From NCBI GenBank assembly GCA_002929135.1, contig PESC01000036.1, positions 1 to 45,850 of the forward strand: a DNA stretch of 45,850 nucleotides. The letters run 5' to 3'. The stretch is from Methylomonas sp. Its GTDB lineage: Bacteria > Pseudomonadota > Gammaproteobacteria > Methylococcales > Methylomonadaceae. The number at the start of each line of letters is the position of its first letter. Position 1 is the stretch's first letter. The position numbers and the translations under genes are program-made. Below the pieces are notes generated by a model. That model worked only from the letters and a program-made list of their open reading frames with translations. It made no database searches and was not told the origin of the DNA. Positions 1-45,850 of the stretch are shown in pieces.

Positions 1-59
1 TTTCAGGCTGTTTGTACTAGCTGCACATTCAAAAAAACCGTACCAACACAACACCTTGC

Positions 60-85
60 TACCGGCTCCATGCCGGTATTTTTTT
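60..85 (+). terminator. Intrinsic terminator before the origin
   Basis: A perfect 7-bp stem (TACCGGC, 60-66, with GCCGGTA, 72-78) has a 5-nt loop and is followed by seven T residues. It reads on the plus strand and probably ends a gene lying before the window. In many relatives that gene would be dnaA, but this cannot be seen here. Confidence 0.85.
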
Positions 86-150
86 GCCTGACGTTTTCTG
101 CCCGGCGTGCCAAGGTCAAGCATTTGCTCGCCTAGGTGCCTGCCACGATA

Positions 151-600
151 CCATCCACAACTGTGTAAAAGTTTGTTGTTAAACATGCGAATAATCTGTG
201 TATAAACGGTCTGTTTTTCGAGCATTACGAGCTATCCACAGCTTGGTCACAAGCTTAAATGGCCGTGAAATACAGATTTAATTTCAAATAACCAATTGTT
301 TTTTATAATTAAAACAATGTTTTCAACAGAATTTTCAACGCTAATAGTAATAATCAATTTAAAAACAATAGCCTTATTATGATTACGCAAACTGCAGTCG
401 ATCGTTGATCCAGCCGTACCCCCTTGATTTTTCATTCGGCTCACGCGCTCACAAACGTTTTATAATCATCGGCCCTGCCTGTGGACAAGTTTGTCAATAT
501 ATAGGTTTGTTTTTTGTAGAAAATCTGTGGATAAAAAAGGATTTTTGGTTTTTCCACAAACCATCAACAACACAAGATAGTGGTTAAACTCAAGGTGATT
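151..600. other. oriC: Probable chromosomal replication origin (oriC)
   Basis: This gene-free stretch before dnaN holds several matches to the DnaA box TTWTNCACA. Exact matches lie at 162-170 (minus), 197-205 (minus), 526-534 (minus, the classical TTATCCACA) and 550-558 (plus). One-mismatch versions lie at 232-240 (plus) and 480-488 (minus), and a two-mismatch version at 151-159. The boxes form two groups on either side of a very AT-rich segment. Two GATC sites occur at 400-410. Box clustering, AT-rich DNA and the neighbouring dnaN-recF-gyrB genes together support an origin. Origin activity itself is inferred. Confidence 0.8.
270..385. other. AT-rich segment, candidate DNA unwinding element
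   Basis: This stretch is made almost entirely of A and T runs and lies between the two groups of DnaA boxes. Origins of this type have an easily melted segment beside the boxes, so this is the natural candidate. No 13-mer repeat was clearly recognised. Confidence 0.5.
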
Positions 601-685
601 TACGTTTAAGTATATGATTTAAATCTTAAATTTATACTTGATCACAGAATTAAACAACGTAACAGTAGTTATAAAGAATAAATAC

Positions 686-1789
686 ATGAAACTGATTATT
701 AGCAAGAATCAACTACTGCCCGCATTGCAGCAAATCGTCAGCGTTATCGAAAAACGCCACACTCTGCCGATACTGGCCAATGTTTTGATGGAGGCGAGGC
801 AAGACCAGTTGGTCATGACGGGAACCGATACCGAGATACAACTGATAACCCAGCTGAGACTGGATACGATCGAGCAAACCGGTGACATCACGGTACCGGC
901 CCGCAAGTTTCTCGACATCGTGCGCTTGTTGCCCGGCGATGCAGACATTCGCTTTGAGGTTATCGACGACAAAGTCAAACTGACCTCGGGCCGCGCTCGC
1001 TTTTCATTGAGCACCCTACCCGCCGAGCACTACCCGGATTTCAATGAATCGGAATACGAATCCCAGTTTCTGATTAACGCCGGAAAATTCAAAAAAGGCT
1101 TGGATAAAACAGTGTTCTGCATGGCAAGCCAGGATGTCCGTTATTACCTGAATGGTCTGCTTTTACACATCAGCAACGCGCGGCTGAAAATGGTGGCCTC
1201 GGACGGCCATCGATTGTCGATTTTCGAAGACGACATCGGCCAGCCGACGGGTTTTGAATCACGCATCATCATTCCCCGTAAAGCAGTACAGGAACTTGGC
1301 CGTTTGCTCGATGATGCCGACGCTGAGTTGAGCATTCAGTTTTCCGCCAACACCCTCCGCGTTTACTACAAGGATGCCGTGTTTTCATCGAAATTGATCG
1401 ACGCCAAGTTTCCCGATTTCGGCAAAGTGTTCAATCAAGCCTTCATGTCACCGCTGCGGGTTCAAAAACAACTGCTACGCGATGCCCTGACCCGGGTTGC
1501 TATTCTGTCGAATGAAAAATATAAAGGGGTAAGCTTCGATATTCGCAACGATGCCATCAAGTTGAGTGCGCATAATCCTGAGCACGACGAGGCCGAGGAA
1601 GAAATCCTCGTCGACTCGTCCGGCGAAGCCTTGTCCATTTCATTCAATGCGCAATACATGCTGGATGCGCTGAGCAATGTCGATGGCGAACGGGCGACGC
1701 TAACCATCGCCAGCAACGCCAGCAGTTGTTTCATTGAAGATGAGGAATCATCGCAATATCGCTTCATCGTCATGCCGATGCGGATTTGA
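686..1789 (+). CDS. dnaN: DNA polymerase III beta subunit (sliding clamp)
   Basis: The 367-residue product is the ring-shaped clamp that holds DNA polymerase III on DNA. The family start (MKLIISKNQLLPALQQI) is at the ATG at 686. An in-frame TTG at 638 would add 16 residues that do not belong to the family, so 686 was chosen although the ribosome site is weak. The protein has the usual length of three clamp domains and ends in the typical VMPMRI tail. recF follows after 9 bases, so the two are probably co-transcribed. The gene sits directly after the origin region. Confidence 0.97.
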   Translation: MKLIISKNQLLPALQQIVSVIEKRHTLPILANVLMEARQDQLVMTGTDTEIQLITQLRLDTIEQTGDITVPARKFLDIVRLLPGDADIRFEVIDDKVKLTSGRARFSLSTLPAEHYPDFNESEYESQFLINAGKFKKGLDKTVFCMASQDVRYYLNGLLLHISNARLKMVASDGHRLSIFEDDIGQPTGFESRIIIPRKAVQELGRLLDDADAELSIQFSANTLRVYYKDAVFSSKLIDAKFPDFGKVFNQAFMSPLRVQKQLLRDALTRVAILSNEKYKGVSFDIRNDAIKLSAHNPEHDEAEEEILVDSSGEALSISFNAQYMLDALSNVDGERATLTIASNASSCFIEDEESSQYRFIVMPMRI

Positions 1790-1798
1790 TGCCCTGAC

Positions 1799-2869
1799 AT
1801 GACCTTATTGAAACTGGATGTTTTTGCGGTCAGAAACATCTGTTCGGCGACACTATTGCCGTCACCGAAGATGAATGTCATAACCGGCGCCAATGGCAGC
1901 GGCAAAAGCACGTTACTGGAAGCTATTTTCATTTTGGGGCGGGCACGTTCGTTTCGAACCCATCACATCAAGCAAGCCATTGCCTTCGATCAGCCCGAAC
2001 TGATTGTTTCGGCGCAAAACCTGAGCTTGTCTTCGACGACTACATTGGGCATTCGGCTCGATGGTAAACACTTTGACATTCGCATCGATCAGGAAAATCG
2101 GCAAAAAGCCGATCTGGCCTACGCTTTTCCCGTGCAATTGATACACCCCAAAAGTTACCGGCTATTGGATGCTGGGCCGCAATACCGGCGCGAATTCATC
2201 GACTGGGGCAGCTTCAATGATGATAGAAATTTTCTGCCGCAATGGCGCTTGTTCAGCAAGGCGCTACAGCAGCGCAACGCCCTGCTCAAAACCCGGCAAG
2301 CGCATCAACTCGATGTCTGGGATGCCGAGCTGGCACACTACGGTGCGCAAATCGATCAATTGCGCAAAACCTACTTTGCTGCATTGCAGCCACTGTACGA
2401 GGCGTTGGCGGATCATTTTCTGGGGGAGTCGTCGGTTGCTTTGCGATTTGATAGCGGTTGGCATCGCGATCTTTCCCTGGAGCAATCGTTGAAAAACGAC
2501 CGTGATCGTGATTTACGCTACGGCTTCACCCATAGCGGCCCGCATCGCGCCGATTTTCAGGTTTATCATCAAAACCGGTTGGCCAAAGACTATCTGTCAC
2601 GTGGCCAGCAAAAGCTGTTGATGCTGGCCTTGATGCTGGCACAAGTGGTGTTGATAGACGGTAACAGCCAGCGCGATTGCTGTATTCTCATCGACGACCT
2701 GGCGTCGGAATTGGATGCCGTAAACAGTGCAAAATTGCTAAAATACCTCACCCATCTCAAGAGCCAGGTGTTCATGACCGGCACGGATTCAATGGCTTTT
2801 GGTGTTCTCGACGACTTGACTGACTACAAACTGTTTCACGTGGAACAAGGCCGGATTCAAATACCGTGA
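1799..2869 (+). CDS. recF: DNA replication and repair protein RecF
   Basis: The 356-residue SMC-like ATPase helps load RecA at single-strand gaps. The Walker A motif GANGSGKST is at residues 30-38. The ABC-type signature (YLSRGQQKLL) and a Walker B region (CCILIDDLASELD) are in the last third, as expected for RecF. The ATG at 1799 lies 9 bases after the dnaN stop. The order dnaN-recF-gyrB is the common bacterial replication cluster. Confidence 0.96.
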   Translation: MTLLKLDVFAVRNICSATLLPSPKMNVITGANGSGKSTLLEAIFILGRARSFRTHHIKQAIAFDQPELIVSAQNLSLSSTTTLGIRLDGKHFDIRIDQENRQKADLAYAFPVQLIHPKSYRLLDAGPQYRREFIDWGSFNDDRNFLPQWRLFSKALQQRNALLKTRQAHQLDVWDAELAHYGAQIDQLRKTYFAALQPLYEALADHFLGESSVALRFDSGWHRDLSLEQSLKNDRDRDLRYGFTHSGPHRADFQVYHQNRLAKDYLSRGQQKLLMLALMLAQVVLIDGNSQRDCCILIDDLASELDAVNSAKLLKYLTHLKSQVFMTGTDSMAFGVLDDLTDYKLFHVEQGRIQIP

Positions 2870-2979
2870 CGTTCCCTGGAATCCCGCTTCAAAAAAACAA
2901 TTACAAGCCTGTATCGACAGCCTGCCTGAATCAGGGGGCTGCATTCGGCATTGTCGTAATAAAAAAACACGACGGATAA

Positions 2980-5391
<2,412 letters not shown>

Positions 5392-5474
5392 GACTGGCTT
5401 GCAAATATAACCGCGTGAGCCTGTTCCTGGCAGCCTCCTGGAACCCTTATCGCCAGCCCGCGCCGATACTCCGG

Positions 5475-5480
5475 TATAAT
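5475..5480 (+). promoter_or_regulatory. -10 box of the rnpB promoter
   Basis: A perfect TATAAT lies 8-10 bases before the expected 5' end of the RNase P RNA. The matching -35 region is weak. The position relative to the RNA supports the call. Confidence 0.65.
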
Positions 5481-5485
5481 GAGCG

Positions 5486-5836
5486 CCGAGTTGGCCGAAC
5501 AGTCGCCGTTTTACCTTGCGTAAAAGGGAGGAAAGTCCGGGCTCCACAGGGCAGGGTGCCAGGTAATGCCTGGGAGGCGCGAGCCTACGGAAAGTGCCAC
5601 AGAAAATATACCGCCAGGTTTCTCGTAAACCCGGTAAGGGTGAAATGGTGCGGTAAGAGCGCACCGCGCGGCTGGCAACAGTCGTGGCAGGGAAAACCCC
5701 ACCCGGAGCAAGATCAAATAGAGGCGCATACGCGCGGCCCGCGCGGCGCCTGGGTAGATCGCTGGAGCGGCAAGGTGACTTGCCGCCTAGATGAATGGCT
5801 GTTCACGACAGAACCCGGCTTATAGGCCAACTCGCT
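5486..5836 (+). ncRNA. rnpB: RNase P RNA (type A)
   Basis: This is the catalytic RNA that trims the 5' ends of tRNA precursors. The conserved core is plain: GAGGAAAGTCCGGGCTCC near 5529, the GGTAAGAGCGCACCGC segment near 5652, the ACCCGGAGCAAG segment near 5701, and the 3' block GACAGAACCCGGCTTA at 5809-5824. The start GAGTTGGCC (5488-5496) pairs with GGCCAACTC (5825-5833) as the closing P1 helix, which fixes both ends to within a few bases. No T-rich terminator follows. The mtnB start codon is only about 22 bases downstream. Confidence 0.97.
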
Positions 5837-5857
5837 TTCTTGCGCAATTCAAACCCC

Positions 5858-6481
5858 ATGACCCACGACAGTGACGAATTTTCCCGCCAGGCCGATGCGT
5901 TGATCGAGGTCGGGCGTTTTATCGACAGCAAGGGCTGGGTGCCTGCCACCAGCGGCAATTTTTCTGCCCGCCTGAGCGATGGCAGCATTGCGGTTACGGT
6001 ATCTGGCCGCCACAAGGGTCGTTTGCAAACCGACGACATCATGCGCGTCGATGCCGAAGGCCACTCGCTGGATGGCAAAAAACCCTCGGCGGAAACCCTG
6101 CTGCACACCGCGCTTTACCGGCGTTACCCTGACGTTCATGCCGTGCTGCACCCGCATTCGATGCAGGCAACCTTGGTGGCACGCCTGTTCGGCCATGAAC
6201 TGGTGCTGGAAAACTACGAACTGCTCAAAGCCCTGACCGGCATAACCAGCCACGAATCCCGCATCGTCATCCCCATTTTTGCCAACGACCAGAACATCTC
6301 CCGTCTGGCCGCCATCGTCGATGATTACCTCGACCGCCACAATGATATTCATGCCTATGTCATCGCCGGCCATGGTTTTTATACCTGGGGACCATCGATA
6401 GACGATGCCTTGCGTCATCTGGAAGCGCTGGAATTTTTGTTCGACTGTGAAATTCGCCTGCACGGAGTCAAATTCCCATGA
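5858..6481 (+). CDS. mtnB: Methylthioribulose-1-phosphate dehydratase
   Basis: The 207-residue enzyme dehydrates 5-methylthioribulose 1-phosphate to the diketo compound in the methionine salvage pathway. It belongs to the class II aldolase fold. The zinc-binding HPH motif is at residues 98-100 and a third histidine (AGHG) near 172; TSGNFSAR at 31-38 is the phosphate-binding signature. The ATG at 5858 was chosen because an earlier in-frame ATG at 5795 lies inside the RNase P RNA. The stop overlaps the mtnD start (ATGA), so the genes are coupled. No strong ribosome site is visible. Confidence 0.93.
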   Translation: MTHDSDEFSRQADALIEVGRFIDSKGWVPATSGNFSARLSDGSIAVTVSGRHKGRLQTDDIMRVDAEGHSLDGKKPSAETLLHTALYRRYPDVHAVLHPHSMQATLVARLFGHELVLENYELLKALTGITSHESRIVIPIFANDQNISRLAAIVDDYLDRHNDIHAYVIAGHGFYTWGPSIDDALRHLEALEFLFDCEIRLHGVKFP

Positions 6482-7035
6482 CCGTACTGACTGTTTACCC
6501 CGACAATGCGCCGCAAAACGGCGTTACCTTGCGCGACATCGACACCATCAGCAACGAGCTTGGTCGTATCGGTGTGCAATTCGAACGCTGGCAGGCCGAT
6601 TGCGCATTCGCTAGCGATGCCGACGCCGATAGCGTGCTGAACGCCTACCAATCCTCCATAGCCCGCCTGAAACAACACTATGGCTTCCAGTCGGTCGATG
6701 TCATCAGCCTGAAGCCCGACCATCCCAACAAACAGGCGCTACGGCAGAAATTTCTGGCCGAACACACCCACGCCGATTTCGAAGTGCGCTTCTTCGTCGA
6801 AGGCAAGGGCTTGTTCTTCCTGCACGCGGGTAGTCAAGTTCATGCGCTGCTGTGTGAACAGGGCGACCTCATCAGCGTACCGGCAGATACGCCGCACTGG
6901 TTCGACATGGGCGAAAACCCGGATTTCAAATGCATCCGTTTATTCACCACCGAAGACGGCTGGATCGCCGATTTCACCGGCAGCGACATCGCACTACGCT
7001 TTCCAACCTTCGATCAATACTTGGCAACCGTATGA
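6478..7035 (+). CDS. mtnD: Acireductone dioxygenase
   Basis: This 185-residue cupin converts acireductone and oxygen to the 2-keto acid precursor of methionine (iron form) or to an off-pathway product (nickel form). The metal ligands follow the family pattern: H96, H98 and E102 in EHTHADFEVRFFVEG, and H140 in PADTPHWFDMG. It overlaps mtnB by 4 bases and mtnC by 4 bases, which indicates one transcript and translational coupling. The bound metal cannot be read from sequence. Confidence 0.95.
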   Translation: MTVLTVYPDNAPQNGVTLRDIDTISNELGRIGVQFERWQADCAFASDADADSVLNAYQSSIARLKQHYGFQSVDVISLKPDHPNKQALRQKFLAEHTHADFEVRFFVEGKGLFFLHAGSQVHALLCEQGDLISVPADTPHWFDMGENPDFKCIRLFTTEDGWIADFTGSDIALRFPTFDQYLATV

Positions 7036-7706
7036 TCCAGGCTATTGTCACCGACATCGAAGGCACCACGTCCTCGTTGTCGTTCGTCAAAGACGTTTTG
7101 TTTCCCTACGCCCGCCAGCATCTGGCAGATTTCATCCGCCAGCACCAGCACACTACCGACGTTGCCAGCCTGCTCGCCGATGCCCGAAGTCTGGTGGGCA
7201 ACGATGGTAGCCTAGACAGCCTGATCGATCAGTTTCTGCACTGGATGGACGAAGACCGCAAGATCACGCCGCTGAAATCGTTGCAAGGCCTGATCTGGCT
7301 GGAGGGCTATCAGCAGGGCGCATTCAAGGGCCATATCTACCCGGATGCCGTGCACCAATTACAGGCCTGGAACGCCCAAGGCATTGCGCTGTACGTCTAT
7401 TCATCCGGCTCGGTACAAGCACAGAAACTGCTGTTTGGCCACAGCGATGTCGGCGACCTGACGCCGTTGTTCGCAGGCTATTTCGACACCTGCATCGGCG
7501 GCAAGCGCGAAGCCGCATCCTACCGGCGTATTGCTGGCCACATCGGCCTGCCTGCCGAACACATCCTGTTTTTGTCCGACATCCGCGAAGAACTGGACGC
7601 CGCTCGCGCAGCCGGTATGGCCACCCGCTGGCTGGTACGCGAGCAAGCCCGCACCGACGACGCCGTTCATACCCAGGTTGTCGACTTCGACGCGATTGCG
7701 TTTTGA
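7032..7706 (+). CDS. mtnC: Enolase-phosphatase E1 of methionine salvage
   Basis: The 224-residue HAD-family enzyme enolises and dephosphorylates 2,3-diketo-5-methylthiopentyl-1-phosphate, feeding MtnD. HAD motif I is DIEGTT at residues 8-13, motif II is YSSGS, and motif III/IV is [17 protein letters not shown]. The ATG at 7032 overlaps the mtnD stop. A longer open frame begins at 6930 inside mtnD, but those residues do not belong to the family. The isomerase MtnA and phosphorylase MtnP of the same pathway are not in this window. Confidence 0.95.
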
Positions 7707-7722
7707 TCACTCATTCACCCGA

Positions 7723-8610
7723 ATGAAAATCGCCATTCTGTCCCGCGATGCCACGCTGTATTCCAGCGTGCGCCTGATGGATGCCGCAGCGGCGCGGGGC
7801 CACGACGCCCGTGTGCTCGACCCGACGCACTGCTACATGAACATCACCTCGATGAAGCCGTCGATTCATTACCAGGGTGAGAATCTGCTGGGCTACGATG
7901 CCGTCATTCCGCGCATCGGTGCTTCCATCACCTTTTACGGCACGGCGGTATTGCGCCAGTTCGAAGTCATGAACATCTTCTGCCTGAACGATTCGGCAGC
8001 CATCAGCCGGTCGCGCAACAAAATGGCCGCCAGCCAGTTGCTGGCGCGCAAAGGTATCGACATGCCGATCACGGCATTTGCCCACAACCCCGACAATATC
8101 GAAGACCTCATCGCCGAAGTGGGAGGCGCACCGCTGGTGGTCAAACTGGTCGAAGGCTCGCAAGGCATAGGCGTGGTACTAGCAGAAACCGACAATGCCG
8201 CCCGCAGCGTGATTCAGGCCTTCATGTGCCTGAATGCCAACATCATGGTGCAGGAATTCATCGAAGAAGCTCGTGGCACCGACATCCGTTGTTTCGTGAT
8301 TGGCGACAAAGTGGTGGCCGCCATCAAGCGTCAGGGCAAGGACGACGAATTTCGCTCCAACCTGCATCGCGGCGGCAGTGCAAGCGAAGTTCGGCTGACG
8401 CCACAGGAACGCGCGACGGCAGTGCGGGCGGCAAAAATCATGGGGTTGAATGTTTGCGGCGTAGACTTGCTACGATCATCGCGCGGCCCACTGGTGATCG
8501 AAATCAACTCATCACCCGGACTCGAAGGCATCGAAAAAGCCACCGGCAAAGACATCGCCAACCTGATGATCGATTACATCGAAAAAAGTCTGGCAGGCAA
8601 GGCCAAATAG
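7723..8610 (+). CDS. rimK: RimK-type alpha-L-glutamate ligase
   Basis: The 295-residue ATP-grasp enzyme closely follows E. coli RimK along its whole length (MKIAILSRD start, [59 protein letters not shown]). RimK adds glutamates to the C-terminus of ribosomal protein S6 and can make polyglutamate. The start at 7723 matches the family start; the open frame extends upstream into mtnC in another frame and was not used. It lies 16 bases after mtnC, but a functional link to methionine salvage is not known to me. Confidence 0.92.
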
Positions 8611-8733
8611 ATTGGGTCACTATTCAGTGTCCATTCCGTAGGATGCGGTTCTTTATGGCTTCACTTCGTCCCCGTGAGAATCAGCATTACCCCGCCGTGA
8701 TTTGCACAACAACCTTCCAGGCCGAGACAATAC

Positions 8734-9120
8734 ATGCAAAACAAATTCCTTAACACCGGTCAGCCGGGTTTCCGTCCGTTGCGCAAATTCATGGTCTGTC
8801 TTTCCGGCTTTCGCTACGCCGTCGCTTACGACTTCAGCGTGGCCTATAAATGCGTGTTGTCGGTGCCGATATTGATCGTGTGTTTTTACTATCGACAATG
8901 GGTTGATTTTTTGTCGGTGTTTGCGGCAACAGGCCTGATGCTGATTGCGGAAATGTTCAATACCGCAGTGGAAGCCCTCTGCGATTTCGTGGAATCCGGC
9001 CATAACCACAAAATTCGTGTCATCAAGGATATTGCCGCTGCTGCCACCGGTATCGCCATTTTGATCTGGATTGCAGTCATTGCCGCTGAATCGACCAGGT
9101 TATGGCAGGCGTTTGCCTGA
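8734..9120 (+). CDS. dgkA: Diacylglycerol kinase (DgkA family)
   Basis: The 128-residue integral membrane kinase has three predicted transmembrane helices, at about residues 40-53, 57-75 and 100-118. The family signature E73-xx-NTAVEALCDFV and the following IKDIAAAATG segment are present, with the usual active-site acidic residues. The enzyme phosphorylates diacylglycerol, or undecaprenol in some relatives, at the inner membrane. The N-terminal segment of about 30 residues is somewhat longer than in E. coli DgkA. A 123-base gap separates it from rimK. Confidence 0.88.
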   Translation: MQNKFLNTGQPGFRPLRKFMVCLSGFRYAVAYDFSVAYKCVLSVPILIVCFYYRQWVDFLSVFAATGLMLIAEMFNTAVEALCDFVESGHNHKIRVIKDIAAAATGIAILIWIAVIAAESTRLWQAFA

Positions 9121-9173
9121 CGACAACGGCGTCGGTAACAGCGATTTCAACAATCTATCAGGAGGCATTTCAA

Positions 9174-9710
9174 GTGAAAACAAGAGACAGACGCCACGGT
9201 CTGGTGCTGGTACATACCGGCGAAGGCAAAGGTAAATCGTCCAGCGCCTTCGGCATGGTGTTCCGTGCTGCGGGTTGGGGCATGAAGGTTTGCGTGATTC
9301 AATTCATCAAAGGCCAGTGGCAAACCGGCGAGCAGAAGGCCGCCGAACGTTTCGACACCATCGAATGGCATGCCTTGGGTGATGGTTTTACCTGGGATAC
9401 CCAAAATCCGGCGCAAGACATCCAGACCAGCCGCGAAATTTGGCAATTGGCCAAGCAAAAAATCGAGTTCGGCGATTTCGACATGATCGTGCTCGACGAA
9501 ATCAATTATTGCTGTGGTTACGGCTGGATCAGCGGTGATGAAATCGCCGAATTCATCCGCAACCACAAACCGGCGTGGCAGCACTTGATTCTGACCGGTC
9601 GCAATGCACCGCCTGAACTGATAGCCTCAGCCCATACCGTCACGGCGATGACCCGCATCAAACACGCCTTCGAAACCGGCATCAAGGCCGAGCAGGGTGT
9701 TGAATTTTGA
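9174..9710 (+). CDS. cobO: Corrinoid (cobalamin) adenosyltransferase, CobA/CobO/BtuR type
   Basis: The 178-residue enzyme transfers the adenosyl group from ATP to cob(I)alamin or cobyrinate diamide. The P-loop GEGKGKSS is at residues 16-23, and FIKGQWQTGE and VLDEINYCCGYGW are family motifs. The start is GTG at 9174: a strong AGGAGG at 9160-9165 lies 8 bases before it and the family begins here. An ATG further upstream (9102) lies inside dgkA. No other cobalamin gene is nearby. Confidence 0.92.
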   Translation: MKTRDRRHGLVLVHTGEGKGKSSSAFGMVFRAAGWGMKVCVIQFIKGQWQTGEQKAAERFDTIEWHALGDGFTWDTQNPAQDIQTSREIWQLAKQKIEFGDFDMIVLDEINYCCGYGWISGDEIAEFIRNHKPAWQHLILTGRNAPPELIASAHTVTAMTRIKHAFETGIKAEQGVEF

Positions 9711-9776
9711 TCTGAAAAAATATGCGGAGTCTGGCAGAATCTGGCGTTTTTCAACCTTTAGCAATGGGCCGCAACC

Positions 9777-10187
9777 ATGCAACAACAAACCACACAACTG
9801 ATAGCAAACTATTACAAAGCCTTCAACGACGGCGACATGACTACGTTTCTGAGCCTGTTGACCGACGATGTGATTCACGACATCAACCAGGGCCAACGTG
9901 AACAAGGCAAGGCCACCTTTGCCAAATTCATGGACAAAATGAATCATCACTACCGTGAGCAACTGGTCGACATGGTCATCATGGCCAACGACGATGGCAG
10001 CCGCGCTGCCGCCGAATTCGTCGTACTGGGTGAATACCTCAATACCGACGAAGGTCTGCCCGAAGCCAATGGCCAGACTTACCGCCTGCCAGCCGGGGCC
10101 TTCTTCGATATTCGCGATGGCAAAGTTGCCCGTGTCACCAACTACTACAACCTGGGCGACTGGATTGCCCAGGTCGATCCGCAGTAA
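9777..10187 (+). CDS. NTF2-fold / ketosteroid isomerase-like protein
   Basis: The 136-residue protein has the SnoaL-like NTF2 fold: an N-terminal helix (QLIANYYKAFNDGDMTTFLSLLTDDVIHDIN) followed by alternating strands ending in FFDIRDGKVARVTNYYNLGDW. It resembles the subgroup annotated as ketosteroid isomerase-related proteins. It has no signal peptide. Members have varied or unknown functions, so no reaction is assigned. It is flanked by short intergenic gaps and looks like a single gene. Confidence 0.75.
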   Translation: MQQQTTQLIANYYKAFNDGDMTTFLSLLTDDVIHDINQGQREQGKATFAKFMDKMNHHYREQLVDMVIMANDDGSRAAAEFVVLGEYLNTDEGLPEANGQTYRLPAGAFFDIRDGKVARVTNYYNLGDWIAQVDPQ

Positions 10188-10196
10188 ATTTGCCGA

Positions 10197-10229
10197 AAGG
10201 GGGTTGGTAAGGTCGATTGTCGCCCCCTT
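10197..10229 (+). terminator. GC-rich hairpin after the NTF2-fold gene
   Basis: AAGGGGG (10197-10203) pairs with CCCCCTT (10223-10229) around a 19-base loop just after the stop at 10187. There is no T-run, so terminator function is uncertain. Confidence 0.35.
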
Positions 10230-10292
10230 GGACTTTGGCATAGAATCGCGTCTCCGCTTGCGGACAAACCAATCAACCCGAGGAGAACTGCC

Positions 10293-10685
10293 ATGAGTGA
10301 AGAAAGTAACGAAAAACCGCCAATGAGCGAGGCACAAAAACTGGTTTATGCCGTTGTCGGGGTTTTTGTCGTCGGTTTTTTATTGGTGGGCGCCAGTAAG
10401 GAACAAAGCAGCGAAGACAAAGAAGCGGCGGCACAGATCCGCTCGTTGGTAGCGATGCAGGAAATGGCCAATCAGAAGTGCCCTAAACTGATCGAGAACA
10501 AAACCGGTAGCCAGGTGTTCTTCCCGTCCAGAACCGATACCGACAAGGAAACCTACGTCACGATGGAGTGGACGGGTGAAGACGGCCAAAACTTCAAAAA
10601 AGCCACTTGCACCCTGCACATATCGCTGGGTGGCGTTTCCAAACTGGTGATCGACGACAAAGTCATCATCGACAAAAAAATCTGA
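10293..10685 (+). CDS. Small single-pass membrane protein of unknown function
   Basis: I do not recognise this 130-residue protein. A hydrophilic N-terminus of about 15 residues precedes one transmembrane helix (about 17-33, VYAVVGVFVVGFLLVGA). An extracytoplasmic-type domain of about 95 residues follows, with two cysteines (in NQKCPKLI and KKATCTLH) that could form a disulphide. A GAGGAG ribosome site lies about 8 bases before the ATG. The C-terminal part is rich in short beta-type segments. A sharp palindrome follows the stop. Confidence 0.75.
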   Translation: MSEESNEKPPMSEAQKLVYAVVGVFVVGFLLVGASKEQSSEDKEAAAQIRSLVAMQEMANQKCPKLIENKTGSQVFFPSRTDTDKETYVTMEWTGEDGQNFKKATCTLHISLGGVSKLVIDDKVIIDKKI

Positions 10686-10695
10686 ATTTCATCTT

Positions 10696-10725
10696 GTGTC
10701 ACCGGTTTATCCAAACCGGTGACAC
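10696..10725. terminator. Perfect 13-bp palindrome, possible terminator
   Basis: GTGTCACCGGTTT (10696-10708) and its exact complement AAACCGGTGACAC (10713-10725) enclose a 4-base loop, 11 bases after the preceding stop codon. The hairpin is very stable but no T-run follows on either strand. It could end transcription, protect the 3' end or be an operator. Confidence 0.45.
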
Positions 10726-10848
10726 GCAGACTGCACACAGCGGTGCAACGTTATCTTGTATCCCACTTCCTTTTCATGTCTTCGAGACGTGTGCATTCAG
10801 CGGGAACGATAAAACCTTCTAATCACCGTCTTTCAGGACATAAAAGAC

Positions 10849-11550
10849 ATGACCAACGACATACTGGTAATCGACGACGACCCCGCCGTGCGCGGTGCCT
10901 TCAAACTCATACTCGAAGCAGAAGGCTGCCAGGTGCGGGAAGCAGAAGACGGTTTACAAGGTATTGCCATGGCCGAAGCAAAACGGCCCGACCTGATTTT
11001 TCTCGACTTGCGCATGCCAGGCATCGACGGTGTGGAAACCCTGCGCAGGCTGCATCGCATCGACGACAGCTTGTGCATCTACATTGTCACCGCCTTTGCC
11101 TCGGAATTTATGGAGCAGCTCAAGGCAGCACACGATGAGGGCCTGCAATTCGAACTGGCCAACAAGCCGTTGTCATCGGCGCAGATACGCAACATCGCCT
11201 ACATCGTGCAACTGGCGAAAACCCATGAGTTGCAACGTGCTGCCCATCACAAACTGGTGCTGACGCTGTTCGTGGTATCGCTGAATCCCGACACCCAGAA
11301 GCTGGTCGGCCAGATCACGACCATGCTGAGTACGCTGTATCAGCCGGGTTACTGGGTGTTCGAGGTGGTCGAAGTGCTGAGCATGCCGGAAAAAGCCCTG
11401 GAACGTGACGTGTTTGCCACACCGATGCTGATACGGGAACTGCCGGAACCGGTGCTGAAGCTGCTGGGTGATCTGTCACGCATGTCATCGGTGATGGCGG
11501 CCATTACCACGCAAGCGCAAAACACCGGCGGACAAACCATCATCGTCTGA
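10849..11550 (+). CDS. Response regulator receiver fused to a KaiB-like domain
   Basis: The 233-residue protein has two domains. Residues 1-120 are a CheY-like receiver with all key residues: D9-D11, phosphoacceptor D53 (FLDLRMPG), T81 and K106. Residues about 134-219 match KaiB, the thioredoxin-like circadian clock protein: the strand LTLFVVSLNPDTQK, then DVFATPMLIRELPEPV and LLGDLS, which parallel the ATPTL...LPPPV...GDLS motif of cyanobacterial KaiB. There is no DNA-binding domain. The next gene, a GGDEF-EAL protein, starts 29 bases downstream and is probably co-transcribed. The family resemblance is clear; a clock role is not implied, since no kaiC or kaiA lies in the window. Confidence 0.88.
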   Translation: MTNDILVIDDDPAVRGAFKLILEAEGCQVREAEDGLQGIAMAEAKRPDLIFLDLRMPGIDGVETLRRLHRIDDSLCIYIVTAFASEFMEQLKAAHDEGLQFELANKPLSSAQIRNIAYIVQLAKTHELQRAAHHKLVLTLFVVSLNPDTQKLVGQITTMLSTLYQPGYWVFEVVEVLSMPEKALERDVFATPMLIRELPEPVLKLLGDLSRMSSVMAAITTQAQNTGGQTIIV

Positions 11551-11579
11551 CCAAGCCATTTGTTGCCAACACCATTGCC

Positions 11580-13193
11580 ATGCAAGACAGCCCACACAAA
11601 CTTGGCCTGATTCTGGACACCATCACCGACGGCATACTCGTCGTCGATGTCACTGGCACCGTGCTCTATGCCAACCAGGCCGCCACGACCATCCTCGAAC
11701 GCGGGCCATTGACCGGCAAGTCGCTGGGCATTCCGCTTGGCGGGCAGCACGACTCGTTTCTGGAAATCAATCTGGTTCGCCGCAGCGGTCTGGGCTGGGC
11801 CGAGTTGCGCTCGACGCCGATCGACTGGGAAGGTATCCAGGCCTTTGTCATCGGTTTGCGCGACATCACCGAGTTGAAAACATCGCAGAGTGAGCTGGAA
11901 TTTCTCACCCATCACGACCCGCTGACCAAACTACCCAATCGCCTGCTGTTTCTGACGCAACTGCAACACGCGATCGACAAGGCGCAACGTCGGCGCATAT
12001 CGCTGGCGGTGCTGATGATGGATCTCGACCATTTCAAGAACATCAACGACAGTTTTGGCCACCGGGTTGGCGACGACCTGCTGCACATCATGGCCGACCG
12101 CCTGAAGCACCACATTCGCAGTACCGACCTGCCGTGCCGTCTGGGTGGCGACGAGTTCGTCGTTATGATCGAAGACATCCCTCATGCCGAATCGGTGGCG
12201 CGTATCGCCAACCAGATCATAGGCGTGCTCAATGAAAGCTGTACATCGGAAAACGGCCAGGAAATGCGCGTCGGTGTCAGTATAGGCATTGCCATTTTCC
12301 CCGATCATGGTCTCACGGCCAGCGAATTGATGCAGCACGCCGACGCTGCGCTGTATCAAGCCAAAAAAGAAGGCCGCAACCGTTTCAAATACTTCAGCGA
12401 GGATTTGACCCGCACGGCGCGTGCCCGCCTGGATACCGAATGGCATTTGCGCCAGTCCATCGAAAAAAATCAGTTGCATGTGTTCTTTCAGCCGCAATTC
12501 GCTATCGCCAGCGGCAGACTGGTTGGCGCGGAGGCTTTGTTGCGCTGGCAGCGCGACGGTCAGTGGATTTCACCGATGGATTTCATCCCGATCGCCGAAG
12601 AAACCGGCCTGATCGATGACATTGGTGAATGGGTGCTGCGACAAACCTGTTTGCAAGGCCGCCGCTGGCTCGATGCCGGTTTGCCGCCACTGCGCCTGGC
12701 CGTCAACCTGTCGCCGCGTCAGTTCCTGCATAGCGACATTGCCGATATGGTCGAGCAGGTATTGGCCGAAACCGGCTTTCCCGCTGACCATCTGGAGCTG
12801 GAACTGACCGAAAGTGCGGTCATGTCGCGCGAGCTGGAATCGATTGCCATCATGAACCAGCTACGTGCGCTGGGCGTCAGCATTGCCATCGACGATTTCG
12901 GCACCGGTTACTCGTCGCTGGCCTATCTCAAGCTGTTCCCGCTCGACGTGCTGAAAATCGACAAACGCTTCATCCAGGACATCCCCCGCGACCGCGATGA
13001 TCAGGAAATCACCGCCGCCATCATTGCCATAGCCAGAACCCTGCACTTGCAGGTGATCGCCGAAGGCGTGGAAACCGCCGAGCAACTCGATTTCCTGCGT
13101 CAGCAGGGCTGCGATGTCTACCAGGGTTATCTCGCCAGCAAGCCGCTGCCGATCGGCCAGTTCCAGGCTCAGTGGCTGGAGCACAGCCAATAA
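11580..13193 (+). CDS. PAS-GGDEF-EAL cyclic-di-GMP signalling protein
   Basis: The 537-residue protein begins with a PAS domain (about residues 6-97, ILDTITDGILVVD to IGLRDITELK). A GGDEF domain (105-270) has intact GGDEF at 189-193 and the product-inhibition RxxD site (RSTD) at 180-183. An EAL domain (290-530) retains EAL at 318-320, NLSPRQF, the acidic pair in DDFGTGYSS, the catalytic LKIDK lysine and AEGVET. Both halves therefore look catalytically competent for making and breaking c-di-GMP. There are no transmembrane segments, so it should be cytoplasmic. It follows the receiver-KaiB gene closely, suggesting that regulator controls it. Confidence 0.93.
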   Translation: MQDSPHKLGLILDTITDGILVVDVTGTVLYANQAATTILERGPLTGKSLGIPLGGQHDSFLEINLVRRSGLGWAELRSTPIDWEGIQAFVIGLRDITELKTSQSELEFLTHHDPLTKLPNRLLFLTQLQHAIDKAQRRRISLAVLMMDLDHFKNINDSFGHRVGDDLLHIMADRLKHHIRSTDLPCRLGGDEFVVMIEDIPHAESVARIANQIIGVLNESCTSENGQEMRVGVSIGIAIFPDHGLTASELMQHADAALYQAKKEGRNRFKYFSEDLTRTARARLDTEWHLRQSIEKNQLHVFFQPQFAIASGRLVGAEALLRWQRDGQWISPMDFIPIAEETGLIDDIGEWVLRQTCLQGRRWLDAGLPPLRLAVNLSPRQFLHSDIADMVEQVLAETGFPADHLELELTESAVMSRELESIAIMNQLRALGVSIAIDDFGTGYSSLAYLKLFPLDVLKIDKRFIQDIPRDRDDQEITAAIIAIARTLHLQVIAEGVETAEQLDFLRQQGCDVYQGYLASKPLPIGQFQAQWLEHSQ

Positions 13194-13227
13194 CGAGCGA
13201 TAGGTTTCTCGTTCCCACGCTCCGCGT

Positions 13228-13450
13228 CACTGTCATTAATTTAAGGAATATGCACTAAAAACCAAAAGGTTACGTTCTGACTTGGTAGCCCTCATCCCCA
13301 GCCCTCAGCCCTCGCTTCGCTCTCCCTGCGGGGAGAGCGTAGCGAGGGGGGCGAAGCCGGTTGGGGTGAGGGAATGAGCGTTTTGAGCTTTGCAGAATAG
13401 ATGCATATCTTATTGAAAACAATAGAAAAAACCCTAACTTAATGGCAGTG
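13228..13450. mobile_element. 223-bp non-autonomous element (MITE-like) with inverted ends and target duplication
   Basis: The ends CACTGTCATTAA (13228-13239) and TTAATGGCAGTG (13439-13450) are inverted repeats with one mismatch, and the similarity extends to about 19 bp. Both sides carry the identical 11-mer ACGCTCCGCGT (13217-13227 and 13451-13461). Joining the flanks restores a palindromic repeat of the TTCCCACGC...GCGTGGGAA kind found elsewhere here, so the element was inserted into one. It has no coding capacity. An 11-bp duplication is compatible with IS4-family transposition, which is an inference. Confidence 0.75.
13289..13372. repeat. 84-nt long hairpin repeat inside the MITE-like element
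   Basis: Outer arms near 13289-13303 and 13359-13372 (CCCTCATCCCCAGCC against GGTTGGGGTGAGGG) and inner arms at 13309-13326 and 13331-13348 are complementary with few mismatches, around a TGCG loop. Similar long palindromes are common between genes in Proteobacteria. It may be a separate repeat carried in the element. Confidence 0.7.
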
Positions 13451-13510
13451 ACGCTCCGCGTGGGAATGCAGATTCCGCTACGTTCCTGCTGCCGGGTTCA
13501 GACTTTCGTT

Positions 13511-13540
13511 CTCGTTCCCACGCCGAAGCGTGGGAACGAG
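13511..13540. repeat. Palindromic REP-like repeat
   Basis: A perfect 13-bp inverted repeat, CTCGTTCCCACGC with GCGTGGGAACGAG around a CGAA loop. It shares its core with the repeats at 13207-13227 plus 13451-13470, 18811-18836 and 19302-19325. It lies directly before the glucokinase remnant. Confidence 0.8.
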
Positions 13541-13544
13541 AAAC

Positions 13545-13826
13545 GCCCTGATTTCCGGTTTCGGCTTGAATGGCAAAGATGCCATGTGTCAGCAAGCCGT
13601 GCGCCTGTTCGCCGAACTATACGGCGCAGAAGCCGACAATCTGGTTTTGAAAGCCTTTGCTACCAGCGGCATCGGCGTCGGCATCGCGCCGAAAATACGC
13701 ACCGCCATGCAAAGCCAGGACTTTGTCGGCAAAGGCCGTTTCCGCGAGCTGTTGAGCACGATACCGGTCAGGCTGGCACTCAACCCCAAGACTGCGCTGA
13801 TCGGTGCGATGCATTATTTTCAGTAG
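13545..13826 (+). pseudogene. glk: Glucokinase remnant (C-terminal third)
   Basis: About 93 codons encode a glucokinase-like C-terminus: LISGFGLNGKDAMCQQAVRL, then LYGAEADNLVLKAFAT, GIAPKI, a KGRF motif and IPVRLALNPKTALIGA, ending at a TAG. These follow the order of the Glk family (LYGAEAGNLALK, GGGIAPKI, KGRF, IPV...LLGA). The N-terminal two thirds, with the ATP and glucose sites, are missing, and the glycine-rich GGGIAPKI loop is shortened. The 5' edge coincides with the palindromic repeat at 13511-13540. No start codon with a ribosome site is present, so this is called a decayed fragment. Confidence 0.75.
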
Positions 13827-13876
13827 TGTCAGCGACTCTTCCATTGCTGGTTGTAAGGCCGTGCTTTCATGTCGGT

Positions 13877-13905
13877 TTGACAGAAGAAATGTGTAATCCT
13901 ATTTT
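13877..13905 (+). promoter_or_regulatory. Sigma-70 type promoter before the acyltransferase island
   Basis: TTGACA (13877-13882) and TATTTT (13900-13905) are separated by 17 bases. It points to the acyltransferase gene at 14023, giving a leader of roughly 110 bases. Confidence 0.5.
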
Positions 13906-14022
13906 AATCTTAGCTATTGGCTGTAATTAATAATTAGTGTCCATGCTTAGAATCACCGTAGCAGTTCAACGGCTGAATCTTTTGTTAATGGTACCCCATG
14001 AATATGGAGCTGGAGTGTTAAT

Positions 14023-14790
14023 ATGGAAAAGCGTTTCTTTGATAGCAACTTCGAAGTTGTATTGGCTGATACTTTTGAAAGTAAACTAATCAATTACAAT
14101 ATAAGGTATCAGGTTTATTGTGATGAAATGGGGTTTGAGGATAAAGATGTATTCCCCGACGAAATTGAATTTGATGAGTGGGATAAAAATTCCGTACATT
14201 TTCTGGTCAGGCATAAATCAAGTGAAAACTGGCTGGGCGGTCTGAGGCTTGTACACTCCAATGCGAATAGCGGCGAGTTTCCTTTCGAGGAATGGAGCGT
14301 ACCTGATCAGCAGATTGCTGATTCGCAAAGAAATAACGCCGTCGAGGTGTCCAGATTGTGCGTCATAAAAAATGCCCGACGCTTCACCGCCAAACGCTTT
14401 GCGCCTTATGGCTTGCCCGATCACGAAGTTAACGAAAACGGCAATGTCAAATCGATTTTCAACCATAAAAATCAAAGTCGTAGCTTGATGTGGGGTTTAT
14501 TGGGTGCGGCTGCCAGATATTCCGTAGATCATGATATTCGTTCCTGGTATTTCATCGTTACACCGGCATTGGCTGGTTTGCTGCGCATCAATAAATTCGA
14601 AATGACACAGATAGGCGGCGCTTGCGAACACCGGGGGGAACGTTTTCCTTACCGACTGGATGTCATCAAATTTCTTGAAAACGCATTATGGCTAGATGAC
14701 TATAAAGCTGACTACCTTCTCCACTCGAAGATTGCATCACGTGGCGAAAAAGCGAGAATTCGTGATGTTGTTGAATCACTTGCGGGCTAA
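14023..14790 (+). CDS. PEP-CTERM/exosortase-associated acyltransferase (first copy)
   Basis: The 255-residue protein belongs to the acyltransferases found with the PEP-CTERM/exosortase system, related to autoinducer synthases and N-acyl amino acid synthases. The N-terminal pattern NIRYQVYCDEMGF and acidic stretch EIEFDEWDKNSVHFLV, the middle VEVSRLCVI motif and the C-terminal SWYFIVTPALAGLLRI segment fit that family. It would join an acyl chain to an amino compound, substrate unknown. A GGAG site lies before the ATG. The gene is visibly more AT-rich than most of the window. A 220-base gap with no clear gene separates it from the methyltransferase. Confidence 0.85.
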   Translation: MEKRFFDSNFEVVLADTFESKLINYNIRYQVYCDEMGFEDKDVFPDEIEFDEWDKNSVHFLVRHKSSENWLGGLRLVHSNANSGEFPFEEWSVPDQQIADSQRNNAVEVSRLCVIKNARRFTAKRFAPYGLPDHEVNENGNVKSIFNHKNQSRSLMWGLLGAAARYSVDHDIRSWYFIVTPALAGLLRINKFEMTQIGGACEHRGERFPYRLDVIKFLENALWLDDYKADYLLHSKIASRGEKARIRDVVESLAG

Positions 14791-15010
14791 TATTATTGCG
14801 TATCCAACTCACATTCGATACGATTCCACTGTTTTGTAATCAACAAGCTAATCTCAATAAGCGCTTAGCAACAAATTGACAGGTGTTCGTTCTGTTATGT
14901 CGATCAAAGCAACAAACGATTGGCGATAAGTAATACATGCGAACTTTTTTGCTGGGCGCTTATTCTTATCGAGGCTGTATATCTGAAACGCTACAATTTT
15001 GGTGGAAACT

Positions 15011-15784
15011 ATGCGACTGTTTGAATTTGGCGACATGGATATGGTTCCAGAGCTATATCATGTTTACCTCAGGAAATATTTGACATTTTTTTACAAAGCA
15101 TTTGGGTACCATAGGCTCTGGGTGCCGGGCTTTGCCGAATTTATACTCAAAATAAAAAAACAAGACTTAATGGAGTGTTGCTCTGGTTCGGGCGATGTTT
15201 TGCTGATGATAGATGCCGAGCTGGATGAGAGTAAGTTCAAAAATATAAGATATATCCTGAGCGATATAAGGCCAAACCCGGAATTTTGTGGGCGAATCAA
15301 TCTCATGCCCGGTGATCGCTTCAAATACCTGAATGAGTCAGTTGACATTGTTTCCAAGCATGCGGAATACAGCTACCCGAAAATTTTCATAAACTCTTTT
15401 CATCATTTTTCAAAAGAGCAGGTCGTGGGCATATTCAATGCAAATCTGGGAAATAATAATGAAATCATCATAATGGAATATGTTAGAAAGTCTTTTTTGG
15501 GTTTTTTGTCAATGGTTGTAGGGCCGTTAGTCGTTTTTCTGACGCTGCCTTTCGTGGTAAGGCTCAAACACTTGCCCGTAATGGCATTCTTCACTTATTT
15601 GCTGCCAATTTTTCCGTTGATGATGCTTTGGGATGGCATCGTTTCCTGTTTGCACGAGTATTCAGATAAGGAAATAAAACAAATCATTGATGAAATGGGA
15701 TACAAGGTAAATATAAAATCAAGCGTCAAACGCAATTTGTTGTATCCCGCTGGTGTGTCTGTGATCGGCATTACATTTGATTGA
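15011..15784 (+). CDS. Putative SAM-dependent methyltransferase with hydrophobic insert
   Basis: The 257-residue protein resembles an uncharacterised class I methyltransferase family. A degenerate glycine motif (LMECCSGSGDVLL) is near residue 55, NSFHHF near 127, and the conserved stretch LPIFPLMMLWDGIVSCLHEYSDKE near 200. A strongly hydrophobic segment (FLGFLSMVVGPLVVFLTLPFVV, about 157-178) suggests membrane or lipid contact. The ATG at 15011, preceded by GGTGG, is preferred to a TTG four codons upstream. It sits between two acyltransferase genes and is the most AT-rich gene of the window, which suggests acquisition. The methyl acceptor is unknown and might be the acylated product. Confidence 0.65.
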   Translation: MRLFEFGDMDMVPELYHVYLRKYLTFFYKAFGYHRLWVPGFAEFILKIKKQDLMECCSGSGDVLLMIDAELDESKFKNIRYILSDIRPNPEFCGRINLMPGDRFKYLNESVDIVSKHAEYSYPKIFINSFHHFSKEQVVGIFNANLGNNNEIIIMEYVRKSFLGFLSMVVGPLVVFLTLPFVVRLKHLPVMAFFTYLLPIFPLMMLWDGIVSCLHEYSDKEIKQIIDEMGYKVNIKSSVKRNLLYPAGVSVIGITFD

Positions 15785-15842
15785 AATGTAATCGTTTGCC
15801 TGAATAATCACGTTGCATCATTTCAGAACAAGGAGCAAAAAC

Positions 15843-16595
15843 ATGTTGGAAGATGCCAGCAATCCCACCGATGACTTCAAAAAATACTTCACTGTTGCGT
15901 TTGCGGATACCGAACGTTTGAAGCAAGAGGTCTACGGTGTTCGCTATCGCGTGTATTGCGAGGAATTCAACTACGAAGCTACCGATCTGTTTCCAGAGCA
16001 ACAGGAAAAAGATGAGTACGACGATATTTCGATGCACTGCCTGATCGTCCATAAAGCCAGCGGCCTGTCGGCGGCGTGTGTGCGCCTGGTGCCAGCGTCT
16101 GCGCCCCGTCCTGCGTTTTTATTACCCCTGGAAAAGCATTGTGACGAAAGCCTGGATCATGCCTTCGTGCAAAACCTGCATCTGGACAGACAAAAGCAAT
16201 GCGAGTTATCGCGCTTGGCTGTGGATGGAAGGTTTCGCAGACGTCCGGGGGAAAAAGCCTCTCGCTTCGGTAGTGTTGTACCGCTGGATGTTTCGGAACA
16301 TGAGCAGCGTACCTTTCCGTTGATTGCTATTTCGGCGTTTGTGGCGGCCATTGCGCTGACGGATTTATCGGGGCGCGACAGGGTATTCGCCATGATGGAG
16401 CCGTTTTTGCCTCGGTTGCTGACGCGCTCGGGCATTCGTTTCGTCCGTTGTGGTCGGGATATCGATTATCACGGCACCCGGGCCGCCTATTTTCTTGATG
16501 CCTGTGCCGAGGCTACTGTCAGCGATGAGCTAAAGCCAATGTATTTCTGGATAAAAGACCAGCTCAAAAGCGGTTACGGCGCCAGTTTGGCCTGA
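15843..16595 (+). CDS. PEP-CTERM/exosortase-associated acyltransferase (second copy)
   Basis: This 250-residue protein is a diverged paralogue of the acyltransferase encoded at 14023. It shares the GVRYRVYCEEFNYE motif with a following acidic stretch, the SxxCVRLVP strand and CELSRLAVDGRFRRR. The ATG at 15843 has AAGGAG at 15830-15835, 7 bases before it; an in-frame ATG at 15813 lacks a site. It is less AT-rich than its neighbour, so the two copies may have different histories. Its last 22 bases overlap the 3' end of the opposing ThiF-like gene. Confidence 0.85.
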   Translation: MLEDASNPTDDFKKYFTVAFADTERLKQEVYGVRYRVYCEEFNYEATDLFPEQQEKDEYDDISMHCLIVHKASGLSAACVRLVPASAPRPAFLLPLEKHCDESLDHAFVQNLHLDRQKQCELSRLAVDGRFRRRPGEKASRFGSVVPLDVSEHEQRTFPLIAISAFVAAIALTDLSGRDRVFAMMEPFLPRLLTRSGIRFVRCGRDIDYHGTRAAYFLDACAEATVSDELKPMYFWIKDQLKSGYGASLA

Positions 16596-17446
16596 ATTTT
16601 CTTGCGCAACAGCATCAAACCCAAGCGCTGTAATGGATGAGAGTTGCCACCTGGCCGCCAGGTAGTCATGAACTTGTTTTTATAAGCATCGAAATGCAAG
16701 GCCCTGGGGGCGGCCAGAATTTCGCCACGATGCAATAAAATTTTCAGCGCATACGTCCCGATCATTCCGGCGCAGAAATCACAAGCCATCGCGGTGGATG
16801 GGCCTTTGTGGTTGGCAATATCCAGCCTGCTGTCGTCTACCAAGTAGGACATCTGTAAGCCGGTTGGCGACAAACCCACCAGAAATCTCAGCAGTTGCTC
16901 GATTTCCGTTTGATCCTCCCATTGAAAATACTCTTCGAAGCTCATTTTGCCGGGCATGAAACACAGGAATGACGTGCCCATGCCCAATGGCGCGGCCGTG
17001 ATGGCGGGGATGGCTTTTTCCGCGCAGGCCTTGAATACGATACGCCGGGCGTTGATGGCAAAAAAATCCAGGCCATCGACATACAGATCAACACCGGCGA
17101 GAAAATCATCGACATTGCTTTCATTAATACCTTCAGGAAATGTGCGGATGTCGAGTTCCGGGTTGATGTCCCGTGCCATGTCGGCCATGACCTGGGCTTT
17201 GGCCAAATTAAGATGGCTCATGGAGGCACCGGCCTGGCGGTTGAAATTGGCCAGTTCGAATACATCCAGATCAGAGATGTTGAAATTTCCGACACCTAGG
17301 CGGGACAAGGTAATCAAGTGGCTGCCGCCGACACCGCCCAGCCCGGCGATGGCGATGCGTTTGGATTTCAATAATGCTTGCTCGGCGTCGCTGATCCAGC
17401 CGATATTGCGGGAAAAGGCGAGCTGATAATCAAATGGGGTGTTCAC
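16574..17446 (-). CDS. ThiF/E1-like adenylyltransferase
   Basis: The 290-residue protein has the Rossmann nucleotide site GLGGVGGSH (about residues 33-41), the DLDVFELANFNRQ segment with the catalytic arginine, and VDGLDFF in place of the usual DCSDNF. It therefore looks competent to adenylate a C-terminus, as MoeB, ThiF and E1 enzymes do. It lacks the paired zinc CxxC motifs of MoeB; the single CDFC (near 233) is not enough. The start is GTG at 17446 with GGAG just upstream. It converges on and overlaps the second acyltransferase by 22 bases, and follows the PEP-CTERM gene. The substrate is unknown. Confidence 0.8.
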   Translation of the reverse strand: MNTPFDYQLAFSRNIGWISDAEQALLKSKRIAIAGLGGVGGSHLITLSRLGVGNFNISDLDVFELANFNRQAGASMSHLNLAKAQVMADMARDINPELDIRTFPEGINESNVDDFLAGVDLYVDGLDFFAINARRIVFKACAEKAIPAITAAPLGMGTSFLCFMPGKMSFEEYFQWEDQTEIEQLLRFLVGLSPTGLQMSYLVDDSRLDIANHKGPSTAMACDFCAGMIGTYALKILLHRGEILAAPRALHFDAYKNKFMTTWRPGGNSHPLQRLGLMLLRKKIQAKLAP

Positions 17447-17528
17447 TGAATGTCTCCGTACAGGTTGCAGGTGTTGTAAGCCGATTGGCGCCGCTGCCTG
17501 ACAACATAGAGCATGGAACAGGGTTTGC

Positions 17529-17557
17529 AAAAAAAAACCGCTCATGAATATGAGCGG
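17529..17557 (-). terminator. Intrinsic terminator of the PEP-CTERM gene
   Basis: CCGCTCAT and ATGAGCGG (17538-17545 and 17550-17557) form a perfect 8-bp stem around GAAT. On the minus strand it is followed by nine T residues (complement of 17529-17537). It separates the PEP-CTERM gene from the ThiF-like gene. Confidence 0.88.
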
Positions 17558-17582
17558 CTTTTCTTGGCCGTTGCGAAACGTG

Positions 17583-18449
17583 TTACGCGGTTTTTCTGCG
17601 AGAAGCAGCAAAACCGAGCAAGCCTATACCCAACAATGCAATCGATGTGGGTTCTGGTACTGGTCTGATAGTGCCGTCCAGTTGGGTGGTGCGGTATCTG
17701 CTGTTAGGGTCGTTGGTGGCTGTCAAAGTGTTGAAAGCACCAGGGATTGGCGGATCAATGTTGGTATCAAGACGCGCGGTCAATTTCGCTGGATTGAAAC
17801 CTACCAGTGTGCTGGCATCAACGAAACTGCCGCCTTGCTCCACCAGCAAAAAGCCTGGCAATGCGAAAGTCACGTCAAAAAACAGATCCAAGTTGGCAAG
17901 CGTCAAAGCAGAGCCAGTCAGAGTCAGTCCGATTACTCTGGTATCCATACCTAGTCCGTTGCTGTAATCATCAAACCAGATGTCGTAGCTGCCAGTGCTG
18001 AACGATGGTGGGCTGGTGAAATTAGTACCGTCGAAGCCTATGGTTCCATTCAGATCATATTGCGCTACCAAACCCCAAGAGTTTGAAAACCCTTCGGTAT
18101 CTCTTGCCAGCATGGAGTGTGGAGGCGTAAGTGGCGATAAGTTACCGATGCTGGTTTCGGTGTAAGTTGGCGCAGCAATGCCAAAGCCTGCCAAAACCCC
18201 TGTGATGTTGGTATCCCGAATGGTTGCCGTTCCAGGAGCACCAGGGGTGTAAATAGAAAACGCCCTGAAATCGTTGAAGCCAAACGCCTCGAAATTACCC
18301 GTGATAGTACCAGCATCACTGCCAGCGCCTGAGCCAAAATTTGGGCCGATAACGCCTGTATCAATTCTCATTTGAATCGGTGCAGCAGATGCCAAACCGG
18401 ATACCAGTGTCGCGGCAATGGCTGCCGCTATTTTCAATTTCGTGTTCAT
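17583..18449 (-). CDS. PEP-CTERM sorting-domain protein
   Basis: The 288-residue protein is built for export: a signal peptide (about residues 1-22, ending LASA) and a C-terminal sorting tail at 264-288 made of VPEP, a hydrophobic helix and a basic end (RRK). In this system exosortase removes the tail at the membrane and the protein is delivered to the cell surface or exopolysaccharide. The middle is rich in Gly, Thr, Asn and Asp and has no recognised domain or cysteines. It has its own sigma-54 type promoter and terminator, so it is probably monocistronic. Confidence 0.93.
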   Translation of the reverse strand: MNTKLKIAAAIAATLVSGLASAAPIQMRIDTGVIGPNFGSGAGSDAGTITGNFEAFGFNDFRAFSIYTPGAPGTATIRDTNITGVLAGFGIAAPTYTETSIGNLSPLTPPHSMLARDTEGFSNSWGLVAQYDLNGTIGFDGTNFTSPPSFSTGSYDIWFDDYSNGLGMDTRVIGLTLTGSALTLANLDLFFDVTFALPGFLLVEQGGSFVDASTLVGFNPAKLTARLDTNIDPPIPGAFNTLTATNDPNSRYRTTQLDGTIRPVPEPTSIALLGIGLLGFAASRRKTA

Positions 18450-18493
18450 AAATAAAGTCCTTAAATAAAAAGTGATGTAACGCGCATAAGAAT

Positions 18494-18510
18494 AAGCACA
18501 TGGCGTGCCA
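18494..18510 (-). promoter_or_regulatory. Sigma-54 (-24/-12) promoter of the PEP-CTERM gene
   Basis: On the minus strand the sequence TGGCACGCCATGTGCTT has the -24 GG and -12 GC exactly 10 bases apart and matches the TGGCACG half fully; one T of the TTGC half is replaced. The expected transcription start would leave about 35 bases before the ATG at 18449. PEP-CTERM genes in other bacteria are known to be controlled by the PrsK-PrsR-RpoN system, which fits. Confidence 0.75.
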
Positions 18511-18571
18511 CATTATTAACTAATTGTTTTAATTGATATTATTCTTAATGCGCATTTAACTGGTCGCGCAA

Positions 18572-18597
18572 GGTGTAAAAAAACTTGACACTTCTGT
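18572..18597 (+). repeat. Direct repeat a, first copy
   Basis: A 26-bp sequence (GGTGTAAAAAAACTTGACAC then TTCTGT) recurs in the same orientation at 18746-18772 with about two differences. The 148 bases between the copies show no gene I can support. Origin unknown. Confidence 0.6.
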
Positions 18598-18745
18598 TGA
18601 AAAAACGAAAGCCGACCGATTTTTTTCGCGCCCCACACCACTGCGTGGTAACGCATACTTCCGCTACACCCCGTATGAATGCTTGCAAATGGGCCTGGGA
18701 ATGCGGGGTATGAGGGTTTCTTGGATCATTCACCCCCCCGAACAT

Positions 18746-18772
18746 GGTGTAAAAAAACCTGACACTTTCTGT
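18746..18772 (+). repeat. Direct repeat a, second copy
   Basis: Second copy of the repeat at 18572-18597, differing by one substitution and one extra T. It runs straight into the palindromic repeat that begins at 18771. Positions 18450-18888 hold only the sigma-54 promoter and these repeats. Confidence 0.6.
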
Positions 18773-18836
18773 GCGGGGTAAACGTTCGGGACGCAGGAGC
18801 GTCCCTGACCTGCATTCCCACGCAGAGCGTGGGAAT
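18771..18836 (+). repeat. Palindromic repeat b, first copy
   Basis: About 65 bp with two internal palindromes: GGGACGC-AGGA-GCGTCCC and TTCCCACGC-AGA-GCGTGGGAA. A second copy in the same orientation lies at 19261-19325, so the pair flanks the frameshifted gene at 18889-19223. Its second palindrome has the same core as the repeats near 13200-13540. Confidence 0.75.
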
Positions 18837-18888
18837 GCAAGTAAAAGCTTGATGCGCAGAACCGCGCAGGATGAACGGGCAAGCCCGG

Positions 18889-19223
18889 TCATTTCAAATA
18901 GGTGACAACGAACAACGCCGCAGTCACCGTCAATCCCAGTGACCAGAACATGAATCGATCCAGGCGCCGCCCCATTTCCTCGAAGCGCTTGTTACTCTCT
19001 TCCCGGCTTTGCGCAAACTGCTTGTCCATTTGCTTCATGACGTCATAGATCAATTCGCGCTGTGCTTTGAGTTCGTCGCCCTGATTTTTCAAGGCTTCTT
19101 CGACGCGCACCATGCGTTCACGCAGCTCTATCTCGAAACCACCGGCGGCTTGCCCAGCGATTGCTCGGCCAGCCATTCGGCGAGATGGGTTTTGATGAAG
19201 GTGATGTCTTCTTGGGCCAGCAT
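18889..19223 (-). pseudogene. Frameshifted small coiled-coil membrane protein gene
   Basis: From an ATG at 19223 the minus strand reads MLAQEDITFIKTHLAEWLAE and on to PPVVSR, then a stop. The next frame continues as FEIELRERMVRVEEALKNQ, a coiled coil, then a C-terminal transmembrane helix (FMFWSLGLTVTAALFVVTYLK). One missing base near 19134-19140 explains the break; restoring it gives a protein of about 111 residues with an amphipathic coiled coil and a tail anchor. The short N-terminal module followed by ELRERMVRVEE is typical of small uncharacterised bacterial proteins. It is either a recent pseudogene or a sequencing error. Confidence 0.65.
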
Positions 19224-19260
19224 GGATGGGTAACCGAAAGTTGAACAATGAAAAATATTG

Positions 19261-19325
19261 GTGCGGCGTAAGCGTTCGGGACGCAGAGCGTCCCGGTCTG
19301 CGTTCCCACGCAGAGCGTGGGAACG
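19261..19325 (+). repeat. Palindromic repeat b, second copy
   Basis: Matches the repeat at 18771-18836 at most positions, with the same two palindromes and the same orientation. The two copies enclose a 0.42-kb segment carrying one broken gene. Confidence 0.75.
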
Positions 19326-19403
19326 AGAAAAATGAAAAATATACTTGCAACCGTTTCAAACAGTTGGCGCAGATATTAGCATTGCTCAAGTCGGTTGCCG
19401 GAT

Positions 19404-19505
19404 TTAATCATCGGCTTCGATAAGGGCAGGGTTGTGTTCGTTGCGGGTATTTTCCCATCCAGCGAAAACGGCTGCCATGGCTTGCGCTCCCTCTGCGTTG
19501 TTCAC
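19404..19505 (-). CDS. Very small open frame after the carbonic anhydrase gene
   Basis: A 33-codon frame starts with GTG overlapping the last codons of the preceding gene (ATGTGA) and ends with TAA. It would read VNNAEGAQAM, then AAVFAGWENTRNEHNPALIEADD. An internal ATG would give 24 residues. The composition is plausible for a real protein and the overlap suggests coupling, but I recognise no family. Confidence 0.3.
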   Translation of the reverse strand: MNNAEGAQAMAAVFAGWENTRNEHNPALIEADD

Positions 19506-20035
19506 ATCCCCGACAGATAATGGTTTTTCAGGCGAATGTAGTGTTGGCTGGAATACGCCAGAAAGGCTTTTTCGTTGTCGCTCAAGGCTCGCGAGGCTTT
19601 GGCGGGTACGCCGACATATAAATGTCCGCCTGCGAGTTTTTTGCCTGGCGGAACCAGGGCGCCGGCTCCCAGCATGACGTAGTCGTCGAGTTCGGCGCCG
19701 TCCATGACGATGGCGCCGATGCCTATCAGGCAGTGGTTGCCAATTTTGCAGCCGTGAATCACGGCTCTATGCCCTATCGTCACGCCCCGGCCTATGGTCA
19801 AGCCATGGCCTTGCGCTGAATAATCACCGGCGTGCGAGACATGCAATACCGCGCCGTCCTGAACATTGCTGCCTGCGCCCACCTCGATGCGCTCGACATC
19901 GCCCCTGAGCACCGCCATCGGCCAGACCGAGACATCGTCGGCCAGCAAAACCCGGCCTATCACGACGGCGCTGTCGTCGATATAAACACCCTCGCCCATT
20001 TTCGGCGATTGCTCCTGAAAGCGTCGAATGGCCAT
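19502..20035 (-). CDS. Gamma carbonic anhydrase-like hexapeptide protein (YrdA/PaaY type)
   Basis: The 177-residue protein is a left-handed beta-helix built of hexapeptide repeats, as in gamma-class carbonic anhydrases. The metal histidines are in place: H65 in VLHVSH, H89 in TIGHR and H94 in VIHGC. Other family marks are MAVLRGDVERI, NVQDG, GAGALVPPGKKL and YVGVPAKASR. Many members of this subgroup have weak or undetected carbonic anhydrase activity, so the enzyme role is uncertain. It follows ubiC after 49 bases and may be the last main gene of the rpoZ-spoT run. Confidence 0.9.
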   Translation of the reverse strand: MAIRRFQEQSPKMGEGVYIDDSAVVIGRVLLADDVSVWPMAVLRGDVERIEVGAGSNVQDGAVLHVSHAGDYSAQGHGLTIGRGVTIGHRAVIHGCKIGNHCLIGIGAIVMDGAELDDYVMLGAGALVPPGKKLAGGHLYVGVPAKASRALSDNEKAFLAYSSQHYIRLKNHYLSGM

Positions 20036-20084
20036 GTATGAACTCCTTGGATTCGATGGTTATTGGTTTTCGCAACCGGTCTAC

Positions 20085-20753
20085 TCAGCCCTGACAGAGC
20101 TGTCTCAGCGCCGGTAAAAAACATTCCATTACCAGTAGCGGCTGGCGATGTATGGCGTACAGCGTCCGCCGCGCCCACAATGGCTGATCGACGTCGAAGC
20201 GTGCACGCACGGCGTTCGACCAGTTGGCCGTTGCAATGGTGCTGAACGCGCGTTGCCGACGTTCGAGGTCGGGGTAAGCGAAAATGACTTCGCCGAGTGG
20301 TCGCGTGCCCAGATGCGACAGGTTGCGCTGGGCGATGCGTATCGTGGCTTGCGGCAATACGGTACGCGCCAGCACCAGCGGGGTATCGCCAACGCTCAGC
20401 ACCACTTCGCGAATCAGATGATAACGATGATGCGCCACCGCCAAGACCCGGCATTCGTCGTTGAACGCCGGTTTCCAGCCGTGCAACAAAATGTCCACGC
20501 GCAAACCCATGCCGAACACGCCGCGCAAGCGTTTGGTCAGCGAGCCGCGCTCGTCCAGCCAGGGCCGTAAATCGTCTGGCAATGTGTGCGTGGGGCAGTT
20601 TTGTCTGCGCCAGACCGGCGGTTTGGCGTACAGATAGCTGAGGGTCGACAAGGCGGTGAAGTCTCGGGTTGTGTCGAATGGAATCGACCGTGGATTATAG
20701 CGATTGGCCCTGTATTCAAGGGCTGTATGCCGTCTTGAACAGGTGATCGGCAT
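20085..20753 (-). CDS. ubiC: Chorismate pyruvate-lyase
   Basis: The enzyme splits chorismate into 4-hydroxybenzoate and pyruvate, the first step of ubiquinone synthesis. Family features are LRPWLDERGSLTKRLR, the VDILLHGWKP segment, REVVLSVGDTPLVLARTVLP, LGTRPLGEVIFAYP and WARRTLYAIHRQPLLVMECFLP. The start is uncertain. The ATG at 20753 gives 222 residues and overlaps recG by 38 bases, but the family is usually nearer 165-190 residues. The only later in-frame starts before the conserved part are rare ones, such as a TTG at 20651. A TATAAT-like box on the minus strand near 20698 could give extra transcription. Confidence 0.85.
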   Translation of the reverse strand: MPITCSRRHTALEYRANRYNPRSIPFDTTRDFTALSTLSYLYAKPPVWRRQNCPTHTLPDDLRPWLDERGSLTKRLRGVFGMGLRVDILLHGWKPAFNDECRVLAVAHHRYHLIREVVLSVGDTPLVLARTVLPQATIRIAQRNLSHLGTRPLGEVIFAYPDLERRQRAFSTIATANWSNAVRARFDVDQPLWARRTLYAIHRQPLLVMECFLPALRQLCQG

Positions 20754-22842
20754 TGTCGGCCTGATGCCCGGTCCAGCGCTCGATTAGTGGCTGAACGACA
20801 TCGGGATGCTGTTGCAACAGCTCATGGGCGGCGTCTGCCACCTGTGCCAGCAGGGCTTGGTCGCGGGTGAGATCGGCAATTTTGAAGGCGATCTGGCCGG
20901 TTTGCCGGTTGCCGATGACTTCGCCGGGGCCACGCAATGCCAGGTCTTTTTCGGCGATGAGAAAACCGTCGTTGCTTTCGCGCAGAATGGCGAGCCGCTG
21001 TTTGGCATCGAACGACAGCGGCGGTTGATACAGCAGCAGACAAAAGCTGTCGATGCTGCCACGACCGACGCGACCGCGAAGCTGGTGCAATTGCGCAAGG
21101 CCCAGACGTTCGGCGTTTTCGATCACCATCAATCCGGCATTGGCCACATCGACGCCAACCTCGATGACGGTGGTGGCCACCAGCAGATCATGCTCACCGT
21201 TTTTGAAGGCTTGCATCGCCGCGTTTTTGTCGGCGGCTTTCATCCGGCCATGCACCAGCGCGATGCGAGCGTCGGGCAGTTGTTCGGCCAGAAAAACAGC
21301 CGTCTTTTCGGCGGCCTCGCACTGCAATTGTTCGGATTCTTCGATCAGCGTACAAACCCAGTAGGCCTGGCGTTGTTCGGCGATCCAGTGTTTCAGCCGT
21401 TCGATGATGTCGATACGACGCTCGGTGGCAATGGCACGGGTAATCACCGGTTTGCGGCCCGGCGGCAATTCATCAATCACCGACATGTCGAGGTCGGAAT
21501 ACTGCAACATGGCTAGGGTGCGGGGAATAGGCGTGGCCGTCATCACCAGTTGATGCGGAACCTGACCGTCGCGCTCGCCTTTTTGCCGTAAGGCCAGACG
21601 CTGTTGCACACCGAAGCGGTGTTGTTCGTCGATGATGACCAGGCCGAGTTTGCCGAAGACGACGGCATCCTGGAACAGGGCGTGGGTGCCGATGATGAGG
21701 TCGATGGCGCCGACGGCCAGTGCATCGAGCGTGTGTTTGCGCTGGCTGGCTTTGATCTGGCCGGTCAGCAGGGCGGTGCGGCATTCGCCTTCGGTAAACC
21801 ACAGGCTGAAATTGCGGTAGTGCTGTTCCGCCAGCAATTCGGTTGGCGCCATCAGCGCCACCTGATAACCGGATTGCACAGTGGTCAGTGCCGATACGGC
21901 GGCCACCAGCGTCTTGCCGCAGCCGACATCGCCCTGAACCAGGCGCAACATCGGGCGGGGCTGGATCAGGTCGGCTTCGATTTCGGCTATCACCCGCTGT
22001 TGGGCCGCTGTGAGCTGGAACGGCAAGCGCGCCAGGATGTTTCGGCTGGCGGCGTGATCCGGCTGCATCGGCGGCGCACGCCAGCGGCGATAGTGCAATT
22101 TGCCCTGCAACAGCGCCAGATGGTGGGCGAGAAATTCTTCGAAAGCCAGGCGCTGCAAGGCCGGAATGGCCGTCGCTGCATCCAGTAAGGCGCGAGCGAG
22201 TTCCGGCGGCGGGGAATGCAGTATCGACAAGGCCTCGATCAGCGACGGGTAGCCCTGGCGCTGAATCAGGCTTTGTGGCAGGAAATCCGGCAGTGCCGCT
22301 GGCGTGTTGCGAATCCGCTCCAGGGCTTGTTTGATGGCTTTGCGTAGCGTCGATTGCCCCAGACCTTCGGTCAAGGGGTAAACCGGTGTCAGGCCGGTTT
22401 CGCGCGGGTCTTCGTCCGGGGTCAGCAGCCGGTACTCGGGATGGATCATCTCCAGGCCGTTGAAGCCCGAACGCACCTCACCGTAGCACCATATTTGCGC
22501 CCCCGGTTTCAGGTTGTTGAGTTGCTGGGCAGACACATGAAAAAAACGCAGTGCCAAATGGCCAGAGCCATCGGCCACGCGGCAGAGGATGCTGGGGCGA
22601 CCGCGTTGCGGGGTGTCGGTGAACTCGACGGTTGCGCTGATCAGCGCGTGTTGCCCCGGCACCAGTTGGGCGATGGCTACGATGCGGGTGCGATCCTGAT
22701 AACGCTGCGGCAAATGAAACAGCAGGTCTTCCAGGCAGCGCAGCCCCAGTTTTTCCAGACGGGATGCGGTTTGCGCACCGATGCCGCTCAAACGGGTGAC
22801 GGGCTGGCGCGCTGCGGAAAACGGCGGTGTTTCAGACGACAT
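20716..22842 (-). CDS. recG: ATP-dependent DNA helicase RecG
   Basis: The 708-residue helicase drives branch migration and fork reversal. Domains run in the usual order: an N-terminal wedge/OB domain (about residues 10-200), helicase motif I GDVGCGKT, a DEQH box in IIDEQHRFGVQQR, MTATPIPRTLA (motif III), and a C-terminal half with GRMKAADKNAAM, LLVATTVIEVGVDV and QLRGRVGRG. Length and ends match the family. It starts 33 bases after ridA in the same direction. Confidence 0.97.
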   Translation of the reverse strand: MSSETPPFSAARQPVTRLSGIGAQTASRLEKLGLRCLEDLLFHLPQRYQDRTRIVAIAQLVPGQHALISATVEFTDTPQRGRPSILCRVADGSGHLALRFFHVSAQQLNNLKPGAQIWCYGEVRSGFNGLEMIHPEYRLLTPDEDPRETGLTPVYPLTEGLGQSTLRKAIKQALERIRNTPAALPDFLPQSLIQRQGYPSLIEALSILHSPPPELARALLDAATAIPALQRLAFEEFLAHHLALLQGKLHYRRWRAPPMQPDHAASRNILARLPFQLTAAQQRVIAEIEADLIQPRPMLRLVQGDVGCGKTLVAAVSALTTVQSGYQVALMAPTELLAEQHYRNFSLWFTEGECRTALLTGQIKASQRKHTLDALAVGAIDLIIGTHALFQDAVVFGKLGLVIIDEQHRFGVQQRLALRQKGERDGQVPHQLVMTATPIPRTLAMLQYSDLDMSVIDELPPGRKPVITRAIATERRIDIIERLKHWIAEQRQAYWVCTLIEESEQLQCEAAEKTAVFLAEQLPDARIALVHGRMKAADKNAAMQAFKNGEHDLLVATTVIEVGVDVANAGLMVIENAERLGLAQLHQLRGRVGRGSIDSFCLLLYQPPLSFDAKQRLAILRESNDGFLIAEKDLALRGPGEVIGNRQTGQIAFKIADLTRDQALLAQVADAAHELLQQHPDVVQPLIERWTGHQADNADHLFKTAYSP

Positions 22843-22875
22843 CCTTGCGAGTGTGGACGGATGAATCGGGCGTCA

Positions 22876-23265
22876 TCATTTAGCTTGCAACACCATGACC
22901 GCATCCATTTCGACGCTAACGCCTTTGGGCAGCGCGGCAACACCAATGGCGGCGCGGGCAGGGTAAGGCGCTGCGAAATAGCGGGCCATGATGTCGTTGA
23001 CGACAGGGAAATGATTCATGTCGATCAGGTAAACATTGAGTTTGACGATGTCGGCCAGCTCGCCGCCCGCTGCCCGGGCAACGGCTTGCAGATTGTCGAA
23101 CACCCGGCGAATCTGCATGGCTATGTCGCCATCGACAACGGTCATGGTGGCGGGGTCGAGCGGAATCTGGCCCGACAGGTAGACGGTGTCGTCGATTTTG
23201 ACGGCCTGCGAATAAGTACCTATGGCTTGCGGTGCATCGGGCGTGGCAATGATGGTTTTGCGCAT
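22876..23265 (-). CDS. ridA: RidA family reactive intermediate deaminase
   Basis: The 129-residue protein is a member of the RidA/YjgF/UK114 family, which hydrolyses reactive imine and enamine intermediates such as 2-aminoacrylate. Family marks are [47 protein letters not shown] and [23 protein letters not shown], with the key arginine in PARAA. The start at 23265 matches the family; a longer open frame reaching into spoT is spurious. It is 4 bases after the spoT stop, a conserved order in many Gammaproteobacteria. Confidence 0.95.
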
Positions 23266-23269
23266 GTTT

Positions 23270-25447
23270 CTAAGCCTTGATTCGGGTGATTTTGAGGACG
23301 ATGGATAGTTTTTTGAGTTTGCGGATGATGTTGGCCAGATGCACGCGATCATGCACGGCCAGAACCAGCAAGTCGACTGATACCCGCTCATCCTGGCTGA
23401 CGACGGTGATGTTTTCGATGTTGGATTCCATTGCCGATATGGTCGATGCGATGGTGGCCAGCGAGCCGCGTTGATTGAGCAGCTCGATGCGTATTTCCGC
23501 CGAAAATTCACCGGCGGCCTCCTGGCTCCATTCCACGTCCAGCCAGGTGGTTTGTTTCTTGCGCACGTCGTTGCTGTTGCGGCATTCCTGGTGATGGACG
23601 ACGATGCCTTTGCCGGGGTTGAAAAAGCCGATGATGGGATCACCCGGTATCGGTCTGCAACATTTGGCCAAACTGACGACCATGCCTTCCGTGCCTTTGA
23701 TGACCAGCGGTGTGGTGTGATGCGTAAGTTGGTCTTCGAGCTTGACCGCCGCATTGACATCAGATTGACCCAGGCGTTTGGCCACCAGAAAAGGCATGCG
23801 GTTGCCGAGGCCGATGTCTTCGAGCAGCTCGTTGAGCGAGTGCTGTTTCATCGAGTGCAGCAAGCTCATGATGCGGGCGTCGTCTATGTCTTCCAGCCGC
23901 AGGTTCAAGCTCAGCAATTCCTTTTCCAGCAGCCGACGACCGAGTTTGATGGCTTCCTGCTGGTTGAAGTTTTTCAGGTAGGCGCGTATGCAGCTGCGTG
24001 CTTTGGCGGTGACGACGTAATTCAGCCACAAGGGATTGGGCCGCGCCCAGGCAGCGGTGATGACTTCGACGGTCATGCCGTTTTCCAACCGGGTTTGTAG
24101 CGGCACCAGTTTTTTGTCGATGCGCGCCGAAATGCAGGCGTTGCCCACGTCGGTGTGCACCATGTAGGCAAAGTCGACGATGGAGGCGCCGCGCGGCAGT
24201 TTGATGATTTTGCCCAGCGGCGTGAAGATGAAGACTTCGTGCGGAAACAGGTCGACTTTGAGGTTGTCGATGAATTCCAGCGAGTCGCCGACCGATTTCT
24301 GGATTTCGAGCAGGTCACGCAGCCATTCGTTGGCACGGGCTTTTATGGTGTCGCTTTTTTCGCTGTCGGACTTGTAAAGCCAGTGCGCGGCAATGCCGGA
24401 TTCCGAAATGCGGTGCATTTCATGGGTGCGAATCTGGATTTCGATCGGCATGCCGTAAGGACTCATCAGCGTGGTGTGCAGCGACTGGTAGCCGTTGGCC
24501 TTGGGCAGGGCGATGTAATCCTTGAAGCGGCCAGGGATAGGTTTGTAAAGATTGTGCACGCTGCCCAGGGCGCGGTAGCAGTCGTCGACGCTGTGGCAGA
24601 AAATGCGGAAGGCGTGGACATCGAATACGTCGGAAAACGAGATTTTTTTGTTCAGCATTTTCTGGTAAATGCTGGCGATGTTTTTTTCCCGACCGGCCAC
24701 CTTGCACTCCAGCGCGGTTTCGCTCAACCGGTTTTGGATCGCGCTTTGAATGGTGTCGATGACTTCCTTGCGGTGGCCGCGTGACTTTCTGACCGCGTTG
24801 TTGATTGCCTTGTAGCGGTTGGGGTACATCGCCTTGAAGCCCAGCGCCTCCAGTTGGTGGCGAATGTCGTTCATGCCCAGCCGGTTGGCAATGGGGGCGT
24901 AGATTTCCAGGGTTTCCTTGGCGATGCGGCGCTTCTTTTCCGGCGGCATGTTGCCCAGGGTTTGCATGTTGTGCAGGCGGTCGGCGAGTTTGACGATGAT
25001 GACTCGTAAATCCTGCGCCATGGCCAGAAACATTTTTCTGACGTTTTCAGCCTGGGCTTCGGCGCGGGAACGGCTGTCGATTTTCGACAGCTTGGTGACG
25101 CCATCGACCAGTTCGGCGACTTCCGGGCTGAATTCCCTGGCCAGTTCGGCCTTGGTGATGGGGGTGTCTTCGATGACATCGTGCAGAATGGCGGCCATGA
25201 TGCCGTTGGCATCCATACGCATACCGGCCAGGGTGATGGCAACGGATACCGGGTGGCAGATGTAGGCCTCGCCGCTACGGCGGAACTGGCCGGTGTGGGC
25301 TGCCGCGCCGAAATGATAGGCGCGGACGATGGTGTTGATTTGAGTTGGATCGAGATAGCCGCCGAGGAGGTTGCAAAGCTGCTGAAGCAGTTTGTCTTCA
25401 GGAAGCTCTGTGGGGGGCGGGGTGCATTGCGCGGCTAGCTCGGTCAT
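23270..25447 (-). CDS. spoT: Bifunctional (p)ppGpp synthetase/hydrolase SpoT
   Basis: The 725-residue enzyme makes and degrades the alarmone (p)ppGpp. The N-terminal hydrolase carries the HD motif in [10 protein letters not shown], with [17 protein letters not shown] before it. The synthetase has [20 protein letters not shown], whose RxKD signature marks the bifunctional type. TGS ([19 protein letters not shown]) and a C-terminal ACT domain complete it. Hydrolase residues look intact. It lies 16 bases after rpoZ, the usual rpoZ-spoT order. Confidence 0.97.
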
Positions 25448-25463
25448 CCTGGGGTTTCAGCGT

Positions 25464-25697
25464 TCAAAATGGGTCTGAAGCCGCATGACTGCTGCGGTGC
25501 AGCCGATCGATGTTGTCTTCGGTGACGAAACCACCGGCAATTTCACGCAAGGCGATCACGGTGTCTTTGTCTTTGCCGCGCGGAACGAATTCATCCGCAC
25601 CCTTTTCGAGCTGTCTTGCCCTTTTTGCTGCCAGCAGCACCAGCTTGAAACGGTTTTCTACATTTTCCAAGCAATCTTCAATCGTAACGCGAGCCAT
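25464..25697 (-). CDS. rpoZ: RNA polymerase omega subunit
   Basis: The 77-residue small subunit helps assemble RNA polymerase and contributes to the ppGpp site. It has the full family pattern [48 protein letters not shown]. It is shorter at the C-terminus than E. coli omega, as is common. It is the first gene of the run leading to spoT; gmk, which often precedes it, is absent. Confidence 0.96.
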
Positions 25698-25780
25698 GGT
25701 TTACCTTGTGCAAGTTTTTTTGGGGAGGTGGGATGGGACATGTCCGGAAACGTTCGCTTCCGGTCAAAACAGGTGCGGCG

Positions 25781-25786
25781 ATTATA
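25781..25786 (-). promoter_or_regulatory. -10 box before rpoZ
   Basis: TATAAT on the minus strand, about 84 bases before the rpoZ start, in the only gap before the operon. The -35 region is weak (TGGCCA-like). Confidence 0.45.
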
Positions 25787-25912
25787 ATCAATCGCCATTG
25801 TATTGGCCACTTTCGAGGCCTGGGTCTACCGGGCTAATTGTGTGATTTTTCACAGGATAACCGCTGATTGTCGGCAGCGTCGACATGCAGGTTTTCCCGG
25901 TTCGCCGGGTTT

Positions 25913-27010
25913 TTACAGCCCGCTTTTCAGGCTTGCTTCGATGAACTGATCCAGCGCACCGTCCAGCACCGCCTGGGTGTTGCCGGTTTCGACGCTGGTA
26001 CGCAAATCCTTGATCCGCGATTGATCCAGCACATAGGAGCGAATCTGGCTGCCCCAGCCGATGTCGGATTTGGAGTCTTCCAGCGCCTGCTGGCTTTCAC
26101 TACGTTTGAGCATTTCCATTTCATACAGCTTGGCCTTGAGCTGCTTCATCGCCGTGTCCTTGTTCTTGTGCTGCGAGCGGTCGCTCTGGCACTGGGTGAC
26201 GATGCCGCTGGGGCCGTGGGTGATGCGCACCGCCGATTCGGTACGGTTGACGTGCTGGCCACCGGCACCGCTGGCGCGGTAGACGTCGATGCGCAAGTCG
26301 GCCGGATTGATGTCGATTTCGATGTCGTCGTCGATCTCGGGCGAGACGAAAACGGACGCAAACGAGGTATGACGACGGTTGCCGGAATCGAACGGCGATT
26401 TGCGCACCAAACGATGCACGCCGGTTTCGGTACGCAACCAGCCGAAGGCATACGGGCCTTCGAACTTGATGGTGGCGCTCTTGATGCCGGCCACGTCACC
26501 CGGCGATTCTTCGATCAATTCGGTCTTGAAGCCCTTGGCCTCGCCCCAGCGCAGATACATGCGCTCTATCATCGATGCCCAGTCCTGCGCCTCGGTGCCG
26601 CCGGAACCGGCCTGAATGTCCAGGAAGGCGTTGTTGGGGTCCATCTCGCCGCTGAACATGCGCTGGAACTCCAGGCCAGCGACCTGTTTCTCGTAGTCTT
26701 CCAGATCGGCGGCAACTGTGTCGACGGTGTCTTCGTCGTTTTCCGCAACCGCCATCATCAGCAGCTCTTCGGCGTCGCTCAGTCCTTGCTCCAAATTTCT
26801 GATGGTGTCGACGATGCCCTCCAGCATTGCCCGTTCCTTGCCCATGGCCTGCGCCTGTTCCGGCTTGTTCCAGATCGCCGGGTCTTCCAGTTCCCGCAAC
26901 ACCTCTACCAAGCGCTCACTCTTGCTATCGAAATCCAGATAGGTTTTCAGACCGGCGCAACGCTCGCGCAGGTCGGCTATCGCGTACTTGATGGGATTGA
27001 TTTCTTGCAT
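25913..27010 (-). CDS. prfB: Peptide chain release factor 2, without programmed frameshift
   Basis: The 365-residue RF2 ends translation at UGA and UAA. The stop-codon reading motif SPF is in [13 protein letters not shown] and the catalytic GGQ in GAGGQHVNR. In E. coli and many bacteria the gene is split by a UGA near codon 26 and needs +1 frameshifting. Here codons 24-28 read Tyr-Leu-Asp-Phe-Asp in one frame (TAT CTG GAT) with no UGA, so that autoregulation is absent. It follows lgt in the same direction after 67 bases. Confidence 0.96.
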
Positions 27011-27077
27011 GGATTCTCGAAACTCAGACGGAAGGCCGACCAGACGTCGGCAAACAAAAGGCGGCGATTATAAACGA

Positions 27078-27866
27078 TTACTCCGGCCGGTTAAGCCGGT
27101 GCCGACGCAAGGCCCACACCACACACCCAATGCCCGCCAGCACGAACGGTACGCTCAACCATTGCCCGGTCGTCAGCCAAGTGCCGGGATCGTAACTGGC
27201 CTGTTCGGTTTTGAAATACTCCAGCGCGAAACGCACGCTGAACAGCAGGCTGATGAAGCAGCCGAAGGAGAAGCCTGGTTTGTCAGCGTGCTTGCGGTAA
27301 ATAGTCAGCGCAACGAGGTAGATCAACAAATAGCTGAAGGCTTCATAAAGCTGCACCGGGTGACGCGGCACATTGTCGATGCGGGCAAAAATCACGCCCC
27401 ATGGCTGATCGGTGGCAATGCCGAGAATCTCGGAATTGAAAAAATTGCCGACCCGGATCAACGCTCCGGCCAGCGCGGTGGGAATGCTGACACGATCAAG
27501 CAACCACAAAAAGCCGTCGCCAAATTTGCGGGTGTACAGATACAAGGCCAAGATGATGCCGACCGACGCACCATGGCTGGCCAGGCCGCCTTGCCAAATC
27601 GCCAGTATCTTGAGCGGATGCGACAGGTAATAGACGGGATCGTAAAGCAGCACATGCCCAAGTCGGGCACCCACCACGGTCGCAATCACCATGTACCAGA
27701 GCAGGGTATCAAGTTCCTCGACATTCTTGCCCTCGCGCTGATACATCCACTGCATGGTCAGAAAGCTGCCGACGAAGCCCAGCGCGAACAGTACGCCGTA
27801 CCAGCGAATTTTCAGAAAACCCAAATCCAGGAGAACGGGGTCGATTTGCCAGATCAAGTGTTGCAT
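27078..27866 (-). CDS. lgt: Prolipoprotein diacylglyceryl transferase
   Basis: The 262-residue inner-membrane enzyme attaches diacylglycerol to the lipobox cysteine of prolipoproteins. Conserved parts are IRWYGVLFALGF, WQGGLASHGASVG with the essential histidine, and the signature ALIRVGNFFNSEILG, with about seven transmembrane helices. The ATG at 27866 matches the family start; a longer frame from 27965 adds unrelated residues. It is probably co-transcribed with prfB. Confidence 0.95.
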   Translation of the reverse strand: MQHLIWQIDPVLLDLGFLKIRWYGVLFALGFVGSFLTMQWMYQREGKNVEELDTLLWYMVIATVVGARLGHVLLYDPVYYLSHPLKILAIWQGGLASHGASVGIILALYLYTRKFGDGFLWLLDRVSIPTALAGALIRVGNFFNSEILGIATDQPWGVIFARIDNVPRHPVQLYEAFSYLLIYLVALTIYRKHADKPGFSFGCFISLLFSVRFALEYFKTEQASYDPGTWLTTGQWLSVPFVLAGIGCVVWALRRHRLNRPE

Positions 27867-27935
27867 GGGAGTCGATACCGAGAGGTGGCGTTGAGGAGTG
27901 GCAAGGGTAACAAAAATGGGATCTATGTGAATCCT

Positions 27936-28057
27936 AGGAGCTTGTCCGAGAATGCAAAACTTCAAAAATCAACCACAACATATAGTGTCTATAGCCAGAT
28001 TAAACCAGTATATGTAGTGCTAAAAATTTTTATAGCGCTATTCTCGGGCAGCCTCCT
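27936..28057. mobile_element. Small element bounded by inverted repeats (MITE-like)
   Basis: AGGAGCTTGTCCGAGAAT (27936-27953) is mirrored by the complement of 28040-28057, which reads AGGAGGCTGCCCGAGAAT (15 of 18 identical). The 86 bases between are AT-rich and non-coding. No certain target duplication was found. The ends look like those of insertion sequences, so this may be a non-autonomous derivative. It lies in a 483-base gap between lgt and the next gene; the rest of that gap (28058-28349) shows no gene I can support. Confidence 0.55.
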
Positions 28058-28349
28058 GGCATCCAGCGCCTTTTTTAGCTGATGTGTGGCCGTTGCTTTC
28101 CGTTTTTGCATCGCCTTTTCCACCCTAGCGGCTTTCGCAGGCTTGCTCTCAATACAGCGTTGTATGCATTCCTTTACTGCGCGTGGGAACCAGAAGACCG
28201 GGCGATTTTCCTGCAAATTGAGGCAATTGTCGCGCTCATCGTCTTGCGGAGGACAGCGTGGGTTGCCGCTGGCATTGTTGTCATCGAGTATTCATGACTG
28301 CGGGCATCGCGTAAAATCCCGGCCCGGATTCAATATGGAGTGACCACTC

Positions 28350-28733
28350 ATGAAACATGCCCTGATTGCCTTGCTGTTGGCTGCAAGCCCGGTTGCACTT
28401 GCCGAAGATGCGCCCAAAGAGGAATGGAATGAAACCGCGCTGAGCGAACAAACCATACACAATATCCAGCAGGCGCAAGTGCGCTACAAAACCTGTGTTG
28501 CCGATGCCATGCGCAAACCCGAATTCGCCAAGCTGGAAAGCCGCAACGCCACCGATGCCATCATCAAGTTGTGCGAGCCTGTGCTGGGCGAGATGCGCAA
28601 GGTCTATGGTGATGAAGGCGTACCCGGCAGCGTTGCCGACCGTCATCTGAAAAAATTGCGCATCCAGGTCACCCGCAACCTGTTGCAGGAACTGATGTAC
28701 ACCGAAGCGGCCAGGAAAGCCGGTCAACCGTAA
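28350..28733 (+). CDS. Small secreted protein of unknown function
   Basis: The 127-residue product begins with a signal peptide (MKHALIALLLAASPVALA, cleavage near residue 18), so it should be periplasmic. The mature part is helical and charged, with two cysteines (in YKTCVADA and IKLCEPVL) that could form a disulphide. GGAG lies 9 bases before the ATG. I recognise no family. It precedes the DUF2760-Hsp70 pair by 19 bases and may share their transcript. Confidence 0.75.
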   Translation: MKHALIALLLAASPVALAEDAPKEEWNETALSEQTIHNIQQAQVRYKTCVADAMRKPEFAKLESRNATDAIIKLCEPVLGEMRKVYGDEGVPGSVADRHLKKLRIQVTRNLLQELMYTEAARKAGQP

Positions 28734-28752
28734 CCCAACCACCTTCGCCGTC

Positions 28753-29403
28753 ATGACTCACTACGCCATCGATTTAACCCTAAAACCCACCACCTTCGAT
28801 TTGTGGCATGTCTGCCTAGCCGCAACTGCGGCGCTGCTGGCGCTTACGCTGATCGTCGTGTTGATTTCGGTCATCCTCGGCATGCGGCGTTGCCGACGCA
28901 CCTTGCCTATGGTTGCGCCTGCGCCGGTCGTGTCCGAGCCGGAAGTCCGAATCGTCGAGAAAATCGTCGAAGTCGAAAAAGTCGTTCAGGCACCGGCGCC
29001 AGAGCCGGTCATCCTGAAAGAAACCACGCCGGATGCGGCTTTGCAATTGCTGGGCCTGCTGCAAAAAGAAGCCCGTTTCATTGATTTCATCAAGGAAGAT
29101 GTCGCGGTGTTTTCCGACGCCGACATTGGTGCGGCAGCGCGTGTCGTCCATCAGGGTTGCGTCAAGGCCATCAACGATCACTTCACGCTGGCGCCTGTCA
29201 GTCAGGACAACGAAGGCAGCCGGGTAACACTGGCGCCCGGCTTTGATGCCGCCGCGTTTCGGCTGACCGGCAATATCGTCGGCCAGCCGCCGTTCAACGG
29301 CACGCTGGTACACAAAGGCTGGCAGGTGACCGACATGCGTTTGCCCAAACTCACCGAAGGCCACAAGGCCCGCATCATCGCCGCCGCCGAGGTCGAGTTA
29401 TGA
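28753..29403 (+). CDS. DUF2760 membrane protein
   Basis: The 216-residue protein has one transmembrane helix (about residues 20-45), a proline- and valine-rich linker (VEKIVEVEKVVQAPAPEP), and a conserved C-terminal DUF2760 domain from about residue 93 (ALQLLGLLQKEARFIDFIKED, then GTLVHKGWQVTDMRLP). DUF2760 genes are commonly found beside Hsp70-family genes, as here: its stop overlaps the Hsp70 start (ATGA). The function is unknown; the pairing suggests it is a partner or membrane adaptor of the chaperone. Confidence 0.85.
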   Translation: MTHYAIDLTLKPTTFDLWHVCLAATAALLALTLIVVLISVILGMRRCRRTLPMVAPAPVVSEPEVRIVEKIVEVEKVVQAPAPEPVILKETTPDAALQLLGLLQKEARFIDFIKEDVAVFSDADIGAAARVVHQGCVKAINDHFTLAPVSQDNEGSRVTLAPGFDAAAFRLTGNIVGQPPFNGTLVHKGWQVTDMRLPKLTEGHKARIIAAAEVEL

Positions 29404-31241
29404 GTATGGAGCCACGCTATTCGATAGGCATCGATTTGGGCACCACCCATTGTGTGCTGGCGTATGTCGATCTGCAAACCGACGAGGATGCCCTCGCCAT
29501 CGAGGTGTTCGCCGTACCACAACTGACAGGCCCCGGCGTCATAGAAGACGACAAACAACTGGCCTCGTTCACCTATCTGCCGCACCCTGTGGAAATTGCC
29601 GACGGTGAAACCGCGCTGCCGTGGGTGGGCAAAGCCGAGCATCTGGTCGGCGAAATCGCCCGTAATCTGGGCAGCAAGACGCCGATTCGTCTGGTATCCA
29701 GTGCCAAAAGCTGGCTATGTCATGCCGGGGTTGATTGCAAGCAGGCAATACTGCCGGTCGATGCACCGGACGATGTGCCGCGCATTTCGCCGTTTGCCGC
29801 CAGCACAGCCTATCTGCAACACCTGCGCGATGCCTGGAACCACCAGTTTCCCGAGCATCCGCTGGCGCAGCAGGACGTGACGATTACCGTACCGGCGTCG
29901 TTCGATCCGGCCGCACGCGAGCTGACGGTGGAGGCCGCGCGTGTTGTGGGTCTGCATCAGGCCGTGCTGCTGGAAGAGCCACAAGGGGCGCTGTATAGCT
30001 GGATCGAAAACAGCGAAGGCGACTGGCGCAACCATGTCAAGGTGGGCGATGTGATTCTGGTGGTGGACATCGGCGGCGGCACGACCGACCTGTCGCTGAT
30101 CGCCGTCACAGAACACGACGGTAATCTGGAACTGACCCGCGTCGCCGTCGGCGATCACATCCTGCTGGGCGGCGACAACATGGATTTGGCGCTGGCTTAC
30201 ACCATCAAGGCCAAGCTGGAGCAGGACGGCGGCAAAAAACTGGAAGCCTGGCAGCTGCAGTCGCTGACCCATGGCTGCCGGACAGCCAAGGAAAACCTGT
30301 TCAACCAGCCTGAACTGGCGACCATGCCCATTGTCGTCGCCAGCCGGGGTTCGTCGCTGATCGGCGGTACCTTGCGCACCGAATTGACCCGCGATGAACT
30401 GAACCGGGTGCTGGTCGAAGGTTTTCTGCCGCATGTCGGCGTCAGTGAAAAGCCGGTCAGCCGCCCACGTAGCGGTTTGCGCAGTGCTGGCTTGCCGTAT
30501 GCCCAGGATGCCGCCATCACCCGCCATCTGGCCGCATTTCTGTCGCGGCAAAAAGAGGCGACGGCAGAATTGAACGGCGTTCAGTCGCCGCAACATGCCA
30601 GCTTTCTGCATCCGTCGGCGCTGCTGTTCAATGGCGGGGTATTGAAAGCCGGGGAACTGGCCGAGCGTTTGCTGGAGGTGCTGAACGACTGGTTGCAAAG
30701 CGAGCAGGCACCGGTTGCGCGTTTGTTGCAAGGCGCCGACCTCGATCTGGCGGTGGCACGCGGTGCGGCGTATTACGGTTTCGTCCGCAAGGGCAAAGGT
30801 GTGCGCATCAAAGGTGGCACGGCGGCGGCGTATTACGTGGGTGTCGAGAGCGCCATGCCCGCCGTGCCGGGTTTGCCACCCGCCATCGAGGCCTTGTGCA
30901 TCGCGCCGTTCGGCATGGAGGAAGGTAGCGAGCAGGCGCTGCCGAACGACGAGTTTGGCCTGATAGTCGGTGAGCCCGTGCGTTTTCGCTTTTTCGGCTC
31001 CAAAACACGGCGCGAGGACGTGGTGGGAACCCGGCTCGACCAGTGGCGCGATGATGAAATGGAGGAGCTGGAGGAAATTGAAATCACCCTGTCAGAAGCA
31101 GGTTATATCGCCGGTGACATCGTGCCGGTGCATTTGTCGGCGGCGGTGACGGAAGTCGGTACGCTGGAATTGCGGGCCGTATCGCGGCGCGATCAGCGGC
31201 ACTGGAAAATCGAATTCGATGTCAGGGCGGCGGAGTCTTGA
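29400..31241 (+). CDS. Hsp70-family (DnaK-like) protein
   Basis: The 613-residue protein carries the actin-type ATPase signature: phosphate-1 GIDLGTTH (about residues 10-17), TITVPASFDPAARELTVEAA, and phosphate-2 DIGGGTTDLSL (near 222-232). The C-terminal part differs strongly from DnaK and has no EEVD-like tail, so it is one of the uncharacterised Hsp70 relatives that travel with DUF2760, not the housekeeping chaperone. In other genomes a second Hsp70 often follows; here cstA does, with overlapping stop and start codons (TGATG). Confidence 0.88.
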   Translation: MSMEPRYSIGIDLGTTHCVLAYVDLQTDEDALAIEVFAVPQLTGPGVIEDDKQLASFTYLPHPVEIADGETALPWVGKAEHLVGEIARNLGSKTPIRLVSSAKSWLCHAGVDCKQAILPVDAPDDVPRISPFAASTAYLQHLRDAWNHQFPEHPLAQQDVTITVPASFDPAARELTVEAARVVGLHQAVLLEEPQGALYSWIENSEGDWRNHVKVGDVILVVDIGGGTTDLSLIAVTEHDGNLELTRVAVGDHILLGGDNMDLALAYTIKAKLEQDGGKKLEAWQLQSLTHGCRTAKENLFNQPELATMPIVVASRGSSLIGGTLRTELTRDELNRVLVEGFLPHVGVSEKPVSRPRSGLRSAGLPYAQDAAITRHLAAFLSRQKEATAELNGVQSPQHASFLHPSALLFNGGVLKAGELAERLLEVLNDWLQSEQAPVARLLQGADLDLAVARGAAYYGFVRKGKGVRIKGGTAAAYYVGVESAMPAVPGLPPAIEALCIAPFGMEEGSEQALPNDEFGLIVGEPVRFRFFGSKTRREDVVGTRLDQWRDDEMEELEEIEITLSEAGYIAGDIVPVHLSAAVTEVGTLELRAVSRRDQRHWKIEFDVRAAES

Positions 31242-33322
31242 TGTCGGCATCGCCATACCGCGCACTCACGATTGCATTCTGGGTCATCGTCGCACTGACT
31301 GCGGCCATTGCTTTGGGCGCGATTGCACTGCATCGCGGCGAGAGCATCAACAGCCTGTGGCTGATCGTGGCCGCCGTGTGTGTCTATGCGCTGGGTTATC
31401 GCTTCTACAGCGCCTTCGTGGCGGCCAAGGTGCTGATGCTGGATGCCACGCGGGCGACACCCGCCGAGCGTTTCAATGATGGCCGCGATTTCATGCCAAC
31501 CCACAAGTGGGTGGTGTTCGGCCACCATTTCGCCGCCATAGCCGGCCCCGGCCCGTTGATTGGCCCGACACTGGCGGCGCAGTTCGGTTATTTGCCGGGT
31601 ACTTTGTGGATACTGATCGGCGCGGTGCTGGGCGGTTGTGTGCAGGATTTCGTCATCCTGTTGTTTTCGATCCGCCGCGATGCCCGCTCGCTCGGGCAAA
31701 TGGCGAAGGACGAACTGGGCGCAATCGGCGGCACGGCGGCAATGCTGGGCGTGATGACCATCATGATTATCCTGATTGCCGTGCTGGGGCTGGTGGTGGT
31801 CAATGCGATGAAGCACAGCCCGTGGGCGACATCGACCGTGGCCGCGACCATTCCGATTGCGGTGTTGATGGGCTGTTATCTGCATCATCTCAGGCCGGGC
31901 CGGGTGCTGGAAGCCACGCTGATCGGCGTTTCTCTGCTGATTTTTGCGGTGATCGGCGGCGGCTGGATCGATGAAAATCCCACCGTTCGCAACTGGTTCG
32001 ATTACGACGCGCCGCAACTGGCGGTCATGGTGATTATTTACGGCTTTGCCGCTGCCGTGTTGCCGGTGTGGTTGCTGCTGGCACCGCGCGATTATCTGTC
32101 GACTTTCATGAAGCTGGGCATCATCGCGGCGCTGGCTGTGGCCATCGTCGTACTGCGGCCCGATCTGAAAATGCCGGCGTTGACGCCGTTCATCGACGGC
32201 ACTGGCCCCATTTTTGGTGGTGCGCTGTTTCCCTTTGTATTCATCACCATCGCCTGCGGCGCGATCTCGGGCTTTCATGCGCTGATTGCCTCGGGCACCA
32301 CGCCGAAATTGCTGGCTAACGAGGCCGATGCCCGCTTCATTGGTTATGGCGCAATGCTGATGGAGTCGTTCGTTGCCATCATGGCGATCATCGCCGCGTC
32401 GGTACTCGACCCCGGTGTCTACTTCGCCATCAACAGTCCGGCGGGCGTCGTGGGCGCCTCGGCGGCGGATGCCGTTGCCAAAATCACAGCATGGGGGTTT
32501 CCGGTGGGCGTCGAACAAATGCAAAACCTGGCGCAAACCATGGGCGAATCGACCCTGTTCGGACGTACCGGCGGTGCGCCGTCACTGGCGGTGGGCATGG
32601 CCAGCCTGTTCGCTCAGGTGTTTGGTCGGCATCTGCTGGCCGTGTGGTATCACTTCGCCATCATGTTCGAGGCCTTGTTCATTCTGACCACGCTGGACGC
32701 CGGTACCCGCGTCGCCCGTTTCATGCTGCAAGACATTCTGAGCAATATCGGCATCGGTGTCGGCAAAAGCCAGCACTATGCCAGCATCATCGCCAGCAGC
32801 GGGCTGGTAGTCGGCGGTTGGGGCTATTTCCTCTACACCGGCACCCTCGATCCCTTGGGCGGCATCAACAGTTTGTGGCCGCTGTTCGGCATCGCCAACC
32901 AAATGCTGGCGGCGATTGCGTTGTGCGTAGCCACCACTATTCTGGTCAAATCCGGCAAGGCCCGCTATGTGTGGGTAAGCGGTATACCACTGGGCTGGCT
33001 GCTCATCGTCACCACGGCGGCGGCGTGGGAAAAGCTGTTTTCCGCCGATGTGCGCGTGGGGTTTTTGTCACATGCGCGGGATTTGGCGGACAAGCTCGAT
33101 CATGGCTGGTTGCCTGCCGACCTGGCCGCCAAGGCGCCGCATCTGATCTTCAACGATTATCTCAACGCGGGCCTGACCAGTTTGTTCATGTTGATTACCT
33201 GGCTGTTGCTGCTGGACATGCTGAGGGTGGTGTCTTGCGTGACGCGCGGCAAGCCTTATCCGCAGTCCAGCGAATCGCCCCATGTAACCAGCCGTTTGGT
33301 TGAGCAGTGGGTGCGGGATTGA
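31241..33322 (+). CDS. cstA: Carbon starvation protein A (peptide/pyruvate transporter)
   Basis: The 693-residue membrane protein has the CstA signature: THKWVVFGHHFAAIAGPGPLIGP, LGGCVQDFVILLFSIRR, ISGFHALIASGTTPK and TLDAGTRVARFMLQD, with about 16 transmembrane helices. CstA proteins import peptides or pyruvate under carbon limitation. The ATG at 31241 overlaps the Hsp70 stop, which couples it to the chaperone gene. The small DUF466 (YbdD) gene that often follows cstA is missing. Copies of its 3' end recur at 36322 and 38812. Confidence 0.95.
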   Translation: MSASPYRALTIAFWVIVALTAAIALGAIALHRGESINSLWLIVAAVCVYALGYRFYSAFVAAKVLMLDATRATPAERFNDGRDFMPTHKWVVFGHHFAAIAGPGPLIGPTLAAQFGYLPGTLWILIGAVLGGCVQDFVILLFSIRRDARSLGQMAKDELGAIGGTAAMLGVMTIMIILIAVLGLVVVNAMKHSPWATSTVAATIPIAVLMGCYLHHLRPGRVLEATLIGVSLLIFAVIGGGWIDENPTVRNWFDYDAPQLAVMVIIYGFAAAVLPVWLLLAPRDYLSTFMKLGIIAALAVAIVVLRPDLKMPALTPFIDGTGPIFGGALFPFVFITIACGAISGFHALIASGTTPKLLANEADARFIGYGAMLMESFVAIMAIIAASVLDPGVYFAINSPAGVVGASAADAVAKITAWGFPVGVEQMQNLAQTMGESTLFGRTGGAPSLAVGMASLFAQVFGRHLLAVWYHFAIMFEALFILTTLDAGTRVARFMLQDILSNIGIGVGKSQHYASIIASSGLVVGGWGYFLYTGTLDPLGGINSLWPLFGIANQMLAAIALCVATTILVKSGKARYVWVSGIPLGWLLIVTTAAAWEKLFSADVRVGFLSHARDLADKLDHGWLPADLAAKAPHLIFNDYLNAGLTSLFMLITWLLLLDMLRVVSCVTRGKPYPQSSESPHVTSRLVEQWVRD

Positions 33323-33401
33323 AGCGATGAATACGCGCACAGCGACAGCACATACGGTTAATCAACACTGCCCAACTTACTCTGCCCGAACTACAAGAAA
33401 T

Positions 33402-34937
33402 TCACTGCAACGCCTTGTCCGCCTTACGCAGCAACCAGCGCCCGGAATTTGCCGCCTGCTTCCAAACTTGCGTCCATTTGCTTTGGTCTTGGCTATTTTT
33501 TAAACACCTGATCAAACGGACACGGTCTGCTTCTTCCATTTGCCTGCCCATTACCAGCATTAACGAATCGAGGTTGTAAGACCCCATGCCTGCATTTTTA
33601 CCCAGACTGACCGGCACTACGTCGGTGTCGGTTGGCAACGCCAAATCTTGTCCAATGGTGTCCATTGCTGCGCGGATATTGCTGGCTTTGGCGCAATTGG
33701 GTTCAGCAACATCGTAGGGTGGTTGCCACTCCCTGGGCGGACGCAGTTCATCGATATGGGTCACAACCAAAATGATGGCTGGGATCTTGCGCTCTGGTCT
33801 GTCATGAAAATGTTGATGGAAAGCGTCAAGAAACGTGCAGTCGGCAGCGCGCGCGGCATTGTTGGCATGACACAGCAGTAAAACCAAATCAGTTTTATCA
33901 AGTACGTCACGATTGTTGCTTAACCAACCGGTCTGTTCGCCATAGCCGGGTGTATCGAAAATCAGGCCGGAAGGCTGCCCTTCGCGTTCCAACAGGTATG
34001 GCATCAGTTCGGCAGTGCAGGAAATCACATCCGCCGCCGCTCTTGGCGAATCGAATAAGGCATTGATTAGGGTCGATTTGCCGACGTTGGTCTGCCCGGC
34101 CACCAAGATGCGTAACGGCTCCTGTTTCTGGGTATTGCGAAGGGCTTCTGCTTGCACTAGATCTTGTCGGGATTTCGATGACAACCCCCCGACACGTTCA
34201 GGCGCTATCGCCATGCGACCGCTATACAACAAAATGGCGTAATGGCCGATGCGTTGAATGTAACTTTCCAGTAGCCAATTCTGTAAGCGCGGCAATGTCA
34301 GCGCGACAACCTTGTCTTGCGCATAGCCTTTGACTTCATGCAACAAACCGCCCGCCGGATTTAAGACGACTCGCCCAATCCGTAAAGCCGTGTTGGCATC
34401 ACGCAGTCGATCCAACCAACGCTGCAAATTCAGTCCGTCTTCTAACGTAACGATGTGGCTGAACGGTAAATGCTCATTGATTTGCTGGTGCATGTCACGG
34501 CAGACCAGTTCGGCTATGCGCAGCAATTCGGTTAGGGGGATGTTCAGTTCAGGTCTTTGGGCTTTGGGCCGATAATGCTGGGCAACTGTCGTTAATACTC
34601 GCTGGCCCATGGCCAACCAGGCTTCGGGTTGATCCAGCCCTTCGCGCGAGCCGTTTTTGATGGTTTGCGTCAGTGACTCCACGGCGTCCCAGGCCGCCTG
34701 ATCGCGTTGCGAAAACGGCATGTCGGGTTTGTTGGCAACTGACGGCGGCGTTTTTTGATGGCGGTGAAACCAGCGCGCCGCAATCCAGATGATACCCGTA
34801 CAAGCTGCGGACACGCTGAGCCAATGCCAGAACAACTGGTTTTGCCACAACCACCATCCGCCTAGAGCCAACAATGTCAGGTAAGGCGTTGCCCCCATCA
34901 GTAACATGACTGCCCAAGGCCAAGCAGCGCGTTTCAT
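33402..34937 (-). CDS. Membrane-anchored P-loop GTPase
   Basis: The 511-residue protein begins with two transmembrane helices (about residues 8-30 and 37-54), followed by a helical region of about 220 residues. An Era-like GTPase domain then shows G1 GQTNVGKST (281-289), G3 DTPG (328-331) and G4 THID (393-396). The C-terminus is basic. The cellular role is unknown. It is 11 bases after another GTPase gene, so the two form an operon and probably a functional pair. Its 3' end faces cstA. Confidence 0.82.
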   Translation of the reverse strand: MKRAAWPWAVMLLMGATPYLTLLALGGWWLWQNQLFWHWLSVSAACTGIIWIAARWFHRHQKTPPSVANKPDMPFSQRDQAAWDAVESLTQTIKNGSREGLDQPEAWLAMGQRVLTTVAQHYRPKAQRPELNIPLTELLRIAELVCRDMHQQINEHLPFSHIVTLEDGLNLQRWLDRLRDANTALRIGRVVLNPAGGLLHEVKGYAQDKVVALTLPRLQNWLLESYIQRIGHYAILLYSGRMAIAPERVGGLSSKSRQDLVQAEALRNTQKQEPLRILVAGQTNVGKSTLINALFDSPRAAADVISCTAELMPYLLEREGQPSGLIFDTPGYGEQTGWLSNNRDVLDKTDLVLLLCHANNAARAADCTFLDAFHQHFHDRPERKIPAIILVVTHIDELRPPREWQPPYDVAEPNCAKASNIRAAMDTIGQDLALPTDTDVVPVSLGKNAGMGSYNLDSLMLVMGRQMEEADRVRLIRCLKNSQDQSKWTQVWKQAANSGRWLLRKADKALQ

Positions 34938-34948
34938 TATCGTGCCCC

Positions 34949-36130
34949 CTATTTGAAGCGTTGTTTCAGCAATTCACGACCCTGTTGCAAATGTTCTTTG
35001 TAAACAGCCTTCAGCATGGCCGGAGTAAACGCTGCACCCTGCCGGGTTTTGGCGTAATAAAAACATAAGGTCATGCCCAAAGCGTAGGTGATTGCTGCCG
35101 TCGAAAGCCCGGAAACAACCGCGCCCCAGCCCGGCACCAATTTGGCCAATTCACGCGCACCGAAGCCGATGCTCAAACCGCCGATTCCTACCGCACTGAA
35201 GACTTCATAAACACTGCGTCGGGTCAGTGGCAGGCCGTAAATTGAAGCGATGCTGCGGAACATTTGGCCTTGGGCGGCAATAACCAGTGGCAAACCGAGT
35301 GTCGGTACCGGCGTGATCGCCAATGCGCCTGCCGAGAGGGCGTAGCCGATGACATAAGGCCGAGCGTGCCGTACATAAACATCGTTGAGTTGGCCGACCT
35401 GTTCAGCGTTTTGCAATAACATTTGCTGCAAACCCAAAGGCAACTCGGCCTCGATCGCCGTCCACAAGGCATCGAAACCGTAATAGGCTGGCGAGTAGCC
35501 GTCGCCTTCCTGGGTAAAGTCGATTGCAACAAAACGGGCATTCAAGCCTTTGAATTGTTCACGCTGTACTCGTAGCGAACGCAGCAAATCTGGTGGACAC
35601 AGGCTGGCATGTCGATCATCGGAATACGGGTAGGGTTGGATATGCTCCGTGGTTTTGCCGGGATAGCCTTCATGCAAACACGTCTGCACCACCAACAAAG
35701 GCCATTCAGGGCGAGTGTCGCGAATTTGGCGGATTGCCGATAAAACCGCGTCCAATTGATGATCCATGGCTTTGATGACCACCATCAGCAAGTGTGCTTG
35801 CCCACAACACCACGCGATATCTTCTGTCGGGTCGTAACCGGCTTCGCCTAAGCCTCGCGTATCCAGAAAGCGCACGAACGCTGTTTCGGCGCTGGGAAAT
35901 TCAAAAATCACCGATCTGAGCGTGCAAGGTCGAAAGCCTTCGCCCACCTCGGCACGGCTGGAGCCTGTCAATGCCTGGATGATTGAAGTCTTGCCGCTTT
36001 GGGTTTTACCCAGCAACCAAAATACCGGCACCTGCAAGCCTTGCCGACTTTGCTCCAACGTTTCATGCAAGCGGCCTTCCGGGACGCTGGGATGCAGGAT
36101 TTGTTCGATCCATCTACTGCTCATGTTCAT
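34949..36130 (-). CDS. GTPase with C-terminal hydrophobic DUF697-like domain
   Basis: The 393-residue protein has a P-loop GKTQSGKTS (41-49) and DTRG (90-93) in place of DxxG, then a GTPase-type core. The C-terminal 130 residues hold hydrophobic glycine-rich helices (YVIGYALSAGALAITPVPTL; AVGIGGLSIGFGARELAKL; AVVSGLSTAAITYALGMTLC) as in YcjF/DUF697 proteins. It should bind the membrane through them. It is the first gene of the GTPase pair. Nothing in the sequence names a substrate or process. Confidence 0.82.
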   Translation of the reverse strand: MNMSSRWIEQILHPSVPEGRLHETLEQSRQGLQVPVFWLLGKTQSGKTSIIQALTGSSRAEVGEGFRPCTLRSVIFEFPSAETAFVRFLDTRGLGEAGYDPTEDIAWCCGQAHLLMVVIKAMDHQLDAVLSAIRQIRDTRPEWPLLVVQTCLHEGYPGKTTEHIQPYPYSDDRHASLCPPDLLRSLRVQREQFKGLNARFVAIDFTQEGDGYSPAYYGFDALWTAIEAELPLGLQQMLLQNAEQVGQLNDVYVRHARPYVIGYALSAGALAITPVPTLGLPLVIAAQGQMFRSIASIYGLPLTRRSVYEVFSAVGIGGLSIGFGARELAKLVPGWGAVVSGLSTAAITYALGMTLCFYYAKTRQGAAFTPAMLKAVYKEHLQQGRELLKQRFK

Positions 36131-36321
36131 GCGGTTTGACCCAAACTAAAAAACTCATCAGCGCTATCGGTGAGGTAGCTGAAATTTAATACCCAGGCGT
36201 GTCCATTAGAAAAGTCGAGAATGAGGGGCCAGCGAATGGGGGACGAAGTTTACCTGATTTCCCGATTGGCAATAATCGTCAGCCCGGAATAACCACTGCA
36301 CCGGGGTCAGGCCGACCGGCA

Positions 36322-36460
36322 GGGTCTGACCAGCCTGTTCATGCTGATTACCTGGCTGTTGCCGCCGGACATGCTGCGCGTGGTGTATTGCGTGACCTGC
36401 GGCAAGCCCTATCCGCAGTCCAGCGAATCACTGCATGTGCCCGGCAGTGGGTGAGGGATT
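36322..36460 (+). pseudogene. Copy of the cstA 3' end
   Basis: This stretch repeats the last 150 bases of cstA (33168-33318) with high identity and in the same reading frame: LTSLFMLITWLL, DMLRVVYCVTCGKPYPQSSES, then a premature stop. About ten bases near the end are deleted, yet the last bases before the old stop are still recognisable. The remainder of cstA is absent. It lies in a 499-base gap (36131-36629) that otherwise holds only a terminator and no gene I can support. Confidence 0.85.
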
Positions 36461-36577
36461 GGGGGACAAGTCCGTGTGTCTTGCGGCAGGGCGACTTATG
36501 CATGACCCCTCAATAAAACAGGTAGATCATACGGTTGATTCCGTACGGCTGAAGGTCGTTGCTTCAGACTGAAAAGA

Positions 36578-36610
36578 GAAAACGCTGACGCTGACTCCTC
36601 CAGCGTTTTC
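36578..36610 (-). terminator. Hairpin after the VPLPS phosphoesterase gene
   Basis: GAAAACGCTG (36578-36587) and CAGCGTTTTC (36601-36610) form a perfect 10-bp stem with a 13-base loop, 20 bases beyond the stop codon. On the minus strand the stem ends in T residues, followed by TCTTTTC. Confidence 0.65.
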
Positions 36611-36629
36611 AGGTAGGGGAATCAAATAA

Positions 36630-38561
36630 TTAACGTTTTCTTGCGAAACCCAGCAACCAGATCAGGCCGCTGCCCAAGAACCATATGGCGGACGGCAAAG
36701 GTACGGGCTTCACGGAGCCGTTTTCGGTGATGAATAATTGGATCGTATCGCCGTAAATGCGGCGCTCGGCGCCCAACAGTTGGTATTGATCGTCCAGAAA
36801 CGGGAAGCTGTAGACCGGAATCAGCTCAAGCAAATCGTAACCGTCATCGCGTTTGTAGAGATTGACTTCCAGGTGACCGTAGTGTTTGCCGCCCGCGATC
36901 AATTGTTCGATGCCGTTGACGATATTCCACACTTCAGGTTCATGCTCATCGGAAGACCATTGGCTGAACGAGTTGTATTGCAGGCGGTTGTTTCCGAATC
37001 CGGGGCTGTTTCTTCTTTCGCCTCTCAAACCATCGCCTGCGGCACCGACATCGTAGTAGTGCACGCCGATGCCATCGCCGTCGTTGTCGACGAAACTTCT
37101 TTCGAACATTTCACTATGACCACTCAGTACCGCCGCGACGCCGAATCGTTCGAACATCGAATGATATGGACGCATCGGTGTGCCGCCCTGGCCTGTGGTT
37201 TGCGCATGATTCATCGGCAACCCATGTTCGCCATCGCTGTAAGGCGCGTGATGAAATTGCACGAAAACGACTTGCCCTTGCTCCCGGGCTTCTTGAAGTT
37301 GGCTGCGCGTCCATTCCCATTGAGTCGAACCGGGATTGAAATCGGATAAGTCATTGCCACCAAACGACTCGTATTGCGCTCTTGTGAAATTATTCTGCGT
37401 GTCGGTTCCGGGGCCGGTATATTCCTGGCCGACCAGCTTCGGGGTTTGACCGGTTCCGCCGTAGTTTTGCGGACGGTCTTCCGGTTCTCCGTTCGAACTG
37501 TCCAGAGTGATGATCGTAACCGGGCCATAATCAACCCGATAATAATTTCCTCGATGATTGGGCGTGCCGTTTTCCGGCATGTCGAAATAGGTTTTGTATT
37601 TTTCACGTCCAAATAGCGGGGCGAATACGTCGTTGCCGAAAGTTGGGTCGTTGAACGCACCGTAACCGCCGTTCAAGGCCCCGAAATTTTCCCAATTACC
37701 CAGCGCCGGAATGATCGCGCGTTTGGTTAGCACGTCGTCGAATGCGCCCGCATTGTGTTTAAAGAACTCGTCCCAGCCCGGCTGATAACCGCCGCCTTGA
37801 ACCAAATCACCCGGCATCACGATAAAGTCGGGATTGCGCGAGTCGACGATGGCAAGATTGTGCTTATACCCTTCGGTTTCGGTGAGTGCGTAACGCAACA
37901 TCTGGTTGGCGCCGCTGCCGCTGGTACCAAATAGCGTTGCCCATTGACTGGAGGACAGGGAAGGACGGTTGCCCGAGGCGATTTCGCCGGGCTGCCATTC
38001 ACGATAGGTGACACGTCCGCGCGGCTCGGTTTCGCTATCGGACATTGCGATGAAGCGGACGTGTGACCAGTCTTGCGCGGTCGGTGCCGTTTTGAATTCA
38101 CGGGTAAACACGCTGCTGCCCTGGGTGACCGTGTAAGTGTAAGTACTGTCGGCTTGCAAGCCCCGAACATCGACGGAGTGCTTGTAGTTCTCGTTCGAGA
38201 ATAGCCATGAGCCTGGGGTCAGGCCAGGGATGGTCTGAGCAAGTTCCGCCTGGGTATATCGCAGATTTGCTTGATGCGATGGCAAGCTGCTGAAAATCAA
38301 TGGGCTTGCCAAACCAGCCCCGTTTATCGTCAGGGAACCACTCTGATCCGTTTCGGTAAACCAGGTGAACAACATGCCATTCGAGCCGGGCTGTTGCAGG
38401 TAGGGCAATATCCGGAAATCATCGAGCGCGAGTGCATTGGGTGCGGCACCGAAACCCATCAGCATCAAGGCGATTGTCGATCCTAAAGCTTTGCGTGAAT
38501 ATCTTTGTGAAACCGAAACGCTGTTCGTGTCGGCCAAAGTGTGTTCTGTATTGTCATTCAT
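36630..38561 (-). CDS. Exported metallophosphoesterase with VPLPS-CTERM sorting tail
   Basis: The 643-residue protein resembles purple acid phosphatases. A fibronectin-like N-terminal domain (about residues 50-160) precedes a calcineurin-type phosphoesterase with metal motifs MSDSE, MPGDLVQGG, LGNWENFG, FVQFHHAPYSDGEH and LSGHSEMFE. The N-terminus has about 25 charged residues and then a signal-like helix (STIALMLMGFGAAPNALA). The C-terminus (620-643) is VPLPS, a hydrophobic helix and ARKR, a sorting tail of the exosortase class. It should be surface-located and release phosphate. A GGAG site precedes the ATG. No sigma-54 promoter was found. Confidence 0.88.
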   Translation of the reverse strand: MNDNTEHTLADTNSVSVSQRYSRKALGSTIALMLMGFGAAPNALALDDFRILPYLQQPGSNGMLFTWFTETDQSGSLTINGAGLASPLIFSSLPSHQANLRYTQAELAQTIPGLTPGSWLFSNENYKHSVDVRGLQADSTYTYTVTQGSSVFTREFKTAPTAQDWSHVRFIAMSDSETEPRGRVTYREWQPGEIASGNRPSLSSSQWATLFGTSGSGANQMLRYALTETEGYKHNLAIVDSRNPDFIVMPGDLVQGGGYQPGWDEFFKHNAGAFDDVLTKRAIIPALGNWENFGALNGGYGAFNDPTFGNDVFAPLFGREKYKTYFDMPENGTPNHRGNYYRVDYGPVTIITLDSSNGEPEDRPQNYGGTGQTPKLVGQEYTGPGTDTQNNFTRAQYESFGGNDLSDFNPGSTQWEWTRSQLQEAREQGQVVFVQFHHAPYSDGEHGLPMNHAQTTGQGGTPMRPYHSMFERFGVAAVLSGHSEMFERSFVDNDGDGIGVHYYDVGAAGDGLRGERRNSPGFGNNRLQYNSFSQWSSDEHEPEVWNIVNGIEQLIAGGKHYGHLEVNLYKRDDGYDLLELIPVYSFPFLDDQYQLLGAERRIYGDTIQLFITENGSVKPVPLPSAIWFLGSGLIWLLGFARKR

Positions 38562-38811
38562 AGGGTGATCTCTCCATAAACCAAATCATGCGGGGCAATG
38601 AGGCTGTGGCGTTTGCAGCCAATTCGGCCTGTTGCCGGAATACGACGGAACGATCGGCAAGTTGAACCGCCGTATGCGAACTTCGTCGCAGAATGGACTG
38701 TAAAATCGAGGTGTGAAAATTCCATTACCGTTCGGCAACGGTTTCGTGAAATGCGGACGACGGGTAAGCTGGAATGTTGGCGTGTGTTGAGCAAATACGC
38801 TCAACAGTAGA

Positions 38812-38838
38812 CTGGTCGAGCAGTGGATGACGGATTGA
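38812..38838 (+). pseudogene. Possible second copy of the extreme cstA 3' end
   Basis: The 27 bases reading LVEQWMTD-stop match the last codons of cstA (LVEQWVRD-stop) at 22 positions, in frame. Too short to be certain on its own. It follows a 7-bp palindrome (GTTGAGC...GCTCAAC, 38786-38805). The gap 38562-38929 otherwise shows no gene I can support. Confidence 0.45.
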
Positions 38839-38929
38839 TGGTATCGGTCAAGCTGTGCCGTACTGGACTTGCCAGGTTGTCAGGGTAAGCTGGTTTTGCC
38901 ATTACCCATTCGTTCGAGGAGGGCTTGCC

Positions 38930-39076
38930 ATGGGGCCATATTACAGAGGTACGTCGCAGGCGACGGGCGCGTTTTTCGATGTTTTTTACCAGCACCCCGC
39001 TTTGATGCTGTTGCTGGTTGCAGGCATGGTGGTTGCCGGTATTTTTTGGTTTCGCCGTCGTCAGCGTGGCGATTAA
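38930..39076 (+). CDS. Small single-pass membrane protein
   Basis: A 48-residue frame with a strong ribosome site (GAGGAGGG at 38916-38923, 6 bases before the ATG). It has a polar start (MGPYYRGTSQATGAFFDVFY), one transmembrane helix (PALMLLLVAGMVVAGIFWF) and a basic end (RRRQRGD), as expected for a real inner-membrane miniprotein with its C-terminus inside. I recognise no family. It faces moeB tail to tail, with a 9-bp inverted repeat (39078-39086 and 39113-39121) between the genes. Confidence 0.6.
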   Translation: MGPYYRGTSQATGAFFDVFYQHPALMLLLVAGMVVAGIFWFRRRQRGD

Positions 39077-39116
39077 CCCTGAAAACGACAGCTTTTTGCG
39101 TAACACCCATCGGTTT

Positions 39117-39869
39117 TCAGGTGTTGCTTCGCCCGCAAGTCGGGCAAGCAGGATTGCGTTTCAGCCGTAGCGTTTGCCATTCCATGGTCAGGCCGTCGAG
39201 TATCAATAGCCGCCCCACCAGCGATTCTCCCACGTCCATCAGCAGTTTCATCGCTTCCAGTGCCTGCACGCTGCCGACGATGCCGGTGATGGGGGCAATC
39301 ACGCCATTACGTGCGCAGTTCTGCAATTCTTCACCCTCGCTCTGATACAGGCAGTTGTAGCACGGGCTGTCGTTGTGCCCGGGCGTGAACACGCTGATCT
39401 GGCCTTCGAAGCGGATGGCTGCGCCGGATACCAGCGGCGTACCGTTTTCGACACAGGCGCGGTTGATTGCAAAACGGCTGGCAAAATTATCACTGCAATC
39501 CAGCACCACATCAGCACCGGCAACCTCGGCATTCAATGTTTCACCTTGCAGCCGCACATTGCGGGCGATGACATCGACCTCCGGGTTGATGTGTTGCAGT
39601 GTGCTTTGGCTTGAAACGGCCTTGTTGATCCCAATATCGGCGGTGCCGTGAGCAATCTGGCGTTGCAGGTTGGTGAGTTCGACATGGTCGTCGTCATACA
39701 GCGTGATGCGGCCCACACCGGCTGCCGCCAGATACATGGCGGCAGGCGAACCAAGCCCGCCTGCACCAATAATCAAGACCTTGGCATTCAATAGTGTCTG
39801 CTGCCCGGCAATATCGACCTGCGGCAACATGATCTGACGGCTGTAACGAAGCAACTGATGATCGTTCAT
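39117..39869 (-). CDS. moeB: MoeB/ThiF-type adenylyltransferase
   Basis: The 250-residue enzyme adenylates the C-terminus of a ubiquitin-like sulphur carrier (MoaD for molybdopterin, or ThiS). The nucleotide loop GAGGLGSP is at about residues 35-42, then LTNLQRQIAHG with the arginine finger, DCSDNFASR, and two zinc pairs, CYNC and CPTC. The ATG at 39869 fits the family; an extension to 39926 does not. It is far more typical of the family than the ThiF-like protein at 16574. No other molybdopterin gene is nearby, so moeB is preferred over thiF without certainty. Confidence 0.88.
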   Translation of the reverse strand: MNDHQLLRYSRQIMLPQVDIAGQQTLLNAKVLIIGAGGLGSPAAMYLAAAGVGRITLYDDDHVELTNLQRQIAHGTADIGINKAVSSQSTLQHINPEVDVIARNVRLQGETLNAEVAGADVVLDCSDNFASRFAINRACVENGTPLVSGAAIRFEGQISVFTPGHNDSPCYNCLYQSEGEELQNCARNGVIAPITGIVGSVQALEAMKLLMDVGESLVGRLLILDGLTMEWQTLRLKRNPACPTCGRSNT

Positions 39870-39912
39870 GATGGCTAAAAAGTTGACTGGACGGCGGATG
39901 ATGCCAAAGAGC

Positions 39913-39940
39913 TTGACAGAGTGCAAAACGCGGATATTAT
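39913..39940 (+). promoter_or_regulatory. groESL promoter
   Basis: TTGACA (39913-39918) and TATTAT (39935-39940) are 16 bases apart. The -10 box directly abuts the CIRCE operator, as in HrcA-controlled operons. The -35 box lies in the region upstream of the moeB start. Confidence 0.75.
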
Positions 39941-39966
39941 TAGCACTCGTTGCTATAGAGTGCTAA
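39940..39966. promoter_or_regulatory. CIRCE operator (HrcA binding site)
   Basis: A perfect consensus TTAGCACTC-N9-GAGTGCTAA lies 50 bases before groES. HrcA bound here would block the promoter and release it on heat stress. Gammaproteobacteria often control groESL by sigma-32 alone, so CIRCE control is worth noting. Confidence 0.97.
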
Positions 39967-40015
39967 TAGCAAGTCATTCCCCACCTTTGTTCACAATTCT
40001 TAAAAGGAGACATCG

Positions 40016-40303
40016 ATGAAAATTCGTCCGTTACATGATCGCATCGTCGTAAAACGTGTTGAGGAAGAAACCAAAACCGCAGGCGGTATCGTATTGCCCG
40101 GTTCCGCAGCAGAAAAGCCCAGCGAAGGCGAAGTGCTGGCCGTCGGTGGTGGCAAACCACTGGATAACGGTCAATTGCGTCCGATGGCTGTCAGCGTTGG
40201 CGACAAAGTATTGTTCGGCAAATACTCGGGCACCGAAGTCAAGATCGATGGCGAGCAGTACATCGTCATGCGCGAAGACGACATCATGGGCATCCTGGGT
40301 TAA
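40016..40303 (+). CDS. groES: Co-chaperonin GroES
   Basis: The 95-residue lid of the GroEL folding chamber. It has the family pattern [18 protein letters not shown], the mobile loop [12 protein letters not shown], and [20 protein letters not shown] strong AAAGGAG site precedes the ATG. It is separated from groEL by 52 bases and shares its CIRCE-controlled promoter. Confidence 0.98.
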
Positions 40304-40340
40304 TCCGGATCGATTGTTTATATCCCTTTATTCAATTTAA

Positions 40341-41996
<1,656 letters not shown>

Positions 41997-42022
41997 TCAT
42001 CCATCGCGTCTTGCCTCGACCG

Positions 42023-42056
42023 AAAAAAGCCCGGGTAGCAATACCCGGGCTTTTTT
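42023..42056 (+). terminator. groEL intrinsic terminator
   Basis: GCCCGGGTA and TACCCGGGC (42029-42037 and 42042-42050) form a 9-bp stem around GCAA, preceded by six A and followed by six T. It can act on both strands and lies between groEL and the opposing cysH. Confidence 0.95.
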
Positions 42057-42185
42057 ATGTCCGGTCGGTTGTGCCGGAGCAGTGTTTACCCTTCAACAGA
42101 GCTACAGGGCGAACGAAACGAGCGTAAATCAACAGTATTGAGGGTCGGTGACGTGGTGTTTGCGATAACGTCTACATACGGAGAC

Positions 42186-42911
42186 TCAACGAGCCGCTTT
42201 GTTGCCGATATGCAGGCCGCATTCCTTTTTCGTCGCATCTTCCCACCACCAGCGCCCGGCTCTTTCGGGTTGATTGGGCAGAACCGGGCGGGTGCAGGGT
42301 TCGCAACCTATGCTGATGTAGCCGTGGCGGTGCAGGTCGTTGAATGGCACCTGGTAGGCTTCGATGTAATCCCACACCTGCGCCGACGTCCAGTTGAGCA
42401 GCGGATTGAATTTGATCAGCGGTTTGTCGGCGGTGGAAAACCCGGCATCGCGCTGAACTTCAGGAATGTCGCCGCGCGTGTCCTGGCTTTGATCCTTGCG
42501 CTGGCCGGTGATCCAGGCGTCCAGCGTGGCCAGCTTGCGGCGCAGTGGCGCCACTTTGCGGATGCCGCAGCACTCCTGATGGCCGTCGTCATAAAAACTG
42601 AACAGGCCTTTGGCTTTGACTAAGGCTTCGAGTGGCTGGTGATCCGGGCTGAGAATATCGATGGTGATGCCGTAGTGTTTGCGCACCTGATCGATGAAGC
42701 GATAGGTTTCGGCATGCAGCCGCCCGGTGTCCAGCGAAAACACCTGAATATCCTTGCGGATGTGCATCGCCATGTCGATCAACACCACATCTTCGGCGCC
42801 GCTGAACGAAATCGCGATGTTGTCGAAGTGCGTGAGTGCCGTTTTCAGGATGGTGCGCGGGTTCTTGCCGTGCAGTTCGGTTTGCGTCTGGCTGAGGTCG
42901 AATACGGTCAT
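42186..42911 (-). CDS. cysH: Assimilatory adenylyl-sulfate reductase (APS type)
   Basis: The 241-residue enzyme reduces activated sulphate to sulphite. The nucleotide motif SFSGAED is at residues 35-41, and the catalytic KKECGLH at 228-234 carries C231. The cysteines C114-C115 and C203/C206 (GCEPC) form the four-ligand site of a [4Fe-4S] cluster, the mark of enzymes that use APS; E. coli CysH, which uses PAPS, lacks them. The start overlaps the gshA stop by 4 bases, joining sulphate reduction with glutathione synthesis. Confidence 0.93.
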
Positions 42912-44506
42912 GATTGCGAAAAATAACGGGTTAGAAAATCGTCGAATGTCAGCGTGTCGGTGGCTTCGAGCTGCGCCTGTTTCGCCAGGGAGACGCGAGC
43001 CATGTCGTCGAACTGCTGCCGGGTATGTGGATCCAGCGGCTGGTTATTGAAATAGTGTTTGTGCAGCGCCGAGGTGTTGCAGGCAAAACAGCCGAATTCC
43101 TGGCCGTTTTCACGCATGCAGGCCAGAATCCGCGCCGAGGGCGTCAACGACGGATTGTCGATCAGCGCTTGCTGCTGTTGCAGGGCCAGCTGATACGGCT
43201 TGTCCAGACTGCCTTCATCGAGCAGGGCGCAAATGGGTTGCATGGCGTCGAGTATCTGGTGTGCCCAGTCTTGCAGGCGGATGCTCTGGCCTTGTTTGTT
43301 CAGCACCAAGCCGGGCTTGCGGCCCTGATTGGCAACCGTCAACTGGTTGGCGTTGTTGATGTCGAATTCATCGCTGCCTTGTGGCGGGCTGTCGTGCAGT
43401 AGACAATTCAGCAAAAAGGCTTCGATGAAGCGCGCCGTGCTTTCGTCGATGCCGATGGGGTTGAACAGGTTGAGGTCGAGCGAGCGCATCTCGACATACA
43501 ACACGCCGCGCCGCTGCAATGCCAGGGTGGGTTTTTCGCCGGAATAGGCAATCTGCTTGGGCCGCATCGTGCTGTAGAACTCGTTCTCGATTTGCAGGAT
43601 GTTGGCGTTGAGTTGCTGGTAATCGCCATCGACCTTGACGCCGATTTTTTGGTAGTCGGGGTAAGCCGTGTTGATGGCAGCGCCCAGGCTGGCGACGTAA
43701 CCATCCAGCCCGTTGTAATCGATTCTCAGATTTGCCTGGTTTTTGCTTTTGTAGCCGATGTCGCTCATGCGCAGCGAGGTGGCATACGGGTGGTATACGG
43801 TGTGTGCGTCGAATGCTTCGAACTCGGCCATCAAGTGCGGGCGACTATTGAAAAAGGTTTTGCATATCGCGGGCGATGCGCCGAACAGATACAGAATCAG
43901 CCAGCCCTGGCGCTGAAAGTTGCGTATCAGGCCGAAATAACCGTCGGCAATGAATGTGTCCAGCGAGGTATTGGATTGGCCAGCATGGCGATACAGCATG
44001 GGCCACAGCGCCTGCGGTGCCGAATAATTGAAGTGAATGCCGGCAATGGCCTGCATGGTGCGACCATAACGATGCCACAGGCCTTTGCGGTAAACATGCT
44101 TCATCTTGCCGATATTGGAGGTGCCGTATTCGGCGATCGGCACGCTCAAGTCATTATCGATGCCGCACGGCATGCTGGTGGCCAGCAGCATTTCGTCGTT
44201 CAGATGCGGATAGACGAATTGATGAATCTTGTGCATGTAGGCCAGCGTTTGCTTGATATCGGCAAACGGTGGCGTGATGAATTCCAACAAGGCTTCAGAA
44301 TAATCGGTGGTGATATGCGGATGGGTGAGTGCTGAACCCAGAGCTTTGGGGTGCGGGGTTTGCGCAATCGCCCCCTGGGGTGTGATGCGCAGACTTTCCT
44401 TTTCCAGGCCTTTCAACCCCAGTTGCAGCAGATGATGCAGATTATTGTCCAGCAGATAGTTCAGGCGGTCGGGCAGAGGGCTGTTGGTTTTATTCATGGT
44501 GGGCAA
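42908..44506 (-). CDS. gshA: Glutamate-cysteine ligase
   Basis: The 532-residue enzyme makes gamma-glutamylcysteine, the first step of glutathione synthesis. It follows the gammaproteobacterial GshA pattern: [11 protein letters not shown] near residue 37, [44 protein letters not shown] and ILACMREN. A second ATG at codon 4 could be the true start. It is the first gene of the gshA-cysH pair, both using or producing cysteine sulphur. Confidence 0.94.
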
Positions 44507-44539
44507 GATTGGGGTGTGGATCGGTGTTTCGACGTCGCT

Positions 44540-44545
44540 ATTATA
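44540..44545 (-). promoter_or_regulatory. -10 box before gshA
   Basis: TATAAT on the minus strand, about 34 bases upstream of the gshA start, in the gap between divergent genes. No convincing -35 box. Confidence 0.5.
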
Positions 44546-44658
44546 AAGGCTTGCATCAGAAACACAGGATCGCTCCCTGTGCCGCAGCTTCAGCAGCGGG
44601 CCATGCCGAATAAAAGGCGGACGTTATTTTTGACCAAATCCTTGGCTGTCTCTTTCCC

Positions 44659-45780
44659 ATGAAAACGCGCATCACGCCAACTCGAATCGCTATTACGCTC
44701 TTGCTCATCTCGGGCAGTGTTTCGCCCTTGGCCCACAGCAACGATTGGCAAGTGGGCGGCGCTATTGATTTGAGTTACGCCAACGCTTTTCAAAGTGACG
44801 ATCAACTGAGCTTCCGCAGCAAAGCCACCACGATGCGTTTGAATGAATTTAGCCCGAACATGGGCATGTTTTATTTGCAGAAATTGGCTTCGGAGAACTC
44901 GCGTTGGGGCATGGAAATCGGCGGTCACGCCGGTTACGACACCGACGGCCAGATACCGGCTAACGATCGATTGCCCGGCTACAGCATTTTGCGTTACTTG
45001 TCGCGCGCCAACGTGAGTTATCTGGCGCCGGTTGGCAATGGTTTGAGGTTAACCGCAGGGCTGATGAACAGCTTCTTTGGCTTCGAGACCTTGTATGCCA
45101 AAGACAATTTCAATTACAGCCGTTCCTGGTTATCAGATTATTTGCCGTATTTTCTGATTGGAATGGGCGGTCAATATGCCATCAATCCGAACCTGAGCGC
45201 GAGCTTGTATCTGGTTAGCAGCTACGACTATCTGGCGTACCGTAGCGATCAGCCCAAATACGCCGGACAAGTGGCCTGGAACTTCGGCCCCGGCTGGAAG
45301 CTGACCCAGAATGTCTTTGCAGGCCCTGAGCAGCAGCAAACCGACATCGCCAACTGGCGATATTTTTCCAACTCGATTGTGCAATGGTCAGGACAAAAAT
45401 TGACGGTGGCACTGGCCTACGATGTCGGCACCGAACGTGTCGTTCAGGACGCCAACAAACAAGCATTATGGATGGGATCGGCGCTATTCAGCCGGTGGCA
45501 TATCGACGGCCCTTGGAGCGTGGCGTTACGGCCTGAAATTTACTGGGATGGCGATGGCCGTTTGAGCGGCAATCAGCAGTTGATTAAAGCAGTGACGGCG
45601 ACGCTGGAATATAAAATTCGTTGGGATTCGGCATCGTTAGCCTTGCGCAGCGAATATCGCTACGACGATTCGTCGGGTAGCCAGGGCGGATTTTTCAAAT
45701 ACGGCAACCACGACGAATTAATCGCCGGTCAGCACAGCGTATTTCTCTCTTGCCTTTTCGGTTTTGAGCGTTCGTTTTGA
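44659..45780 (+). CDS. Outer-membrane beta-barrel porin, OmpL-like
   Basis: The 373-residue protein has a signal peptide (about residues 1-27) and a mature part of alternating amphipathic strands ending in ERSF, with the C-terminal aromatic residue of outer-membrane barrels. The segment LTAGLMNSFFGFETLYAKDN followed by FNYSRSWL matches the motif of the putative porin-2 (OmpL-like, BBP2) family. The passenger molecule is unknown. It is divergent from gshA. A 7-bp hairpin (45797-45815) after the stop lacks a T-run. Confidence 0.82.
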   Translation: MKTRITPTRIAITLLLISGSVSPLAHSNDWQVGGAIDLSYANAFQSDDQLSFRSKATTMRLNEFSPNMGMFYLQKLASENSRWGMEIGGHAGYDTDGQIPANDRLPGYSILRYLSRANVSYLAPVGNGLRLTAGLMNSFFGFETLYAKDNFNYSRSWLSDYLPYFLIGMGGQYAINPNLSASLYLVSSYDYLAYRSDQPKYAGQVAWNFGPGWKLTQNVFAGPEQQQTDIANWRYFSNSIVQWSGQKLTVALAYDVGTERVVQDANKQALWMGSALFSRWHIDGPWSVALRPEIYWDGDGRLSGNQQLIKAVTATLEYKIRWDSASLALRSEYRYDDSSGSQGGFFKYGNHDELIAGQHSVFLSCLFGFERSF

Positions 45781-45850
45781 TTCAGGCCATAGGCGGTGAT
45801 GTGCGAATCACATCATTCGCGATGGGGTTCCGGCTCAGGTGTATTTGCAG

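Follow-up and report, generated by a model that had tools for sequence, protein, structure and literature searches.

In this study, we report a gene of Methylomonas sp. whose product fuses a receiver domain with all its phosphorylation residues to KaiB, a bacterial clock protein best known for its partnership with the core clock protein KaiC, and which in most related loci is accompanied by a large histidine kinase gene upstream and a gene opening with a PAS domain downstream. The cassette puts known parts together in a new way that would not depend on KaiC. With about even confidence, we propose that it encodes a two-component relay working without KaiC, in which KaiB serves as output domain of the response regulator and acts on the PAS domain of an exchangeable output protein. 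The DNA analysed (assembly GCA_002929135.1, contig PESC01000036.1, positions 1 to 45,850, forward strand; 45,850 nucleotides) is referred to below as the window, and its features are listed in Table 1. Both open reading frames of the gene pair, and the gap of 29 bases between them, are as described in the first-pass annotation.

Table 1. Coordinates of the fusion gene, its downstream neighbour and their domains within the window
Feature	Positions	Strand	Basis and remarks
REC-KaiB fusion gene	10849..11550	+	Open reading frame, 233 aa; Pfam Response_reg and KaiB; 26 aligned orthologues
Receiver domain, about residues 1-122	10849..11214	+	D9, D10, T81, K106; phospho-acceptor D53 at 11005-11007; Pfam and alignment
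Linker, residues 123-134	11215..11250	+	Length and sequence vary between orthologues (alignment A1)
KaiB domain, about residues 135-233	11251..11547	+	Conserved FATPM / LPEPVLKLLGDLS; C-terminal tail is a predicted extra strand
PAS-GGDEF-EAL gene, cassette partner	11580..13193	+	Open reading frame, 537 aa; Pfam; neighbour in relatives
N-terminal PAS (PAS1), residues 1-105	11580..11894	+	Alignment A4 (17 sequences); position in 39 third genes; genomic tie to kaiB
GGDEF domain	11910..12383	+	GGDEF motif and I-site RxxD intact
EAL domain	12447..13145	+	EALLR and DDFGTG motifs intact

The fusion protein

The N-terminal half matched Response_reg in Pfam (8.8e-24, residues 5-113) and carries the aspartate pair of the acidic pocket, the phospho-acceptor aspartate, the T/S residue and the lysine of a response regulator. 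The phosphorylatable receiver that had been read from D53, T81 and K106 is thus present, and these residues, together with D9 and D10, were identical in all 26 aligned orthologues. With all five phosphorylation residues retained, a pseudo-receiver of the CikA/KaiA type was rejected; a SasA-type kinase was also rejected, as Pfam gave no HisKA or HATPase match.

The C-terminal half matched KaiB (PF07689) at 2e-9, with 37.5 bits against a cut-off of 27, over residues 140-212. In a phmmer search of residues 125-233 against PDB sequences, the top nine matches were KaiB chains (1.5e-10 to 8.7e-9). The full-length AlphaFold model, built from 26 sequences, was poor over KaiB (pLDDT below 50 at 180-209), and the domain was therefore modelled alone; AlphaFold2 with 67 sequences gave residues 131-233 a mean pLDDT of 86.3 and the order b-a-b-a-b-b-a-(b). 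When this model was compared with the PDB using Foldseek, all 18 matches at E<=0.001 were KaiB or the N-domain of SasA, headed by fold-switched KaiB structures and including KaiB in complex with the KaiC CI ATPase domain. The KaiB-like domain recognised earlier was therefore borne out, and at this threshold the structure search returned the KaiB/thioredoxin-like fold and no other. The predicted topology was that of the fold-switched (thioredoxin-like) form only. A passage on T. elongatus KaiB describes the same topology as the AlphaFold default for that protein (PMC10808063), and its appearance in a predicted model is no evidence of switching.

Invariant positions of the KaiB part among the 26 orthologues were W169, PEKAL, F189, TP, R196, P199, P201 and G207. 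The fused subfamily shares A-x-P, P-x-P and G-x-L with canonical KaiB, and differs from it at strongly conserved positions (G to S144, D to E175, T to M193 and R to L203). In the KaiB tree it formed a separate, very diverged clade with a stem of 4.26 changes per column; the tree, which has long branches and unsettled bootstrap values, does not single out the nearest canonical KaiB. Because the subfamily is so strongly diverged and canonical residues are replaced, as at L203, the binding surface of the fused domain may differ from that of known KaiB.

The cassette in related genomes

The full-length fusion was found in 27 of the 151 sampled genomes of the family, our own genome included, and the same fusion thus does occur in other genomes. 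Loci were read with genes called by a longest-frame script, by which some small genes under longer frames of the other strand were lost. In two genomes a split form was present, with the order histidine kinase, REC, half-KaiB-REC, solo KaiB and PAS1-output, the solo KaiB being a separate gene of 96 aa; REC and KaiB thus also occur as neighbours.

The product of the gene downstream in the window matched PAS (8.1e-6, the best of several PAS models), GGDEF (1.9e-51) and EAL (4.8e-76) in Pfam. In a motif check, GGDEF was intact, as was the I-site, which lies five residues upstream of it, and so were the EAL motifs looked for (Table 1). By its sequence, this protein qualifies as a predicted bifunctional GGDEF-EAL enzyme. 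It has PAS1, whereas two additional PAS domains present in a relative of 790 aa are missing from it.

Among the 41 loci read, 39 have a downstream gene that starts with PAS1. What follows PAS1 varies: the downstream gene was PAS-GGDEF-EAL in 28 loci, a PAS-histidine kinase with or without REC in 11, and neither in two (L061 and L063), which keep the kinase and REC-KaiB without an adjoining PAS1 gene. Since GGDEF-EAL is swapped for a histidine kinase in those 11 loci with PAS1 retained, the constant element downstream is, as far as sequence tells, the N-terminal PAS and not the c-di-GMP enzyme. The recurrence of the fusion and of the PAS1 gene behind it means that the gene pair was not put together by chance. 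The first-pass annotation proposed KaiB docking on the c-di-GMP enzyme; of this, the conserved pair stands, and the conserved partner proves to be the PAS. If KaiB docks at all, it is more likely to do so on the PAS than on the enzyme.

Upstream of the fusion, a histidine kinase of about 1710 aa was found on the same strand in 36 of the 41 loci, two copies being cut by contig ends. It consists of a pseudo Ser/Thr-kinase, a STAND-type ATPase (AAA_16), TPR, GAF and HisKA-HATPase. An orthologue of at least 66% identity was present in 26 of the 27 family genomes carrying the fusion; G115 has the fusion without this kinase, and G015 and G132 have kinase fragments (73-75% identity) and no fusion. 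The kinase is not visible in the window because in Methylomonas sp. it lies on another contig (C20:20021-25105), where it shows 69% identity across 1692 aa; its HisKA, HATPase and GAF domains were detected, and the GVAHEINNP motif and the N and G boxes are intact. A tblastn search of the window for a kinase remnant 5' of the fusion gene gave chance matches only (best E 1.3). The partner histidine kinase sought elsewhere in the genome thus has a candidate. Gene order in relatives supports the pairing of kinase and receiver; in our own genome the pairing rests on orthology, since the two genes are unlinked there. In L081 a histidine kinase of 576 aa, with a core 49.5% identical to that of the cassette kinase, and in L064 one of 1125 aa, takes its place.

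Judged by frame length and score, 48 genomes of the order are apparent carriers; 40 were read, and G245, G249, G253, G254, G255, G258, G259 and G262 were left out. Samples of 369 and 398 genomes outside the order gave a KaiB match in 25 and 36, respectively, our own genome being counted in both. A KaiB open frame of at least 200 aa occurred in nine genomes besides our own; all nine were read, and in none did that frame match a receiver profile derived from the fusions. Plasmid records matched in 760 of 72,556 cases, all below 60% identity (eight of the 760 being listed), and a contig-wide scan gave, among the matches listed, mostly other receivers and is no census of the fusion. Thiohalocapsa receivers (L083 and L084, 54-56% identical) were rejected as relatives of the fusion, there being no KaiB nearby. 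In the samples examined, REC-KaiB appears nearly confined to Methylococcales.

A proposed relay and its alternatives

In the proposed relay, the large kinase on C20 would autophosphorylate and pass its phosphate to D53 of REC-KaiB. Phosphorylation would free or re-orient the fused KaiB domain, in its thioredoxin-like (fold-switched) form, which would then bind the N-terminal PAS of the next gene's product. This binding would set the activity of the output behind the PAS, which here would be GGDEF-EAL, with an effect on c-di-GMP, and in other lineages a histidine kinase, in some cases combined with a receiver. Genes may, however, be neighbours because their products touch or because they are regulated together, and gene order does not distinguish the two.

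The association of PAS1 with kaiB extends beyond the order to other Pseudomonadota. The sample comprised 48 of the 59 KaiB-positive genomes (our own aside) from the 369- and 398-genome samples, and hence KaiB-bearing genomes only; in it, 50 of 56 PAS1 matches had a kaiB no more than 10 kb away. For a control PAS, this held for 5 of the 150 matches listed, which cover 35 of its 47 matching genomes. Twelve of the 26 genomes with a near PAS1 match belong to one family. No PAS1 was detected at E<=1e-9 in 19 of the 48 genomes. L065, a canonical kaiBC locus of 16 kb from another member of the family to which Methylomonas sp. belongs, likewise gave no PAS1 match at E<=1e-8. The tie may stem from shared descent of kaiBC-type operons and not from binding. 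As a tentative and rather less than even proposition, KaiB and a PAS1-type domain would make up a portable signalling pair in Pseudomonadota that predates KaiC and can be separated from it, with histidine kinases, diguanylate cyclases and GGDEF-EAL enzymes as outputs; only the input would change, from KaiC in kaiBC operons to a phosphorylated receiver fused to KaiB in Methylococcales.

An unlikely alternative to the relay is that REC-KaiB feeds back on the kinase, docking on its ATPase/TPR part as KaiB does on the ATPase of KaiC, with the enzyme merely co-transcribed or a separate branch. The kinase recurs almost as regularly as the PAS1 gene (36 against 39 of 41 loci, and 26 of 27 genomes) and has an ATPase domain, L061 and L063 keep kinase and fusion without the PAS1 gene, and KaiB bound to the CI domain is among the Foldseek matches. 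KaiC, however, has a RecA-like fold, which AAA_16/STAND is not; REC/KaiB and PAS1 are still kept in L081 and in the split locus L057, whose kinases are of other N-terminal make-up; and no cassette-type kinase was seen in the 20 PAS1-kaiB loci read outside the order. That the KaiB-like part is a mere thioredoxin-fold tail for stability or dimerisation, the neighbour being signalled by ordinary REC contacts, would agree with the predicted topology, the poorly conserved linker and the smaller share of invariant positions (23/99 in the KaiB part, 43/122 in the receiver, over 26 orthologues). We nevertheless consider it improbable, as the KaiB part keeps its own invariant set and also occurs as a separate gene in the split locus.

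It is more improbable still that REC-KaiB serves a KaiBC timer as its input or output arm and competes for KaiC with ordinary KaiB, in the manner of cyanobacterial SasA. The kaiC gene sought elsewhere in our own genome, which is 95.86% complete, was not found: no KaiC match exceeded the cut-off, the best scoring 55.6 against 408 bits and lying in RadA. PF06745 matches over the cut-off on C10 were rejected as kaiC, the genes there being RadA and DnaB, which flank an alanine racemase; two further matches, on C16 and C3, were below it. At E<=1e-40, KaiC was absent from 17 of the 27 fusion carriers in the family, our own genome included. Such an arm would fit the matches to KaiB and SasA bound to KaiC, and KaiC is present in 10 of 27 fusion genomes against 27 of 124 others (Fisher p 0.14); the replaced canonical positions S144, E175, M193 and L203 argue against it.

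Relation to known KaiB systems

Fused KaiB has the fold and family match of stand-alone KaiB (PF07689), but it is joined to a receiver with all phosphorylation residues, often in genomes where KaiC was not found, and forms a clade of its own. Passages of earlier papers describe KaiB beside histidine kinase or GGDEF/EAL output genes in Pseudomonadota (PMC3164672) and the order kaiC-B-PAS/HK in R. palustris and R. sphaeroides (PMC4794148, PMC6627678). In such operons KaiC is the input, whereas the REC-KaiB cassette has a histidine kinase/receiver pair in its place. SasA likewise carries a KaiB-fold domain within a two-component protein, and its N-domain is among the Foldseek matches, but there the domain sits on the kinase and here on the response regulator. 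The KaiB-like domain is reported to be missing from SasA homologues of organisms other than cyanobacteria, and in such organisms output must follow a route unlike the one known (PMC5520375). A precedent for a receiver-type domain meeting KaiB is described for the CikA pseudo-receiver (PMC12632262), which acts in trans, in contrast to the single chain and full set of phosphorylation residues of REC-KaiB.

Response regulators controlling GGDEF-EAL enzymes are a known type, and as in the cassette, kinase, regulator and c-di-GMP enzyme stand in one gene set. Unlike those regulators, the receiver is not fused to the enzyme here, and the KaiB domain seems to be the go-between. In one study, the interaction between c-di-GMP and the clock of cyanobacteria is an indirect one only (PMC13001216). 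In the literature searched, where most subscription papers were out of reach, no paper was found on KaiB and Methylomonas, nor on a KaiB domain, response regulator and receiver domain together; the Kai passages of one paper on KaiB and a methanotroph concern Methylorubrum extorquens.

In these methane-oxidising bacteria, KaiB is fused to a phospho-switch whose gene travels with those of a sensor kinase and an output enzyme, and KaiC is often missing from the genome; this suggests that KaiB is able to relay signals of non-clock origin. As a response-regulator output domain in many such genomes, it would offer a clean system for studying KaiB's own role. PAS1, which recurs beside canonical kaiBC genes, is a concrete candidate for its partner; the histidine kinase or GGDEF/EAL output genes of the kaiBC loci that were read carry PAS1-like domains.

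The receiver-KaiB fusion and its fold

The window, 45,850 bases long, corresponds to contig C25 in a 2.57 Mb assembly with 95.86% completeness. Both domains of the fusion protein REC-KaiB, receiver and KaiB, passed the curated Pfam cut-offs, and the top PDB-sequence matches of its KaiB part were KaiB chains. In an AlphaFold model built from 67 sequences, residues 131-233 had a mean pLDDT of 86.3 and a thioredoxin-like order, and all 18 of their Foldseek matches at E<=0.001 were fold-switched KaiB or the SasA N-domain. The domain reading in the first-pass annotation, a receiver fused to KaiB, was right. The fold-switched form of the model is no proof of switching, since the AlphaFold default output for T. 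elongatus KaiB is likewise the fold-switched form, as stated in PMC10808063. The receiver residues D9, D10, D53, T81 and K106 were identical in all 26 aligned REC-KaiB sequences. The enzyme encoded downstream (537 aa) has intact GGDEF-EAL motifs in a motif check and is shorter than relatives such as the one at locus L040 (790 aa, three PAS domains); its sole PAS, at the N-terminus, is of the type termed PAS1. Coordinates of these and other features are listed in the table.

Features in the window, elsewhere in its genome and in the other loci read
Feature	Location	Remark
REC-KaiB gene	window 10849-11550	receiver joined to KaiB domain
PAS-GGDEF-EAL gene	window 11580-13193	starts 29 bases after REC-KaiB gene
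N-acyltransferase-like genes (Acetyltransf_5)	window 14023-14790 and 15813-16595	second also matches Autoind_synth, 1e-6
ThiF-type gene	window 16574-17611	opposite strand, after the two N-acyltransferase-like genes
Segment with G+C 0.41	window 14001-16000	
Own-genome cassette kinase	C20:20021-25105 (L076:7013-12142, -)	intact, 69% identical
Second cassette-kinase copy of G061	L183:3379-8928	front part >70% identical, histidine-kinase core replaced (26%)
KaiB-half/receiver chimera	L057:7597-8106	169 aa; KaiB first half and complete receiver, between REC gene and solo KaiB gene
Gene similar to the L057 chimera	L180:1085-1597	
Direct repeat flanking cassette	L081, 4620-4721 and 10679-10780	102 bases, 98% identical
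Tandem pair of REC-KaiB genes	L175:7855-9292	cassette kinase on one side, PAS1-GGDEF-EAL on other
Stand-alone KaiB, very diverged	L168:2672-2941, L169:8258-8527, L171:5498-5767	89 aa; another family of the order

Composition of the cassette

The composition of the cassette (large kinase gene, REC-KaiB, PAS1-output gene) was derived from 41 loci, examined gene by gene. The same cassette kinase of ~1710 aa was encoded 5' of REC-KaiB in 36 of them, with two copies cut by contig ends and a small frame intervening in L176. Among the remaining five, the kinase was encoded on another contig for the window and L058, a contig edge stood in its place in L174, and a different histidine kinase occupied the upstream position in L064 and L081. 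The first-pass annotation had suggested a search for kaiC or a partner histidine kinase elsewhere in the genome, and a candidate for the second lies on contig C20. Across the family sample of 151 genomes, 26 of the 27 fusion genomes had the kinase at >=66% identity, the exception being G115; kinase fragments (73-75% identity) occurred without the fusion in G015 and G132.

The kinase carries protein-kinase-like, AAA_16 ATPase, TPR, GAF, HisKA and HATPase domains. Its Ser/Thr-kinase part has HGG instead of HRD in 37 of 37 copies checked and, with the catalytic aspartate missing, is probably a conserved pseudokinase. The histidine kinase motif GVAHEINNP was intact in 36 of 37, the exception being the second G061 copy, beside which no KaiB was found in the 13 kb read. 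One chain thus seems to combine a conserved pseudokinase with a STAND ATPase and a histidine kinase of intact appearance.

Downstream, PAS1-GGDEF-EAL was encoded in 28 of the 41 loci (the L058 copy being cut in its EAL part by a contig end) and PAS1-HK or PAS1-HK-REC in 11, with neither in the remaining two. The PAS1 profile matched the N-terminal end of all 39 such genes, and window PAS1 was 40-59% identical to 17 aligned copies. This contrast of varying outputs behind a constant PAS1 indicates an exchange of the output domain, with the first ~100 residues retained. With the fusion in 27 of 151 family genomes, the pairing of the two genes goes beyond chance.

Distribution and independence from KaiC

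The 27 full-length orthologues, own genome counted, were 52-100% identical. G038 and G248, near relatives of the same genus, also carry the gene. Order-wide, 48 of 311 genomes, in the window's family and one other, had a KaiB match of fusion-like frame length and score, and 40 of these were read. One further fusion lay outside the order, in a MAG labelled Comamonadaceae (L081), where the repeat flanking the cassette hints at mobile insertion outside Methylococcales. KaiB frames from samples spanning the class (369 genomes) and the phylum (398 genomes) were nearly all of stand-alone size, and none of nine long frames read from them matched a receiver profile. The very diverged 89-aa KaiB lies beside a long GGDEF-EAL gene, which measures 1557 aa in L169 and L171 and is truncated at the contig end in L168; this neighbourhood differs from the cassette.

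Locus L057 (G094) encodes, in order, a histidine kinase (772 aa), REC (126 aa), the chimera, a solo KaiB (96 aa, PF07689 42.2 bits) and PAS1-GGDEF-EAL; L180 (G260) has the same arrangement to the extent of its contig. The same functions therefore recur whether REC and KaiB are fused or not. In a KaiB tree, flagged for long branches, the fusion KaiB parts and the solo KaiB of the split locus formed one clade (100/100 support) whose stem measured 4.26 changes per column. The fused subfamily has W169, E175, M193 and L203 at positions that in canonical KaiB are mostly Y, D, T and R.

The KaiC model gave no match above cut-off in the own genome; weaker matches on contig C10 were rejected as RadA and DnaB. 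At E<=1e-40, KaiC was present in 37 of 151 family genomes, comprising 10 of 27 fusion carriers and 27 of 124 others (Fisher p 0.14), which indicates that the fusion is not tied to KaiC. Such a KaiB departs from the statement in PMC5520375 that bacterial KaiB occurs only alongside full-length KaiC. The parts are known; the way they are put together, KaiB being carried by a response regulator, free of KaiC and with exchangeable output, is a new variation.

PAS1 near kaiB and a proposed signalling route

Outside the order, PAS1 was searched (E<=1e-9) in 48 of 59 genomes with a KaiB match. It gave 56 matches in 29 genomes, 50 of them within 10 kb of a KaiB match, and the best match was near KaiB in 25 of 29. 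The 26 genomes with a near match span 13 families, with 12 of the genomes in one family (f220). As a control, another PAS of these proteins was searched in the same genomes; 5 of the 150 matches listed lay within 10 kb of KaiB, as did 1 of 35 best matches. This control shows that closeness to kaiB is not general to PAS domains in these genomes; being of a commoner PAS type, it speaks to nearness and is no demonstration of PAS1 binding KaiB. Two results speak against a universal rule: 19 of the 48 genomes had no match at this threshold, and neither had L065, the canonical kaiBC locus from a related genome of the same family as the window.

Among 20 PAS1-kaiB loci read, several held a full operon, for example KaiB-KaiC-KaiB-[PAS, PAS1, GGDEF]-[PAS1, HK, REC] in L259 and KaiB-KaiC-[PAS1, HK]-[PAS1, GGDEF]-[PAS1, HK, REC] in L243; others were only partial, and gene calling recovered none of the operon in L253 and L255. 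Non-cyanobacterial kaiBC operons with a histidine kinase or GGDEF/EAL gene have been described (PMC3164672, PMC4794148, PMC6627678). Our literature search found no account tying kaiBC operons to a KaiC-free cassette through one PAS type.

The first-pass annotation had proposed a phospho-switch docking KaiB on the c-di-GMP enzyme. Half of this stands: the partner to consider is the PAS, kept while the output varies, with the sensor kinase encoded elsewhere in the genome. From gene order and intact motifs, with the chemistry inferred, the histidine-kinase core of the cassette kinase would likely phosphorylate D53. The receiver would govern access to the fused KaiB domain, which would act on PAS1, and PAS1 would set the activity of its output domain, in the window the GGDEF-EAL enzyme. 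We give a KaiB-PAS1 contact an even chance and consider a true fold switch doubtful, these gradings being judgement and not measurement. The CikA pseudo-receiver, stated in PMC12632262 to bind KaiB, is a precedent in trans for a receiver acting with KaiB, whereas REC-KaiB has both in one chain.
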